Source: Deltaproteobacteria bacterium (GTDB lineage: Bacteria; Desulfobacterota; Desulfobulbia; Desulfobulbales; Desulfocapsaceae). Taken from it: a stretch of 64,000 nt of DNA. Made by a program: the position numbers and the translations under genes. Of the stretch, positions 1 to 64,000 are shown piece after piece. The notes below the pieces were generated by a model that was given only the letters and a program-made list of their open reading frames with translations, ran no database searches and had not been told where the DNA came from. Position 1 is the stretch's first letter. The number at the start of each line of letters is the position of its first letter. Location: the NCBI GenBank assembly GCA_026388715.1, contig JAPLJF010000026.1:62001-126000 (forward strand), given 5' to 3'.

Positions 1-1667
1 TCCTTGACCGGAATGGAAAGGAGCTGGTGACTAATCAGCCTTCATTTAATGTGGTGTTGGTACGTGAGGATTCTAATGACATTGATGGTCTTTTGAAACG
101 ACTGTCGGTAGTGCTCAAGGAAGATGTCTCAGTTCTCTGGGAAAGGATCAGGGAGGCGGAGAGTAAACAGAGGCATATCCCAGTTCGATTAAAGGAAAAT
201 CTGAGTTGGGACACCTTGGCCTATCTGGAAACGCATAATAAGGCTTTTCCAGGGATTCGCATTGAGGTCTTTCCCAGTCGTTTTTATCATTATGGTGATA
301 TGGCCGCTCATCTTATTGGCTATCTGGGTGAAATCAGTAAAAGCGAGTTGGAGGAGACAAATACTGATTTTTACCGGGGTGGAGACCTGGTTGGCAAAAT
401 GGGTCTTGAAAAACTCAGGGAGAAAGAATTGCGTGGGGAAAAGGGGAATAACTCTTCGGAGGTAAATGCCCTCGGATTTGAGCAGCAGTTACTGACTCAC
501 GTGGAACCTGTCCCTGGTAATGAGGTACGTTTGACCCTTGATATAGATTTACAGCAGGTGGCGGAAGAGTCCATGGACGTCGATGAAAAGTCCGGGGCAG
601 TGGTGGCTATGGAAGTGAAAACCGGACGGCTTCTGGTCCTTGCTTCCACACCGCGTTTGCATCTGGCTGATTTTGAAGGTGGGATCTCGAGCAAAAATTG
701 GAGCGCGCTTCTGGACAACCCCAAACATCCCTTGATCAATAAGGCATTGCAGGCCATGTATCCGCCGGGATCCACCTACAAGATGGTAACCGCGCTGGCA
801 GGGTTGGCCAAGGGAGTAATAACCAAGGATACAACATTCTTCTGTCCTGGTCATATTGACTTTGGGAATCGGCAGTATAACTGCTGGAAACATGGCGGCC
901 ATGGGACCGTAAATTTGAAGCGGGCTATAAGTGAGTCCTGTGACGTTTATTTTTATCAGGTTGGGATGCGGGTAGGGGTTGATGCCTTGGCTGAATATGC
1001 CAATAAGCTTGGACTGGGGCGCAAGACCCAGGTGGAGCTTGAAAATGAAAAGAGTGGACTTATCCCGACAAAAGAATGGAAAAAAAAGAAATATGGGGTG
1101 AAGTGGCAGGATGGTGAAACCTTGTCGCTGGCTATTGGTCAGGGGTTTAATTTGGTAACCCCGCTCCAGCTCTGTCAGATGACGGCGATCCTGGCAAACG
1201 GAGGGAAAAGGTATGTGCCGCAACTCATTGAGAGTGTCACAGACGCGGATGGAAATGTTCTGGAGTCCTTTACGCCAAAACTGGCAGGCGAACTCCAGGA
1301 GAATGAAAAGAAATATCTGGCGCTGATCCGGGAAGGGATGGTTGAGGTTATTCAGGGGGCCAGGGGGACAGCCCGTGCGGCTCGTGTCGAAGGTATCAAT
1401 ATGGGCGGCAAGACGGGTTCAGCGCAGGTGGTGCGCCTGGAACAGTATAAACATCTTAAGGAAGAGGATATTCCTTATAAATACAGGGACCATGCCTTGT
1501 TTACCTGTTTTGCCCCAGCCGAAGACCCTGAAATTGCAGTGACTGTTGTAGTTGAACACGGCTTGCATGGCGGATCAAGCGCGGCGCCTGTGGCTAAGGC
1601 TGTTATGCAGAAATATTTTGCCAACAGGTTAGCCGTGGATCAAATCAGGAAAGCTGTTACTCCGTAA
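1..1667 (+). CDS. mrdA: Penicillin-binding protein 2 (peptidoglycan transpeptidase), 5' end outside the window
   Basis: This is the elongation-specific class B PBP that cross-links peptidoglycan in the periplasm together with RodA. The frame is open from base 3 and reads LDRNGKELVTNQPSF at once, the usual PBP2 segment just after the N-terminal membrane anchor, so the GTG at 27 is internal and the true start lies upstream. The transpeptidase motifs are intact: SxxK as STYK (about 771-782), the second motif as SCD in SESCDVYFY (about 934-945), and KTGS at 1410-1421. The pedestal domain precedes them. rodA follows 180 bp downstream, the usual mrdA-rodA pairing of the elongasome. The family assignment is firm; only the missing N-terminus limits the entry. 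Confidence 0.95.
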   Translation, partial: LDRNGKELVTNQPSFNVVLVREDSNDIDGLLKRLSVVLKEDVSVLWERIREAESKQRHIPVRLKENLSWDTLAYLETHNKAFPGIRIEVFPSRFYHYGDMAAHLIGYLGEISKSELEETNTDFYRGGDLVGKMGLEKLREKELRGEKGNNSSEVNALGFEQQLLTHVEPVPGNEVRLTLDIDLQQVAEESMDVDEKSGAVVAMEVKTGRLLVLASTPRLHLADFEGGISSKNWSALLDNPKHPLINKALQAMYPPGSTYKMVTALAGLAKGVITKDTTFFCPGHIDFGNRQYNCWKHGGHGTVNLKRAISESCDVYFYQVGMRVGVDALAEYANKLGLGRKTQVELENEKSGLIPTKEWKKKKYGVKWQDGETLSLAIGQGFNLVTPLQLCQMTAILANGGKRYVPQLIESVTDADGNVLESFTPKLAGELQENEKKYLALIREGMVEVIQGARGTARAARVEGINMGGKTGSAQVVRLEQYKHLKEEDIPYKYRDHALFTCFAPAEDPEIAVTVVVEHGLHGGSSAAPVAKAVMQKYFANRLAVDQIRKAVTP

Positions 1668-1718
1668 AGGGTGTCGTATTGTAACTTAGGTCCGTAGATT
1701 GAAGGCTGAAGCATATCA

Positions 1719-1734
1719 AAAATTCCGGAATTTT
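1719..1734. repeat. 16-bp perfect palindrome between mrdA and rodA
   Basis: AAAATTCCGGAATTTT is a perfect palindrome. It sits between two inverted copies of a 9-base word, AGGCTGAAG near 1702-1710 and CTTCAGCCT near 1766-1775. It could be a protein-binding site or part of an intergenic repeat family; neither can be decided from one copy. The rest of 1668-1847 holds no gene. Confidence 0.5.
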
Positions 1735-1847
1735 GTATTATCATGCATTCATTGTCCCTAAAAACCTTCAGCCTACCCACCTGAGTAATTACGTCGTATT
1801 GTTCATTGTTGATCTGCCTTAAAAATTCTTTTCTGGAAGGATAAAAA

Positions 1848-2978
1848 ATGTTTTGCGTGGATAGACGTTTTTTCATGAACTTTGACTGGGTGCTTTTGTC
1901 TTTGTTATTGATGGTTTGTGGTATGGCGTTTCTTAATCTGTACAGCGCCACCTATCCACCACTAGGGGGAATGCCGCCTTACCTGAAACAGTGTTATCTT
2001 TTATTGATGGGTGCGGCGGGTATCATCTTTGTAATCAGCTTTGATTATAAAGAACTTCAGTTATGGAATTATCCCATCTATATTGTGGTCATAGTGCTGC
2101 TCGCGCTTGTTATCTTTGTTGGCAATAGCGCCGGCGGGGCTCAGCGTTGGATTAACCTTGGTTTTTTCCAGTTGCAACCTTCCGAACCTGCCAAGTTGAT
2201 GATGGTGATCACGCTGGCCAGTTATTATTCTCGAAAAGATGTGGCGAACGGTTATCCTATTCAGGATCTGATCACTCCCATTATCCTTATGGCCGTTCCT
2301 TTCATCTTGATCCTGATCCAGCCAGATCTGGGAACGGCTCTGATGTTTGTTGTTATTTTTGTTTCTATGACGGTTTTTGCCAAGCTTCGCTGGTCGAGTT
2401 ATATCATCCTGGGGCTGTCAGGTATAGCCTTGGCGGTGGTTGGCTGGTTCTTTGTCTTGAAGCCTTACCAGAAGCAAAGGGTGGAAACCTTATTGCACCC
2501 AGTAAAAGATTCCATGGGGGAAGGATATCAGATCCTGCAGTCAAAGATTGCGGTGGGGAGTGGTGGTCTCTTTGGTCGCGGATATATGGAGGGAACCCAG
2601 GGACATCTTCATTTCTTGCCGGAGCGGCATACGGATTTTGCATTCTCTGTCTGGTCTGAAGAATGGGGCTTTACAGGGAGTTTCTTTTTTTTAGCCGTTT
2701 ATTTTTTTATGCTCTTTTGGGGGCTGCATGTGGCTATGTCAGCAAGAGACCGTTTTGGCCTGTTTCTTGCTTTTGGCGTGGTGGCGCTTATTTTTTGGCA
2801 GGCCGTTATTAATCTGTTGATGATACTTGGATTTCTTCCTGTGGTTGGAATCCCTTTGCCATTGTTCAGTTATGGCGGTTCCTCCCTGTTGACCACCCTG
2901 TTGGGAATGGGAATATTGATGAATGTCCGGATGCGCCGTTTTCAGACAGAATCGACTCTCAAAAGTTGTGATCTGTGA
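1848..2978 (+). CDS. rodA: Rod shape-determining protein RodA (SEDS peptidoglycan polymerase)
   Basis: An integral membrane glycosyltransferase that polymerises lipid II into glycan strands along the cell cylinder and partners with PBP2. The 376-residue product is almost entirely hydrophobic with about ten membrane segments. The SEDS signature near the C-terminus is clear (GIPLPLFSYGGSS), as are the QPSEPAKL and QPDLGTA segments of the family. ATG at 1848 has a GGAAGG Shine-Dalgarno about 8 nt upstream; an in-frame ATG at 1875 (MNFDW) is a possible alternative. Directly follows mrdA, so the two were probably co-transcribed from the mre region to the left. Confidence 0.96.
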   Translation: MFCVDRRFFMNFDWVLLSLLLMVCGMAFLNLYSATYPPLGGMPPYLKQCYLLLMGAAGIIFVISFDYKELQLWNYPIYIVVIVLLALVIFVGNSAGGAQRWINLGFFQLQPSEPAKLMMVITLASYYSRKDVANGYPIQDLITPIILMAVPFILILIQPDLGTALMFVVIFVSMTVFAKLRWSSYIILGLSGIALAVVGWFFVLKPYQKQRVETLLHPVKDSMGEGYQILQSKIAVGSGGLFGRGYMEGTQGHLHFLPERHTDFAFSVWSEEWGFTGSFFFLAVYFFMLFWGLHVAMSARDRFGLFLAFGVVALIFWQAVINLLMILGFLPVVGIPLPLFSYGGSSLLTTLLGMGILMNVRMRRFQTESTLKSCDL

Positions 2979-3134
2979 AGGGCTTAGGTTCAGATTCAGG
3001 GGAAGAGGAATGAAACTATTTCCGCTTTTTACAGTAAAAGAATCGATAGAGGCTTGATTATCAGCCGGAGAGAAATATAATGAAAGTGAAGGCAATTTTT
3101 GCTCCAGAAGGTGAGGGGTAAACATGGCCAGGGA

Positions 3135-3152
3135 ATGTGCCGTGAGGCACAT
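3135..3152. other. Stem-loop downstream of rodA
   Basis: ATGTGCC-GTGA-GGCACAT forms a 7-bp perfect stem with a 4-nt loop. It is followed at 3165-3172 by a short T-run inside a second imperfect hairpin (AATGATGAT / ATCGTCATT). Together they may end the mrdA-rodA transcript. The 261-bp gap 2979-3239 has no convincing gene. Confidence 0.4.
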
Positions 3153-3239
3153 GTTGATAATGATGATTTTTTAATCGTCATTAGAGCATAAAGGGTTTCT
3201 TGAAAATTTCCAGGGAACCCTAAATGGTGGAGGAACTAT

Positions 3240-3773
3240 ATGGAACTGAAGGTTGAAACCAGGAACGTAGAGTTGCGAAAAGGCTGGCAGGAGAGGATTG
3301 AGGAAGAAAAAGAAAAATTGGTTCGTCATTACGCGAACTTTGTCCTCCATCTTCGTGTTTCAATTGAGGCGACAAAACACCACAAAGAAGGGGGGTTTGA
3401 GCTGAAAGTGGTAGCCTCAGTGCCAAACGATACCGTTGTCGTCTCCAGAAAGGGCGAGAATATGGGCACTCTTCTGGTGGAGGCATTTGATGTCCTGTCG
3501 CTGCAGTTAAAAGAAATCCTGCGCAAAAAACGGAAAGATCAGAAGGGTCTGGATGGTGCTATAGAGGTTGATAGCTTTGGGATCGTGCGCAAGGTATCAC
3601 CTTTTGAGTCATATGGATTCATTGTTACTTTAGATGAGCGGGAAATTTATTTTCACGAAAATGCCTTGAAAGACATCGCCTTGGATCAGTTACAAGAAGG
3701 AGACGAGGTCACATACGGTGAAACTATTGGCGATAAAGGGCCACAGGCCTCGTGGGTACGAGTTGCCAGATAG
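3240..3773 (+). CDS. HPF/RaiA-type ribosome-associated protein fused to a cold-shock domain
   Basis: The 177-residue product has two recognisable parts. Residues 1-100 fit the S30AE/HPF fold: opening beta strand ELKVETRNVEL, helix with EEEKEKLVRHY, and a second helix LLVEAFDVLSLQLKEI where HPF proteins bind the 30S decoding region. Residues 110-177 fit a cold-shock nucleic-acid-binding domain, with RNP1-like YGFIVT and RNP2-like IYFHENAL, ending ASWVRVAR. The HPF part should place it on stalled or inactive ribosomes; the CSD probably binds RNA. The role is inferred from the domains. ATG at 3240 has TGGAGGAA just upstream. It is a single-gene unit with a strong terminator behind it. The fusion differs from short HPF and from long HPF with its C-terminal dimerisation domain. 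Confidence 0.85.
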   Translation: MELKVETRNVELRKGWQERIEEEKEKLVRHYANFVLHLRVSIEATKHHKEGGFELKVVASVPNDTVVVSRKGENMGTLLVEAFDVLSLQLKEILRKKRKDQKGLDGAIEVDSFGIVRKVSPFESYGFIVTLDEREIYFHENALKDIALDQLQEGDEVTYGETIGDKGPQASWVRVAR

Positions 3774-3799
3774 TCTGAAATAAAGAAGAAAATAAAGCA

Positions 3800-3839
3800 G
3801 GGGTCCGGCATGGAATAGTTCTGTGCCGGGCCCCTTTTT
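3800..3839 (+). terminator. Rho-independent terminator after the HPF-CSD gene
   Basis: An 11-bp stem GGGGTCCGGCA / TGCCGGGCCCC (one G-T pair) with a 13-nt loop is followed directly by five T. It separates the HPF-CSD gene from nadA. Confidence 0.9.
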
Positions 3840-3960
3840 CATTGCTGATGGCAGCCCTCTTTTATTCTTCTTGTGAGAAAGGGGCGGCAGTGGTAGAAGG
3901 CGTTTTTATGAATTTTTTAAGGTGTTATTTTTCAGAATGGTGTTTACGGGGGGTCTTTTT

Positions 3961-5061
3961 ATGTCTTTGCAGCAACCGGAAATCGATGCGGAATATTTCA
4001 GTCTGTCTGAGCAGGAGATTTTTGAAAGGATTGCTGAGAGGAAAAAAGAGCTGGCTGGCCGTCTGCTCATTCTCTGCCATCATTATCAGCAGGAAAATAT
4101 GGTCCGGTTCGCTGATCTTACCGGGGATTCGTTGAAACTTGCACGTGAGGCTGCAGCGATTCATGGTCCTGAATTTATCATCTTTTGTGGAGTCCATTTT
4201 ATGGCCGAGGCTGCTGATATCCTGGCCCAGTCCCATCAGAAGGTGATGCTGCCCCATCTTCATGCCGGTTGCCCCATGGCTGATATGGCGACGGTCGGTG
4301 CGGTTACTATGGCTTACCGGGATCTGATGCAGGCAGGAATTGTTCAGAATGAAAGAGCCTTGGTGCCGGTTACTTATGTGAATTCATCGGCCGCAATCAA
4401 GGCCTTTGTGGGAGAAAGGGGGGGCTCGGTATGTACCTCTTCTAATGCTGAGCGTGTTCTCGCCTGGGCCCTGGCCAAGGGAGAAAAGGTGTTTTTCTTT
4501 CCTGATGAACACCTGGGCCGGAACTCGGCGGTGGCCCTTGGCATACCAGAGGATCAGATTTGTGTCTGGCGTCGGGGGGAGCTCTTGGGCGGCAACAGCG
4601 TGGAGGAGTTGCGGCGGGCCAGGATCCTGCTCTGGGATGGTTATTGTGAAGTTCACATGCGGTTTTTACCTGATCACGTACGCCGGTGGCGCCTGCTTAC
4701 GCCGGATATCCGGATTATGGTTCATCCAGAGTGTGCATATGATGTTGTCCGGATGGCTGATCAGTATGGATCAACAGAGGCAATTATCTCTGCAGTCAAC
4801 AAGTCGCCATCCGGCAGCAAGTGGGCAATCGGCACCGAGATGAATCTGGTTGAGCGTCTGCAGAGACAGCATCCAGACAAAGAAATACATCTTCTGGCAG
4901 CATCACCTTGCCAGTGTACAACCATGGATTGTAATCAACCCCTGAATCTGCTTTGGCTTCTGGACAATCTGGCGGCAGGGAGAGTAATGAATCAGATAAA
5001 GGTGGCACCGGATGTGGCCGCCCAGGCCCGCAAATCCCTTGAACAGATGCTTTGTATCTGA
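3961..5061 (+). CDS. nadA: Quinolinate synthase A
   Basis: Condenses iminoaspartate with dihydroxyacetone phosphate to quinolinate, the second step of de novo NAD synthesis, using an oxygen-sensitive [4Fe-4S] cluster. The 366-residue protein shows the family's LILCHHYQQENMVRFAD segment, CGVHFMAE (first cluster Cys), VHPEC (second) and the C-terminal SPCQCTTMDCNQP region (third). I chose ATG 3961 (MSLQQPE) because a G-rich Shine-Dalgarno ends about 5 nt upstream; frames opening at 3922 or 3940 would add up to 13 unusual residues. nadB and nadC are not in the window. polA starts 35 nt downstream. Confidence 0.95.
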   Translation: MSLQQPEIDAEYFSLSEQEIFERIAERKKELAGRLLILCHHYQQENMVRFADLTGDSLKLAREAAAIHGPEFIIFCGVHFMAEAADILAQSHQKVMLPHLHAGCPMADMATVGAVTMAYRDLMQAGIVQNERALVPVTYVNSSAAIKAFVGERGGSVCTSSNAERVLAWALAKGEKVFFFPDEHLGRNSAVALGIPEDQICVWRRGELLGGNSVEELRRARILLWDGYCEVHMRFLPDHVRRWRLLTPDIRIMVHPECAYDVVRMADQYGSTEAIISAVNKSPSGSKWAIGTEMNLVERLQRQHPDKEIHLLAASPCQCTTMDCNQPLNLLWLLDNLAAGRVMNQIKVAPDVAAQARKSLEQMLCI

Positions 5062-5096
5062 ACAGTTAATCTTTTTCTGGCCTTCAGGAGCATCTT

Positions 5097-7772
5097 GTGA
5101 CAAGTGAAGTGTATCTCATTGATGGCAGCGCCTATATTTATCGAGCCTACCACGCTATTACTCCCCTGAGCACGAGTCAGGGGTTGCCCACTCATGCCGT
5201 ATTTGGATTTTTTAACATCCTGCGCCGTATCCTGCGGGAGAAAAATCCGCTCTATCTGGCAGTTGCCTATGACAGCAGGGGGCCGGTGTTTCGGCATGAG
5301 ATGTTTGACGCCTATAAGGCTAACAGGGCTGTCATGCCCGAAGATCTGCAGGTCCAGATTCCCTATATTAAAGAACTGGTGCGGGCCTTTAATATCTGTT
5401 CCTTTGAAATACCTGGGGTCGAGGCTGATGATATCATTGCCTCTGCGGCCCGGCAATTGAGCAGGCAGGGGCATAAGGTGATTGTGGTCTCCGGCGACAA
5501 GGATCTGCTGCAACTGGTAGGTGAGCGGGTCATTGTATGGGAGCCCATGATGGACAGGGTTATGGACAGTCAGGCTGTGCATGATAAGTATAATGTGGGA
5601 CCGGAGCAGCTTTTGGATTGTTTTGCCTTGATTGGTGACAGCTCTGACAATATTCCAGGGGTTCCTGGTATCGGACCTAAAACAGCTGAGACCTTGATCA
5701 ATCAGTATGGGACCCTGGAGGGGATTTATGCCCATCTGGAAGGGATGAAAAAGTCGAAGATGAAGGAGCGTCTGGGTGAAAACCGGGAGGCGGTCTTTCT
5801 GGCCAGAGAGTTGATTCGCCTTAAGGAAGATCTCCAGCTTCCCGAGGCTCTCGATGCCTATAAACTGCCTTTACCTGATCATGATCAACTGCAGGACCTC
5901 TATAAGAAGCTAGAATTCATCAGCCTGATTGAGGAGAAAAAGAAGGGGGAGCGTATAGCCACCGATGGGTTCGTACTTGTTCAGAGTGAAGAACAGTTAC
6001 AGGAGCTTGAGCGGGTTTTATCAGGGGCATCGTTGCTGGTAATCGATACCGAGACCACCTCGATCTGTGCGCGGACCGCAAAACTTGTTGGCATCTCCAT
6101 CTGTGTGGATCTGGAGAAGGCCTGGTATATTCCGCTGAATCATCAGGATGAAGAAGGAGGGCACTTGTCTGGTCAGCTTGATTTTGCGCTGGTGGCCGAG
6201 AGGCTGCGGCCCTTTCTGGAGGGCCAGGATCTGCCGAAGCTTGGCCATAATATCAAGTATGATTATTCGGTGATCCGTCAGAACTTAGGAATACGCCTTG
6301 GTGGTCAACTTATTGACACCATGATTGCGGCCTATCTGGTCGAACCCACTAGGCGTTCCTATAAACTTGATGATTTGTGTCTTGATATTGGCCTTATGCT
6401 CACCTCGTTCACCGCCGTGGTTCAGGGGGATACCCGGGAAGATGCCTTTGCCTTTGTGAAGATTGAGGATGCCAGGGATTATAGTTGTGAAGATGTCTAC
6501 GGGGCGCTTCGTCTCTGGCAGGATTTTGAACCGGCCCTGGAGAAGCTGGAACTTTCTGCACTCTTTTTTGAGGTGGAGATTCCGCTGATCCCAATCCTCG
6601 CCGAAATGGAGCTTGCCGGGATCTGTGTTTCCACGCAAGTTCTTGATGATTTGTCGGTTGAATTCAAGGGGAAGCTGCTGCTGCTTGAACAGGATATCTA
6701 TCGGCTGGCCGGGAGGGAGTTTAATATTCAGTCTCCCAAGCAGCTGGGCGAGATCTTGTTTGATGAACTGCACCTTCCCTATGGTCGAAAGACCAAGACC
6801 GGTTATTCAACTGATATGAAGGTCCTGGAGAAATTGGCCCTGAGCCATGAGTTGCCGGCCATGATCACGAGTTATCGGAATCTGGCAAAGTTGCAGTCAA
6901 CCTATGTCGAGAAGTTGCGGGAGCTGATTGATCCGGAATCTGGCCGGGTTCATACTTCGTTTAATCAGACGGTAACCGCCACGGGCAGACTTTCTTCCAG
7001 TAATCCCAACCTGCAGAATATCCCTATTCGCTCAGAAGAGGGGAACCGTATTCGCCAGGCCTTTGTCCCGGCGGATGGGCTGGTTTTCCTGTCAGCTGAT
7101 TATTCACAGATTGATCTGCGGGTTCTTGCCCATTACTCGCAGGATGTCGTCTTGCTTCAGGCCTTTCGGAGTGGTGGTGATATCCATGCCCGGACTGCGG
7201 CCCAGCTTTTTTCCATCTCGCCATTCTTGCTTACGCCAGAGATGCGGCGGGTGGCCAAGACTATCAACTTTGGCATTGTTTACGGGATGAGCAGTTTCGG
7301 ACTTGCCGCTCAGCTCAACATCAGCAGGAAAGAGGCCCTGGCCTTTATCGATCGCTATTTTCAGTTGTATGGCGGGGTAAAGAAGTTTATGGAGGCTATT
7401 GTCGAAAAGGCGCGGGTTGATGGTTTTGTGACTACCTTACTGCATCGGCGCCGGATCTTGCCTGAAATTAACTCCAAAAATAAAATGGATCGGGAATTTG
7501 CGGAACGAACTGCCATTAATACCCCTATTCAGGGAACGGCGGCTGATATCGTGAAGCTGTCCATGATCAAAGTGACGAAAGCCTTGACAAAAGAAGGGCT
7601 TGGCGCCCGTCTTCTTCTTCAGATTCATGATGAATTGGTTTTTGAATTACTTGAAACGGAGCTGGAAGAGACAAAAAAGATTGTCAAGCTGGCAATGGAA
7701 GAGGCCTTAACCCTGGACGTGCCTCTTGTGGTAAATTTTGAGATAGGGAAAAGCCTGGCCAAGGGCAACTGA
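5097..7772 (+). CDS. polA: DNA polymerase I
   Basis: Repair and Okazaki-fragment polymerase, 891 residues. It has an N-terminal 5'-3' exonuclease (LIDGSAYIYRAYHA, then VSGDKDLLQL). A 3'-5' proofreading domain keeps all acidic ligands (DTET near 316, HNIKYD near 383, YSCED near 461), so proofreading should be active, unlike in Taq. The polymerase domain has motif A DYSQIDLRVLAH (about 667), motif B RRVAKTINFGIVYG (about 716) and motif C QIHDELVFE (about 841). The GTG start at 5097 is set by TCAGGAG 6-7 nt upstream. It converges with the small minus-strand gene at 7842-8003. Confidence 0.98.
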   Translation: MTSEVYLIDGSAYIYRAYHAITPLSTSQGLPTHAVFGFFNILRRILREKNPLYLAVAYDSRGPVFRHEMFDAYKANRAVMPEDLQVQIPYIKELVRAFNICSFEIPGVEADDIIASAARQLSRQGHKVIVVSGDKDLLQLVGERVIVWEPMMDRVMDSQAVHDKYNVGPEQLLDCFALIGDSSDNIPGVPGIGPKTAETLINQYGTLEGIYAHLEGMKKSKMKERLGENREAVFLARELIRLKEDLQLPEALDAYKLPLPDHDQLQDLYKKLEFISLIEEKKKGERIATDGFVLVQSEEQLQELERVLSGASLLVIDTETTSICARTAKLVGISICVDLEKAWYIPLNHQDEEGGHLSGQLDFALVAERLRPFLEGQDLPKLGHNIKYDYSVIRQNLGIRLGGQLIDTMIAAYLVEPTRRSYKLDDLCLDIGLMLTSFTAVVQGDTREDAFAFVKIEDARDYSCEDVYGALRLWQDFEPALEKLELSALFFEVEIPLIPILAEMELAGICVSTQVLDDLSVEFKGKLLLLEQDIYRLAGREFNIQSPKQLGEILFDELHLPYGRKTKTGYSTDMKVLEKLALSHELPAMITSYRNLAKLQSTYVEKLRELIDPESGRVHTSFNQTVTATGRLSSSNPNLQNIPIRSEEGNRIRQAFVPADGLVFLSADYSQIDLRVLAHYSQDVVLLQAFRSGGDIHARTAAQLFSISPFLLTPEMRRVAKTINFGIVYGMSSFGLAAQLNISRKEALAFIDRYFQLYGGVKKFMEAIVEKARVDGFVTTLLHRRRILPEINSKNKMDREFAERTAINTPIQGTAADIVKLSMIKVTKALTKEGLGARLLLQIHDELVFELLETELEETKKIVKLAMEEALTLDVPLVVNFEIGKSLAKGN

Positions 7773-7841
7773 GTTGTGCTGTGAATGCAGGGTGTTGGAC
7801 GTTTGTCTGTACAAGATTGACAAAGTAACGTTGTTGTATTT

Positions 7842-8003
7842 TTATTCGCTTGCTACTGGTGGTGTTTCGTTGTCTGTTGGAACGGCATCATCGGGCTGAT
7901 CGGTGACAATATTTTTTTTGCGTTCTTCTTTTTCGTTTTGTTTCTTTAGTCTATTTAATTCCTTGGCTCTTTTTTCGCCTTGGTAATTTGTCCGTTTAGC
8001 CAC
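7842..8003 (-). CDS. Small basic hypothetical protein (53 aa)
   Basis: GTG start at 8003 with a good AGGAG Shine-Dalgarno (8010-8014 on the opposite strand). The product is 53 residues: a strongly basic first half (VAKRTNYQGEKRAKELNR, then KKQNEKEERKK), probably one long helix, and an acidic, proline-containing tail. I recall similar short KRTNYQ..KRAKEL proteins in other Deltaproteobacteria, without a known role; a database check is needed for that. Composition suggests nucleic-acid or ribosome binding. It lies just past the cspA terminator. A longer in-frame start at 8072 would run back through the terminator hairpin and is unlikely. Confidence 0.7.
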   Translation of the reverse strand: MAKRTNYQGEKRAKELNRLKKQNEKEERKKNIVTDQPDDAVPTDNETPPVASE

Positions 8004-8051
8004 AATAATCTCCTGTGAAAATATCCTGTCAAGTCTTTCAGGATGTATAGA

Positions 8052-8091
8052 TAACAAGAAAGCCCCGCACAAGTGCGGGGCTTTCTTGTTA
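8052..8091 (-). terminator. Terminator after cspA (symmetrical, possibly bidirectional)
   Basis: A perfect 19-bp inverted repeat with a 2-nt spacer; its GC core GCCCCGCAC/GTGCGGGGC is flanked by TTTCTTGTT in both directions. It ends the cspA message 14 nt after its stop codon. Confidence 0.9.
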
Positions 8092-8105
8092 CTGTCTAAT
8101 GGTTC

Positions 8106-8306
8106 TTACAGCTTGGTAACGTTTTCAGCTGCTGGGCCTTTGGCACCATCAACTACGTCAAACCGGACGCGTGCGCCCTCATCAAGGGATTTGAAGCCAG
8201 CTCCCTGAATTGCAGAGTGATGAACGAAAACATCTTTTCCGCCATCCTGCTCAATAAAGCCAAACCCTTTAGAATCATTAAACCATTTTACTGTACCTTC
8301 TGCCAT
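8106..8306 (-). CDS. CspA-family cold-shock protein
   Basis: A 66-residue single cold-shock domain that binds single-stranded RNA/DNA and melts RNA structure. RNP1 (KGFGFIEQ) and RNP2 (DVFVHHSAI) are intact and the sequence opens [17 protein letters not shown] as in E. coli CspA/CspC. AAGGAG precedes the ATG by 9-10 nt. About 120 bp separate it from the upstream helicase gene on the same strand and contain a 13-bp stem-loop. Which csp paralogue it is cannot be told from sequence, so no symbol is given. Confidence 0.97.
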
Positions 8307-8355
8307 TTTTACTACTCCTTTGTACTTGCTTCCATCTGGAAACTTTTTTTTAATA

Positions 8356-8385
8356 ACGCCAACCTATTGATAAATAGGTTGGCGT
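8356..8385 (-). other. 13-bp stem-loop between the helicase and cspA
   Basis: ACGCCAACCTATT / AATAGGTTGGCGT is a perfect stem with a 4-nt loop. On the minus transcript it is followed by an A-run rather than a U-run, so it is not a classical terminator. It lies either at the 3' end of the helicase message or in the 5' leader of cspA, where it could be a stability or temperature-responsive element (inference). Confidence 0.6.
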
Positions 8386-8427
8386 GCTTGCCTCAAGTAA
8401 TTCTTGGGTCATTCTTTTTTGAAATTC

Positions 8428-9684
8428 TTATCGTTTTGAAAATGTGGAGACTCCAAAAACAGCTGCTTTGGCTCGCTTATGCTTAGGAGCGCCCGTTGCT
8501 GAAGTTGTTTTATTCTTATTCCATGATCTTGCGGGCACGCTGGGTGTAGCGTTTTTGTCCTGGGCGTCGAAATTAAAGCCGGACACGGTTTCACGGAGGA
8601 TCTTTTTGCCAAGAGTCTGCTCAATCAGCTTGATCATCTTGTCATCATCGGCAGTCATAAAAGTGAATGCCTCTCCGGTACAGGCAGCACGACCAGTACG
8701 ACCAGTGCGGTGGGTATAGGCCTCGGCGGTATCGGGGACATCGTAATTGATGACATGCGAGATTCCGGAGACATCGATGCCTCTGGCCGCGATGTCGGTC
8801 GCCACCAGGATATTGAATGTGCCGCTCTTGAAACCATCCAGGGCTTGTTGCCTTTTGCTTTGTGATAAATTGCCCTGCAGGGAAGTCGCGCGGTAACCGG
8901 AGTTCTCCAGTTGCAGGGCAACGCTCTTGGCTTTGTATTTTGTTTTGGTAAAGACCAGAGTGGTCGTCATCCCTTTTTGTTCCAGGATATTCTTCAGTAA
9001 TTCAGTCTTGCGATTTTGGGCAACTGGAATTAACGCATGGCTGATGGATGCTGCCGCCTGGGTATGATTAATCTGCACCGTAGCGGGGTTCGTAAGGATA
9101 TCCTCGGCGAGGTGGCGGATTTCTTTGGGCATTGTTGCCGAAAAGACAAGAGACTGGCGCTTTTTCGGAATATATTTCAATATTCGACGAATGTCTGGTA
9201 AAAATCCTTTGTCAAACATATGATCGGCCTCGTCGAGAATGAGTATCTCAACATTGCCGAGGTTGATTGCCCTATCGTTTACGTGATCAAGCAGTCGTCC
9301 GGGACAGGCTACAATAATTTCTACCCCTGCCCGAATTTTTTTAACCTGTGTCACCTTGCTGACACCACCATAAATGACGGCGCTACGCAGATTGGTTAGA
9401 TGGGCCATTTTCTCAATGTAACTATGGATCTGTTCAGCTAGTTCCCGGGTAGGTGCCACGATCAGGGCCCTGACGCTCTTTCTGGGGCCATCCAGAAGAC
9501 GTTGCAGAGTGGGAAGTACAAAAGCGGCCGTTTTACCGGTTCCGGTTTGGGCCAGGCCAAGAAGGTCGCGACCTTCGAGAACAGGTGGTATTGCCTGCAG
9601 TTGAATAGGTGTGGGTACGGTGTAGCCGCTTTTCTGAATGGCGGTGGCGATGTGCGGGTGAAAATTAAAAACTGTAAAACTCAT
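8428..9684 (-). CDS. DEAD-box ATP-dependent RNA helicase (RhlE type)
   Basis: A 418-residue RNA helicase that uses ATP to unwind short RNA duplexes in ribosome assembly or mRNA turnover. The motif series is complete: Q motif with PTPIQLQAIP, motif I AQTGTGKT, Ia PTRELAEQI, II DEADHMF, III SATMP, V ATDIAARGIDV and VI HRTGRTGRA. The C-terminal tail after about residue 370 is short, basic and low-complexity, as in RhlE-like enzymes. AAGGAG precedes the ATG. cspA follows on the same strand, suggesting a joint role at low temperature; RhlE, CsdA or SrmB cannot be separated with confidence. Confidence 0.93.
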   Translation of the reverse strand: MSFTVFNFHPHIATAIQKSGYTVPTPIQLQAIPPVLEGRDLLGLAQTGTGKTAAFVLPTLQRLLDGPRKSVRALIVAPTRELAEQIHSYIEKMAHLTNLRSAVIYGGVSKVTQVKKIRAGVEIIVACPGRLLDHVNDRAINLGNVEILILDEADHMFDKGFLPDIRRILKYIPKKRQSLVFSATMPKEIRHLAEDILTNPATVQINHTQAAASISHALIPVAQNRKTELLKNILEQKGMTTTLVFTKTKYKAKSVALQLENSGYRATSLQGNLSQSKRQQALDGFKSGTFNILVATDIAARGIDVSGISHVINYDVPDTAEAYTHRTGRTGRAACTGEAFTFMTADDDKMIKLIEQTLGKKILRETVSGFNFDAQDKNATPSVPARSWNKNKTTSATGAPKHKRAKAAVFGVSTFSKR

Positions 9685-10332
9685 TAAAACTCCTTGTAAT
9701 TAGGTACTGCTTGTGTTGCTTGTCTGATCCTGGTTTTAAAGTACCTGGATGCAGATGAAGCATAAATTGTTTTTTATAGATCCGAAAAGCATGCTCTGGT
9801 TTTGGGAAAGAAAAAATGTGCCAGAGTGCAGGCGAATTTGATTCTGATCGGAATGTATTGTTGGTTGTCAATGGGGTTGTGTGATTGAGCGAATAGTAAT
9901 CAGTAAACAATCGTAATGTGCCTGCGTCGTTGTCCCTGCTTCTATTCTGTCTTTGTGTTGTTACAAATGAGGAGGTGATAATTGTACTCTTTGCCGTTTA
10001 GGGGTTCAGTAATGCCGCAGAAAGAATGTCAATGAAAAGGAATGACTGCTCTTCCTGGTAAGTGATCAGCAAAAACTTTAACGACATTGAACGATGCAGG
10101 AAACACAACGGTGAGGTGACGAGAAAAGAATGTGCTTATACTTTTTCTTTAATTTTATATACAATACCTTGTTCTTTTTTTTAATGCTACAAAATAATGC
10201 GATTTATTGCTGAAACAAGTAAACTGTTTATGTGTATCGTTTGTGTCTTGATGTAAAGTCAGACGTTCAGGCCCATTTTACGGGGTATAAGAAAAAATAA
10301 AATATGCTCAGAAGTACCGAGGTGTGAAGGGA
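9685..10332. other. 648-bp intergenic region between divergent genes, no gene seen
   Basis: This stretch divides the helicase (minus) from thiE (plus) and must hold both promoters, but I could not pick either with confidence. A TACAAT at 10160-10165 lacks a good -35. CTCTGG at 9794-9799 can pair with CCAGAG at 9821-9826. No TPP-riboswitch core is visible ahead of thiE. The helicase-proximal half may be a long cold-shock-type 5' leader (inference). Confidence 0.5.
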
Positions 10333-11040
10333 ATGATAAGAAAAGACAAGATTCCTGGTCTTTATAGTCGAAGGCTGCAGCAATTTGTGCAAGAGGTGAC
10401 GGTCTATCCGGTGAGTTGTGAGAAACTGGCCGATGGAAGAACCGATCGGGAGTGGTTGGATGGGGTTTTGGCAGGTGGTGCCAGGATTGTGCAGCTCAGG
10501 GATAAAGAGAGTACAGATCGTGAGCTTCTGGCCAAGGCCCATTATTTCCGAGCAAAAACACGAGAGGCTGGAGCGCTCTTTCTTTTGAACGATAGATTGG
10601 ATATTGCGCTTCTTGCTGATGCCGATGGAATGCATGTGGGTCAGACTGATCTGCCGCCAGAGGAGATCAGGAAGCTGGCCCCTGATTTTTTGATTGGCCT
10701 GTCCTGCAACACTCTGGAACAGACCCGGAAATTGGGGGAAGATGTAGAAACAGGGGGGTGCCCTGTTTCCTATTTTAACGTGGGCCCATTATATCACACG
10801 GCTACCAAGCAGGGCCTGCGTGAGTTTATCGGCCCTCAGGCCGTTGACCAGTTCACAAAAGCATGTCCTCTGCCTTTTACGGTGATGGGTGGGATTAAGT
10901 CAAATCATATTAAAGAATTATGCTTGGTGGGTGTCAAGCGGATAGCGGTGGTGACTGCCATTAGTCAGGCTATTGATATTGCTGCAGAGACAGCGTTCTG
11001 GATCCAGGAAATAAACGCATCTTCGCGTGATGCAAGGTGA
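10333..11040 (+). CDS. thiE: Thiamine-phosphate synthase
   Basis: Joins hydroxymethylpyrimidine diphosphate and thiazole phosphate to thiamine phosphate on a TIM barrel. Family segments are present: VQLRDKES, FLLNDRLDIALLADADGMHVGQTDLP (split across residues), the diphosphate-binding VGPLYHTATKQG, and the C-terminal VMGGIKSNHI and AVVTAIS. The product is about 235 residues with roughly 25 extra residues before the first strand. ATG 10333 is preferred over GTG 10324 because GAGG (10319-10322) is 10 nt upstream of it, but this is uncertain. The 3' end runs into the Shine-Dalgarno of the next gene, implying coupled translation. No other thiamine genes are in the window. Confidence 0.88.
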   Translation: MIRKDKIPGLYSRRLQQFVQEVTVYPVSCEKLADGRTDREWLDGVLAGGARIVQLRDKESTDRELLAKAHYFRAKTREAGALFLLNDRLDIALLADADGMHVGQTDLPPEEIRKLAPDFLIGLSCNTLEQTRKLGEDVETGGCPVSYFNVGPLYHTATKQGLREFIGPQAVDQFTKACPLPFTVMGGIKSNHIKELCLVGVKRIAVVTAISQAIDIAAETAFWIQEINASSRDAR

Positions 11041-11044
11041 GATG

Positions 11045-11716
11045 ATGCAGTTATCTGAAAAAATAGAGAAAATCGTCAAGGAAGTGGAGCTATTCATCCA
11101 GTACGGGGTGCAGGAGAGTGAACTCCAGGATGCCCTGGAGCTTCTGCAACGATATAGAGATGATGACCTTGCCTTGCAGCTTATGAGGGCTTTTTATTCA
11201 TCCCTTCCCGAGACCCACGAGGAGGCCATTGTCAGGATTTCCCTTATCCAGAAAAAAGATGATATCTTTTTACTGGGACTCAGTACCGCCAGGCTCAGTT
11301 ATCTGTATCTTGCCACAGACCAGAAGGCAGTTTTTCTTGGTGAATACGGTAAAGAAATCGTTGAACCAGAAATGCTTGCTCTCTTCGGCTACGCGGACGC
11401 CAAGGACCTTTTTGAGAAATATCCGGAGCTCATGGCCTGTGAAGAGTATGAACCTGCGAGGACCTCAAGCGCAAAGTTCTGTCCTGTCTGTTCGGCGGCA
11501 GTGGGAGAACATCATCTTCTGGGATGTCCGGTGGAGGTCTGTCCCTGGTGTGATGGACAGTTTAGTCGGTGCGGCTGCCGCTTTGAGCAACTGGGGCTTG
11601 ATGTGCTGGAAGATGAAGATGAGCTGGAGGAACTGGAAAGGATTCTGCAGGAAAAGGGGCGTATTCCTTATACGCCGGGACAATGTCCGTCCTATCCGTC
11701 AGCTACGGACGAATAG
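11045..11716 (+). CDS. Hypothetical protein with a C-terminal zinc-ribbon-like Cys cluster
   Basis: Function unknown. The 223-residue product has a helical, acidic N-terminal two thirds (opening MQLSEKIEKIVKEVELF) without a recognised fold, then a Cys-rich stretch at about 146-179: CPVC, then GCPVEVCPWC, then CGC. This spacing suggests two metal-binding knuckles. A last acidic segment (DVLEDEDELEELERI) follows. I chose ATG 11045; its AAGGTGAG Shine-Dalgarno overlaps the thiE stop codon at 11038-11040. Upstream in-frame GTG 11027 and ATG 11030 would overlap thiE by 11-14 nt. Tight coupling to thiE is visible, but it does not by itself show a thiamine role. Confidence 0.8.
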   Translation: MQLSEKIEKIVKEVELFIQYGVQESELQDALELLQRYRDDDLALQLMRAFYSSLPETHEEAIVRISLIQKKDDIFLLGLSTARLSYLYLATDQKAVFLGEYGKEIVEPEMLALFGYADAKDLFEKYPELMACEEYEPARTSSAKFCPVCSAAVGEHHLLGCPVEVCPWCDGQFSRCGCRFEQLGLDVLEDEDELEELERILQEKGRIPYTPGQCPSYPSATDE

Positions 11717-11721
11717 GACGG
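11687..11721. other. Stem-loop spanning the stop codon of the Zn-ribbon gene
   Basis: CCGTCCTAT / ATAGGACGG pair over 9 bp, then one C-A mismatch, then CGTC/GACG with a 7-nt loop. The stop codon TAG (11714-11716) lies in the right arm. No T-run follows on either strand. It sits between convergent genes and may protect or end both transcripts. Confidence 0.6.
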
Positions 11722-11744
11722 GCCACTTGGTAGGGAACGAGGGC

Positions 11745-12680
11745 TTATCTCTTACCGTTGATACTTTTCAGATACTGAAAGATGTCAGAATTTGAGGAGA
11801 GGACCAGAGAGGTCTTGTTGCCGATTATATCATGATAGCTTTCCAGCGTTTTGGTAAAGGCATAAAATTCCGGGTTCTGGGTATAGGCCTCACCGAATAT
11901 TTTTGTTGCCTCGGCATCGGCCTTGCCTTTTATGCCGATGGAATCACGTTCAGCTGTGGAGGTAATCACCTTTAATTCACGGTCAACTGTGCCGAGAATC
12001 TCGGCCTTTTTGCCTTCGCCGGTGGAGCGTTTCTCTGCGGCAATACGTTTCCTCTCCGAGATCATGCGGTCGTAAACCTTGACACGCACTGACTCAATAT
12101 AGTTTACCCGCTTAAACATGACATCAATCAGTTCGATACCATATTGCGTGGTGGCTTTAGCTGCTGTCTCAGTAATATAATCAGTGATAACGTCGCGGCC
12201 ACGTTTGGGTGCGGCCCCCGGATTTTTATTGGTGGCGGCCATAGTCTCCTCGGACCAGTCAGAGCTGCGAATAATTTCAATAAGATCATTCTTGTTCACC
12301 ATGTCCCGGACCGTACCGTCAATGATATCGTCGAGCATGGACTGGGCTCGGGTCTCGGTCTTGACTGCCTGCATATATTTCAGGGCATCAGTGATGCGCC
12401 AGCGGGCTGTAACATCAAGATAGACATAGGTTTTGTCCCCGGTCGGGATTTGGTTTGCGTCGCCATCCCAGATCTGAATTTTTTTGTCAAAGAGGTTGAC
12501 ATGTTGGACAAAGGGGATTTTCAGATGTAGTCCTGCTGTTGTCTTTGGGGTGCCAACCGGGGCGCCGAACTGGGTTATTACTGCCTGTGTTCCCTCTTCA
12601 AGGATAAAAAAACCATCATAGATGACCACAATACCCAGGAGGATGAGACCTGTCAGGAAAAATTGAGCGATTTGTTTCAT
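11745..12680 (-). CDS. hflC: Protease modulator HflC (SPFH/prohibitin family)
   Basis: A 311-residue inner-membrane protein with one N-terminal membrane helix (FFLTGLILLGIVVIY) followed by a periplasmic SPFH/band-7 domain (TQAVITQFGAPVGTP) and a long coiled coil (ERKRIAAEKRSTGEGKK). With HflK it forms the cage around FtsH hexamers and modulates membrane-protein proteolysis. It starts 1 nt after the hflK stop, so the two are translated from one message. It ends facing the Zn-ribbon gene 28 bp away. Confidence 0.96.
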   Translation of the reverse strand: MKQIAQFFLTGLILLGIVVIYDGFFILEEGTQAVITQFGAPVGTPKTTAGLHLKIPFVQHVNLFDKKIQIWDGDANQIPTGDKTYVYLDVTARWRITDALKYMQAVKTETRAQSMLDDIIDGTVRDMVNKNDLIEIIRSSDWSEETMAATNKNPGAAPKRGRDVITDYITETAAKATTQYGIELIDVMFKRVNYIESVRVKVYDRMISERKRIAAEKRSTGEGKKAEILGTVDRELKVITSTAERDSIGIKGKADAEATKIFGEAYTQNPEFYAFTKTLESYHDIIGNKTSLVLSSNSDIFQYLKSINGKR

Positions 12681-12681
12681 T

Positions 12682-13821
12682 TCAGTTTCCTTGTTGTGTC
12701 GATTTGGAGCTTGTTTGGGAGCTTATGGGGCTTTGAGTGGCGGAGAGGTTAAGCAGGGGTAGTGGTGATTTCTGGTCTTCATCAATAACATAGACAGATG
12801 CCACCTCAGGCATAATCGTCTGCATGGTCTCCAGATACATTCGTCTGCGGGTAACTTCCGGGGCGTTTTTATATTCCTTGAGGATAGCCAGGAAACGTCC
12901 TGTGTCGCCATAGGCCTCATTAACTCTGGCCACGGCGTAGCCATGGGCCTCTTCAACTATTTTTTTTGCATTACCACGGGCCTTGGGGATGACCTTGTTA
13001 TAGGTCTCTTCCGCCTCATTGACGAGGCGTTTCATGTCCTGGTCCGCCTCATTGACCTCGTTGAATGCGGGTTTGACAGGCTCAGGAGGGTTGATGTCCT
13101 GAAATTGGACGGTACCGATGGAAACACCTGCCTCCAGCTTGTCAAGTTGCGCCTGAAGTTCTTTTTTTGCATCGGCAGCCAGAAGGTCACGGTTGCCGAG
13201 GATATAGTCAAAATCCATATTGCCAACCACCCTTCTGGTGATACTCTCTGATATGTCACGCACCGCCTGACGCACGTCTTTGACTTTAAAGAGAAAATTG
13301 AGGGGATCGCTGACCCGATACTGGACGATCCATGCGACATTAATTACATTGGTGTCAGCAGTGAGCATCAGTGATTCCATGTCAAAACCGCTTCGATCAA
13401 AGGTGCTTTGCTGGCCAGGGGAGCGGCTGCGGAAACCAAACTCTTCTTTCCGAATCTCTTGCACATCCACTTTGTACAGGGTGTCGATCAAGGGAAGTTT
13501 AAAGTGCAGTCCTGATTGAGTGGTTTGTGAGTATTGTCCCAGGCGGAGCACAACTCCTACTTCGCCTGGAGAGAGCTTGTAAAAAGAGGCATAGACAGCC
13601 TGAAGGATCAGGATGGCAAAGATGAAGGTCAGGAGTTTGCCGACCCCGGCCATAGGGCTCCCTGGCTGGGATGGAGTGCCCTGCCCAGAACCGCCTATGT
13701 TTGGTTTTTTTGAGTCCGAAAAGTAGTCTTGCAGCTTTTTGATAAAGAGGGCTACCCATTCTTCAGGGGTCTGGGGCTTTTTCTTTTGGCCCCATGGAGG
13801 CATTTGGTCCTGGTTGGACAT
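12682..13821 (-). CDS. hflK: FtsH-modulating protein HflK (SPFH family)
   Basis: A 379-residue partner of HflC. The N-terminus is cytosolic and Gly/Pro-rich (MPPWGQKKKPQTPEEWV, then GGSGQGTPSQPGSP), as in HflK. One membrane helix follows near 60-80 (LTFIFAILILQAVYASFY), then the SPFH domain with PGEVGVVLRLGQ and a coiled coil rich in E, A and K. The C-terminus is Ser/Gln-rich. The ATG at 13821 has an AGGAG about 10 nt upstream. ftsH itself is not in the window. Confidence 0.96.
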   Translation of the reverse strand: MSNQDQMPPWGQKKKPQTPEEWVALFIKKLQDYFSDSKKPNIGGSGQGTPSQPGSPMAGVGKLLTFIFAILILQAVYASFYKLSPGEVGVVLRLGQYSQTTQSGLHFKLPLIDTLYKVDVQEIRKEEFGFRSRSPGQQSTFDRSGFDMESLMLTADTNVINVAWIVQYRVSDPLNFLFKVKDVRQAVRDISESITRRVVGNMDFDYILGNRDLLAADAKKELQAQLDKLEAGVSIGTVQFQDINPPEPVKPAFNEVNEADQDMKRLVNEAEETYNKVIPKARGNAKKIVEEAHGYAVARVNEAYGDTGRFLAILKEYKNAPEVTRRRMYLETMQTIMPEVASVYVIDEDQKSPLPLLNLSATQSPISSQTSSKSTQQGN

Positions 13822-13990
13822 AGAGTTGTTCTCCTGCGTTCGTTATATGGAAAAGGCTGCGTATTATTTATAGGGAGTCTTGAAAAATGATTGTATAGAC
13901 TAAACGTTCTTGGAGGGATTGCAAGTCAAAATGACATATCTCTGAGAGAGAGAAGGGTAATCCTTGCTGTCAAGGTTTTAGTCGGAAGGA

Positions 13991-14890
13991 TTAGGCGCGG
14001 AGTGCCAGCAGCCAACTGCCAATGAGCAGGGTCAGAAAGAGGAGAAAAAAGACACATTGGAACAAAAGAGAATGGCGCAGGCTATGGAGTGGCTCGCGGC
14101 TCAGGAATTGTCCGAAAACCAGCCCGCAGAGCAGTCCGAAAAGATGGGCTCCTATGTCTGTCCGTTCACCGGAGCTGCCCAATATGGCCAGAAGCGATGT
14201 TCCTGCCATGAGTGGCATGAGAAAGTGAGAACCGGTGATTTTTTTTCGACCCTGGTGGGTGAGGGTGGCCAGCATGCCAATGACCGCAAAAACTGCCGTG
14301 GAAAAACCGACAAACTGATGATCTGGGCCGTGTACGATGATGTTGAGCAGATTAGCGCAGGCGGCGTTGAAAAGGATGGAGAAGAGCCCAAGTCCAGTGC
14401 CGGTAATTCGGCAGAAAAAATGAACGAGCCACCCCCCAATGAGGCAGTTACTCAGCAGGTGGACCATGTCGGCATGCAGGGTAAGGGCAGTTAACAGGCG
14501 CCACCATTCTCCCTCATGGAGAATGCGTTCCCCGTTTCCTGCCCCTTGTATAAACCAGAGGGAGTGTTGTTCCCAGGGGCCGGTTATGGAAAAAAAGAGG
14601 ATCAGGCTGCCCATCAGGAAAAGGGTTGGCGGTTGCAGTAGAGGGGTGAAGTCAAGATCCGGGGCGGGAGGAGGTGGCGGCCAGTCTTTATTTTCGGCAC
14701 AATAGCTTTCCAGCTCATGGATTGCCCGTAGTTCCTTGTCGGCGGTCACGAAAAGCTGCCAGTTGTTGTCATAGTGAATGTGGTGTGAAATCTGGACAGC
14801 TGACAGTACCAGGTGCCAGATGGCTGCCGTTTCCTCCAGGTCTGTGGTGAGAAGGAGATGATCTGGAGTTGTTTGGGGTTGGGGTGCCAT
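13991..14890 (-). CDS. Rhomboid-family intramembrane serine protease with an N-terminal soluble domain
   Basis: A 299-residue protein. Residues 1-75 form a soluble domain (LLLTTDLEETAAIWHLVL, ending in a run of five prolines) of unknown role, perhaps substrate or membrane gating. The membrane part has about seven helices. The catalytic pieces are present: H139/H144/N148 in HADMVHLLSN, Ser197 in GFSTAVFAVIG and His249 in GAHLFGLLCG. The serine box is GFST where GASG is common; the nucleophile position is kept, so activity is likely. It is encoded on the same strand as hflKC, 169 bp upstream, so a shared membrane-quality-control role is plausible but unproven. TAATCCTT (13958-13965) and AAGGATTA (13986-13993) form a stem at its 3' end. 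Confidence 0.88.
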   Translation of the reverse strand: MAPQPQTTPDHLLLTTDLEETAAIWHLVLSAVQISHHIHYDNNWQLFVTADKELRAIHELESYCAENKDWPPPPPAPDLDFTPLLQPPTLFLMGSLILFFSITGPWEQHSLWFIQGAGNGERILHEGEWWRLLTALTLHADMVHLLSNCLIGGWLVHFFCRITGTGLGLFSILFNAACANLLNIIVHGPDHQFVGFSTAVFAVIGMLATLTHQGRKKITGSHFLMPLMAGTSLLAILGSSGERTDIGAHLFGLLCGLVFGQFLSREPLHSLRHSLLFQCVFFLLFLTLLIGSWLLALRA

Positions 14891-15262
14891 ATCTTTTTAG
14901 GAGCCGTTACGAAATAACCATTATATTTTTGACCATTTCGTTGTGGCTCCTTATGCCGGTCGCGACATTTCCATGTTACAGTTCTATTTTGAGCGACGGC
15001 CCAGAGAGAAAAAAAGAAACAATGGGGAAGAGGATGGTTCGGGTATTACCCTTCTTGCCAGTACCTTAGCCATTGAATACTCTTTTGGCAAAGAGCGGTT
15101 CATCTTTGTGGCTTTTTTGTCAGGGGTGGCCGAAGGAAATGGGGATTGGCAGGGAAGTGGAGTTCATCAGGATTGCGGGAAATGGAGTTTCGTGCTATAC
15201 GGCAAAGGCTGGTCGTATATATGTTTGGAGGCAGAATAAGAGAGACAAGAGTGGCGGTCCAT
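14891..15262. other. 372-bp stretch with no recognisable gene
   Basis: The plus strand has a 98-codon open frame (14943-15239) and an overlapping one (15073-15264). Neither has a convincing ribosome-binding site or a recognisable family, and they are in different frames. Either a decayed gene or plain intergenic DNA; the rhomboid promoter (minus) must lie here. Confidence 0.4.
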
Positions 15263-15300
15263 AAAAAAAGGGTTCCAACCTTTATAGATTGGAACCCTTT
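15263..15300 (-). terminator. Rho-independent terminator of tRNA-Leu
   Basis: A perfect 12-bp stem AAAGGGTTCCAA / TTGGAACCCTTT (15267-15278 with 15289-15300), followed on the minus strand by a run of seven T. It ends the tRNA-Leu transcript 9 nt after the CCA. Confidence 0.92.
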
Positions 15301-15308
15301 AATCAATT

Positions 15309-15394
15309 TGGTACCGTAGAGAAGACTCGAACTTCCACGAGGAAACCCCCACTAGGACCTGAACCTAGCGCGTCTACCATTCCGCCACTACGGC
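15309..15394 (-). tRNA. tRNA-Leu (anticodon CAG)
   Basis: An 86-nt class II tRNA with a long variable arm. Acceptor GCCGTAG pairs with CTACGGT (one G-U), discriminator A, CCA encoded. The anticodon stem CTAGG/CCTAG encloses loop TTCAGGT, giving anticodon CAG. It is a single-gene unit with its own promoter and terminator. Confidence 0.97.
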
Positions 15395-15406
15395 ACAACG
15401 AGGAAC

Positions 15407-15435
15407 AATATGCTTGTCTGGACGTTTTTTGTCAA
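15407..15435 (-). promoter_or_regulatory. Sigma-70-type promoter for tRNA-Leu
   Basis: On the minus strand a perfect -35 TTGACA (15430-15435) is 17 bp from -10 CATATT (15407-15412), placing the start near 15400, six bases before the tRNA 5' end. Confidence 0.8.
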
Positions 15436-15482
15436 GACTTTCTTGATGATGAGTTCAAAAAAAGAGAACGACGCAGGTTATA

Positions 15483-16454
15483 ATGGAAATTTTCAGAGAA
15501 CTTGAGGCTATTGAGAACACGTTTCCCTATGCCTGTGTCACTGTCGGCAATTTTGATGGGGTGCATCTTGGTCATCAAATGTTGTTTGCCGAGGTGGTGC
15601 AAAGGGCCTACCGCCATCATGGTACCAGTGTTGCCATTACCTTTGATCCCCATCCTCTGCAGGTGCTTCGACCCGAAGGGATCAAACTTATCTCCACCTG
15701 CGCCCAGAAAATCGAGCTGATTGGTCATGCCGGGATTGATGTCCTGGTGATTGTCCCTTTTACCTTGCAGTTTGCTGCCACTTCGGCCGTTCATTTTGTT
15801 GATGAAATCCTCAAGAGGCGCATAGGGGTTAAAGAATTGGTGGTCGGTTATGATTATGCCTTTGGTAAGGGTAGGACTGGCGATATCCCTTTTTTGCAAA
15901 AACAGGGGCTGGAAAAAGGGTTTCCCGTAACTGTTGTTGATGCCCATTATGAAAACGGGATGGTGGTCAGTTCAAGCAAGGTGCGGGAATTAGTAGTAGA
16001 AGGGCGGATGGAGGATGCGAGAAGGTTGCTTGGCCGTTTCTATCAGATCCGAGGTGAGGTCCAGGTTGGGAAACAGCGCGGTGGTAAGGAAATAGGTTTT
16101 CCCACGGCCAATCTGCATCTGGATGCGGAAGACCTGATTCCCAAGATCGGTGTCTATGTGAGTCAGGTGATCTGTGACGGCAAATGTTATGGTGGGGTCT
16201 TGAATATTGGTTATAATCCCACCTTTGGTGAAGAAAAACTGGTTGCTGAGACCCATATATTTGATTTCAGCCAAGATATTTATGGAAAGCCCATAAAGGT
16301 GAATCTGTTACAGTTCTTGCGCGGAGAACAGAAATTTTCAGGTGTTCAAGAGCTTGCCGCCCAGATTGGCCGTGACGTGGTCCAGGCAAGGCGGGTGCTG
16401 GCGGCACAACAGAAAGAATTAACACTTTCCTGTGAAGAAAAGTTTAATAGCTGA
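15483..16454 (+). CDS. ribF: Bifunctional riboflavin kinase / FAD synthetase
   Basis: Phosphorylates riboflavin to FMN and adenylates FMN to FAD, 323 residues. The N-terminal nucleotidyltransferase half has the VGNFDGVHLGHQ motif, TFDPHPLQV and the VVGYDYAFGKGRTGD segment. The C-terminal kinase half has RGEVQVGKQRGGKEIGFPTANL (split) with the metal/ATP-binding GFPTAN. It is followed, over a 350-bp gap, by the TPR-HEAT-TPR genes and then the other riboflavin genes, so flavin functions cluster here. It should supply FAD for AprA and QmoA/B. Confidence 0.97.
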   Translation: MEIFRELEAIENTFPYACVTVGNFDGVHLGHQMLFAEVVQRAYRHHGTSVAITFDPHPLQVLRPEGIKLISTCAQKIELIGHAGIDVLVIVPFTLQFAATSAVHFVDEILKRRIGVKELVVGYDYAFGKGRTGDIPFLQKQGLEKGFPVTVVDAHYENGMVVSSSKVRELVVEGRMEDARRLLGRFYQIRGEVQVGKQRGGKEIGFPTANLHLDAEDLIPKIGVYVSQVICDGKCYGGVLNIGYNPTFGEEKLVAETHIFDFSQDIYGKPIKVNLLQFLRGEQKFSGVQELAAQIGRDVVQARRVLAAQQKELTLSCEEKFNS

Positions 16455-16816
16455 TTCAGGTCAGGGGGTTGACAGCAGGAGGGAGAGAAACGAATTGATA
16501 ATGTCAGAACGTTCTTGATCTTTCTGGTGATACATGGGCATCGCCTTGAGTCCTTTATTGGGCGCAGTCTGGTATTTAAAGTTATTTATTAAAAGAACGT
16601 AAAGGATAGTAAGCGGTATGGATGGTTGCAGAGGGGAAGTCTCGAGATACCATCCAGGAGCCGTTGAATAGATTTTCTTCTTGCAAGTGTGTTGAAGGTG
16701 TCTATAGTGTATGCGATTTAGTGACTTGGTGAAAATCTGCGTTTTTTGGCAGAAATTTTTCGTAAAGTCTTCCCTGGTGAGTTGAAGGTAAAGATAAATT
16801 AGAGACGGTGGTTGTT
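16455..16816. other. 362-bp gap upstream of the TPR gene, no gene seen
   Basis: No open frame or RNA family is recognised. GGATGGT at 16620-16626 and ACCATCC at 16649-16655 can form a 7-bp stem with a 22-nt loop. A TTGACA at 16469-16474 has no properly spaced -10. It may carry the leader of the TPR-HEAT-TPR unit. Confidence 0.4.
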
Positions 16817-17446
16817 ATGTCAGAACAGTTGCAGGAAAATTTACCAAAAATTATTGAAGAGTTTGAAAAGAAATGTCAGCAGAGCCCTAATAATGTAATG
16901 GCGCATCATCATCTGGGGTTGGTCTATCTGAAAGCCGGCCGTGTGGATGACGCCATAAAAATGCTTGAGCGGGCCATTGCTATTGATCCCATGAGTGGTG
17001 AGAGCATGATCAACCTAGGGGCCATTTACTTTGGCAAGGGGGATCTGGCCAAGGCCCAGGAGCTGAACGAAGAGGCGATCAGAGTCATGCCTGAGACCGC
17101 TCAGGCCCATGCCAATATGGGGTTGATCTGGCAGCAGCGCAACGAGCTGGATAAAGCCATAGCGGCTTACGACAAGGCCATTCAGCATGATCCCAAGCTG
17201 GCTACGGTGTGGATGAACCTGACCTCGGTATTGACCATGAAGGGTGAGGACGAACGAGCCCTTAAGGCGGCGCGTAAGGGCGTGGAGCTTGATCCGGACT
17301 CCCCGTTGGCCCAGAATAATCTGGCGGTGGCCCTTTTCTTCAGTGGCGAGTTCAAGTCGTCCAAGGAGCATATGGAGAAGGCCAGAGAGCTTGGGTATTC
17401 CGTGGATCCGAATTTTGTCAATCGTCTCAATCAAGAGTTGGCATAA
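16817..17446 (+). CDS. TPR-repeat protein
   Basis: A 209-residue soluble protein built almost wholly of tetratricopeptide repeats: about five copies from residue 35 on (for example HHHLGLVYLKAGRVDDAIKM, INLGAIYFGKGDLAKA, ANMGLIWQQRNELDKAI, NNLAVALFFSGEFKSSKEHM). No signal peptide or membrane helix, so cytoplasmic, and probably a protein-interaction scaffold. ATG 16817 (MSEQLQ) is preferred to the in-frame GTG at 16808. First of three apparently co-transcribed genes; the specific partner is unknown. Confidence 0.85.
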   Translation: MSEQLQENLPKIIEEFEKKCQQSPNNVMAHHHLGLVYLKAGRVDDAIKMLERAIAIDPMSGESMINLGAIYFGKGDLAKAQELNEEAIRVMPETAQAHANMGLIWQQRNELDKAIAAYDKAIQHDPKLATVWMNLTSVLTMKGEDERALKAARKGVELDPDSPLAQNNLAVALFFSGEFKSSKEHMEKARELGYSVDPNFVNRLNQELA

Positions 17447-17492
17447 AGCAAGAAATGCGATCTGGAGTTGATCTCGAATCAATTGATAGTGT

Positions 17493-18653
17493 ATGAGTAA
17501 GCAACGAATAACAACACCACCGTGGTGTCCCTTTTGTGGCCAGAAAGTTGGGCGGGCAACGGATGGCATAGAACGGAAGATGCATGAGTTCAAGGTGGGG
17601 CGTTGCGAGTGTGGCGCGGTTTATAGCTGTGATCCCACTGGCCATAACATCGGATCGGCCATTGTCGAGACCTTGGTCCTGGCTTGTGACAATAACTGGG
17701 ATTTGGCTTGGGACCTGTTGCCTGAAGATGACTATCTGACTGGCCGGGTGGAAGATTATGACGAATTGACCCACCAGGTTGTCAATACCAAGAATATGGA
17801 TGGTCGGCCGGTGCGGGGTGTCCTTTATTTTGTACGTCTGCATACGGCGATCACTGAGATTTCCAAGCGGGTCAAAGAGAAAAAATCTGCCCAGGCCAGC
17901 CAACTCAATGTCGAATCAGAACAGATTCCTATTGTGATGGAGCCTGTTCTTGATCCAAAACGGAAAAAAGCCAAGGCCACCAAACAGGATGTGAAACGAT
18001 ATGCCGAACTGGGCGATATCGATGCCCTGGTCGCCCTCTGTTTTGATGACAAGAAGACCCTGCGTCTCATGCAACGGTTGTTGTATGAGCCAGACGAGGA
18101 ACAGCGATGGCGGATCGCCGGGATTATCGGACAGGTTTGTTCCCGGGTTGCCAGCAGGGAACCAGGGCAGGTGGCTGAGCTGTTGCACCGGCTTTTTGAG
18201 GCCTGTTCCGATTCCGCTGCCACCCCCTGGGGCATGGTGGAGACTCTGGGAGAGGTGATCGCCGGGCGGCCTGATATCTTTGGCGCCTTTACCCGGCATC
18301 TCTTGAACTATATGGGGGACAGCTCTACGCAGAGCCAGGTTGTCTGGGCACTCAGCAAGATTGCTCGGGTGCGGCCTGATCTGATCCGTGCAACCCCTTT
18401 CTACAATCTGTTTCATTTTATGAATGATCCCGATCCGGCCATGCGCGGTCAGGTTGCCCGTCTGTTGGGCCGTATCAATGCAACAGAGGTCGCAACCCAG
18501 CTTATGGCGCTCACTGAAGATACGGCTGAGTTGTCGATATGGGAAGACGCAAAATGTATTCAATATACCGTTTCAGCCCTGGCCCAGGAGGCTGTGGCCA
18601 GGATTCATAGAGGAGATTCCAGCAATGACCAAGACCACCCTGCAATCCATTGA
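17493..18653 (+). CDS. Zn-finger / HEAT-repeat protein of unknown function
   Basis: 386 residues. The N-terminus has a knuckle-like set of cysteines (C12, C15 in WCPFCGQ; C38, C40 in RCECGA; also C46), suggesting zinc binding. The middle (about 60-135) is an unrecognised alpha/beta segment. From about 165 to the end the protein is helical with HEAT-like repeats (LLYEPDEEQRWRIAGIIGQV, MVETLGEVIAGRPDIF, ALSKIARVRPDLI, DPDPAMRGQVARLLGRI). I have a memory of similar proteins in sulfate reducers annotated as DVU0298 family, which a search should confirm. Its last 29 nt overlap the next gene, so the two are translationally linked. No enzyme motif is visible. Confidence 0.8.
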   Translation: MSKQRITTPPWCPFCGQKVGRATDGIERKMHEFKVGRCECGAVYSCDPTGHNIGSAIVETLVLACDNNWDLAWDLLPEDDYLTGRVEDYDELTHQVVNTKNMDGRPVRGVLYFVRLHTAITEISKRVKEKKSAQASQLNVESEQIPIVMEPVLDPKRKKAKATKQDVKRYAELGDIDALVALCFDDKKTLRLMQRLLYEPDEEQRWRIAGIIGQVCSRVASREPGQVAELLHRLFEACSDSAATPWGMVETLGEVIAGRPDIFGAFTRHLLNYMGDSSTQSQVVWALSKIARVRPDLIRATPFYNLFHFMNDPDPAMRGQVARLLGRINATEVATQLMALTEDTAELSIWEDAKCIQYTVSALAQEAVARIHRGDSSNDQDHPAIH

Positions 18654-19221
18654 GAATATCGTCCCGGTGGATCAGAAGAAGAAATCCTCTGATCCTGCCC
18701 AGGCACAATATGAAGAAGGAAAGGACTTTTTAGAGAAGAAGGAACTGGCCCAGGCCGCCCTTGCCTTCCATAATGCCCTTTTGGCCTTTGAAGAAAAAAA
18801 TAACCAGAACGGAATTGCCAATGCCGCCAACCAGCTTGGTCATGTCTGTCTGCAGCGTCAAGACTACGAAATGGCCCTGAAACATTATCAGCGGGCTTGG
18901 GAAATCTGTGAGAAGCAGGATGATCCTATGAGTCTGATTGCCCTGTCGCAAAAGCTTGTTTCAGTGTACCAGGGGATGAAACAGTATCCAGAGGCCGTTA
19001 AAATCTGTCTTGATCTGCTCGAGTCGTATAATCTGAACAATAATCCACAAGGGGTTGTTGATACCTTGGAACGGATGGTTGGTATTTATATTGAAGCGGG
19101 CGATACAGCCAAGGCTGCCGATGGGTATCGGACGATTGCCTCTATCCACTCCAGGTATAAACACAAGAATATCGCCGAGCGTTTTATGGAAAAGGCGCAG
19201 GCACTGGAAGAGGCTGTCTGA
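18625..19221 (+). CDS. Second TPR-repeat protein
   Basis: 198 residues; the true start is ATG 18625 (MTKTTLQSIENI) with AGAGGAG 9 nt upstream, inside the end of the HEAT gene. The same reading frame is open further upstream, but that part is out-of-frame HEAT coding. After a short Lys/Pro linker, three to four TPRs follow (ALAFHNALLAFEEKNNQ, QLGHVCLQRQDYEMALKHY, LVSVYQGMKQYPEAVKI, MVGIYIEAGDTAKAADGY). Cytoplasmic. ribE begins 19 nt downstream, so this cluster may share a transcript with the riboflavin genes. Confidence 0.85.
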   Translation: MTKTTLQSIENIVPVDQKKKSSDPAQAQYEEGKDFLEKKELAQAALAFHNALLAFEEKNNQNGIANAANQLGHVCLQRQDYEMALKHYQRAWEICEKQDDPMSLIALSQKLVSVYQGMKQYPEAVKICLDLLESYNLNNNPQGVVDTLERMVGIYIEAGDTAKAADGYRTIASIHSRYKHKNIAERFMEKAQALEEAV

Positions 19222-19240
19222 GACAGGCCAAAGGACGGTC

Positions 19241-19900
19241 ATGTTTACAGGCATTGTCGCAGGTACAGGCATATTGCGGGGGAGACGAGGTGCTGTCGGT
19301 GGTCTGGCCTTTGACCTTGAGGCGGGATTTGATCTGGTTGATCCGGAAGAAGGGGAATCGATTGCCATTAATGGTGTCTGTCTGACGGCGTATGCCATGG
19401 CATCCCGACGTTTCACATTGGATGTGTCTCCTGAAACCCTGACGCGCACTACCTTGGGAGATCTTGGCGTTGGTGCTCCGGTCAATATGGAACGGGCCTT
19501 ACGGCTGTCTGACAGGTTGGGAGGACACATCGTTTCTGGTCATGTTGATTGCGTGGCCACGGTGCGTGAGCGACGGCCCACAGGTGCCTTTACCCTTTTC
19601 ACTTTTTCCTTGCCTGAACAATGGAGCCGGTATGTTATTGAAAAGGGATCGGTTACGATTGATGGGGTAAGTCTGACCGTCAACAGTTGCAGGGCAGGGC
19701 GATTTGAGGTCTCGATCATTCCGCATACCCTGCAGGTGACTACCCTTGGTCGGTTGAAGATCGGTAGCCGGGTGAATATCGAGGTGGATATTATCGGGAA
19801 ATATGTGGAAAAGCTTCTTGGTGCCCAGCCTGCTATCGCTTCCGGGCAGGAACCGGGAAAGATTAATTCTGCCTTTCTGGCAGAGCATGGTTTTTTTTGA
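19241..19900 (+). CDS. ribE: Riboflavin synthase (alpha subunit)
   Basis: Dismutates two 6,7-dimethyl-8-ribityllumazine molecules to riboflavin. The 219-residue protein has the two tandem lumazine-binding domains: MFTGIVAGTG at the start with INGVCLTA, and a second copy with VDCVATV, IDGVSLTVN and VEVDIIGKYVEKLL-type ending. ATG 19241 follows AAGGAC by 4 nt; the open frame continues upstream only as overlap with the TPR gene. It leads the ribE-ribBA-ribH group. Confidence 0.96.
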   Translation: MFTGIVAGTGILRGRRGAVGGLAFDLEAGFDLVDPEEGESIAINGVCLTAYAMASRRFTLDVSPETLTRTTLGDLGVGAPVNMERALRLSDRLGGHIVSGHVDCVATVRERRPTGAFTLFTFSLPEQWSRYVIEKGSVTIDGVSLTVNSCRAGRFEVSIIPHTLQVTTLGRLKIGSRVNIEVDIIGKYVEKLLGAQPAIASGQEPGKINSAFLAEHGFF

Positions 19901-19965
19901 TTTTATATACTTCTTCATGAGTGAAGGGGTGAAAGATAGTTTATTTTAACACAAGGTATTTGATC

Positions 19966-21180
19966 ATGGCAGTCAGTCCAATTCAGGAAGTAATACAAGA
20001 TATCAAGGCCGGGAAAATGGTCATTCTGGTTGATGATGAAGACCGGGAAAATGAGGGGGACCTTTGCATGGCCGCTGAGGCCGTCACTCCTGAGGCCATT
20101 AATTTCATGGCCAGGCATGGCCGGGGGCTGATCTGTCTGACCCTGAGCCCAGACCTTGTGGATAAGTTGCAATTGCCGATGATGGTGAGTGATAATCAGT
20201 CCCCCTACGGTACGGGTTTTACCATCAGTATCGAGGCCCGGACCGGGGTGTCAACAGGTATCTCGGCAGCGGATCGAGCCCGTACCATCGAGGCCGCCGT
20301 TGCTCCTGATGTCAAACCCTATGATATTATCAGCCCTGGTCATATCTTTCCGCTGCGGGCCCGGGCGGGTGGGGTGCTGGTCCGTCTCGGTCAGACTGAA
20401 GGGTCGGTGGATCTTGCCCGCCTGGCAGGGTGCCGGACGGCCGGGGTGATCTGTGAGATCATGAATGAGGACGGCACCATGTCGAGGATGCCTGATTTGG
20501 AGAAGTTTGCCGCGGAGCACGATCTGAAGATTGCCACCATCGCCGATCTGGCCGCCTACCGTCTACGTGAGGATATCCTGGTGCATCGTGCGGTTGAGGC
20601 CCGGGTGCCTACTGAACATGCCGGTGAGTTCAAGGCAGTGGTCTATACCAATGACGTGGATAATCTGGAACATGTGGCCTTGGTGAAAGGGCAGATTGAT
20701 CCCGAGAAAAAGGTTCTGGTCCGCGTTCATTCCGAATGTCTCACCGGCGATGTCTTTGGTTCGGCCCGTTGTGATTGTGGGTCACAGTTGCATGCGGCAA
20801 TGCGGATGATCGATCAGGAGGGCTGTGGTGTCCTGCTCTATATGCGCCAGGAGGGGCGGGGCATTGGTCTTGTCAATAAGCTGAAGGCCTATAATCTCCA
20901 GGACGTAGAGGGGATGGATACGGTTGAGGCCAATATCCACCTTGGCTTCAAGGCGGACCTCCGTGATTATGGTATTGGGGCCCAGATCCTCCGTGATCTC
21001 GGGGTTAGGAAGATGAGCCTGCTGACCAATAATCCCAAGAAGATTATCGGCCTTGAGGGCTATGGTATTGAGGTGGTGGATCGTTTTCCTATTGAGATGG
21101 CGGTAAGCGATGAAAATAAGAGTTATCTGCAGTGCAAGCGGGATCGAATGGGGCATCTGATTGCAGTTGACGATGAGTGA
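19966..21180 (+). CDS. ribBA: Bifunctional 3,4-dihydroxy-2-butanone-4-phosphate synthase / GTP cyclohydrolase II
   Basis: Makes both starting units of riboflavin. Residues 1-200 are Rib[12 protein letters not shown] (metal/substrate site), [21 protein letters not shown] and [10 protein letters not shown]. The segment that is GGHTEA in E. coli (metal ligand His153) reads LGQTEG here. Residues about 205-404 are Rib[10 protein letters not shown] with SARCDCG gives the three zinc cysteines, followed by [14 protein letters not shown] 19966 has AAGG 9 nt upstream. ribD, the deaminase/reductase for the next steps, is not in the window. Confidence 0.96.
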
Positions 21181-21252
21181 AGAAAGTAGATTTAAACTTT
21201 AAACCTTCTTTTCAGGGAAGGGTATATTAAAAAGAAATAAGGTGGTAATGCG

Positions 21253-21720
21253 ATGGCAAATATGATTGAGGGAAACCTGAAGGCGGATGGCAAGAAATTC
21301 GCTATTATTGTAGCCCGGTTTAATTCTTTTATCTCGGAGAAGTTGCTGGAAGGGGCTCTGGATACCCTTATCCGTTCTGGCGCCCTGGATGCAGATATTG
21401 ATGTGGCCCGCGTCCCCGGTGCCTTTGAGATCCCCCTCATTGCCAAAAAGATGGCCGCGTCTCAGAAATATGATGCGGTGATTTGTCTGGGCGTGGTCAT
21501 TCGCGGGGCTACCCCTCATTTTGATGTGGTGGTCAATGAGGTATCCAAGGGCTCTGCGCAAGTGGGGCTGGAGACAGGGGTGCCTGTTCTTTTTGGGGTG
21601 TTGACCACAGAAACCATTGAACAGGCCATTGAACGTTCCGGTACCAAGGCAGGAAACAAAGGTGCCGAGGTCGCTGTTGCTGCCATTGAAATGGCGAATC
21701 TGATTGTTAATCTGCAGTAA
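21253..21720 (+). CDS. ribH: 6,7-dimethyl-8-ribityllumazine synthase
   Basis: Condenses the RibA/D product with dihydroxybutanone phosphate to lumazine. 155 residues with the ARFNSFIS substrate loop, [23 protein letters not shown] with the catalytic His, and [19 protein letters not shown] precedes the ATG. It usually assembles as an icosahedral or pentameric shell. nusB follows after 14 nt, the common ribH-nusB pairing. Confidence 0.98.
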
Positions 21721-21734
21721 CGGTCTTTCATCCT

Positions 21735-22205
21735 ATGGGAATACGTCGAAAATCACGAGAAGCCGCCATGCAGTTTCTTTTTCAGGAAGATTTCCTTCCT
21801 GGAGGTCTGCAATTGCAAGACGATCTTGATGTGCGTTTTGCGCGGTTTTGTGCTCTCTATCCGGTACAGAAACTGGCAATCCCCTATGCCCTTGAGTTGT
21901 CGCGGGGAACCATGCGGAATATTGATCGTATTGATACGTTGATCAGAGAAAGTGCGAGTAACTGGCGTATTGAAAGGATTGCCTCAACTGATAGAAATCT
22001 TTTGCGGATTGCGGTCTGTGAGATGCTTTTCAGTGAAGATGCCCCTGATCAGGTGGTCATTAATGAGGCTGTGGAGATCGCCAAACGTTATGGGACGGAA
22101 GATTCCCCATCTTTTGTCAATGGTGTTCTCGATGCGGTGCGAGTTGTGATTCGTGGAACTGGCGAACCGCCGAGGGCAGGGGCCGATACGGGTGCACAGG
22201 CCTGA
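21735..22205 (+). CDS. nusB: Transcription antitermination factor NusB
   Basis: All-helical RNA-binding factor that with S10 (NusE) binds boxA in rRNA leaders. 156 residues; RRKSREAAMQFLFQ at the N-terminus and DQVVINEAVEIAKRYGT plus FVNGVLDAV at the C-terminus are characteristic. The last ~15 residues (GEPPRAGADTGAQA) form a short disordered tail. Confidence 0.96.
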   Translation: MGIRRKSREAAMQFLFQEDFLPGGLQLQDDLDVRFARFCALYPVQKLAIPYALELSRGTMRNIDRIDTLIRESASNWRIERIASTDRNLLRIAVCEMLFSEDAPDQVVINEAVEIAKRYGTEDSPSFVNGVLDAVRVVIRGTGEPPRAGADTGAQA

Positions 22206-22213
22206 ACTATTCC

Positions 22214-24334
22214 ATGGAGCAAACACCAATCAAGACAAAGCCTGACTTGAGGCAGGAGGCGGTTGCTGTTTGTGGGATTTTTCTTGCTTGTTTTCTGTTC
22301 CTCAGTCTGTTGTCCATGTCTTTGGAGACAGCTGGTAATTGGGGCGGTGAATTTGGCCGGATTCTTGCTCAGTTTCTCGTCGGATTTACTGGCGTGGGGG
22401 CCTATCTTCTGGCCGGACTTCTTCTCTTTATCTCCTTCCTTTTTTTTGGGCCTCGTATGGTCTTTGACCGTCTACCCCAGATAACGGCGGGTTTAACTGG
22501 TGCGGTTATTGCTGCCTGCGGCCTTCTTTCCTCTCTATCCCTGCAAGGTCTTGTCAGCGTGGAAGCAGGCGGTTTTTTGGGAAAGACTGTTTTGGGTCTG
22601 CTGCGTTCGATGCTTGGTGGGCCCGGTGCTATTCTTTTTTTATTGTTGATTTTTATTATCTCCATCATGCTTTCCATCCGTTTTTCTCCTTATGAATTTG
22701 TCTCTTTTTTCTGGAGAGTGCTGAAAAATATGGGAGGGCAACCGAAAGCCCGACAGAATGAGCGGCGCGGAGCAAATATCGTTGCTCCGGCGGGAGAGCT
22801 GCGGTCTGCAAAAAAAGAAGGGCCAGCGGTTGAGACTGTGCCTGCTCTTGTAAGCGGGGTGCCGGTTGTTAAGGAGTTACAGGCGACATCAGAGATTTTG
22901 GTGGAGGATGAGAACTTTTCTCTGCGACCACTTGCCCGGGGAGAGTGGCGGCTGCCACCTTTATCCTTGTTGGAAAAACCTGAATTGGTTCAGCACAAAG
23001 TAGATCATGAGGAATATTACAAGGTATCCAAACAACTGGAACAAAAGCTGATCAATTTTGGTGTTTCGGGCAAGGTGGTGGGGATCTCACCTGGCCCGGT
23101 GGTGACAACCTATGAGTATGCCCCGGCAGCAGGTGTCAAGATTAACAAGATTGTGGGTCTGGCTGATGACCTGGCTCTGGGGCTCAAGGCGCAATCGGTC
23201 AGGGTGGTGGGTTCGGTACCGGGCAAGGCAGCCCTTGGTATCGAGATTCCTAATAAAGATCGGCAGGTGGTGTACATCCGGGATCTGCTGACTACAGAAA
23301 CATATCGTTCCTCGGTGGCAAAACTTTCTATTGCCCTCGGCCTTGATGTGGTTGGCAATCCAGTCATTGCTGATCTGGCCAAAATGCCGCATCTCCTTAT
23401 TGCTGGAGCCACCGGAGCGGGCAAAAGTGTGGCCATCAATACTATTATCTCTTCGATCTTGTATAATGCGACCCCTGATGAGGTGCGGATGCTGATGGTC
23501 GATCCCAAGCGGATTGAACTGTCGGGGTATGAAGGGATTCCGCATCTGCTGCATCCGGTGGTGGTTGAACCCAAGCTGGCCTCCAGGGCTTTGCAGTGGG
23601 CGGTGCGGGAAATGGAGCGGCGTTACCGCTTGATGGAAGAGGCAAAGGTCAAAAATTTTGACTCCTACAATGAGACCACCGCGGAAAAATTACCCTACAT
23701 CGTCATTATTGTCGATGAGCTGGCAGACTTGATGATGGTCGCCTCTAAAGATGTGGAGGCTGCAATTGCCCGATTGGCCCAGATGGCCAGGGCCTCGGGG
23801 ATGCACCTTATCCTGGCGACACAACGGCCGTCCGTGGATGTATTAACCGGTCTTATCAAGGCCAATTTCCCCACTCGTATTTCCTTTAAGGTGGCATCCA
23901 AGATTGATTCACGGACAATTATCGATACCTCTGGAGCTGAGCACCTTCTCGGGGCCGGGGATATGCTCTATCTGGCCTCGGGTAAATCTTTGCAACGGAT
24001 TCATGGGGCCTATATCTCCGAGGCGGAGACGGCGCAGATTGTTGAATTTTTGAAAGAGCAGGGAAGCGCCAACTACGACGATTCAGTGGTGGCCGAGGTC
24101 GAGGAAGAGAGTGGGGGCGAGGTTGGGGGTGATGAGAATGCCGATGAACGGTATGATGAGGCTGTTACTATTGTTTGTGAGTCAGGGCAGGCCTCTATCT
24201 CCATGGTACAGCGTCGGTTGCGGATTGGTTATAACCGGGCCGCAAGATTGGTCGAGTTGATGGAAAAAGAGGGGATTGTCGGCCCGGCTGATGGGGCCAG
24301 GCCAAGAGAAGTTCTGGTAAGAAAAACATATTAA
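22214..24334 (+). CDS. ftsK: DNA translocase FtsK
   Basis: Septum-linked dsDNA pump that clears chromosome ends and activates XerCD at dif. 706 residues, shorter than E. coli FtsK because the central linker (about 170-240) is short. Four hydrophobic segments occupy residues 15-165. The motor has Walker A GATGAGKSV (about 396-404) and Walker B IIVDELADLM (about 497). The C-terminal gamma winged helix (about 640-706; SMVQRRLRIGYNRAARLV) reads KOPS. No strong Shine-Dalgarno precedes the ATG, which is 8 nt after the nusB stop. Confidence 0.96.
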   Translation: MEQTPIKTKPDLRQEAVAVCGIFLACFLFLSLLSMSLETAGNWGGEFGRILAQFLVGFTGVGAYLLAGLLLFISFLFFGPRMVFDRLPQITAGLTGAVIAACGLLSSLSLQGLVSVEAGGFLGKTVLGLLRSMLGGPGAILFLLLIFIISIMLSIRFSPYEFVSFFWRVLKNMGGQPKARQNERRGANIVAPAGELRSAKKEGPAVETVPALVSGVPVVKELQATSEILVEDENFSLRPLARGEWRLPPLSLLEKPELVQHKVDHEEYYKVSKQLEQKLINFGVSGKVVGISPGPVVTTYEYAPAAGVKINKIVGLADDLALGLKAQSVRVVGSVPGKAALGIEIPNKDRQVVYIRDLLTTETYRSSVAKLSIALGLDVVGNPVIADLAKMPHLLIAGATGAGKSVAINTIISSILYNATPDEVRMLMVDPKRIELSGYEGIPHLLHPVVVEPKLASRALQWAVREMERRYRLMEEAKVKNFDSYNETTAEKLPYIVIIVDELADLMMVASKDVEAAIARLAQMARASGMHLILATQRPSVDVLTGLIKANFPTRISFKVASKIDSRTIIDTSGAEHLLGAGDMLYLASGKSLQRIHGAYISEAETAQIVEFLKEQGSANYDDSVVAEVEEESGGEVGGDENADERYDEAVTIVCESGQASISMVQRRLRIGYNRAARLVELMEKEGIVGPADGARPREVLVRKTY

Positions 24335-24379
24335 TATCTGACTGGGTATCGGTGATTGATTTTCTGTTGATTAATTTTC

Positions 24380-24408
24380 TTGACAATTATTTGGCAACAA
24401 ACTATAAG
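24380..24408 (+). promoter_or_regulatory. Sigma-70-type promoter for aprBA
   Basis: Perfect -35 TTGACA (24380-24385), 17-bp spacer and -10 TATAAG (24403-24408). Transcription would start near 24415, leaving a roughly 200-nt leader before aprB. That leader includes a CCCAG/CTGGG hairpin near 24568-24585 and a strong GAGGAGGT ribosome-binding site. Confidence 0.75.
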
Positions 24409-24619
24409 ATGAATTCTATGAAAATGAGTGACCGTTCATTTTGTTGCTGGCCTGAATTTTTGCTTTAATTTTTATGTTATTTTAGGTGGTTATGTGCTTG
24501 TGAGCTGCCTTCTTGTTTTTGATTTAGAGGGTTGTTTGGTGTGTGTTTTGTGTAGCGGTTAAGTTGGCCCAGTCGGTTCTGGGTCGCAAAAGTAAAAATA
24601 AACTGAGGAGGTAGTTTTT

Positions 24620-25039
24620 ATGCCAAGTTATGTAGATCCTTCCAAGTGCGATGGTTGCAAGGGTGGCGACAAAACAGCGTGTATGTACATTTGTCCCAAC
24701 GACCTGATGGTGCTTAACAAAGAGGAAATGCGTGCCTACAACCAGGAGCCAGATGCCTGCTGGGAGTGTTATTCTTGTGTGAAGATTTGTCCACAAGGCG
24801 CAATCTTTGTTCGCGGCTATGATGATTTCGTGCCTATGGGTGGTCAGGTTCATCCAATGCGCAGTGCTGCTGATATCATGTGGACCGTCAAGTTCCGTAA
24901 TGGTAACATCAAACGCTTCAAATTCCCGATTCGTACCACCTCTGAAGGTGCTGCCAACGCATATGTAAGCACCAAGGGCGCTAATCTGGATGATGAGTGT
25001 CTGGTTCTTGAGTCAGCTCTTCCAACACCAAAGAAATAA
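24620..25039 (+). CDS. aprB: Adenylylsulfate reductase, beta (iron-sulfur) subunit
   Basis: Electron-transfer subunit of cytoplasmic APS reductase, 139 residues, with two [4Fe-4S] clusters. Ligands are visible as C10, C13, C21 and C25 (with the lineage-typical longer insert between the second and third) and C47, C50, C53 and C57 (CWECYSCVKICP). The C-terminal half (from about 75) is the beta-strand part and tail that wrap around AprA. The aprB-aprA order and 64-nt spacing are as in sulfate reducers. A strong promoter and GAGGAGG site suggest very high expression. Confidence 0.98.
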   Translation: MPSYVDPSKCDGCKGGDKTACMYICPNDLMVLNKEEMRAYNQEPDACWECYSCVKICPQGAIFVRGYDDFVPMGGQVHPMRSAADIMWTVKFRNGNIKRFKFPIRTTSEGAANAYVSTKGANLDDECLVLESALPTPKK

Positions 25040-25103
25040 TTCTGGCTCTTCTTTTGAGAAGAATTACACGCAAACTCTTTTAATATTTTAAGGAGATTTT
25101 AAT

Positions 25104-27122
25104 ATGGCATTACCAAATAAACCAAATGGTGAGATTGCTGCCGTGGTAAATCCAGAGATCGTCGAGCATGATGTCGACTGTCTCATCGTTGGTGGCGGTA
25201 TGGCTGCCTGCGGCACTGCTTTTGAGATCATGAAGTGGGCCCCTGCTGGTATGAAGATTACCCTCGTTGATAAGGCTTCCATGGAGCGTTCCGGTGCTGT
25301 TGCCCAGGGACTTTCTGCTATCAACACCTATATCGGCGAAAACCCAATCGAGAATTACGTGAAGATGGTTCGTAATGATCTTATGGGTGTTGTTCGTGAA
25401 GATCTGATCTATGACTGTGGTCGTCACGTGGATGAGTCCGTAAAGCTGTTCGAAGAGTGGGGCCTCCCAATCTGGAAGCTCGATGCTGATGGCAATAATC
25501 TTGATGGCGCTGCCCCTGCCAAAACCCTCCGTGAGGGTGGTACTCCTGTTCGTACCGGTAAATGGCAGATCATGATCAACGGTGAGTCCTACAAGTGTAT
25601 CGTCGCTGAGCCAGCCAAGGCCGCGCTTGGTGCCGAGAACTGCCTTGAGCGTATCTTCATCGTGAAGATGCTACTTGACAAGAACAAGGCCAACCAGATT
25701 GCTGGTGCGGTTGGTTTCTCTACTCGTGAGAACAAGGTTCATGTGTTCCGTTGTAAGACCGCTCTGGTTGCCTGCGGTGGTGCGGTAAACATTTTCCGTC
25801 CTCGGTCAACTGGTGAGGGTAAGGGTCGTGCCTGGTATCCAGTATGGAATGCCGGTTCCACCTACACCATGTGTGCCCAGGTTGGTGCTACTCTGACCAT
25901 GATGGAGAATCGTTTCACCCCAGCCCGTTTCAAAGATGGTTACGGTCCTGTTGGTGCTTGGTTCCTCCTGTTCAAGGCCAAAGTACAGAATGGTCTTGGT
26001 GAGTTTTATGCCAACAGCCCAGCAGTTAAGGACGAGCTCGAGAAGTTCATGCCTTATGGCGCGTCTGCGGTTACTCCTACCTGTCTGCGTAACCACTTGA
26101 TGCTCAATGAGCTGAAGGCCGGACGTGGTCCAATCTACATGGCAACCGATGTTGCCCTGAACGCCTTCCTGGATGCGAAAAAAGCAGCCGGTATGGATGA
26201 GAAAGGTGTGAAGAAGTACTGGAAACATCTTGAGTCTGAGGCCTGGGAAGACTTCCTTGATATGTCCGTTGGGCAGGCTGGTCTGTGGGCCGGTGCCAAC
26301 ATCGAGCCAGAGAAGGTTGGTTCCGAGATTATGCCAACTGAACCCTACATGCTCGGATCTCACTCCGGTTGCTGTGGTATCTGGACCTCTGGTCCAGAGG
26401 AAGATTGGGTTCCAAATGTTGCCAACCCATCTCGTTCCCATAAATACAAATGGGGTTACAACCGTATGACCACTGTTGACGGACTCTTCACCGCTGGTGA
26501 TGGTGTTGGTGCATCCGGTCATAAGTTCTCTTCTGGTGCCCATGCTGAGGGTCGTATCGTTGCCAAACAGATGGTGAAGTTCTGCCGTGATAACGCCTCC
26601 TTCAAGCCTGAGCTGAAACAAACCGCTCAGGAGCTTGCTGACGAGATCTATGCACCAGTTAAACTGTATCATGAGTTTGTTGGCGCGTCCACGTCTTCAA
26701 ACGTTAATCCTAACTTCTGCAAACCTGCAGGTATTATGATGCGTTTGATGAAGGCCACCGATGAGTATGGTGGTGGCGTTGCAACTTATTATATGACCTC
26801 TGGTAAACTTCTGAACATCTGTCTTGATCTTCTGAAGATGCTGCGTGAAGATGCTGCGAAGATGGCGGCTGGCGATCTGCATGAGCTCCTTCGTGCTTGG
26901 GAGAACTATCATCGTATCTGGTGTGTAGAGACCCATATTCGTCATATCGAGTTCCGTAAAGAATCCCGTTATCCAGGATTCTACTATCGCTCAGATTTCC
27001 CAACCTGTGATGACGAAAACTGGAAGTGCTTCGTTAACTCCACCTTCAATCCTGAGACTCAGGAGTGGTTGTGTGAGAAGGTTGAGTGTATCAACATCGT
27101 TGCGACCGACCCTTGGATCTAA
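25104..27122 (+). CDS. aprA: Adenylylsulfate reductase, alpha (flavoprotein) subunit
   Basis: Catalytic FAD subunit that reduces APS to sulfite and AMP, the central step of dissimilatory sulfate reduction (reversible in disproportionators). 672 residues of the fumarate-reductase superfamily, with dinucleotide site IVGGGMAACGTAFE near residue 31, KASMERSGAVAQGLSAIN for the flavin, GAVNIFRPRSTGEGKGRAW, and GVGASGHKFSSGAHAEG in the C-terminal FAD part. AAGGAG precedes the ATG. A UUCG-capped terminator follows, so aprBA is a unit separate from qmoABC. The codon choice is visibly biased, as for an abundant protein. Confidence 0.98.
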   Translation: MALPNKPNGEIAAVVNPEIVEHDVDCLIVGGGMAACGTAFEIMKWAPAGMKITLVDKASMERSGAVAQGLSAINTYIGENPIENYVKMVRNDLMGVVREDLIYDCGRHVDESVKLFEEWGLPIWKLDADGNNLDGAAPAKTLREGGTPVRTGKWQIMINGESYKCIVAEPAKAALGAENCLERIFIVKMLLDKNKANQIAGAVGFSTRENKVHVFRCKTALVACGGAVNIFRPRSTGEGKGRAWYPVWNAGSTYTMCAQVGATLTMMENRFTPARFKDGYGPVGAWFLLFKAKVQNGLGEFYANSPAVKDELEKFMPYGASAVTPTCLRNHLMLNELKAGRGPIYMATDVALNAFLDAKKAAGMDEKGVKKYWKHLESEAWEDFLDMSVGQAGLWAGANIEPEKVGSEIMPTEPYMLGSHSGCCGIWTSGPEEDWVPNVANPSRSHKYKWGYNRMTTVDGLFTAGDGVGASGHKFSSGAHAEGRIVAKQMVKFCRDNASFKPELKQTAQELADEIYAPVKLYHEFVGASTSSNVNPNFCKPAGIMMRLMKATDEYGGGVATYYMTSGKLLNICLDLLKMLREDAAKMAAGDLHELLRAWENYHRIWCVETHIRHIEFRKESRYPGFYYRSDFPTCDDENWKCFVNSTFNPETQEWLCEKVECINIVATDPWI

Positions 27123-27151
27123 GATCTTAGAATCAGGTTTCATGATGGAAT

Positions 27152-27191
27152 AAAAAATCTCCAGGAGTCTTCGGATTCCTGGAGATTTTTT
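27152..27191 (+). terminator. Rho-independent terminator after aprA
   Basis: An 18-bp stem from AAAAAATCTCCAGGA to TCCTGGAGATTTTTT is capped by C(TTCG)G, an especially stable tetraloop, with T-rich sequence at the 3' side. The A-run on the left arm could also let it act on the opposite strand. Confidence 0.93.
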
Positions 27192-27428
27192 CTATGTATT
27201 GTGGTTGATTCAGGCCAAAGGTTGTTTAGCTCCTTTGATCTGGATGAACTCCAAAAAAAGTTGGATATGTTTTTTGTGGTTTTTTGGAAATCTTTATTCA
27301 GGGATGTAGTAGTCTGATTGGGTCGAGTTGGTTAGGAATTGATGTCTTTGATGCTTTAGCTCGCATTAAGGTGAGCGGGATAAAAAGACCTTCAAGGTAA
27401 ATATTAAGAGTACTCATGGAGGAATGGT

Positions 27429-28691
27429 ATGACTGACGAGCAAGGCGCCTCAGGTGCAATTTTGGTCGTAGGCGGTGGTATCAGTGGGCTGACGTCGGCC
27501 CTTGAAGCCGCTGAAGTCGGAAATGATGTGTTTCTGGTCGAAAAGAACGCCTACTTCGGTGGTCGTGTAGCGCAGCTTAATCAATACTTTCCCAAGCTGT
27601 GTCCACCAAGCTGTGGTCTGGAGATCAATTTTAAACGAGTGAAGGATAATCGCAGGATTCGTCCTTATACCATGACCACTGTCAAGTCGGTGAGTGGTGG
27701 CCCAGGAAATTATGAAGTAACATTGGAAACAGCACCACGATATGTCAATGCCAATTGCACCGCCTGCGGTGAATGTAACAGTGCCTGTCCTGATGAGATT
27801 GATAACGAGTTCAACTTGGGGATGAATAAGAGCAAGGCCGCATATCTTCCCCATGAGATGGCCTTCCCTCGTCGTTATGTAATTAACAAGGCGGCCCTGT
27901 CAGCTGCTGGCGCAGCAGCGGTGAAAGCAGCATGCAAGTACAATGCTGTTGATCTGGAGATGCAGCCAGAGACCAAGACCGTTAAGGTTGCGGCTATTAT
28001 CTGGGCTACTGGCTGGACTCCTTATGATCCAACCAAGATGGATAATCTGAAATTTGGCAAGTCTCAGGCCATTGTTACCAATATGATGATTGAGCGAATG
28101 GCAGCCCCTGGTGGTCCCACCGATGGTGCCATAGTTCGTCCTGGGGATGGCAAAGAGCCAGAATCGTTTGCCTTTGTTCAGTGTGCCGGTTCAAGGGATG
28201 AGAATCATCTCGAATTCTGTTCTTATGTCTGTTGTATGGCCACCTTCAAGCAGATGACCTATATTCGTGAGCGCTACCCTGATGCCAAGATCTATGTCTT
28301 TTATATTGATCTGCGTACTCCTGGTAAATATGAGAAATTCAGAGAGAAACTGATGACAGACAAGAACTCGTTCTTCATCAAAGGGAAAGTCGCTGAGATT
28401 ATCCCTGAAGCTGATGGGGGCGTAACCGTTGTCGCTGAGAATGCGGTGACTGGTGACAAAATTAAACAGAAAGTGGATATGGTCGTTTTGGCTACCGGTA
28501 TGCAGCCTTCCCTGGCAGTACAGGGCGCGCCAGTTGCCTTGGCCATGGATAACAGTGGTTTTATAATCTCTGATCCCGAGAAGGGAATGATTGCAGCCGG
28601 CTGTGCGCGTAAGGCTGCTGATGTTGTCACCACTAACCAGTCATCTACTGCTGCTGCCTTAAAGGCAATTCAGGTTTCCAGGAGGTCGTAA
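27429..28691 (+). CDS. qmoA: Quinone-interacting membrane-bound oxidoreductase subunit QmoA
   Basis: Soluble FAD protein homologous to HdrA, part of the complex that passes menaquinol electrons to AprBA. 420 residues: N-terminal FAD site VVGGGISGLTSALEAAEVG, then CPPSCG (C58/C62), and a ferredoxin-like motif CX2CX2CX3CP at C110, C113, C116 and C120 (CTACGECNSACP). Near the C-terminus are ATGMQPS and AAGCARKAADV, which close the flavin site. GGAGGAATGGT precedes the ATG. The 306-bp gap after aprA holds the apr terminator and must hold the qmo promoter, which I could not identify with confidence. Confidence 0.97.
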   Translation: MTDEQGASGAILVVGGGISGLTSALEAAEVGNDVFLVEKNAYFGGRVAQLNQYFPKLCPPSCGLEINFKRVKDNRRIRPYTMTTVKSVSGGPGNYEVTLETAPRYVNANCTACGECNSACPDEIDNEFNLGMNKSKAAYLPHEMAFPRRYVINKAALSAAGAAAVKAACKYNAVDLEMQPETKTVKVAAIIWATGWTPYDPTKMDNLKFGKSQAIVTNMMIERMAAPGGPTDGAIVRPGDGKEPESFAFVQCAGSRDENHLEFCSYVCCMATFKQMTYIRERYPDAKIYVFYIDLRTPGKYEKFREKLMTDKNSFFIKGKVAEIIPEADGGVTVVAENAVTGDKIKQKVDMVVLATGMQPSLAVQGAPVALAMDNSGFIISDPEKGMIAAGCARKAADVVTTNQSSTAAALKAIQVSRRS

Positions 28692-28694
28692 TCA

Positions 28695-30959
28695 ATGGAT
28701 AAAAAGTATTGTGCCTATATATGTACGGGTTGCGGCATCGGTGAGGCACTCGATATTGAAGCTCTGACGAAGGTAGTAACCAGTGAGATGTCCATGGACT
28801 GCAAGGATTTTTTTGGACTATGCGGATCAGAGGGTCGGGCATTTATTGAAAAGGATATGAGTGAAAACGGGGTTAACACGGCAACGATTTGTGCTTGTTC
28901 TCCCCGAGTCATGCAGAATGAGTTTAATTTCGGCGACGACAAGATCACTATTCGGGCCAATCTGCGTGAGCAGGTGATTTGGTCTGCTGGTGCGGCAGAA
29001 GAAGGGAAAGAGGATGCGCATAAGGAATGGCTGAATGAGACTGCCAGTGATTATGTGCGCATGGCATGTACCCGTGCCAAAAAGACCGAACTCCCTGAGC
29101 CCTTCAAAATGGAGACCCTGAACAAGGAGATCCTGGTGATGGGTGGCGGGATTGCCGGCATGACTGCGGCCTTGGAAGCATCCAAGGCGGGAAGCAAAGT
29201 CACAATTATTGAAAAAGCAGATAAGTTGGGTGGCAAGGCCCTTGGATGGGCCAAGCAGTTTCCAACCAAACTCCCTTATGCCGAGCTTGAGCCTAATTCC
29301 ATTGGGACGATGGTGGCAGCAGTTGAAGCGGATGCCAATATTACAGTGAAGACCAATACCGAGGTTGCCCGTATCGGTGGCGCTCCTGGTGATTTTGGGG
29401 TTACCCTGAAGGCTGCCGGGGAGAAATCAGAGTGGGATGCACCCGCTAAAGTGGGTGTTGATGAGCAGGATCTTATAAGCAAAGGCCAGATGGAAGATCC
29501 TAATGCCGGTCTTAAGCCTTACGCTGAAGGGAATCCTGATGCCCAGAAATTTGGCGCTGTAGTCCTGGCCACGGGCTGGGTTCCTGCAGATGTTTCCGCA
29601 TACACCCATCTCGGATATGGTGTCAACGACAAGGTCGTTACCAATGCCCAGTTTGAGAAGATGGCAAAGGATGGTAAGCTTTCTGGCATTAATTCCGTTG
29701 CCTTTGTTATGAGTCCAGGTGGCGAAGAAAACGATCAGGATTTCCCTTATTGCAACTCTGTCACTTCAATGGTGGCTCTGAAGCAAGCTAAGTATGTCCG
29801 TGAAAATAACGCTGATGCCAAAGCCTATATCCTCTATCAGCATATGCGTACTCCTGGGCATATGGAGCTCTTTTATAAGGGCGTTCAACAGGATGATGGC
29901 ATTTTCTTAACCAAGGCAGCGGTGACAGGTGTTGTGGCGGCTGGAAACGGGTGTACGGTTACGGCTAAAGATACTCTTCTCGGTGAAGATCTGAGTCTTG
30001 ATGTTGACCTGGTGGTCTTGGCAGCCGGTATGGAGCCCACGACCAAGTATGAAAGTTCAATCAACCTGGCCTATCGTCAGGGGCCAGCCTTCCTGGATCT
30101 TGATCTCTTTGATGGCTATGCTGATTCTCATTTCATCTGCTTCCCATACGAAACCCGTCGTACTGGTGTCTATACCTGTGGCGGTGTGCGGAAGGCCATG
30201 AACATGGAAGAAACCATTGACGATGCCACGGGCGCAGCATTGAAGGCTATTCAGTGTATTGAATCAGCTGATCGTGGGGTGTCTGTCCATCCACGTTCCG
30301 GTGATAAGACCTATCCGGAATTCTTTATGCAGCGTTGTACGCAGTGTAAACGTTGTACCGAAGAGTGTCCGTTCGGTGCCCTTGATGATGATGCCAAGGG
30401 TACTCCATTACCTAATCCAACACGTTGCCGTCGATGCGGTACGTGTATGGGGGCGTGTCCAGAGCGAATTATTGGCTTCAAGGATTATAATATCGATCTC
30501 GTTGGCGCCATGCTTAAGTCCATTGAAGTCCCTGAAGATGATGAAGATAAGTTACGTATCGTGATCTTTGCCTGTGAGAATGATGCGTATCCTGCCTTGG
30601 ATATGGCCGGTATGAGGCGCAACAAGATGAGTCATATGGTTCGTGTTGTACCTGTTCGCTGTCTTGGATCGGTAAATATGGCTTGGGTTCGTGATTTGCT
30701 CTCTGCGGGTATGGATGGGGCCATGCTTCTTGGTTGTAAATATGGTGACGATTATCAGTGCCATTTTGTAAAGGGTTCTGAGATTGCTGCCAAGCGCATG
30801 GAGAACATTGGTGATTCTCTCTCTACACTTGGACTTGAGCCTGAGCGGGTACGGTCTGAGCAGGTATCCATTACCGAGTATGACAAGATTCCCAAGCTTA
30901 TCAATGATTTTGTTGATGAGATTGTTGATCTTGGTCCTAACCCATTCAAGGGTTTCTAA
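28695..30959 (+). CDS. qmoB: Quinone-interacting membrane-bound oxidoreductase subunit QmoB
   Basis: 754-residue fusion of an HdrA-like flavoprotein with ferredoxin and MvhD-like modules. The N-terminus has YICTGCGIGEAL and CACSPRVMQ. FAD site VMGGGIAGMTAALEAS lies near residue 147. Two [4Fe-4S] motifs, CTQCKRCTEECP (about 546-557) and CRRCGTCMGACP (about 576-587), link to a C-terminal MvhD-type domain (about 615-740) with IFACENDAYPALDM and CLGSVNMAWV. Located in the cytoplasm on the QmoC membrane anchor. It begins 3 nt after qmoA stops, so the two are translationally coupled. Confidence 0.97.
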   Translation: MDKKYCAYICTGCGIGEALDIEALTKVVTSEMSMDCKDFFGLCGSEGRAFIEKDMSENGVNTATICACSPRVMQNEFNFGDDKITIRANLREQVIWSAGAAEEGKEDAHKEWLNETASDYVRMACTRAKKTELPEPFKMETLNKEILVMGGGIAGMTAALEASKAGSKVTIIEKADKLGGKALGWAKQFPTKLPYAELEPNSIGTMVAAVEADANITVKTNTEVARIGGAPGDFGVTLKAAGEKSEWDAPAKVGVDEQDLISKGQMEDPNAGLKPYAEGNPDAQKFGAVVLATGWVPADVSAYTHLGYGVNDKVVTNAQFEKMAKDGKLSGINSVAFVMSPGGEENDQDFPYCNSVTSMVALKQAKYVRENNADAKAYILYQHMRTPGHMELFYKGVQQDDGIFLTKAAVTGVVAAGNGCTVTAKDTLLGEDLSLDVDLVVLAAGMEPTTKYESSINLAYRQGPAFLDLDLFDGYADSHFICFPYETRRTGVYTCGGVRKAMNMEETIDDATGAALKAIQCIESADRGVSVHPRSGDKTYPEFFMQRCTQCKRCTEECPFGALDDDAKGTPLPNPTRCRRCGTCMGACPERIIGFKDYNIDLVGAMLKSIEVPEDDEDKLRIVIFACENDAYPALDMAGMRRNKMSHMVRVVPVRCLGSVNMAWVRDLLSAGMDGAMLLGCKYGDDYQCHFVKGSEIAAKRMENIGDSLSTLGLEPERVRSEQVSITEYDKIPKLINDFVDEIVDLGPNPFKGF

Positions 30960-30976
30960 TCCTGTTTGTGTAAATA

Positions 30977-31020
30977 ATACTGGTGTTCACGCTCTTGCAA
31001 AAAGAGGTGAGCGCCAGTAT
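30977..31020 (+). other. Long stem-loop between qmoB and qmoC
   Basis: 30977-30990 pairs with 31007-31020 over 14 bp (two G-T pairs), and CTCTT/AAGAG (30992-30996 with 31002-31006) continues the helix, with G30991 bulged and a 5-nt loop. No T-run follows directly. It lies 18 nt after the qmoB stop, so it is a candidate for 3'-end protection or processing that sets the qmoAB to qmoC ratio (inference). Confidence 0.8.
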
Positions 31021-31104
31021 CATGTTTCTTTTGATTGAAGAGATTTTGCGCTCTTTTTTATTCTTAAACAAAAGATTTGTTAATATGACAGGAGGATGAG
31101 AAGA

Positions 31105-32310
31105 ATGAATGTTCAACCAGATTTAGAATTTATTAAATATCTGAAAAGTGCTGGCGGTGACACTCTGAAAAAATGTTATCAGTGTGCCACTTGTTCAGTA
31201 GTCTGTCCTCTTTCCACGGATAGCAAACCTTTTCCGCGGAAAGAGATGATATGGGCGCAGTGGGGACTGAAGGATAAGCTGGTTGCTGATCCTGATGTCT
31301 TTCTCTGTCATCAGTGTGGTGATTGTACGGCCTATTGTCCTCGTGGCGCCAAACCAGGTGATGTCCTTGGCGCGATCAGGGCCTATGCCTATACCTTTTA
31401 TGGATGGCCGTCAGGACTTGCCAAGCTCGCTTCAAGCTCAAAAGGGTTGCCTATGTTGATAGCAATTCCTTCTGTGATTATTTTTGTTTTATGGCTGATC
31501 TCCGGTGGAATTTCTATTCCCTCAGCGGCTGATTTTTCAGCCCATGGATATCAACAGTTTTTTGGTCATTGGGATTTCCACTGGTTGTCCAAGAATGTTT
31601 TTTTTATTGATATAATCATGCTGTCTGCAGCCGGTTTGGCAGTTGTTGCCGCTTATAAGGGCGTGTCAAGCATGTGGAAGGGGATGGAAGAAAATGCTGG
31701 TATCAAAAGTGCTTTCAGGCCATCGTATGCGCAGTTTATTACGGAGTTTCTCTGGCCATCGGTTCAGGAAATTGTGCAACATACTCGATTCAAAGAGTGT
31801 AAAACAAATCTTGATCGGGTGCAGGGGCATCTACCTTTGATGCTTTCTTTTATTGGCCTATTTATTGTTACGGCCTGGTCTGCGACCGCTAATGATGTGC
31901 TTGCCCTTATTCCCGGTCTAAAATTTCTGCATGGCCCAATGTCAGTATGGAATCCTGTAAAAATTCTTGCCAATGTTTCCGCCGTTGCTATGATTGTTGG
32001 TATTGGTATTCTCTGGAGTAATCGCTCCAGGAAAGAGGCGGAAAATGGAGTAACCCCAACCTACTATGATTGGTTTCTGATCTGGGAAATTATGGCTGTT
32101 GGTGTTACCGGACTTCTTGCTGAGATAGCTCGTTGGGCAGGACTCGCGGCTCCAGGATATATTATTTATTATATCCATCTGGTATCGGTCATGATGCTTT
32201 TTCTGTATATGCCTTATACCAAGTTTGCCCATTTGGTTTATCGGACTTTTGCCATGACTTTTGAGCGATATAGAGAGAGTTCCTTTGGTAAAAATCCCAT
32301 TGATATGTAA
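31105..32310 (+). CDS. qmoC: Quinone-interacting membrane-bound oxidoreductase subunit QmoC
   Basis: Membrane subunit, 401 residues, a fusion of HdrC and HdrE types. Two [4Fe-4S] sites are seen: C24, C27, C30, C34 (CYQCATCSVVCP) and C68, C71, C74, C78 (CHQCGDCTAYCP). From about residue 115 there are six hydrophobic segments with several histidines, consistent with the heme-b, menaquinol-oxidising part. ATG 31105 is chosen because GGAGG ends 9 nt upstream; ATG 31096 abuts that site directly. A terminator 31 bp downstream closes the qmo unit. Confidence 0.97.
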   Translation: MNVQPDLEFIKYLKSAGGDTLKKCYQCATCSVVCPLSTDSKPFPRKEMIWAQWGLKDKLVADPDVFLCHQCGDCTAYCPRGAKPGDVLGAIRAYAYTFYGWPSGLAKLASSSKGLPMLIAIPSVIIFVLWLISGGISIPSAADFSAHGYQQFFGHWDFHWLSKNVFFIDIIMLSAAGLAVVAAYKGVSSMWKGMEENAGIKSAFRPSYAQFITEFLWPSVQEIVQHTRFKECKTNLDRVQGHLPLMLSFIGLFIVTAWSATANDVLALIPGLKFLHGPMSVWNPVKILANVSAVAMIVGIGILWSNRSRKEAENGVTPTYYDWFLIWEIMAVGVTGLLAEIARWAGLAAPGYIIYYIHLVSVMMLFLYMPYTKFAHLVYRTFAMTFERYRESSFGKNPIDM

Positions 32311-32341
32311 GATATATTGATGAGTGGCTTTGTTTTTTTTT

Positions 32342-32375
32342 AAAGGCCGTGTCTTTTTGACACGGCCTTTTTTTT
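32342..32375 (+). terminator. Rho-independent terminator after qmoC
   Basis: A perfect 12-bp stem AAAGGCCGTGTC / GACACGGCCTTT with a TTTTT loop, followed by T-run. It separates the sulfate-reduction block from the tRNA-tuf unit. Confidence 0.95.
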
Positions 32376-32422
32376 GCTTGCTGATACGATTGATATGTTT
32401 TTTACTTTTTGCAAAATTGTCT

Positions 32423-32452
32423 TTGTCGTAGAAAGGCTAAAAAATATATAAA
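32423..32452 (+). promoter_or_regulatory. Candidate promoter of the tRNA-tuf unit
   Basis: TTGTCG (32423-32428) and TATAAA (32447-32452), 18 bp apart, within an A/T-rich run that could serve as an UP-like region. The start would be near 32459, about 43 nt before the first tRNA. Confidence 0.5.
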
Positions 32453-32501
32453 AAAAGATTGCGTTAGTCATTCATAGTAGGTATATTTGCTTCTTTTGTA
32501 T

Positions 32502-32577
32502 GCTGGCGTAGCTCAACTGGCAGAGCAGCTGATTTGTAATCAGCAGGTTGCGGGTTCAAGTCCCATCGCCAGCTCCA
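32502..32577 (+). tRNA. tRNA-Thr (anticodon TGT)
   Basis: 76 nt including encoded CCA. Acceptor GCTGGCG/CGCCAGC, discriminator T, anticodon loop TTTGTAA. First of four tRNAs ahead of tuf, the position of thrU in E. coli. Confidence 0.98.
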
Positions 32578-32663
32578 GCTATTACAAGTCATGCTCTTTC
32601 CGTCTTGAATGTATGTTGTAAGATGGCAGTGAAATAAGAGTGCAAGCAAAGTAGTCTATGAAT

Positions 32664-32748
32664 GGAGGGGTTCCCGAGTGGCTAAAGGGAACAGACTGTA
32701 AATCTGTCGGCAGCGCCTTCGGAGGTTCGAATCCTCCCCCCTCCACCA
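32664..32748 (+). tRNA. tRNA-Tyr (anticodon GTA)
   Basis: 85-nt class II tRNA with long variable arm and encoded CCA. Acceptor GGAGGGG/CCCCTCC, anticodon loop CTGTAAA. Corresponds in position to tyrU. Confidence 0.98.
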
Positions 32749-32775
32749 TTTTTTGTTCCGAATTTTAGGTGCCAA

Positions 32776-32851
32776 GCGGGAATAGCTCAATTGGTAGAGC
32801 ATCAGCCTTCCAAGCTGAGGGTTGCGAGTTCGAGTCTCGTTTCCCGCTCCA
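32776..32851 (+). tRNA. tRNA-Gly (anticodon TCC)
   Basis: 76 nt with CCA. Acceptor GCGGGAA/TTCCCGC, anticodon loop CTTCCAA. Corresponds in position to glyT. Confidence 0.98.
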
Positions 32852-32883
32852 ATGTAAGTTTTTTTTCGTTTGTACGGATAAGG

Positions 32884-32959
<76 letters not shown>

Positions 32960-33005
32960 GATGTGTTGCTATTTAAACCAGTTTATGGTCAGGGAGACGA
33001 CGACT

Positions 33006-34196
33006 ATGGCAAAAGAAAAGTTTGACAGGAAAAAACCACATGTCAATGTGGGTACTATAGGTCATATAGATCACGGTAAAACGACCCTGACCGCAGCGAT
33101 AACCCGCGTTCTTTCGACAAAGGGTCTAGCTAAATTTACTGATTTCAGTGAGATTGACAAGGCTCCGGAAGAAAAAGAGCGTGGAATTACCATTGCAACC
33201 GCCCATGTTGAATATGAGACCGCCAATCGACATTATGCCCATGTGGACTGTCCTGGTCATGCTGATTATATAAAAAATATGATTACCGGTGCGGCCCAGA
33301 TGGATGGTGCTATTCTGGTGGTCGGTGCCAATGATGGGGCCATGCCGCAAACTCGTGAACATATTCTTCTTGCCCGTCAGGTTGGTGTTCCTTGTATAGT
33401 GGTATTTTTGAATAAATGTGACATGGTGGATGACCCTGAACTGATTGAGCTGGTAGAGATGGAGCTGCGTGAGCTGCTTGATAAATATGACTTCCCCGGT
33501 GATGATGTCCCCATTATTCATGGTTCGGCCCTGAAGGCCCTTGAGAATCCCGAAGATCCCGAGGCTGCCAAATGTATCTGGGACCTGATGGAGGCTATCG
33601 ATACGTATGTCCCTCAACCAAAGCGTGATATTGATCTTCCTTTTCTGATGCCAGTTGAGGATGTTTTTTCCATCTCTGGACGTGGTACGGTTGCCACGGG
33701 TCGTATTGAGCGTGGTATTGTTCGTGTCGGTGATGAGGTTGCCATTGTTGGTATTCGTGATACGGTCAAGACGACTATCACTGGTGTTGAGATGTTCCGC
33801 AAGATCCTTGATGAGGGTCAGGCTGGAGATAATATCGGGGCCCTGCTTCGTGGTACCAAGCGCGAGGATATTGAGCGTGGACAGGTTCTGGCTAAACCCG
33901 GCACCATTACTCCCCATACCAAATTCAAGGCTGAGTGCTATATCCTGGGTAAGGAAGAGGGCGGTCGTCACACCCCGTTTTTTAACGGATATCGTCCCCA
34001 GTTTTATTTCCGGACGACCGATGTGACCGGCATTGTGACTCTTCCCGAGGGAACCGAGATGGTAATGCCTGGTGATAATGTATCTGTTGTTGCTGAGTTG
34101 ATTACCCCGATTGCCATGGATGTTGGTCTTCGTTTTGCTATCCGTGAGGGTGGCCGGACTGTTGGCGCTGGTGTTATCAGTGAAATTATTGCTTAA
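33006..34196 (+). CDS. tuf: Elongation factor Tu (copy 1, tRNA-linked)
   Basis: GTPase that delivers aminoacyl-tRNA to the ribosome. 396 residues with GHIDHGKTT (P-loop), DCPGHADYI (switch II), NKCDMVDD (G4) and GSALKALE (G5). The start is ATG 33006; the frame is open upstream to 32961 but AGGGAG fits the MAKEKF start. The protein appears identical to the second copy at 49953-51143, while the DNA differs at scattered silent sites. It is downstream of four tRNAs and ends in its own terminator, the tufB arrangement. Confidence 0.98.
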
Positions 34197-34207
34197 TATT
34201 AAAATTT

Positions 34208-34243
34208 AAGCACTTTGCCTGGTTACAGGCAGAGTGCTTTTTT
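34208..34243 (+). terminator. Rho-independent terminator after tuf copy 1
   Basis: A 13-bp stem AAGCACTTTGCCT / AGGCAGAGTGCTT with one G-T pair and a 6-nt loop, followed by T-run. rpmG starts only 18 bp later, so the rpmG-tRNA-Trp-secE unit either uses readthrough or a promoter inside this region. Confidence 0.9.
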
Positions 34244-34260
34244 CTATTGGATGGATGGGT

Positions 34261-34410
34261 ATGAGAGATATCATTACTCTTGCGTGTGGAACATGCAAGC
34301 GTCGGAATTATACGACGACAAAGAATAAGAAAAGTACGCCCAATAAGCTTGAGCTCAAGAAGTTTTGCTCATTTTGTCGGGCGCATACGCCGCATAAAGA
34401 GACAAAATAA
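34261..34410 (+). CDS. rpmG: 50S ribosomal protein L33
   Basis: A 49-residue zinc-type L33: [17 protein letters not shown], with CGTC early and CSFC later (C9, C12, C36, C39) as metal ligands. Too short for many gene callers. ATG 34261 matches the family start; an in-frame ATG at 34255 would add MG. Upstream of tRNA-Trp, secE and nusG, a conserved order in many bacteria. Confidence 0.95.
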
Positions 34411-34430
34411 TACCTTCCTGAGAATGCAGT

Positions 34431-34506
34431 AGGCCAGTAGCTCTAATGGTAGAGCGCCGGACTCCAAATCCGGATGTTGGGGGTTCGAATCCCTCCTGGC
34501 CTGCCA
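34431..34506 (+). tRNA. tRNA-Trp (anticodon CCA)
   Basis: 76 nt with encoded 3' CCA. Acceptor AGGCCAG/CTGGCCT, discriminator G, anticodon stem CCGGA/TCCGG around loop CTCCAAA. Placed between rpmG and secE. Confidence 0.98.
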
Positions 34507-34596
34507 TTTCAGTGTCGGATACTTTTACTCAAAGTGAGTAAGTAACGGATTGTTTTGGCAGGTATTTTGCCAAAGATAGGTATAACTACTACGATA

Positions 34597-34845
34597 ATGA
34601 TAAATAAATCAAAACCTGTCAAAGATCTTAAAGTGATTGACGAGGAGGCTGGTGGCTTTTCGCTTTCTCAAATCAAGAAATTTATTGATGAAGTCAAGGT
34701 TGAGGCAACTAAAATAGTTTGGCCGGAAAGAAAAGTAACCATGGGGCTCACTGCTGTTGTAGTTATCCTGTCGGCAGTGGCCTCGCTTTATCTTGGAACG
34801 GTAGATCTGTTGCTTGGGAAAATAGTTGCTTCCTTACTGAAATAA
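34597..34845 (+). CDS. secE: Preprotein translocase subunit SecE
   Basis: Small clamp subunit of SecYEG. 82 residues from ATG 34597; an amphipathic helix with FIDEVKVEATKIVWPERK (the conserved VWP) precedes the single C-terminal membrane helix (LTAVVVILSAVASLYLG). A TTG at 34555 is in frame and would add 14 residues; neither start has a strong Shine-Dalgarno, so the start is uncertain. secY is at 60824. Confidence 0.92.
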   Translation: MINKSKPVKDLKVIDEEAGGFSLSQIKKFIDEVKVEATKIVWPERKVTMGLTAVVVILSAVASLYLGTVDLLLGKIVASLLK

Positions 34846-34916
34846 TATTCCGGTCAGAAGAGTGCTGAGCTTTGAATATATTCACCTTAACCTTTAACTG
34901 ATTAAAAAGCTTATTC

Positions 34917-35450
34917 ATGGCAAGACATTGGTACATCCTGCAGGTTCATTCAGGCTTTGAGGATAAGGTTAAAGCGACCCTTGAAGAAAGGATTAAGAAT
35001 GACGGGCTTGAAGCTTTGTTCGGTGATATTTTGATTCCTACTGAACAAGTCGTTGAAATGGCAAAAGGGGTCAGGAAAACTTCTTCACGGAAATTTTTTC
35101 CAGGTTATATCCTTATTTCAATGGAGCTCAATGATTCAACATGGCATACCGTTCATGAAAATATGCCAAGGGTCGTTGGATTTGTTGGGAATGACATCAA
35201 TCCCATGCCGCTTCCTGATGAAGATGCGCAAAAGATTATTAGTCGTATTCACGATGGCTCGGAGGCGCCACGTCCCAAGGTTGTATTTGAGGTCGGAGAG
35301 GTTGTCAGGGTCACCGATGGTCCTTTTGCTAATTTTCAAGGCGTTGTTGACGAAGTCTTTCCTGAAAAGGGTAGAGTCAAGGTGATGGTGTCTATATTCG
35401 GAAGGGAAACTCCTGTCGAATTGGAATATATTCAGGTGTCAAATAGTTAG
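34917..35450 (+). CDS. nusG: Transcription termination/antitermination protein NusG
   Basis: Processivity factor that bridges RNA polymerase to Rho or S10. 177 residues: NGN domain (HWYILQVHSGFEDKV, FFPGYILISMEL) and C-terminal KOW domain (VRVTDGPFANFQGVVDEV). secE-nusG adjacency is universal in bacteria. No clear Shine-Dalgarno is seen before the ATG. Confidence 0.98.
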   Translation: MARHWYILQVHSGFEDKVKATLEERIKNDGLEALFGDILIPTEQVVEMAKGVRKTSSRKFFPGYILISMELNDSTWHTVHENMPRVVGFVGNDINPMPLPDEDAQKIISRIHDGSEAPRPKVVFEVGEVVRVTDGPFANFQGVVDEVFPEKGRVKVMVSIFGRETPVELEYIQVSNS

Positions 35451-35462
35451 AGTTAATGAATG

Positions 35463-35523
35463 TTGATCAAGGTAAATTAATTATTTATATATTAAAAATA
35501 AGCTGAGTGGCTTGAGCTTATTT
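35463..35523 (+). promoter_or_regulatory. Candidate promoter and stem-loop before rplK
   Basis: TTGATC (35463-35468), 17 bp, TATATA (35486-35491) is a plausible promoter. Just after it AAATAAGCT (35496-35504) pairs with AGCTTATTT (35515-35523), a 9-bp stem that could end nusG transcripts or lie in the L11 leader. The two readings exclude each other in part. Confidence 0.35.
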
Positions 35524-35584
35524 AATTGTTTTAATAGATACTCATCGAGTAAAAAATCTACGTAGAATACAGCAGGAGTAAATA

Positions 35585-36010
35585 ATGGCCAAGAAAATAA
35601 CGGCATATATTAAATTGCAGGTTGCTGCAGGTAAAGCTAATCCTTCACCACCAATTGGTCCGGCTTTGGGGCAGCATGGTGTTAATATTATGGAGTTTTG
35701 TAAGGATTTTAATGCCAAGACGCAGTCTCTCGGGGATACTATTGTACCGGTGGTAATTACCGTCTTTCAGGATAGGTCTTTTACCTACATTACCAAGACC
35801 CCTCCAGCCTCTATCCTTTTATTGAAGGCTGCTGGTTTGAAAAAAGGATCAAATAATCCAAAAATTGATCGTGTTGCTGAAATTAGCAAAGAGCAGATTC
35901 GTGAAATTGCTCAAATAAAACTGCCAGATTTGAATGCGTATGATATTGATAAGGCTATGCGTATTATTGCAGGAACTGCTCGGAGTATAGGAATTACTGT
36001 TGTAGGTTGA
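35585..36010 (+). CDS. rplK: 50S ribosomal protein L11
   Basis: 141 residues, part of the GTPase-associated centre that binds 23S helices 43/44. The Pro-rich N-terminal segment [18 protein letters not shown] and the RNA-binding C-terminus ([10 protein letters not shown]) are typical. CAGCAGGAG precedes the ATG. Confidence 0.98.
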
Positions 36011-36085
36011 ACCAATTTTAAATAATTTTACTACAGTTAAGCGGGTATACACAGAGATACCTTGCTTGATGAGTAGGAGGCCAAT

Positions 36086-36790
36086 ATGCCGAAACACGGA
36101 AAACAGTATAGAAATAAAATAGAAGGTCTTGATCGTTCAGTATTAATGACTTTGGAAGATGCGATTAAAAATGTAATCAAAAATAGTTATGTCAAGTTTG
36201 ATGAAACATTTGATATAGCGATAAAATTGGGTGTTGATCCCAGACATGCGGATCAGATGGTGCGCTCATCTGTCGTTTTGCCCCATGGTACGGGTAAGGT
36301 CACTCGTGTCCTTGTTTTCGCCAAAGGTGAAAAAGAGGCCGAGGCAAGAGAGGCTGGCGCTGATTATGTTGGTGCTGATGAATTGGTGGCCAAGATTCAG
36401 GGCGGATGGCTTGATTTTGATAAAACTGTGGCAACCCCCGACATGATGGGAACTGTTGGTAAAATTGGGCGGGTACTTGGGCCAAGAAATTTGATGCCTA
36501 ATGCTAAATTGGGAACAGTGACCTTTGATATAGCCAATATCGTCAAAGAGATTAAAAGTGGTAAGGTTGACTTCCGGGTTGATAAGGCTGGAATCGTTCA
36601 TGCCGGTCTTGGCAAGATCTCTTTTGGTGATGCCAAGCTTCTTGACAATGCCAAGGCCTTTATAGAAAAAATTATTCAGTTAAAACCTTCTTCAAGTAAA
36701 GGGATCTATCTTAAATCAATATCTGTCTCTTCCACAATGGGAGCAGGGCTCAAAGTTGATCCCCTTGATGCAAGGGCTATAGTAAAATAA
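36086..36790 (+). CDS. rplA: 50S ribosomal protein L1
   Basis: 234 residues; L1-stalk protein and, in E. coli, the translational repressor of the L11-L1 message. [14 protein letters not shown]-type signature is present ([16 protein letters not shown]). AGTAGGAGG precedes the ATG. Confidence 0.98.
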
Positions 36791-36835
36791 AATTTAATTT
36801 AACGTCTGTGTCCTTTCTGGATGCAGAACTTTCAG

Positions 36836-36926
36836 TCAAAGACAGCAGGTACAGTGAGTTTAATTGTGTTTTTTCATAGCCTGCCGAGACGATAGAAGGG
36901 TTTTTGTTCAACGCTATCATTTTTTC
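36836..36926 (+). promoter_or_regulatory. L10 ribosomal-protein leader RNA (predicted)
   Basis: Ahead of rplJ, AGACAGCAGGT (36839-36849) pairs with CCTGCCGAGAC at about 36880-36890, the AGCAGG/CCTGCCGAG kink-turn core known from L10-binding leaders. GATAG (36891-36895) and CTATC (36914-36918) then form a weak stem followed by TTTTTT. It should let the L10-(L12) complex repress rplJL. The family match is by eye. Confidence 0.65.
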
Positions 36927-37052
36927 ATCTATAATTGTTTTGTAAATCATTATAGAGTGCCATGAATGAGAAATGAATAAAGATGAATTGCTTTCGTATG
37001 CGCTGTTTTTGATTCAATAATAACCTTAAACGAGCAACAAAGGAGGAGTACT

Positions 37053-37580
37053 TTGAATCGTGATGAAAAATCAGCAGTAGTTTCTGAGTTGAATGAGTCA
37101 TTCGGCCGCGCCAAATTTACGGTGGTTACAGACTATTGTGGATTGACGGTTTCAGAGTTGGAAGAGTTGCGTGGAGAATTGCGCAAATGTAATTCTGAAA
37201 TACGAGTGGCAAAAAACACTCTTTTGAAAAGAGCAGTTACTCATACCACAAGTGAATTGCTTGCAGATGATTTTACTGGTACTACCGCCATCGTTATGGC
37301 CTTTAATGACCCGGTTTCTCCAGCAAAGGCTCTTGCCAAATTTGCTGATGGTCATGCCAAGTTCAAGATACGATGTGCTGCCCTTGATGGAGATAAGCTT
37401 ACAATTGACGACTTGATTGCCCTCTCAAAACTTCCGACAAAAGATGTTTTGCTTGGTCAATTGCTTTCTGTCCTCAATGGTGTGCCTACAGGCCTTGTGC
37501 AGGTGCTTTCGGCAGTGCCTCGGACTTTCCTTTATGGCTTGCAGGCTATCAAAGAGCAAAAAGAACAGGTAGAGAATTAA
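37053..37580 (+). CDS. rplJ: 50S ribosomal protein L10
   Basis: 175 residues; base of the L7/L12 stalk and autorepressor through its leader. TTG start at 37053, fixed by a strong AGGAGGAG 5-6 nt upstream. N-terminal RNA-binding part (FTVVTDYCGLTVSELEELR) and C-terminal helix that holds L12 dimers (PRTFLYGLQAIKEQKEQ). Confidence 0.97.
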   Translation: MNRDEKSAVVSELNESFGRAKFTVVTDYCGLTVSELEELRGELRKCNSEIRVAKNTLLKRAVTHTTSELLADDFTGTTAIVMAFNDPVSPAKALAKFADGHAKFKIRCAALDGDKLTIDDLIALSKLPTKDVLLGQLLSVLNGVPTGLVQVLSAVPRTFLYGLQAIKEQKEQVEN

Positions 37581-37663
37581 CAGGTAGGCCGCTTTTTTGT
37601 TCGATAGCAGCATTTTCCTGAAGAATTATAACTTTAAATTATTAAAACACACGAGGTACTATC

Positions 37664-38044
37664 ATGGCTGTTTCAAAAGACGAAGTAATTGAATTTATCG
37701 CTAACATGTCTGTGCTTGAGCTTTCCGCAATGATCAAAGAGCTTGAAGAGAAATTCGGTGTATCAGCGGCAGCACCTGCAGCTGTTGCTGCCGCAGGTGC
37801 TCCTGTTGCTGCCGCAGCAGCTGCTGAAGAAAAGACTGAGTTTGACGTTATCCTCACTGGTGCTGGAGATCAGAAGATTAAGGTAATCAAGGAAGTTCGT
37901 GCCATTACTGGTCTTGGCTTGAAAGAGGCCAAGGATCTGGTCGAAGGTACTCCTCAGCCTTTGAAAGAGGCTGTCAGTAAGGATGAAGCCGCTGATATTA
38001 AGGCTAAAATTGAGGCTGTCGGTGGTGTTGTTACGATAAAGTAG
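37664..38044 (+). CDS. rplL: 50S ribosomal protein L7/L12
   Basis: 126 residues; multicopy stalk protein that recruits translation GTPases. N-terminal dimer domain, Ala-rich hinge ([20 protein letters not shown]) and C-terminal domain with [26 protein letters not shown] precedes the ATG. Confidence 0.98.
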
Positions 38045-38442
38045 GTCTTGTGTCTATATGTTGTTCTGCTTGCAGGACAACCTGATTTGAAGAAACACGC
38101 TACGGGTTTTGACACGTAGCGTGTTGCATTTCAAGCCTTTGAAAACGGTCTCATGAAGGAAGATACCTGCCGTAGTGTATGGTCGTCTTTTTTAGAGCGC
38201 ATTTTCCCCCAGTGGTTAAAGTTATGATCTTACAGGGTTTCACTTTTTACACCGGGCTGTCATTTGTATTGAGGAAGCTTTTTTTGTTTCCATTCAACTT
38301 CCCATCATCATCTTTGTCACCTCTTTTTATCCCCAGGCTACTTCATTGTTTGGCTAACGGGTCATTTACATCACAACGGTTTATTGTAACAGCCTGTCTG
38401 TGATTTTAAAATAACGCTCTCAATGCAACCTCGAGGACTACT
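38045..38442 (+). other. 398-bp rplL-rpoB intergenic region with two stem-loops
   Basis: AACACGCTACG (38094-38104) and CGTAGCGTGTT (38115-38125) form a perfect 11-bp stem; TTGTTCT (38061-38067) and AGGACAA (38074-38080) a smaller one. In E. coli this interval holds an attenuator and an RNase III site that adjust rpoBC to ribosomal-protein output; the same role is inferred here. The remaining about 300 bp hold no gene and no promoter I would defend. Confidence 0.6.
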
Positions 38443-41400
38443 ATGGAACGAGTGAGAAAAAATTTTGCCACGGCACCATCTGTGATGGAGCCTCCGCACC
38501 TTATTTCCATGCAGCGGATATCATATGAAAAGTTTCTGCAAATGGATGTGGACGCAGGTGCCCGTGAAAATTTTGGTTTGCAAGGGATCTTTAAAAATGT
38601 TTTCCCTATTAATGATTTTAATGGACTCTGTTCCCTGGAATTCGTCCGCTATAATTTTGGCGAGCCCAAATACACGGTGGAAGAATGCCTGCAGCGCGGT
38701 ATGACTTATGAAATACCCCTCAAGATTACGGTTAGGTTGATCACCCATGATGTGGATGCGGTGACTGGCGTTCAGACCTTACGTGATATGAAAGAGCAGG
38801 AGGTTTTCCTTGGGAGTCTGCCCCTGATGACCGGGGATGGCGTTTTTGTCGTTAATGGTACAGAGCGGGTTATAGTTTCCCAGTTGCAGCGTTCTCCTGG
38901 CCTTTTCTTTACTCATGATAATGGTAAAAGTCATGCCAGTGGTAAACTTTTATATTCCGCCCGGGTTATACCCATTAGAGGTTCATGGATAGACCTGGAG
39001 TTTGATATCAAGGACATCCTCTTCGTTCGTATTGATCGGCGGCGTAAATTTCCTGTGACCACGTTGCTGAAGGCTATCGGCTATTCTTCAGCCGAACTTT
39101 TGCGGATATTTTATCTTACTAATACTGTTCGTCTCCACGGTGATGATTATCTGATCTCTTTTACCCCGGAGACATTTCAGGGACAGAGGCTGGAGTTTGA
39201 TCTGGTCAGTCCGGTGGATGGAGAGATGTTGGCCAAGAAAGGGCAGAAAATCAGTCAGGCTCTTTGTAAAAAGATCAAGACCGCCGCCATCGATTCCCTG
39301 AAAATTTCACGAGATGAGCTTATCGGTCGTTTTCTGGCCCACGATGTCGTCCGCCCGGATACTGGAGAAGTTGTTGCCCTGTGCAATAGTGAGCTGACCG
39401 AGACTCTGCTCCAGTCCCTTCGGGATTGTGGTATCAGTGACTTTGAAATACTCTTTATTGATGGCGTTAATTACTCGGATTCATTCAGGAAAACATTGAC
39501 TCTTGATAAGGTGGCAAATTCAGAGGAGGCACTCCTGGAAATCTATCGCCGGTTGCGTCCTTCAAGTCCGCCTACAAAAGAAGTGGCCGAGACCTTCTTT
39601 GAAAATCTCTTTTTTAATGTCGACCTTTATGATCTTTCAGAAGTGGGGAGATATAAAATCAATGCCAGATTGGGCCTGACGACAGATATCAATCATAAGG
39701 CCTTGACTCGTGAGGATATTGTAGAATCAGTGAAATATCTGGTTCGTCTGAAAGATAGTCAGGGAGGTGTTGACGATATTGATCATCTTGGCAACAGACG
39801 GGTGCGAACGGTTGGTGAACTCATAGAAAACCAGTACCGTATGGGATTGGTGCGCATGGAACGGGCCATTAAGGAAAGGATGGCTCTTCAGGAAATTGAG
39901 ACCCTTATGCCTCATGATCTTGTTAATCCTAAACCTATCTCTGCAGCCATCAAGGAATTTTTTGGCACGAGTCAACTGTCTCAGTTTATGGATCAGACGA
40001 ATCCTATCTCTGAAGTTACGCATAAACGTCGTCTCAGCGCCCTCGGACCGGGTGGACTTTCCCGGGAGAGAGCAGGGTTTGAGGTTCGTGACGTTCATCC
40101 TACCCATTACGGACGAATCTGCCCGGTTGAGACCCCTGAAGGCCCCAATATCGGGCTGATTGTGTCCTTGGCGACCTATGCTCAAGTTAATCCCTATGGC
40201 TTTATTGAGACTCCTTACCGGAAGGTGGCGGATCGAATTGTCCTTGATGAGGTGAAATATCTGAGCGCCCTGCAGGAACAGAATCAGATAATTGCGCCTG
40301 CTGCCATACTACTGGATGATTCAGGACGGATTGTACCTGATTTCCTGATTGCCAGAGAGGAAGGGGAGGTTCTCACTGTAGCAAGTGATCAGATCAGTTA
40401 TATGGATATTGCACCCAACCAGTTGGTCAGTGTTGCCGCCTCGCTTATTCCGTTTCTTGAAAACGATGATGCCAACCGCGCATTGATGGGATCAAATATG
40501 CAGCGTCAGGCTGTACCTCTGATGATTACTTCGGCTCCGCTTGTTGGCACTGGTATGGAGCGCTATGTGGCCCGCGATTCAGGTGCCTGTCTTCTGGCGG
40601 GTGATGGTGGGGTGGTTGAAGAAGTTGATTCAAACCGTATTGTCGTCCGTTATGACCGGCCAGGGGTTGATGGATATGATACCGGAGTCGCGGTCTATCG
40701 TCTGAGTAAATACAAGAAATCAAACCAGAATACATGCTTTACCCAACGTCCGCTGGTACTTCCTGGTGAGCGGGTCAGCAAGGGAACCGTTCTAGCCGAT
40801 GGCCCTTCCTGTGAGCAGGGTGAATTGGCCCTTGGAAAAAATGTGACCATCGCCTTCATGCCGTGGCGTGGATTTAACTTTGAGGATTCAATCCTGATCA
40901 ATGAGAGGCTCCTGAAGGAAGATACCTTTACCTCTGTCCACATTGAGGTTTTTGAGACCATGGCCAGGGATACGAAACTTGGCAAGGAAGAAATTACTCG
41001 GGATATCCCCAATGTAAGCGAGGAAAACCTGAGAAACCTTGACGATTCTGGTATTGTTCGTATTGGTGCCGAGATCAAGGCGGGTGACACCCTTGTTGGC
41101 AAGGTTACTCCCAAGGGTGAGACTATGCTTTCGCCCGAGGAAAAGTTGTTGCGGGCTATTTTCGGGGAAAAGGCTCAAGACGTGAAAGATTCTTCGCTCC
41201 GCGTTCCACCAGGGGTAGAGGGTGTTGTTATCGATGCCAAGGTCTTTTCCCGAAGAGGTGTTGATAAGGATGAGCGATCTTTGATGATAGAGGATTTAGA
41301 GATTGAACGTCTTTCCCAGGATAAAGTTGATGAGTTGACGAGTCTTAAACGTGGCGTCTGCCGTGAAATTGGTGATGTCATTAATGGCAGGACGGTCAAG

Positions 41401-42522
41401 AGTGATATTACCGATACGAAAGGGAATATTCTGGTCAAACTTGGTAAAAAAATAAGCGCTGATCTAGCTGAGGTTATTGGCTTTCATGCCCTGCGCACCT
41501 TGGATTTTTCTGAGAAGGCCAAGTTCCAGGAGCAGATTGATCAGGCTTACACCCGTTATGATAAACAGGCGGCGCTTATTACTAAACGCTATGATGGCAT
41601 TATTGATCGCAAGAAGAAGGGTGATGATCTCCCTCCAGGTGTGGTCAAAATGGTGAAGGTCTATGTGGCCACAAAGCGCAAGCTGTCCGTGGGTGACAAG
41701 ATGGCTGGTCGTCATGGCAATAAGGGCGTTGTCTCCCGTCTCCTGCCGGAAGAAGATATGCCTTTTTTTGCCGATGGCACCACGGTTGATATCGTTCTCA
41801 ATCCTCTGGGTGTCCCTTCGCGGATGAACGTGGGCCAGGTGCTTGAGGTTCATCTTGGTTTTGCTGCTAAAAAGCTTGGTCAGCAGATCAGTGAACTTGC
41901 CAGGAAGCATGAGATCGAGGCCATTAAGAAGAAGTTGCGGAAGATCTATTCTCAAGAAGAGTGTGCCAAGATTATCGGTAATCAGAGCGATGAGGAACTC
42001 GTCGACTGGGCGCGTAAGCATCAGCGAGGACTGCATGTGGCCAGTCCGGTTTTTGATGGTGCCGAGGAAGTTCAGATTCGTCAGTTACTGGTTGAAAGCG
42101 GTGTTGATGAAGTGGGGCAAAGTCAGCTTTATGACGGCCTGACTGGAGAGCCTTTCGAGAATCAGGTAACTGTTGGTGTGATGTATATGCTTAAACTGCA
42201 TCATCTGGTTGATAATAAAATCCATGCCAGGTCAACCGGCCCCTATTCTCTTGTGACCCAGCAACCCCTTGGCGGCAAGGCCCAGTTTGGTGGACAGCGT
42301 TTGGGCGAGATGGAGGTCTGGGCCATGGAGGCGTATGGCGCTGCTTATACCCTGAAAGAATTTTTGACCGCTAAATCCGATGATGTTGAAGGGCGTACTA
42401 CCATGTATGAACGGATTGTGAAGGGCAATAATTTTCTTACTACCGGTCTGCCGGAATCTTTCAATGTTCTTGTTAAGGAGCTGCAAGCCCTTTGTCTTGA
42501 TATGGAGCTGTTGCAAGAATAA
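38443..42522 (+). CDS. rpoB: DNA-directed RNA polymerase subunit beta
   Basis: 1359 residues, full length. The rifampicin pocket reads [18 protein letters not shown] and then [12 protein letters not shown], with the wild-type-like D, H and S at the positions equal to E. coli 516, 526 and 531. [20 protein letters not shown] (conserved basic active-site region) and [17 protein letters not shown] near the C-terminus are present. Followed after 113 bp by rpoC. Confidence 0.99.
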
Positions 42523-42635
42523 GGGTGTTAAGTTTGGAGAATGGCCAACAAGAGGTCTCAAAGTGATTTCGCAGTGCGGATCAACTTCATACTTAAAACT
42601 TTTTTAACCCTATAAACTGTGGGAGATACAATCTC

Positions 42636-45600
42636 GTGGAAGAGCTATTTAATTTTTTTCAAAAGCCGAAAGCTCCTGTTAGATTCAAAAAGGTAAAGAT
42701 ATCTCTGGCATCACCGGAAAAAATCATGGACTGGAGCCATGGTGAGGTGAAGAAGCCTGAAACGATTAATTATCGGACCTTTAAACCAGAGAGAGACGGC
42801 CTTTTCTGTGCCAAGATTTTTGGGCCGGTTAAGGATTTTGAGTGCAATTGCGGGAAGTATAAACGCATGAAGCACCGAGGTGTGGTCTGTGAAAAGTGCG
42901 GGGTTGAGGTTATCCAGTCCAAGGTCCGCCGGGAGCGGTTGGGGCATATAAAACTTGCCGCCCCTGTTGCCCATATCTGGTTTCTCAAGAGTCTTCCCAG
43001 CAAGATCGGTGCTGTGCTTGATCTGACCTTGAAACAACTTGAAAAGATTCTTTATTTTGAACAATATGCTGTAGTTGAGTCGAATGTTGACTCCATCCCT
43101 GTTTGTAGTCTGCTGACTGAGGAGAAGTATCGAGAGTATCGAGAGACCTATCCTGGTCAATTTCAGGTTGCCATTGGCGCTGAGGCCATTCGAGAGCTTC
43201 TGGCCCAGCAAGATCTGGTTACCTTGTCTGCCCAGTTGCGAGCAGAGATGGCTGCGACCAGTTCAAAGACCAAAAGGCAGAAGCTGTATAAACGATTATT
43301 TGTTATTGAGGCTTTTCGTGATTCCGGCAATAAGCCTGAATGGATGGTGCTTGAGGTTATTCCCGTACTGCCGCCAGACCTGCGTCCCCTTGTTCCCTTG
43401 GAGGGTGGGCGTTTTGCCACCTCAGATCTCAATGATTTGTATCGGCGAGTCATTAACAGGAATAACCGTTTGAAGCGGTTGCTTGAGCTGGATGCCCCGG
43501 ATATTATCGTTCGCAATGAGAAACGGATGCTCCAGGAGGCTGTTGATGTCCTTTTTGATAATGGTCGTCGTGGCCGGGTTATTACCGGAGCCAATAAACG
43601 TCCGCTGAAGTCGCTTTCTGACATGCTCAAAGGCAAGCAGGGTCGGTTCCGCCAGAATCTTCTGGGAAAACGTGTTGATTATTCCGGTCGTTCCGTCATT
43701 GTTGTGGGTCCTCATCTTCGTCTGCACCAATGTGGTATCCCGAAAAAAATGGCCTTGGAGCTGTTTAAGCCTTTTATCTACAACAAGCTTGAAAGCAAGG
43801 GTTTTGTAACCACCATCAAAAGTGCAAGAAAAATGGTGGAGAAAGGAACCAAGGAGGTCTGGGATGTTCTTGAAGAGGTGGTCACTGAATATCCGGTGAT
43901 TCTCAACAGGGCTCCAACGCTCCATCGTCTGGGCATGCAGGCCTTTGAGGCCCTGCTTATTGAAGGGAAGGCCATCCAGTTGCATCCTCTGGTCTGCGCT
44001 GCCTTTAATGCTGACTTTGACGGGGATCAGATGGCAGTCCATGTACCCCTGTCTGTTGAGGCTCAGGTTGAGGCACGGGTTCTGATGATGTCATCTAATA
44101 ATATCCTTTCTCCTGCCAATGGTGAACCGGTTATTATTCCTTCACAGGATATTGTCCTTGGTCTCTATTATATGAGCCGCGAACGGATAAATGCCACGGG
44201 TGAAGGCAAGATTTTTTCCAGCCCGGCTGAGGCAAAAATTGCTTACGATTACGAGATAGTGCATTTACAGGCTAAGATCAAGGTGCGGATGGATGGTAAG
44301 ATTGTTGATACCACCATGGGGCGGATCTTATTAGGTGGTTTGTTGCCGGATATAATTCCCTTTGCCGAAATCAATAAAGTGATGACCAAAAAGGCGTTAG
44401 CGCAACTCATTGATTATACATACCGGCACGGTGGAACGAAGGAAACTGTTATCCTGGCCGATCGCCTGAAAGACATGGGTTATGAATATGCCACCCGGGC
44501 CGGGATTTCTATTTGTATCAATGATATGAAGGTCCCAACCAGTAAAGAAGATTTGATCGAAAAAGCCGAAAAGGATGTTATGGACGTTGGCCAGCAGTAT
44601 TCCGATGGTCTGATTACATCCGGCGAGAAATACAATAAGGTTGTTGATATCTGGTCCAAGGTGAGTGAGGATGTTGCCAATGAGATGATGGAGGGAATCA
44701 AGGTTGATTATGTTCGCGACCGCGAGAATAATCTGATAGAGACCCCAAGTTTTAACTCTATCTTTATTATGGCAGACTCTGGAGCCAGGGGATCAAGAGA
44801 TCAGATCAGACAGCTTGCAGGGATGCGTGGTTTGATGGCAAAACCATCGGGTGCTATTATTGAAACCCCTATCAAGGCCAATTTCCGGGAAGGACTTGGG
44901 GTGCTTGAGTATTTCATCTCGACGCATGGCGCCCGTAAAGGGCTGGCGGATACAGCCCTGAAGACTGCCAACTCTGGATATCTTACCAGACGACTGGTTG
45001 ATGTCGCACAGGATGCAACGATTATTGAGGCGGATTGTCAAACCCTTGATGGAATTATTGCTGAACCATTGATGGACGGTGGCGATGTTATTGTTCCTCT
45101 TGGCGATCGTATTCTTGGTCGTGTAGCCTTGGAAGCAGTGGTTGATCCTTATAGCGGTGCTGTGATTGTGGCAGAAGGTGAAGAAATCACTGAGTCAAAG
45201 GTTAAAGAGATCAATGAGGCAGGGATTGATCGAGTGCAAATTCGCTCAGTGCTCACCTGTCGGTCTCGTCGCGGTGTTTGTGCTGCCTGTTATGGCCGTG
45301 ATCTTGGTCGTGGGCATATGGTGAATATCGGTGAGGCCGTAGGTATCATAGCCGCACAGTCCATTGGTGAGCCTGGTACGCAGTTAACTATGCGAACATT
45401 CCACATTGGTGGTACAGCAAGTCGTGCCATTGAACAGGCTGAAGTCCAGACCCAGCGTGGCGGTCTGGTTGTGTTTAAAAACATGCATTACGTTGAAAAC
45501 AATCTGGGGGTTAAGATTGTCATGAACCGGAATGCGGAAATCAGCATCAAGGATGAGTTAGGCCGAGATCGTGAGCGTTATAAAGTAAACTACGGCGCTC

Positions 45601-46685
45601 AGATCTTTGTCAAGGAAGGAGAAAACGCTGAGGCCGGTATGATTCTTGCCAAATGGGACGCCTATACTATTCCCATTGTGAGTGAGGTCGGTGGTGTTAT
45701 CAAGTATGGTGATATTATTGAAGGTATTACCATGCAGGAGAAGTTGGATGGAGTTACTGGTAAGTCCAGTAAGGTTATTGTTCATTCGACTGCTTCGGCC
45801 CAATTGAACCCACGTATCAGTGTTAAAAATGACAAAGGGAAAACCCTTAAACTGCCAAACTCTGAATCTTTTGCGCGCTACAGTCTGCCTGTAGGATCTT
45901 TTATTGCTGTTGATGAGGGAGCAGTTATTGAACCTGGGGCCATTGTCGGCAAGATCCCTCGTGAATCTTCTAAAACAAAAGATATTACCGGTGGTTTGCC
46001 ACGGGTTGCTGAATTGTTTGAGGTGCGGAAATCGAAAGATCCGGCCATTATCTCTGAGATTGATGGACGGGTAAGTTTTGGGAAGGAATTGAAGGGTAAA
46101 CGGCGGGTGATTGTAACTCCTGAATTCGGAGAAGCTGAGGAGTATCTTCTTCCCAAGGCCAAGCATACCATTGTGCATGAAGGTGATTATGTGCAGGCTG
46201 GCGAACCATTAATGGAAGGGGTCGTTCTTCCCAATGACATCTTGCGGGTTCTGGGAGTAAAAGAGCTGGCAAAATTTCTGGTTAATGAGGTACAGGAGGT
46301 GTATCGGCTGCAAGGTGTGAAGATCAATGACAAGCATATTGAAGTTATTGTCCGCCAGATGCTGAAGAGAGTGCAGATCAGCAATGCCGGCGATTCCCGC
46401 TTTATGATCGGTGAACAGGTAGAATGGTGGAAGTTTGAAGAAGAGCGTGAACGTCTTTTTGCTGAAGGCAAGGTGCCAGCGGTTGCCGAGCCATTATTGC
46501 TGGGTGTTACCAAGGCCTCGCTGTCCACAGAAAGTTTTATCTCTGCAGCTTCATTTCAGGAGACAACCAAGGTACTGACCAATGCGGCTATGGCGGGCAA
46601 GGTTGACGAGCTGGCCGGGTTGAAGGAAAACGTTATTATGGGAAGGCTGATTTCGGCCGGAACAGGATTGCATGGCAATGTATAG
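42636..46685 (+). CDS. rpoC: DNA-directed RNA polymerase subunit beta'
   Basis: 1349 residues from a GTG start (42636) with GGGAGA about 10 nt upstream. The N-terminal zinc site (CNCGKY with CEKCGVEV), the catalytic Mg loop NADFDGDQM (about 457-465), the bridge-helix region and the second zinc site near 45257-45300 ([13 protein letters not shown]) are intact. It ends the rplKAJL-rpoBC cluster. Confidence 0.99.
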
Positions 46686-46724
46686 GATAAAGGGAACTAT
46701 TCTACTCCGATATTCTTTTTTGTG

Positions 46725-46753
46725 TTGACACATGTATGACTTTGGAGTAAAAA
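46725..46753 (+). promoter_or_regulatory. Candidate promoter of the str operon
   Basis: Perfect TTGACA (46725-46730), 17-bp spacer and TAAAAA (46748-46753). It lies in the 187-bp gap between rpoC and rpsL, where the str operon promoter is expected. Confidence 0.6.
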
Positions 46754-46872
46754 TCTTTTTTTTGTGAATATCATTCGTGGTGCTCATGGATGTTAAAAAT
46801 ACAAGTTGTGTAACTGAGTACAGTTGTCAAGAATAATAAAAGTAAGGTAATCGAACAGGAGCAGTAAAAGTA

Positions 46873-47244
46873 ATGCCAACAATTAATCAGCTCGTTCGAC
46901 AGGGCAGAAAAAAATTAGTTAAAAAAACAAACACTCCAGCATTGAAGGGTTCTCCCCAAAAACGTGGTGTTTGTGTTCGTGTCTATACGACGACTCCCAA
47001 AAAGCCAAACTCCGCATTGCGTAAAGTGGCAAGGGTGAGGCTAACCAACGGGATTGAGGTGACATCGTATATTCCGGGAATTGGTCATAATTTGCAGGAG
47101 CATTCAGTGGTGTTGATAAGGGGAGGTCGTGTGAAAGATTTACCTGGTGTCCGATACCATATTGTTCGTGGTACCCTTGACACCCTTGGGGTTTCAAATA
47201 GAAAACAAGGGCGTTCGAAATATGGTGCAAAGCGGCCCAAATAA
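46873..47244 (+). CDS. rpsL: 30S ribosomal protein S12
   Basis: 123 residues; decoding-centre protein. [19 protein letters not shown] carries the wild-type Lys at the streptomycin position (E. coli K43), and [12 protein letters not shown] covers the second one. CAGGAG precedes the ATG. First gene of the contiguous ribosomal run that reaches the window edge. Confidence 0.99.
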
Positions 47245-47287
47245 TAGGTTGCTAACAGGTTGTTTCTGCAGATGAAAGAGGATAAAG

Positions 47288-47761
47288 ATGCCGCGTAGAA
47301 AAATAGTAGAAAAAAGACAAGTTGATCCGGATCCACGTTATAATTCTGTTTTGGTGAGTAAGTTTACCAACGGGATTATGGAACGAGGCAAAAAAAGTGT
47401 TGCTCAGCACATCTTGTATGGAGCGATGGACATTATTGCTGCCAAGGTGACTGAAGGTGATCCTTTGACTGTTTTTGAAGAAGCCATGGAGAAGGTTCGG
47501 CCCAAAGTAGAGGTTAAGTCCCGGCGTGTGGGTGGGGCGACCTATCAGGTTCCGATGGAAGTCAGGCAATCAAGAAGAAACGCTCTGGCGATGCGATGGA
47601 TTATAAGTTATGCCAAGGCACGGTCCGGGAAGTCTATGGCTGAGAAGCTTGCGGCAGAGTTGATGGATGCATTTAACAATCGTGGCGCAGCTGTAAAGAA
47701 ACGCGACGATACACATCGCATGGCTGAGGCCAATAAGGCATTTGCTCACTATCGCTGGTAA
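47288..47761 (+). CDS. rpsG: 30S ribosomal protein S7
   Basis: 157 residues; assembles the 30S head and is the str operon repressor in E. coli. [17 protein letters not shown] and [13 protein letters not shown] at the end are typical. GAGG precedes the ATG; 43 nt after rpsL. Confidence 0.99.
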
Positions 47762-47850
47762 AGTGTATTGTGTCATGAGCAACTGCTGTGTAGTATCGGT
47801 GTAGTAAGGTTAGGGCCGTCAAAAGTTTTTAATTGGTTTGAGGAATGTTG

Positions 47851-49929
47851 ATGGCCGTGCGTGAGGATCTGTCTAATGTGCGCAATATAGGGATAATGGC
47901 CCATATTGATGCCGGAAAGACAACGACAACTGAACGAATTCTTTACTATACCGGTCGATCGCATAAGATTGGTGAGGTTCATGACGGCAATGCCGTTATG
48001 GACTGGATGGAACAGGAGCAGGAACGGGGAATTACGATCACCTCAGCTGCAACTACCTGTTTCTGGCATCAGCATAAAATAAATATTATTGATACACCGG
48101 GGCATGTTGACTTTACGATTGAAGTTGAGCGTTGCTTAAGGGTTTTGGATGGAGTAGTTGCTGTTTTTTGTGCCGTTGGAGGGGTTGAGCCCCAGTCGGA
48201 AACGGTGTGGAGGCAGGCTGACAAGTATTCTATCCCTCGAGTTGCATTTATTAACAAAATGGATCGTGTTGGGGCTGATTTTGATCGCAGTCTTAAGATG
48301 ATAGCAGAGAGACTTGGGGCAAATCCTGTCGCTGTGCAAATTCCTGTTGGTTGTGAGTCCGAATTTAAAGGAGTTATTGACCTTGTTGAAGGGAAAATGC
48401 TCGTTTTTGATGAGGGGTCACTCGGGCAGGAAGTAAGGGAGCTTGAGATCCCTGAGAATTATAAGCAAAAATTCACGGCCGCACATATGGTGCTCCTCGA
48501 AAAGTTGGCCGACTTTGATGAGGAGGTCATGGGAAAATACCTGGAGAACAAACCGGTGTCACCTGAAGAGATTTATTCTGCTCTCAGGAAGGCAACACTG
48601 AGTCTTGACTTGGTTCCCGTCCTTTGTGGAAGTGCTTTTAAAAATAAAGGGATTCAACCCTTACTGGATGGCGTGATTCGTTATCTCCCTTCTCCTCTGG
48701 ATGTTCCAGCGGTGGAAGGTGTTGATGAAAGTGGTCAGATCATTGTGCGTGAAGCAAGTGATGACGCTCCTTTTTGTGGGTTGGTCTTCAAGTTGATGAG
48801 TGATTCGTTTGTCGAGAATCTTGCGTATTTGCGGATATATTCCGGCAAAATAAAGATTGGCGATCGAGTCTATAATCCTGTTAAGAAAAAGCAGGAGAAA
48901 GTTGCCAAACTTCTTAAGCTTCATGCCAATAAACGTGAAGAAGTTAAAGAAATTGGTAGCGGTGATATCGGTGCTGTGATCGGTCTCAAGTTTACGACGA
49001 CTGGTGATACTCTTTGTGCCGCTGGGGATTATATAGTCCTTGACAGTATGGACTTTCCAAAGCCGGTCATAAGTGTTGCCATAGAGGCCAAAAGTAAGGC
49101 GGATGAGAAAAAACTTGCTGAGACCTTACAGAAGCTGGCGCTTGAGGATCCATCTTTTACGATAACGACCAATGAAGATACCGGTCAAACGATTATTTCA
49201 GGGATGGGAGAGTTGCATCTGGAAATAATTATTGATCGTTTGTTGAATGATTTCAAAGCTTCTGCCAATGTGGGCAAACCACAGGTCGCCTATAAAGAGA
49301 CGATCGGTGCCATGAAAGAGGCAGAAGGAAAGTTTAATCAGCATACTGGTGCTAAAGGACAGTATGGACATGTCATTCTGCGGGTGGAACCACTGGCGAG
49401 GGGTGCAGGTTTTGTTTTTGAATGTCAGGTCAGTGAAGATCAAATTCCAAAGGTCTTTTTGAAGGCTATTGAGAAGGGAGTCGCTGATAGTCTTGATTCA
49501 GGACCTTTGATTGGGTATCCCTTGACAGATATCAAGGTGAATCTGATTGGCGGTTCCTATCATGACGATGATTCCACGGAGATGGCATTTGGCATTTCTG
49601 CTTCCATGGCGATACGCAGGGCGGTAGCTGAGGCGAAGCCGTTGCTCTTGGAGCCTGTAATGCTTGTGGAGGTTGCGACCCCTGATCAGTATCTTGGCGA
49701 AGTAATTAATGATCTGAATAGCAAGAGAGCCAGGCTGGGTGTGGTTGAGAATGTCAAGGAATTACAGATTTTACATGCACAGGTCCCTTTAGCAGAGATG
49801 TTTGGGTATTCTACATCATTACGATCAGCGACCCAGGGCCGTGCTAATTTCTCGATGCGGTTTTTGGAATACGATGTGGTGCCGGCAGTCAAGGCGGATG
49901 TGATAATAAAAAAGATTAGAGGAATTTAA
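47851..49929 (+). CDS. fusA: Elongation factor G
   Basis: Translocase GTPase, 692 residues. P-loop [23 protein letters not shown] and [10 protein letters not shown] are intact, with domains II-V complete through [21 protein letters not shown] 47851 (MAVREDL) is chosen because GAGGA ends 6 nt upstream; ATG 47845 directly abuts it. Followed 23 nt later by tuf. Confidence 0.99.
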
Positions 49930-49952
49930 GCTCAACATATTGAGGTACGACT

Positions 49953-51143
49953 ATGGCAAAAGAAAAGTTTGACAGGAAAAAACCACATGTCAATGTGGGT
50001 ACTATAGGTCATATAGATCACGGTAAAACGACCCTGACCGCAGCGATAACTCGCGTTCTTTCGACAAAGGGATTGGCTAAATTTACTGATTTCAGTGAGA
50101 TTGACAAGGCTCCGGAAGAAAAAGAGCGTGGAATTACCATTGCCACCGCCCATGTTGAATATGAGACCGCAAATCGTCACTATGCCCATGTGGATTGTCC
50201 TGGTCATGCGGATTACATCAAAAACATGATTACCGGTGCGGCCCAGATGGATGGTGCTATTCTGGTGGTCGGTGCCAATGATGGGGCCATGCCCCAAACT
50301 CGTGAGCATATTCTTCTTGCCCGTCAGGTCGGTGTTCCTTGTATTGTTGTATTTTTGAATAAATGTGACATGGTAGATGACCCTGAACTGATTGAGCTGG
50401 TAGAGATGGAGCTGCGTGAGCTGCTTGATAAGTATGATTTTCCCGGTGATGATGTCCCCATCATTCATGGTTCGGCCCTGAAGGCCCTTGAGAATCCTGA
50501 GGATCCCGAGGCTGCCAAATGTATCTGGGACCTGATGGAAGCTATCGATACGTATGTCCCTCAGCCAAAGCGTGATATTGATCTTCCTTTTCTGATGCCA
50601 GTTGAGGATGTTTTTTCCATATCTGGACGTGGAACGGTTGCCACTGGTCGTATTGAGCGTGGTATCGTTCGTGTCGGTGATGAGGTTGCTATTGTTGGTA
50701 TTCGTGATACGGTCAAGACCACTATCACTGGTGTTGAGATGTTCCGGAAGATCCTTGATGAGGGTCAGGCTGGAGATAATATCGGGGCCCTGCTTCGTGG
50801 TACCAAACGCGAGGATATTGAGCGTGGTCAGGTTCTGGCTAAACCCGGCACCATTACTCCCCATACCAAATTCAAGGCTGAGTGCTATATCCTGGGTAAG
50901 GAAGAGGGCGGTCGTCATACCCCGTTTTTTAATGGATATCGTCCCCAGTTTTATTTCCGGACTACCGATGTGACCGGCATTGTGACTCTTCCCGAGGGAA
51001 CCGAGATGGTAATGCCTGGTGATAATGTATCTGTTGTTGCCGAGTTGATTACCCCGATTGCCATGGATGTTGGTCTTCGTTTTGCTATCCGTGAGGGTGG
51101 TCGGACTGTTGGCGCTGGTGTTATCAGTGAAATTATTGCTTAA
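49953..51143 (+). CDS. tuf: Elongation factor Tu (copy 2, str operon)
   Basis: Same 396-residue protein as copy 1. Similarity between the copies is confined to the coding sequence plus about 6-7 nt before the ATG and drops at the stop codon; within it, the first 90 or so bases match exactly and silent differences are scattered afterwards. This is the pattern of gene conversion between tufA and tufB. It sits between fusA and rpsJ, joining the str and S10 groups. Confidence 0.98.
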
Positions 51144-51155
51144 TAAAGGTTGGAT

Positions 51156-51470
51156 ATGATCCCTACAGACAAAATTCGTATACGCTTAAAGGCGTATGAT
51201 CACAAGTTGCTTGATCAATCAACATCAGAGATTGTTGAAACGGCAAGGCGTACAGGGGCAGCAGTGGTTGGTCCTATCCCTTTACCGACATCTATTAATA
51301 AATTCTGTGTGTTGCGTTCTCCTCATGTAAATAAGAAGTCGAGAGAACAATTTGAGATGAGAACCCATAGAAGGTTGTTAGATATCTTGGAACCAACGCA
51401 ACAGACTATTGATATGCTAATGAAACTTGAGCTTTCGGCAGGTGTTAATGTCGAGATTAAACTGCCTTAA
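51156..51470 (+). CDS. rpsJ: 30S ribosomal protein S10 (NusE)
   Basis: 104 residues; also partners NusB in antitermination. [23 protein letters not shown] and [13 protein letters not shown] are typical. ATG 51156 has AAAGG 6 nt upstream; TTG 51150 is less likely. Only 12 nt follow the tuf stop, so no separate S10 leader is present. Confidence 0.98.
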
Positions 51471-51511
51471 AGGTAGTATTGTATTAGAAAACGAAAGTAA
51501 CGGATGATATT

Positions 51512-52141
51512 ATGCCAAAGACTATGGGGATTTTGGGTAAAAAAATCGGGATGACGCGGATTTACAGTGAAATGGGTACGGCTACCCCTGTTACTGTGGT
51601 TGAGGCTGGTCCTTGTAAGATTTTGCAGGTTAAGTCACCTGTAAAAGATGGATACAGTGCCATTCAGGTTGGTTTTGCTGAAAAAAAAGCATCAAGAGTT
51701 ACAAAACCGCTTGCTGGCCATTTTAGCAAATCTGGAACTGAGGCTTTTTACTATATTAAAGAGTTCAGGGTCGAAAATCCTGAGCAATATGAAATAGGGC
51801 AGACCATTAGTTTGGAAGCTCTCTTTAAGATCGGTGATCTTGTTGATATTCAAGGTACCAGTAAAGGGCGCGGTTTTCAGGGTGTTATGAAGAGACATGG
51901 TTTTAGTGGTGGTTGCGCCGGCCATGGTTCGCATCATCATAGAGCACCAGGATCAATCGGATGCAGTGCTTGGCCAGCTCGTGTTGTAAAGGGAAAAAAA
52001 ATGCCTGGCCGTATGGGTAATGACACAGTAATGACTAAGAATGTCATTATTATAGATGTTCGTGCCGAAGAGAACATACTTCTGTTGAAGGGGTCAGTTC
52101 CAGGTGCAAAACAGAGTCTTTTGAAAATTTTCAGTAAATAA
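51512..52141 (+). CDS. rplC: 50S ribosomal protein L3
   Basis: 209 residues. GILGKKIGMTRIYSE at the N-terminus, and the loop that reaches the peptidyl-transferase centre (HGFSGGCAGHGSHHHRAPGS) is intact. Weak GGA Shine-Dalgarno before the ATG. Confidence 0.98.
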   Translation: MPKTMGILGKKIGMTRIYSEMGTATPVTVVEAGPCKILQVKSPVKDGYSAIQVGFAEKKASRVTKPLAGHFSKSGTEAFYYIKEFRVENPEQYEIGQTISLEALFKIGDLVDIQGTSKGRGFQGVMKRHGFSGGCAGHGSHHHRAPGSIGCSAWPARVVKGKKMPGRMGNDTVMTKNVIIIDVRAEENILLLKGSVPGAKQSLLKIFSK

Positions 52142-52179
52142 ATGATTCTGCTTTTTTGATCTGGCACAAGGAGAAAATA

Positions 52180-52803
52180 ATGTCAACTGTAAGTGTATTT
52201 AATATCAAGAATGAAAAAGTTGGTGAGATCGAACTGAATGAAAAGGTTTTTGATCTTGTCGTTAAAGAGCATCTATTGCATGATGTTGTGAAGATGCAAC
52301 TTGCGGCCAAGCGTGGCGGAAATGCTTGTACCAAGACCAGGGTTGAAGTAAGTGGTGGCGGAGTCAAGCCATGGCGGCAAAAAGGAACTGGACGGGCGAG
52401 AGCAGGAAGTAATACTTCTCCCGTTTGGCGTGGCGGCGGCGTTGCGTTTGGCCCCAAGCCAAGAGATTATAGTATTAAATTAAATCGCAAAGTAAAGAAA
52501 CAGGCATTGGCAATGGCAATGAGTGCCAGGTTGCAAGAAGGGAACCTTGTTGTCCTTGACGGGTTCACTCTTGAGGCAATTAAAACAAAAGAGTTTATCA
52601 AGGTAATGAATGTACTTGATATTGATAATGGCCTTATCATTACTCCTGATGTTAATGAAAATGTCAATCGATCTGCGCGTAATGTGAACGGTTTCAAGGT
52701 GCTCTCAACTGAGGGATTGAATGTTTACGATATCCTTCTGCATAAAAAACTTGTGCTTTTGCAACCTGCTATTGAAGGTCTTGAAAAAAGGGTGATGGCA
52801 TGA
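52180..52803 (+). CDS. rplD: 50S ribosomal protein L4
   Basis: 207 residues from ATG 52180, fixed by AAGGAG 6 nt upstream; the frame is open to 52156. The exit-tunnel loop with KPWRQKGTGRARAGS and VWRGGGVAFGPKPRDY is complete. In E. coli L4 represses the S10 operon through its leader; that leader is missing here. Confidence 0.98.
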   Translation: MSTVSVFNIKNEKVGEIELNEKVFDLVVKEHLLHDVVKMQLAAKRGGNACTKTRVEVSGGGVKPWRQKGTGRARAGSNTSPVWRGGGVAFGPKPRDYSIKLNRKVKKQALAMAMSARLQEGNLVVLDGFTLEAIKTKEFIKVMNVLDIDNGLIITPDVNENVNRSARNVNGFKVLSTEGLNVYDILLHKKLVLLQPAIEGLEKRVMA

Positions 52804-53087
52804 AAAGTTTGTATGATGTATTAAAGGGACCATGTCTCACCGAAAAGGCGGCATTGTTGCAAGAAACCGACAATAAGATTGTCTTTAAGGTTAATCCTGA
52901 TTCCAATAAAATTGAAATCAAGCAGGCCGTTGAGAAGATGTTTCCTGTAAAGGTAAAGCATGTTCATGTAGCCAATATGCATGGCAAACAAAAGCGAGTT
53001 GGGCGTTTCACGGGCTTCAGAAATGATTGGAAAAAGGCCTATGTGACACTGTCTGAAGGTCAGATTAACTTTGCAGATGAATTGTAA
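52800..53087 (+). CDS. rplW: 50S ribosomal protein L23
   Basis: 95 residues; tunnel-exit docking site for SRP and trigger factor. LKGPCLTEKAALLQE and VKHVHVANMHGKQKR are typical. ATG overlaps the rplD stop (ATGA), so translation is coupled. Confidence 0.98.
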   Translation: MKSLYDVLKGPCLTEKAALLQETDNKIVFKVNPDSNKIEIKQAVEKMFPVKVKHVHVANMHGKQKRVGRFTGFRNDWKKAYVTLSEGQINFADEL

Positions 53088-53181
53088 TGATTCAAAAGTT
53101 ATAGATTGATGGCAAGTAAGGCGAGATAATCATTAAGCAAAGAAATCTATCCAAACAATCTGATGGAGCGATTGGGAAATC

Positions 53182-54003
53182 ATGAGTATTAAGACATACA
53201 AACCGACATCTGCCGGTAAACGGCACCATGTGTCGATTCAAAATTCTGACTTGTCTAAAAATGGGCCAGAGAAAAGTCTTGTTAGCAGCCTGTCTAAGAG
53301 CGGTGGGCGTAATAATTACGGTCGTATTACCACCAGACATATTGGTGGTGGGCATAAACGAAAGTATCGGATCATAGACTTTAAGCGAAATAAAGTTGAT
53401 ATAAACGCCAAGGTTATTTCCATTGAATATGATCCTAATCGTTCAGCAAATATTGCGCTGTTGAGTTATCTTGATGGGGAAAAAACCTATATTCTTGCCC
53501 CGGAAGGTATATCAGTTGGTGATCAAATTGTAGCTGGTGACAATGTTGATATCCAACCTGGCAACTGTCTGCCTATGATGAATATCCCTCTTGGTACGAT
53601 TATTCATAATATTGAGATGAAAATCGGAAAAGGGGCGCAGATGGTTCGCAGTGCTGGCACCTCCGCGCAGTTAATGGCCAAAGAAGGAAATTTCGTGTTA
53701 GTCCGACTGCCTTCGAATGAAGTGCGTAAATTTCATAAACTCTGTCGTGCCTGTATAGGACAGGTTGGCAATAGAGAATATGAAAGCCAGAAATTGGGTA
53801 AGGCAGGACGAAGCCGCTGGTTGGGAATTAGGCCTTCTGTCCGTGGTGTGGCCATGAACCCGGTTGATCATCCCATGGGTGGTGGTGAGGGTAAAAGTTC
53901 CGGTGGTCGTCATCCATGTACTCCATGGGGGTATCCGACAAAGGGGTATAAGACCAGAACAAATAAAGCAAGTGATAAGTATATTATCAAGAAAAGATCA
54001 TAA
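53182..54003 (+). CDS. rplB: 50S ribosomal protein L2
   Basis: 273 residues; primary 23S-binding protein near the peptidyl-transferase centre. The C-terminal signature [17 protein letters not shown] is intact. A 94-nt gap after rplW with no gene precedes it; GGGAA lies before the ATG. Confidence 0.99.
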
Positions 54004-54020
54004 GATCCAAGGAGTAAAGT

Positions 54021-54296
54021 ATGGCTCGTTCAGTAAAAAAAGGTCCTTTCATTGATGACCATTTAGTAAAAAAGGTAGAAAAGGCAAACGAGAGCGCTTC
54101 ACGTAAGGTTATTAAAACATGGTCTCGACGTTCTGATATTATACCTCAAATGGTTGGACTTACCTTTGCGGTTCACAATGGAAAAAAATTTATTCCTGTT
54201 TTTGTTTCGGATAATATGGTCGGTCATAAACTTGGTGAGTTTTCACCAACGAGGACATATCATGGTCATACCGCTGACAAGAAAGGTAAAAAGTAA
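54021..54296 (+). CDS. rpsS: 30S ribosomal protein S19
   Basis: 91 residues: [13 protein letters not shown] and the C-terminal [22 protein letters not shown] 7 nt before the ATG; 17 nt after rplB. Confidence 0.99.
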
Positions 54297-54342
54297 TTCG
54301 ATTTTTTAAACGTCTTGGCAAGATCTATTAGGAGTAAATAGT

Positions 54343-54675
54343 ATGGAAGCTCGAGCCATAGGGAGAGGGATTCGCATATCTCCCCAAAAAGCAAGACTTG
54401 TTGCTGATATTGTTAGAGGGATGAATGTTGATAAGGCAATCAATATGCTGAATTTTATGCCGAAAAAAGGTGCTAGAATTTTGCGAAAGGTTGTTAATTC
54501 GGCAATTGCTAATGCAACACAAAATGATAAGGTTGATGTCGATACCCTTTATATAAAGAAAATTTTTATTGATGGTGGACCATCATTGAAGCGAATTATG
54601 CCCAGGGCTCAAGGACGAGCAACCGGAATAATCAAAAGAACGAGTCATATTACTGTGATATTGGACGAACAATAG
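54343..54675 (+). CDS. rplV: 50S ribosomal protein L22
   Basis: 110 residues; its long hairpin lines the exit tunnel (ends RIMPRAQGRATGIIKRTSH). ISPQKARLVADIVRGM at the N-terminus. AGGAG before the ATG. Confidence 0.98.
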   Translation: MEARAIGRGIRISPQKARLVADIVRGMNVDKAINMLNFMPKKGARILRKVVNSAIANATQNDKVDVDTLYIKKIFIDGGPSLKRIMPRAQGRATGIIKRTSHITVILDEQ

Positions 54676-54754
54676 TTCTTTACTTTATCCATGGGCGCGA
54701 GTATAATTCATATTTTTTCATTTAATGAGCGAAGTATTTTGATGGAGGATTGTT

Positions 54755-55402
54755 TTGGGGCAGAAAGTTAATCCATTGGGAATGAGACTTAATATAACCC
54801 GGACATGGGATTCTATTTGGTATGCAGATAAAAATTATGCAAATTATCTCATCGAAGACCAGAAAATTAGAAAATTCTTCAAGCAACGTCTTGGGCATGC
54901 AAGCCTTTCCAAGGTGATTCTTGAACGGACAGGTGAAAAAGTACGAGTAAAGCTTTTTACTGCCCGGCCTGGAATTATAATTGGGAAAAAAGGTGCTGAG
55001 ATTGAGATATTAAAAAAAGATCTTGAGAAGCAGATCAATCGGAATGTTGTTATTGAGATTCAGGAAATCCGTAGGCCAGAGGCTGATGCTAAATTGATAG
55101 CTGATAATGTGGCTGGTCAACTTGTTAGAAGAGTAGCTTTTCGGCGAGCAATGAAGAAAGCTGTGAGCTCTGCGCTTCGATTTGGAGTTAAGGGTATCAA
55201 GATTTCTTGTTCAGGTCGTTTAGGTGGGGCAGAGATGTCCCGCTGTGAGTGGATGAGAGAAGGGCGTGTTCCTTTGCATACACTGCGTGCTGATATTGAT
55301 TATGCGCTTAGTGAAGCCAACACAACATATGGTATTATTGGTGTTAAAGTGTGGATTTTTAACGGTGAAGTGTTAAGTGAGGCTGATTCTGCTGTTGGAT
55401 GA
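54755..55402 (+). CDS. rpsC: 30S ribosomal protein S3
   Basis: 215 residues from TTG 54755 (GGAGG 8-9 nt upstream). [11 protein letters not shown], the KH-domain GXXG as [13 protein letters not shown], and [12 protein letters not shown] near the C-terminus. mRNA-entry helicase protein of the 30S. Confidence 0.98.
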
Positions 55403-55453
55403 GTGCTCCCCTCTTGATCGTTGAAAATTCAATTATTCTATATGGAGTAAGTG

Positions 55454-55870
55454 ATGTTAAGTCCTAAAAAAGTCCTTCATAGGAAGGTATTTAAGGGTCG
55501 TTTGACAGGAGTTGCGTTTCGGGGGTCCTCTCTGTCTTTTGGGGATTATGGCCTTAAGGCCCTTGACTGCGGCAAGATGAGTGCGCGACAGATTGAGGCT
55601 GCTCGAATTGCTGTGAATAGAAAGATCAAACGTGGTGGTAAGGTTTGGATCAGAGTATTTCCTGATAAGCCCATTACCAAGAAACCAGCTGAAACACGAA
55701 TGGGTAAAGGTAAGGGAAGTCCTGAATATTGGGCTGCCCAGATTCATCCTGGCAGGATGCTGTTTGAGGTTGCCGGTGTTGATGAAGAGCTTGCAGTACG
55801 TGCTTTAATCTTGGCTGGCAATAAATTACCGTTTGCCACCAAAGTGGTGTCACGGAGGGATATGATATGA
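55454..55870 (+). CDS. rplP: 50S ribosomal protein L16
   Basis: 138 residues from ATG 55454 (GGAG 6 nt upstream; GTG 55451 is in frame but too close). [18 protein letters not shown] and [19 protein letters not shown] are family marks. Its stop overlaps the rpmC start. Confidence 0.98.
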
Positions 55871-56058
55871 AAATGGCTGATATCCGCAAGATGTCCCCTG
55901 AGGAACTTGCTAAAAAAGAAATGGATTTAAGAGAGGAAATTTGCAAGCTTGCATTTCAGCATAAGATCAGACCTCTTGAAAACACATCACGGACATTTGG
56001 GTTGCGCAAAGATATAGCAAGGATACTTACCCTGCGTACCCAGCTTAGTGTTAGTTGA
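55867..56058 (+). CDS. rpmC: 50S ribosomal protein L29
   Basis: 63-residue two-helix protein at the tunnel exit: [19 protein letters not shown] and ending [15 protein letters not shown] overlap with rplP; CGGAGG 6-7 nt upstream of the ATG lies within rplP. Confidence 0.97.
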
Positions 56059-56120
56059 AATAAAAATCATTTTTTAATTAAAATAAAATCCTGCTTCCTA
56101 TAACTCGAATTGAAAAGATT

Positions 56121-56381
56121 ATGAGTGAGATAAATAAATCAAAAAAGACTAAAACAGGTTCTGTTGTAAGTGACAGGATGGAAAAAAGTATTGTCGTTCA
56201 GGTTGAAAGGAAAATCAAGCATCCCTTGTACGGTAAGTTTGTTAAAAAAACTGTTAAATATATTGCTGATGATCCTGAAAATTTGTGCAAAATTGGTGAT
56301 CTTGTTCTGATTGAAGAATGTCGTCCATTGAGTAAAAGAAAACGTTGGCGTCTGAGAACAATATTAGATCGTTCTGTTTAA
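56121..56381 (+). CDS. rpsQ: 30S ribosomal protein S17
   Basis: 86-residue OB-fold protein: GSVVSDRMEKSIVVQVER and GDLVLIEECRPLSKRKRW. No strong Shine-Dalgarno; 62 nt after rpmC. Confidence 0.98.
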   Translation: MSEINKSKKTKTGSVVSDRMEKSIVVQVERKIKHPLYGKFVKKTVKYIADDPENLCKIGDLVLIEECRPLSKRKRWRLRTILDRSV

Positions 56382-56444
56382 TAATATCCGGTTTTTATAG
56401 TATAAATACTGTGATCTGCAACTGATGAAAAATCAGGTGAAATT

Positions 56445-56813
56445 ATGATACAAACTGAAACAGTACTTAATGTTGCCGATAATTCTGGGGCCAGAAAAGT
56501 ACTTTGTATGAGAGTGCTTGGTGGATCTCGAAAGCGGTATGCCACCATAGGTGATGTTATTATCGTTGCCGTTAAAGAGGCGATTCCTCACGCTAAGGTG
56601 AAAAAAGGCGATGTCATGAAGGCCGTTATTGTCCGTACGGCTAAAGAATTGAAACGTCCAGATGATACCTGGGTTAAATTCGACGACAATGCTGCTGTTA
56701 TTCTTTCAGGAAGTGGAGAGCCACTTGGTACGCGAATTTTCGGGCCTGTTGCTAGAGAGTTGCGTAATCAGGGCTTTATGAAAATTATCTCATTGGCACC
56801 TGAAGTTCTATAG
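56445..56813 (+). CDS. rplN: 50S ribosomal protein L14
   Basis: 122 residues: [20 protein letters not shown] and VNKGD-like segment [14 protein letters not shown]. Intersubunit bridge protein and start of the spc group. AGGTGA before the ATG. Confidence 0.99.
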
Positions 56814-56859
56814 TGTTTTTCATGTCATCCAATGGGCATACAGTTTTTTGAGCAAAAAA

Positions 56860-56889
56860 GTATTGAAAATGGCGGTATTGAAAATGGCA
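56860..56889 (+). repeat. 15-bp tandem duplication at the rplX start
   Basis: GTATTGAAAATGGCG (56860-56874) is followed at once by GTATTGAAAATGGCA (56875-56889). Each copy carries an in-frame ATG (56869 and 56884), and translated from upstream the unit gives VLKMA twice. Confidence 0.95.
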
Positions 56890-57219
56890 CATGGTAAAAC
56901 ATACCTGAAAAAAAATGATCAGGTTGAAGTGATTACAGGGAAAGATAAAGGTAGAGTTGGCAAGATCTTACGAGTTATTTTAGATAAAGATAAGGCCGTT
57001 GTTGAACGTATTAATATGATTAAACGTCATAAGAAGCCTTCAGAACTGAATCAGCAAGGGCAAATTATAGAGAAGGAGGCACCTATTCATGTCTCTAATC
57101 TCCAGCTGATTTGTCCAGGATGTACCAAGACTGGGCGTGTAGGAAAGAAAATACTTGAAGATGGTACAAAAATTCGCTTTTGTAAAAGTTGTGGTGAATC
57201 CGTTGAGGCTAAATCATAG
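56884..57219 (+). CDS. rplX: 50S ribosomal protein L24
   Basis: 111 residues; assembly initiator with a KOW motif ([19 protein letters not shown]). The C-terminal half carries [18 protein letters not shown] with a second CKSCG, a zinc knuckle common in bacterial L24. Three in-frame starts exist: TTG 56848, ATG 56869 and ATG 56884. The last gives the usual N-terminus ([10 protein letters not shown]) and is chosen; GGCGG 5-9 nt upstream is a weak ribosome site formed by the duplication. Confidence 0.93.
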
Positions 57220-57254
57220 GTTTTCAAGAAGCTTACGTTAGACAGAGGTTATAA

Positions 57255-57794
57255 ATGGGTGCGCTGAAAGTTTTTTATAATGAGCAATGTGTCCCTTCTT
57301 TGAAAGAAGAATTTGGATATTCAAATATTATGCAGGTCCCGAAGATCAAGAAGATTGTTCTTAATATGGGACTTGGTGAAGCTGTACAGAATCCTAAAAT
57401 TATTGAAGGTGCAGTTGAAGAACTTTCAAAGATTGCTGGACAACGCGCAGTAATTACCAGAGCTAAAAAATCGATTGCCGGTTTCAAGTTGAGAGAAGGT
57501 GTCGCAATTGGTTGTTGTGTTACTTTGCGTGAAGAACGTATGTTTAACTTTTTTAGTAAATTGGTCAATATTGCCTTGCCTCGGGTTAGAGATTTTCGGG
57601 GTTTGTCTCCAAAGTGGTTTGATGGAAGAGGCAATTATTCAATGGGGATTAAAGAGCATATAATCTTCCCTGAAATTGATTATGATAAAATTGATAAAGT
57701 AAAAGGGTTCAATATTACTATTGTAACCTCAGCTCAAACAGATCAGGAAGGCCGTTCTCTGCTTAAATATTTGGGAATGCCATTCAGGAAATAA
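57255..57794 (+). CDS. rplE: 50S ribosomal protein L5
   Basis: 179 residues; binds 5S r[21 protein letters not shown] and PRVRDFRGL are typical, ending [15 protein letters not shown] before the ATG. Confidence 0.99.
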
Positions 57795-57846
57795 GATAGT
57801 TTTGTTTTTTTTATATTCTATAAATGTTTAGTAACTGGAGGTTGTT

Positions 57847-58032
57847 TTGGCCAAAAAATCCTTAATTGCAAAAGCACAACGTGAGCCAAAATTCAAGGTC
57901 AGAAACTATAACAGATGTCCACTATGCGGACGTCCAAGAGGGTTTCTGAGAAAATTTGGTGTTTGCAGGATATGTTTTCGTGGATTAGCATCTCATGGTG
58001 AAATTACAGGTGTTGTAAAGTCAAGCTGGTAA
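57847..58032 (+). CDS. rpsN: 30S ribosomal protein S14, zinc-binding type
   Basis: 61 residues with both CXXC pairs ([20 protein letters not shown]), the short C+ form. TTG start at 57847 set by ACTGGAGG 5-6 nt upstream. Ends GVVKSSW as usual. Confidence 0.97.
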
Positions 58033-58093
58033 AAGCATTGATGATGTTAGATGTCTTTGTATCTTATTTTGATGAAGAAAAGGAGAGTTCGCC

Positions 58094-58492
58094 ATGTCCA
58101 TGAGCGATCCCCTGGCAGATATGCTGACCAGGTTGAGAAATGCAGTAATGGTAAAATTTGATAGTGTGCATATGCCTAAATCCAATGTAAAAGTTAGTAT
58201 CGCCAAGGTGCTAAAAGAGGAAGGTTTTATTGCTGACTACCATGTTTCCAATGAAGGGGTCCAGGGTACTTTGACTATTGATTTGAAATATGGATCAAAC
58301 AAAGAGTCTGTTATTGTTGGTATAAAACGTATTAGTAAGCCTGGTTTACGAAAGTATGCCAAGGCTGATGCCATTGCAAAAGTTCTGGATGGGTTAGGAA
58401 TAGCCATAATCTCTACTTCAAGTGGTATAGTAACGGATAAAACCGCACGAGCCAACAACACAGGTGGAGAGATACTTTGTGAGGTTTGGTAA
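58094..58492 (+). CDS. rpsH: 30S ribosomal protein S8
   Basis: 132 residues; central-domain assembly protein and spc-operon repressor in E. coli. [15 protein letters not shown] and the C-terminal [25 protein letters not shown] 8 nt before ATG 58094; ATG 58100 is an alternative. Confidence 0.98.
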
Positions 58493-58518
58493 CAAATCCA
58501 CAAATAACGGAGGGAAAT

Positions 58519-59061
58519 ATGTCTCGTATTGGAAAACAACCCATTCCTGTGCCTGTTGGCGTGACAATCAATATTGATGGTCAGCATGTATTGGTAAAAG
58601 GTGGTAAGGGATCACTTGAACGAATTGTTCGTGATGAAATAAAGATTGTGCAGCAGGCCAATGAGCTCTTGATTGATACGCATGTGGAGAGCACTAAGGC
58701 GAGTGCGTTTCGAGGATTATTTCGTAGTTTGATTAACAATATGGTTGTTGGTGTTGATCAAGGTTTTAAAAAAATAATGCTTGTTGAGGGTGTTGGGTAT
58801 AAAGCCAGTGTCACAGGTAATACCTTGACTTTGAATGTTGGGTACTCAAATCCAGTTGATTTTATTCTACCTGAGGGAATTACCGCGAGTGTAGAAAATA
58901 ATACTAAAATTAACTTAGAGTCTATTGATAAAGAATTGCTTGGTCTTACCGCTTCTAAAATTCGTAGTATTCGAAAACCAGAACCGTATAAAGGGAAAGG
59001 AATTCGCTATGCTGATGAACACATTGTGCGCAAGGTTGGTAAATCTGCTGGCAAAAAATAA
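58519..59061 (+). CDS. rplF: 50S ribosomal protein L6
   Basis: 180 residues from ATG 58519 (GGAGGG upstream; the frame is open back to 58486). SRIGKQPIPVPVGV and the end KPEPYKGKGIRYADE are diagnostic. Confidence 0.98.
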   Translation: MSRIGKQPIPVPVGVTINIDGQHVLVKGGKGSLERIVRDEIKIVQQANELLIDTHVESTKASAFRGLFRSLINNMVVGVDQGFKKIMLVEGVGYKASVTGNTLTLNVGYSNPVDFILPEGITASVENNTKINLESIDKELLGLTASKIRSIRKPEPYKGKGIRYADEHIVRKVGKSAGKK

Positions 59062-59120
59062 ACTTCCGTGACTCTTGATTGTTACGGTTCCTTAAATAAT
59101 AGTAAACATGGTAAATAAAA

Positions 59121-59486
59121 ATGGCTAGGACAAATGCTAAGGTCACAGCGCGGGCAAAGCGGGTAAGTCGTATCCGTAAAAAAATTACCGGTACAAGTGA
59201 TCGGCCCCGTCTTAGAGTCTTTAAGAGTAGTAAACATATTTATGCTCAAATTATTGACGATAGTATTGGTAAAACACTTGCTTTCATGTCAACAGTTGAT
59301 AAAGCATTTGATATAGGTGAAGTGAATGGGAAAACCGGCGCAGCGGAAAAAGTAGGAGAATTACTTGCTGAACGCGCGAAAGCAGCTGGTGTAGAAAAAG
59401 TTGTTTTTGATCGTGGAGGATTTATTTACCATGGTCGTATAAAGGCAGTTTCCGATGGGGCTCGTAAAGGCGGGCTTCAATTTTAA
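59121..59486 (+). CDS. rplR: 50S ribosomal protein L18
   Basis: 121 residues; 5S rRNA-binding protein. [18 protein letters not shown] and [20 protein letters not shown]. Weak Shine-Dalgarno before ATG. Confidence 0.98.
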
Positions 59487-59513
59487 TGAACTTGTATTTT
59501 AGGGGGGTGTCCC

Positions 59514-60026
59514 TTGTCTGATTTTAAACGTTCCAAGAGTGAAACTCCTGAGGAACTGATTGAAAAAATTGTTTTTATCAACAGGGTTGCTAAAGTAGTC
59601 AAAGGTGGCCGGAGATTCAGCTTTAGTGCTATTGTCGTTGTAGGAGACGGTAAAGGTAAAGTGGGATATGGATTGGGGAAGGCTAATCAGGTTCCAGATG
59701 CCATTCGTAAAGGTGTTGAACAGGCAAAAAAGGATATGGTCGCTGTTTCGTTGACTGAATTCTCAATACCTCATACTATTATTGGTCATTATGGTGCTGG
59801 TAGAGTTCTCTTAAAACCTGCATCTGAGGGTACCGGAGTAATTGCTGGTGGTCCTGTCCGTGCCGTTTTAGAAGCCGCTGGTGTTACGAATATTCTTACT
59901 AAATGTTTGGGTTCCAATAATCCACATAATATGGTTAAGGCAACATTAAGTGGTTTAAGAACATTGCGTTCAGTACAAAGTATTGCAAAGTTACGTGGGA
60001 AGACTGTAGAAGAAATATTCGCATAA
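59514..60026 (+). CDS. rpsE: 30S ribosomal protein S5
   Basis: 170 residues from TTG 59514, set by AGGGGGGTG about 6 nt upstream. Fidelity protein with [18 protein letters not shown] and [16 protein letters not shown]. Confidence 0.98.
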
Positions 60027-60108
60027 CTGGAGCACATTTTCTTCCAGGCAATAGAGTCTATGAAGAGATGTGCTTTTTTATATTATTTGAACTAAAAAAG
60101 GTAGTAAG

Positions 60109-60291
60109 ATGGCCGAGACAATAACATATACTTTGGTCAAGAGTGGTATTGGCAGTACTAAAAAAATCAGGGCCACTCTGACTGGTTTGGGGTTGACCAA
60201 GATGCAAAAAACTACAACCCGCAAGAATACCCCTGAGATCAGGGGGATGCTGAATAAAGTTGGCCATCTCGTTCGAGTTGAGGAGAACTGA
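60109..60291 (+). CDS. rpmD: 50S ribosomal protein L30
   Basis: 60 residues: ITYTLVKSGIGSTKKIRATL and RNTPEIRGMLNKVGHLVRV-type ending. AAAAGG before the ATG. Stop is 1 nt before the rplO ATG. Confidence 0.97.
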   Translation: MAETITYTLVKSGIGSTKKIRATLTGLGLTKMQKTTTRKNTPEIRGMLNKVGHLVRVEEN

Positions 60292-60292
60292 A

Positions 60293-60736
60293 ATGATAAC
60301 ATTAGCAAATCTTTCGCCGAATATAGGGGCAAACCGCAAGAGAAAACGTGTCGGTAGAGGTCAAGGGTCTGGGCGTGGTAAAACTGCCACCAGAGGCCAT
60401 AAAGGTGCAAACTCTCGCTCAGGGTCAGTTGTTCGTCCTGGATTTGAGGGTGGTCAGATGCCCTTACAACGTCGTTTGCCGAAACGTGGTTTTCATAATA
60501 AATTCAAGGTTGAATATGCCATTGTTACTCTTTCTCAATTAAATCAGTTTGACGCTGGCAGTGACGTAACCGCAGAGATGCTTATTGGTGTGGGTTTGGC
60601 AAAAAAAAATCAACCAATTAAGGTACTTGCCAATGGCGAGATTGCCCATGCGATTACTGTCAAAGTTGATAAGATAAGCACTGGGGCAAAGGTCAAAATT
60701 GAAGCTGTTGGTGGAAAAGTTATTGAAGTGGAATAG
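60293..60736 (+). CDS. rplO: 50S ribosomal protein L15
   Basis: 147 residues from ATG 60293 (GAGGAG inside the rpmD end, 8 nt upstream; the frame is open to 60260 within rpmD). RKRKRVGRGQGSGRGKTA and PGFEGGQMPLQRRLPKRGF are typical. Confidence 0.98.
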   Translation: MITLANLSPNIGANRKRKRVGRGQGSGRGKTATRGHKGANSRSGSVVRPGFEGGQMPLQRRLPKRGFHNKFKVEYAIVTLSQLNQFDAGSDVTAEMLIGVGLAKKNQPIKVLANGEIAHAITVKVDKISTGAKVKIEAVGGKVIEVE

Positions 60737-60823
60737 CTGGTTCTGGTTATCATAATTTATGATACGGATATCTTTCCTTATCATTGAGTGCTGTAATATT
60801 AGACGGAGCACAGGTTAAAATTA

Positions 60824-62128
60824 ATGAGTGGATTGCAAAGAGCTGCCAACATTCCCGAACTGCGTAAGAGAATTTTTTTTACTCTTGCCATGCTCGCTGT
60901 ATATCGGATGGGAGTGCAAATACCAACGCCAGGAATTAATGGCGAGGCGGTTGCCGCCTTTTTTCAACAACATGCTGGGTCATTATTTGGTATGTTTAAC
61001 ATGTTCTCTGGTGGTGCCTTGTCAAAGTTTTCAATATTTGCTCTTGGTATCATGCCATATATCAGTGCCTCAATTATTATTCAACTCCTGACGGTTGTCG
61101 TTCCCCAGCTTGAGGCCCTGTCAAAAGAGGGTGAGTCGGGAAGAAGAAAGATTACACAATATACCCGCTATGGTACCGTTGGGCTGAGTATAATTCAGGG
61201 ACTTTTTATCAGTACCGGCCTTGAAGGTATGACGGGTCCTGGTGGAGAGATTATCGTTCTTGTACCTGGCCTGCAGTTTAAATTGTTGACCATGCTCACT
61301 TTGACATCGGGAACTGCATTTATTATGTGGCTTGGTGAACAGATGACCGAACGTGGTATTGGTAATGGAATGTCTTTGATTATCTTTGCTGGAATTGTTG
61401 CGAGTGGCCCTGCCGCCGTTGCTAATTCCATTCAACTTATAAAAGCCGGTGAGATTTCACTGTTTTTTATTCCATTTATTATAGCTTTTATGGTTGCTGT
61501 TGTTGGTTTTATTGTTTTTTTTGAAACTGCTCAGCGGCGGATACCTATTCAGTATGCAAAACGGGTTGTGGGAAGAAAGGTTTATGGTGGTCAGAGTTCT
61601 CATCTCCCGCTAAAGATCAATATCGCTGGCGTAATTCCACCAATTTTTGCCTCATCGATCATGATGTTTCCCGCTACTATTGGTAGCTTTATCAAGATTG
61701 ACTGGGTTCAACAGGTTTCAGCGGCCTTCTCTCCCGGAACTGTTTATTATTATATCCTTTTTGTAGGTATGATTGTTTTCTTTTGTTTTTTTTACACGGC
61801 TGTTACCTTCAAACCAGATGATGTTGCTGAGAATCTGAAAAAGAATGGTGGTTTTATTCCAGGGATTCGTCCGGGTAAGAAGACCGCTGAGTTTATAGAC
61901 AAGGTCTTGACCAGGATAACAGTTGTAGGCTCAATCTATCTCAGTGTTGTATGTGTGTTGCCAACCTTGCTGATTTCAAAATTTAATCTTCCTTTTTATT
62001 TTGGCGGGACAGCCCTTCTTATTGTGGTAGGTGTAGCAATTGATACAATGTCACAGATTGAATCTCATCTTGTTATGCGAAATTATGAAGGATTTATGAA
62101 AGCCGGTAAAATTCGCGGTCGAAAGTAG
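60824..62128 (+). CDS. secY: Preprotein translocase subunit SecY
   Basis: 434 residues, ten membrane helices; protein-conducting channel. [17 protein letters not shown] (TM2) and [19 protein letters not shown] are conserved marks. An internal promoter is not obvious. map starts 2 nt downstream; adk, often between secY and map, is absent. Confidence 0.99.
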
Positions 62129-62130
62129 AG

Positions 62131-62937
62131 TTGAATACAGCAGCAAGTGTTCAGGGGGCTAAGTCAATTATTATAAAAAGCCCAGATGAAATTCGTTACA
62201 TGCTGGAAGCCAACCAGATTGTAGCGGAAGTTCTCTTTATGTTGCAAGGGGTGGTAGAGCCCGGTATCACAACCTTTGAATTAGACAGAATAGCAGAGGA
62301 GTTGTGCCTTAAACGAAAAGCCAAACCAGCTTTCAAAGGCTACAGAGGTTTTCCTGGTTGTTTGTGCGTTTCATTGAATGAAGAGGTTGTTCATGGCATA
62401 CCATCACGTAAGAGGAAACTAATCAAGGGAGATATCGTCTCTGTTGATTTTGGTGTTTGCTTCAAAGGTTATTTCGGTGATTCAGCGATTACCATACCTG
62501 TAAATGGCATTGCGAGTGATAAAAGAAAGTTGCTCCAGGTTACCGAGAATTCGCTGTTACTTGCTATTGATCAAGTGCGAATTGGAAATAGAATTTCTGA
62601 TATATCAAGGGTCGTTCAAGAGCACGTAGAGGTTAATGGTTTTTCGGTGGTCCGCCAGTTTGTTGGCCATGGGATTGGGACATCTTTGCATGAGGCTCCA
62701 GAAATTCCAAATTATGTACAAAATGATAGATCGCCGCGTATAGTGGCAGGGATGGTTCTGGCCATTGAACCCATGGTTAATATGGGGACGCATAAGGTCT
62801 CAGTCCTCAAGGATGGCTGGACTGTTATTACTGCTGACAAGAAGTGTTCTGCCCATTTTGAACATTCAGTAGCCGCTACCTTGGATGGTCCTTTGGTGCT
62901 GAGCTCTCGGGAAAACTTTGAAGTAATAAATAAATAA
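62131..62937 (+). CDS. map: Type I methionine aminopeptidase
   Basis: Removes the initiator Met. 268 residues from TTG 62131. Metal ligands: Asp in VSVDFGV, Asp in GDSAIT, His in GHGIG, Glu in AIEPMV and Glu in FEHSVA; KGYRGFPGCLCVSLNEEVVHG is split over the substrate region. Directly coupled to secY; upstream of infA, as in many non-enterobacterial spc clusters. Confidence 0.96.
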   Translation: MNTAASVQGAKSIIIKSPDEIRYMLEANQIVAEVLFMLQGVVEPGITTFELDRIAEELCLKRKAKPAFKGYRGFPGCLCVSLNEEVVHGIPSRKRKLIKGDIVSVDFGVCFKGYFGDSAITIPVNGIASDKRKLLQVTENSLLLAIDQVRIGNRISDISRVVQEHVEVNGFSVVRQFVGHGIGTSLHEAPEIPNYVQNDRSPRIVAGMVLAIEPMVNMGTHKVSVLKDGWTVITADKKCSAHFEHSVAATLDGPLVLSSRENFEVINK

Positions 62938-63011
62938 TGCTTCTCTTTTTCGTTGAGGTGTATTATATTTTTGACTTTTTGGTTTGAATTTATAGACATC
63001 CAGGAGTGAAG

Positions 63012-63248
63012 ATGGCAAAAGAAGAGGCCATAGAGGTCGAAGGCACAATCGTTGAACCTCTACCTAATGCAATGTTTCGTGTGGAGTTGGATAATGGGCA
63101 TAAGGTTTTAGCACATATATCTGGCAAGATGCGGATGCATTTTATTAAGATATTACCTGGAGATCGGGTGACCATAGAACTATCCCCTTATGACCTGTCC
63201 CGTGGTAGAGTTACGTTCAGGGCCAAGGGTGGTAAAAAGAATAAATAG
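63012..63248 (+). CDS. infA: Translation initiation factor IF-1
   Basis: 78-residue OB-fold factor for the 30S A site: [20 protein letters not shown], then [18 protein letters not shown] 63012 has AGGAG 5 nt upstream (63002-63006); GTG 63006 overlaps that site and is rejected. A short Lys-rich tail (KGGKKNK) exceeds the usual length. Confidence 0.98.
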
Positions 63249-63262
63249 AGGGTTTTGATATT

Positions 63263-63376
63263 ATGAAAGTACGGGCATCAGTTAAAAAAATGTGTAGTGA
63301 TTGCAAGATATTCAAACGCAATGGGGTTGTTAGGGTGTCTTGTAAGCTTAAAAAGCACAAACAACGTCAGGGTTGA
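63263..63376 (+). CDS. rpmJ: 50S ribosomal protein L36
   Basis: 37 residues, too short for most gene callers: [17 protein letters not shown], then [12 protein letters not shown]. The zinc set C11, C14, C27 and H33 is complete (C+ form). 14 nt after infA and before rpsM, the usual place. Confidence 0.97.
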
Positions 63377-63389
63377 TTCATTACCTTAA

Positions 63390-63418
63390 TTTTAAATAGT
63401 TTTATTGATAATTATAAT
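63390..63418 (+). promoter_or_regulatory. Candidate promoter before rpsM
   Basis: A perfect -10 TATAAT (63413-63418) with a weak A/T-rich -35 (TTTTAA, 63390-63395). A start near 63425 would leave a very short leader to the AAGGAG at 63430. It could drive rpsM-rpsK and what follows (alpha operon). Confidence 0.4.
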
Positions 63419-63443
63419 ACGACCTTCTTAAGGAGATACAATT

Positions 63444-63812
63444 TTGGCACGTTTATCAGGAGTTGACCTTCCGAAAAATAAACATATGGATCGTGCGCTT
63501 ACTTATATTCATGGTATAGGGCTCACTTCTGCCAGGCAGATACTTGCCAAGGCTGATCTGCCATATACAATGAATAGTGATGATCTGAGCGGTGACGATG
63601 TTACCCGTATCCGGAAAATTATTGAAGATGAGTATACGGTAGAAGGAGATCGAAGGCGTGAGGTCTCTATGGATATCAAGAGACTCATGGATCTGGGCTG
63701 TTATCGTGGCAGACGACATCGGATGAATCTTCCTTGTCGAGGCCAAAAAACGAAAACAAACGCCAGAACCTGCAAGGGACCACGTCGTGGAGCAGCAGCT
63801 CGCCGCAAATAA
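63444..63812 (+). CDS. rpsM: 30S ribosomal protein S13
   Basis: 122 residues from TTG 63444, set by AAGGAG 8 nt upstream. ARLSGVDLPKNKHMDRALTY and the C-terminal RGQKTKTNARTCKGPRRG contact P-site tRNA. Confidence 0.98.
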   Translation: MARLSGVDLPKNKHMDRALTYIHGIGLTSARQILAKADLPYTMNSDDLSGDDVTRIRKIIEDEYTVEGDRRREVSMDIKRLMDLGCYRGRRHRMNLPCRGQKTKTNARTCKGPRRGAAARRK

Positions 63813-63835
63813 TTTAATAATGAAAAGGTAATACA

Positions 63836-64000
63836 ATGGCCGGTGCGAAACGTGCTTCTGCACGCAACAAAAAAAAGGTAAAGAAGAATATTCCCGAAGG
63901 TATTGTTTTTATTTATTCAACGTTTAATAATACTATCGTTACCATATCAGACACACAAGGCAATGTTATTTCTTGGTGCAGTGCGGGAATTTTAGGGTTT
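63836..64000 (+). CDS. rpsK: 30S ribosomal protein S11, 3' end outside the window
   Basis: First 55 residues only: [20 protein letters not shown], then [17 protein letters not shown] and WCSAGILGF. Family sequences usually have WASAGALGF here, so Cys for Ala is a minor lineage difference. AAAGG lies 7-8 nt before the ATG. Confidence 0.96.

Follow-up and report, generated by a model that had tools for sequence, protein, structure and literature searches.

A conserved TPR, Zn-ribbon/HEAT, and TPR gene triad very probably tied to the dissimilatory sulfite reductase system in Desulfobacterota

The window, a 64,000-nucleotide stretch of DNA from a member of the Desulfocapsaceae, carries three repeat-protein genes on the forward strand between two riboflavin genes. 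TPR1 (positions 16817 to 17446) is a 209-amino-acid (aa) tetratricopeptide protein (Pfam TPR_2, E = 8.5e-31); the second gene (17493 to 18653) encodes a 386-aa Zn-ribbon/HEAT protein, hereafter the HEAT protein (HEAT_2, E = 1.8e-8); and TPR2 (18625 to 19221) is a 198-aa tetratricopeptide protein (TPR_12, E = 5e-12). The flanking genes, both on the forward strand and outside the module, are ribF upstream (15483 to 16454; FAD_syn and Flavokinase domains, with TIGR00083 above its cutoff) and the riboflavin synthase gene ribE downstream (19241 to 19900; Lum_binding, E = 8.9e-50). The start of ribE lies 19 nt after TPR2, a spacing from which the two are probably cotranscribed in the window. The original prediction had drawn three forward-strand open reading frames between ribF and ribE and read them as TPR, HEAT, and TPR repeat proteins with no enzyme motif. 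The gene positions and the TPR_2, HEAT_2, and TPR_12 matches confirmed this reading, and among the Pfam and NCBIfam matches listed for the three proteins (for TPR1, the best 25 of 46 and the best 25 of 47 families), no enzyme family scored above its cutoff. No Rfam match at gathering level was found within positions 16455 to 16816. A plasmid origin of the triad was also considered and was dropped after a tblastn search of a plasmid collection returned zero matches.

The same prediction had pointed to a 29-nt overlap between the HEAT and TPR2 genes. The overlap is present in the window but is unique to this assembly when set against 19 relative loci (including 3 duplicates from contigs already counted), where the junction is mostly a 4-nt overlap (16 loci), otherwise a 1-nt overlap (1 locus) or a 2-nt gap (2 loci). 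Counted by genome (n = 16), the corresponding figures are 13, 1, and 2. The window lacks a single base just 5′ of the TPR2 start, so that the HEAT frame runs past its usual stop; the missing base may be biological or may be an assembly error.

Gene order was compared in 57 loci from the order, comprising 17 from a scan of genome contigs, in which the matches were close relatives only, and 40 from 40 other genomes, hand-picked from 97 genomes and mostly those with long contigs. The order TPR1-HEAT-TPR2, on the same strand, was kept in all 57. The check proposed with the original prediction, conservation of the gene neighborhood, thus came out in its favor, and the opposing pattern, in which close relatives would lack the three genes or have them scattered, was looked for and not seen. 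A HEAT protein match was found in 95 of the 97 order genomes (the window's own included), three of these matches (G022, G065, and G077) being weak and of the paralogue type. These three genomes, along with G044 and G050, are dsrA positive and have no full-length HEAT match.

The tie to riboflavin did not survive this comparison. The ribF-ribE position accounted for 20 of the 40 order-level loci and was seen in three examined families (f1, f4, and f12); elsewhere the triad mostly lay between dsrN and dsrABD. Among the 20 nonrib loci, dsrN, dsrABD, or both adjoined the triad in 18 (both in 13, dsrABD only in 1, and dsrN only in 4), and the remaining 2, L065 and L079, had neither within the stretch examined. 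The commonest layout was a divergent dsrN, then TPR1, HEAT, and TPR2, followed by convergent dsrD, dsrB, and dsrA. With the rib position confined to three families and the outgroup loci described below often linked to dsr genes, we rejected a riboflavin-linked function as the main reading. Outside the window's family, dsrA lay within 10 kb in 21 of 35 HEAT-positive order genomes. Co-occurrence is uninformative at the level of the order, since dsrA is present in 94 of its 97 genomes (the window's own included). The module shows no dsr linkage in the window's genome or family (0 of 4 family members sampled); in the window's genome, the module is on contig C22, dsrAB is on C25, and dsrN is on C19.

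A sample of 395 genomes from the phylum, the same for all profiles, was surveyed for the HEAT protein and for dsrA. The HEAT profile (A1) was built from 32 HEAT proteins, with matches above 180 bits counted as full length. TIGR02064 was used to locate dsrA; the names DsrB, DsrD, DsrN, and DsrT were assigned by sequence and genomic position (for DsrT, by position and the RsbRD_N domain). Full-length HEAT proteins were recovered from 75 of the 395 genomes. Direct re-search found dsrA above cutoff in 72 of these 75, compared to 188 of 395 genomes overall (Fisher P = 1.6e-23, a value that ignores relatedness among genomes). Completeness is 62% for G172 and 67% for G137, two of the three dsrA-negative genomes. 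In the third, G396, 1.7 kb separates the HEAT gene from a contig end, and in two congeneric genomes dsrAB lies in that direction. The HEAT gene and dsrA were on one contig in 46 of the 75 genomes and within 10 kb of each other in 37, representing 13 of 22 families; by our estimate, chance would bring them this close in at most ~1% of genomes (a 20-kb span in 1.6 to 5.4 Mb). The reverse association fails, with 116 of the 188 dsrA-positive genomes having no full-length HEAT protein. We consider the triad very likely to be tied to the Dsr system, though this tie does not show in the window's genome or in every dsr lineage.

Among the dsr-linked members of the module, TPR1 has the widest distribution. 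Because TPR matches are unspecific, hits to the TPR1 profile (A3, built from 38 TPR1 proteins and run over the 395 phylum genomes, with matches listed down to ~163 bits) were read in score bands. The highest band, from 195 bits up, comprised 105 genomes, of which 103 had dsrA and 62 had TPR1 within 10 kb of it. Between 180 and 195 bits, dsrA was present in 16 of 17 genomes and near in 9, and between 160 and 180 bits, among the matches listed, it was present in 24 of 28 and near in at least 10, a band that must consist partly of generic TPR proteins. Nearly all HEAT genomes (73 of 75; exceptions, G100 and G172) were among the TPR1 matches listed. Linkage also extended to genomes without HEAT: of 49 HEAT-negative genomes whose TPR1 match reached at least 180 bits, 33 had it within 10 kb of dsrA.

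Among the 116 dsrA-positive genomes that lacked a full-length HEAT protein, 20 dsr loci were hand-picked, and a TPR1 homologue stood beside the dsr genes in 11 of them. It directly preceded dsrA in six (L171, L175, L180, L184, L185, and L187), preceded dsrA with a gene of the F5 family between them in two (L174 and L176), and lay beside dsrD in three (L177, L181, and L183). The other nine had no TPR1 beside the dsr genes; L173 had a weaker homologue ~15 kb from dsrA, and eight showed none. At least 18 genomes with short DsrA frames (388 to 407 aa) had no TPR1 within 10 kb of dsrA among the matches listed, which indicates that such lineages do not need the module to make DsrAB. Some of these observations would suit a housekeeping complex that has no Dsr link and owes its place near dsr genes to chance and vertical inheritance, namely, the missing linkage in the window's family (0 of 4) and the five dsr-positive order genomes without a full-length HEAT match. 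Such a complex is strongly disfavored, to the point of being hardly credible, by the spread of the linkage over 13 of 22 families and several gene orders, by TPR1 being linked to dsr genes also where HEAT is absent, and by the presence of dsrA in 103 of the 105 genomes in the highest TPR1 band.

A total of 31 HEAT-centered outgroup loci (ARRANGEMENTS) were picked from 59 outgroup genomes, partly for linkage that had already been seen, so the 37 of 75 genomes with dsrA within 10 kb remain the unbiased figure for linkage. Genes of the dsr system were found in 23 of these 31 loci, with dsrABD or dsrN in 22 and dsrMKJOP in 8 (representatives of DsrM, -K, -J, -O, and -P were above NCBIfam cutoffs), and none were found in L139, L146, L147, L148, L155, L156, L157, and L165. 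TPR1 was present in 29 of the 31. TPR2 was a separate gene in six loci, and in 11 others (L130 to L132, L136 to L138, L142, L145, L146, L159, and L160) HEAT and TPR2 were fused into one protein of 553 to 588 aa. The fusions were called by BLAST against unfused TPR2 references, because the TPR2 profile itself includes fused C termini. Given these 11 fusions and the conservation of the triad as a unit in all 57 order-level loci, the three products likely form a defined complex, as judged from gene organization. Members of family F5 (~380 aa), for which no Pfam or NCBIfam match was found, stood directly 3′ of HEAT, instead of TPR2, in 10 outgroup loci and were separated from it by one gene in L129.

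In six loci (L130 to L132, L145, L159, and L160), TPR1 directly follows DsrP on the same strand, and in L137 two open reading frames lie between the two genes. Linkage to dsrMKJOP also fits a client other than DsrAB, and the direct succession of DsrP and TPR1 would suit an assembly factor for DsrMKJOP, e.g., for its heme or Fe-S subunits, in place of DsrAB. We regard this as unlikely, since dsrMKJOP occurs in only 8 of the 31 outgroup loci against 22 with dsrABD or dsrN, and TPR1 directly precedes dsrA in 6 of the 20 HEAT-negative dsr loci. Three further families recur as neighbors in the module loci: F4 and F9, both CxxCxxCC families (PF03692), and F12, a PF09723 zinc ribbon. This company looks like that of metallocofactor maturation. 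DsrN, a frequent direct neighbor of the module, is a CobB-family protein by NCBIfam and was given the name dsrN from context; DsrN is described as a siroheme amidase in the consulted part of PMC10504309.

The HEAT protein itself consists of a four-cysteine domain (residues ~1 to 135) and a HEAT solenoid (~164 to 379). An AlphaFold2 model of the whole protein (mean pLDDT, 88.4) showed the same division, with a helical solenoid preceded by an N-terminal domain. Foldseek matched this model to generic HEAT/ARM solenoids only (best, 4l7m; E = 2.3e-4), and the best VIA match had a Z score of 15.7 over 206 residues (rmsd, 3.5); such matches are uninformative on function. No tetrapyrrole lyases were among the whole-model fold matches listed, which excludes nothing. 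The Zn-ribbon domain (positions 17493 to 17903, forward strand) has the pattern C12-x2-C15 ... C38-x-C40, and in an alignment of 44 N-terminal domains (A2), residues C12, C15, C38, C40, G54, D80, Y89, and F113 were invariant; the four-cysteine site that had been read as a Zn knuckle is conserved. Modeled alone, the domain had a pLDDT of 92.7 and a pTM of 0.85, and comparison to the PDB gave a best Foldseek E value of 0.38 and a best VIA Z score of 4.0 over 79 residues (rmsd, 3.8). It occurs as a separate gene in L167 and L168 (121 and 115 aa, respectively). The domain is separable and highly conserved, and its four cysteines could sense metal, redox state, or sulfide; the repeat proteins could then control dsr expression or protein stability. 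A regulator of this type is improbable, in that no DNA-binding, kinase, or other signaling family scored above cutoff among the matches listed for any of the three proteins.

Sulfate respiration centers on the enzyme DsrAB, whose gene is also the usual marker for the process; TPR and HEAT repeats serve as scaffolds for protein binding. We propose that the triad serves dissimilatory sulfite reductase as an accessory module and would act in the maturation or assembly of DsrAB, a reading to which we assign a probability of roughly 50%. An assembly role, which the original prediction had already entertained, fits the triad. TPR1, the HEAT protein, and TPR2 would be soluble cytoplasmic helical scaffolds forming a complex that holds nascent or apo DsrA and DsrB. 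During this holding, siroheme (converted to siroheme amide by DsrN) and [4Fe-4S] clusters would be inserted, or the two subunits would be joined, and the complex would release DsrAB afterwards. Maturation is favored because dsrN and dsrABD are frequent direct neighbors and because the recurring extras are cysteine-cluster and zinc-ribbon proteins. Against it stand the many dsr-positive genomes without the module and the unlinked state of the module in the window's family. A more specific version, which we offer tentatively and would sooner doubt than accept, is that the triad is a dedicated machine to which DsrN hands siroheme amide for insertion, together with the coupled iron-sulfur cluster, into DsrAB. 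TPR1 would then be the ancient core, and HEAT, TPR2, and the CxxCxxCC proteins would be lineage-specific additions.

A complex of such scaffolds might instead act on finished enzyme, tethering DsrAB, DsrC, and the cytoplasmic DsrK face of DsrMKJOP into a metabolon or tuning electron delivery, with no help in assembly. The protein-binding nature of TPR and HEAT repeats and the linkage of the module to both dsrABD and dsrMKJOP are in keeping with this idea, as is the neighboring DsrD, which the consulted part of PMC10926707 describes as an allosteric activator of DsrAB. We nevertheless hold a scaffold or regulator of activity to be rather unlikely, arguing that dsrN is a cofactor-modifying gene and that the CxxCxxCC and zinc-ribbon neighbors favor maturation over turnover. 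In either case, the triad probably contributes to the assembly or the operation of sulfate respiration's key enzyme.

We know of no described factor that loads the coupled siroheme/iron-sulfur center of DsrAB, and none was found in the open-licence literature. A conserved, dsr-linked set of scaffold proteins would open this loading step to testing. The module genes could also serve as new marker genes, and the four-cysteine N-terminal domain and F5 would join the well-studied Dsr pathway as two unassigned parts. No description of the TPR1/HEAT/TPR2 module was found in the open-licence literature. The module is absent from the consulted text of PMC13047784, PMC10504309, PMC13293266, PMC10926707, PMC8528874, PMC2901600, PMC7774982, PMC545781, PMC10686091, and PMC10580974. 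In PMC10504309, which examines the synteny of named Dsr proteins, the terms tetratricopeptide, TPR, and HEAT appear nowhere in the main text. PMC7774982 was considered as a prior description and set aside, as its consulted part concerns DVU2210, a YcaO-TPR fusion other than the TPR1/HEAT/TPR2 module. The best reading is that the module is undescribed as a Dsr accessory set.

Among known families, the HEAT part of the window protein (residues 168 to 368) belongs with NF045662, the "DVU0298 family," at 195.2 bits against a cutoff of 75 bits. The name of this family carries no function, and the window protein differs from it in the added N-terminal four-cysteine domain, the TPR partners, and the dsr linkage in relatives. 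The window's genome also has a 236-aa paralogue with the same WG-x-x-E motif. In the consulted part of PMC2901600, a paper on carbon monoxide, DVU0298 appears only as a tabulated locus tag, which we take to be a slip. DsrD, DsrN, and DsrT share loci with the module and are found together with dsrAB but belong to protein families other than those of TPR1, HEAT, and TPR2. Weaker likenesses were seen to E/Z-type HEAT proteins (PF13513; HEAT_EZ at 25.0 bits, below the gathering cutoff of 27) and to NblB of phycobilisomes (18 bits versus a cutoff of 300). E/Z-type HEAT lyases and NblB are helical-repeat proteins that act on tetrapyrrole proteins, which offers a parallel with the module. TPR1 resembles the small TPR proteins MamA (116.4 bits; cutoff, 200) and Ycf3 of photosystem I (62.1 bits; cutoff, 143) below their cutoffs, at scores expected between any TPR proteins.

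Phylogenetic analysis of 71 HEAT proteins placed all 31 outgroup rows on one side of the tree. The 20 rib-located rows required two changes, and the rib position may have had a single origin. A tree of 58 DsrA proteins comprised 33 rows from loci with HEAT and TPR1, 12 with TPR1 alone, and 13 with neither; a five-row group, mostly of short DsrA, held only one of the 12 TPR1-alone rows. The DsrA proteins of three rib-located genomes, including that of the window, nested among those of dsr-located genomes, in a part of the tree where some forks were weak. On the simplest reading, the dsr position is probably ancestral and the rib position derived.

At the 3′ end of the HEAT gene, comparison of the assembly sequence with relatives showed that the window is one base short within positions 18560 to 18660, directly upstream of the TPR2 start. 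With this base missing, whether through a genuine change or an assembly error, the HEAT frame runs beyond the stop used in relatives. In genome G115 (locus L173), the zinc-ribbon domain forms its own gene (170 aa) adjoining a TPR1-like gene, and this pair lies ~15 kb from dsrA, beyond a dsrABDN-TMKJOP run. A short paralogue of the DVU0298 type without the zinc domain was found at L002:1486-2196, where it adjoins ORFs that, judging from their sequences, are putatively ferritin-like and nitrilase/RfaE-like.

Several other proteins recurred in these neighborhoods. Members of F5, a family of ~380 aa exemplified by L162:7435-8583, were present in 10 further HEAT-centered loci and repeatedly adjoined HEAT or dsr genes; searches of Pfam and NCBIfam with an F5 representative returned no matches. 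Two distinct families of CxxCxxCC proteins (PF03692; L141:6320-6952 and L132:7224-7889) were each found repeatedly among dsr loci. A small zinc-ribbon protein (PF09723; L135:8338-8586), which we take to be FmdB-like, was a repeated neighbor of dsrABD or of the module.

Elsewhere in the window, RNA features included a match to the Rfam cspA thermoregulator on the minus strand (8055-8464; 91.1 bits), five tRNA genes on the plus strand (32502-34503), and a sixth tRNA on the minus strand (15312-15394), shortly ahead of ribF.
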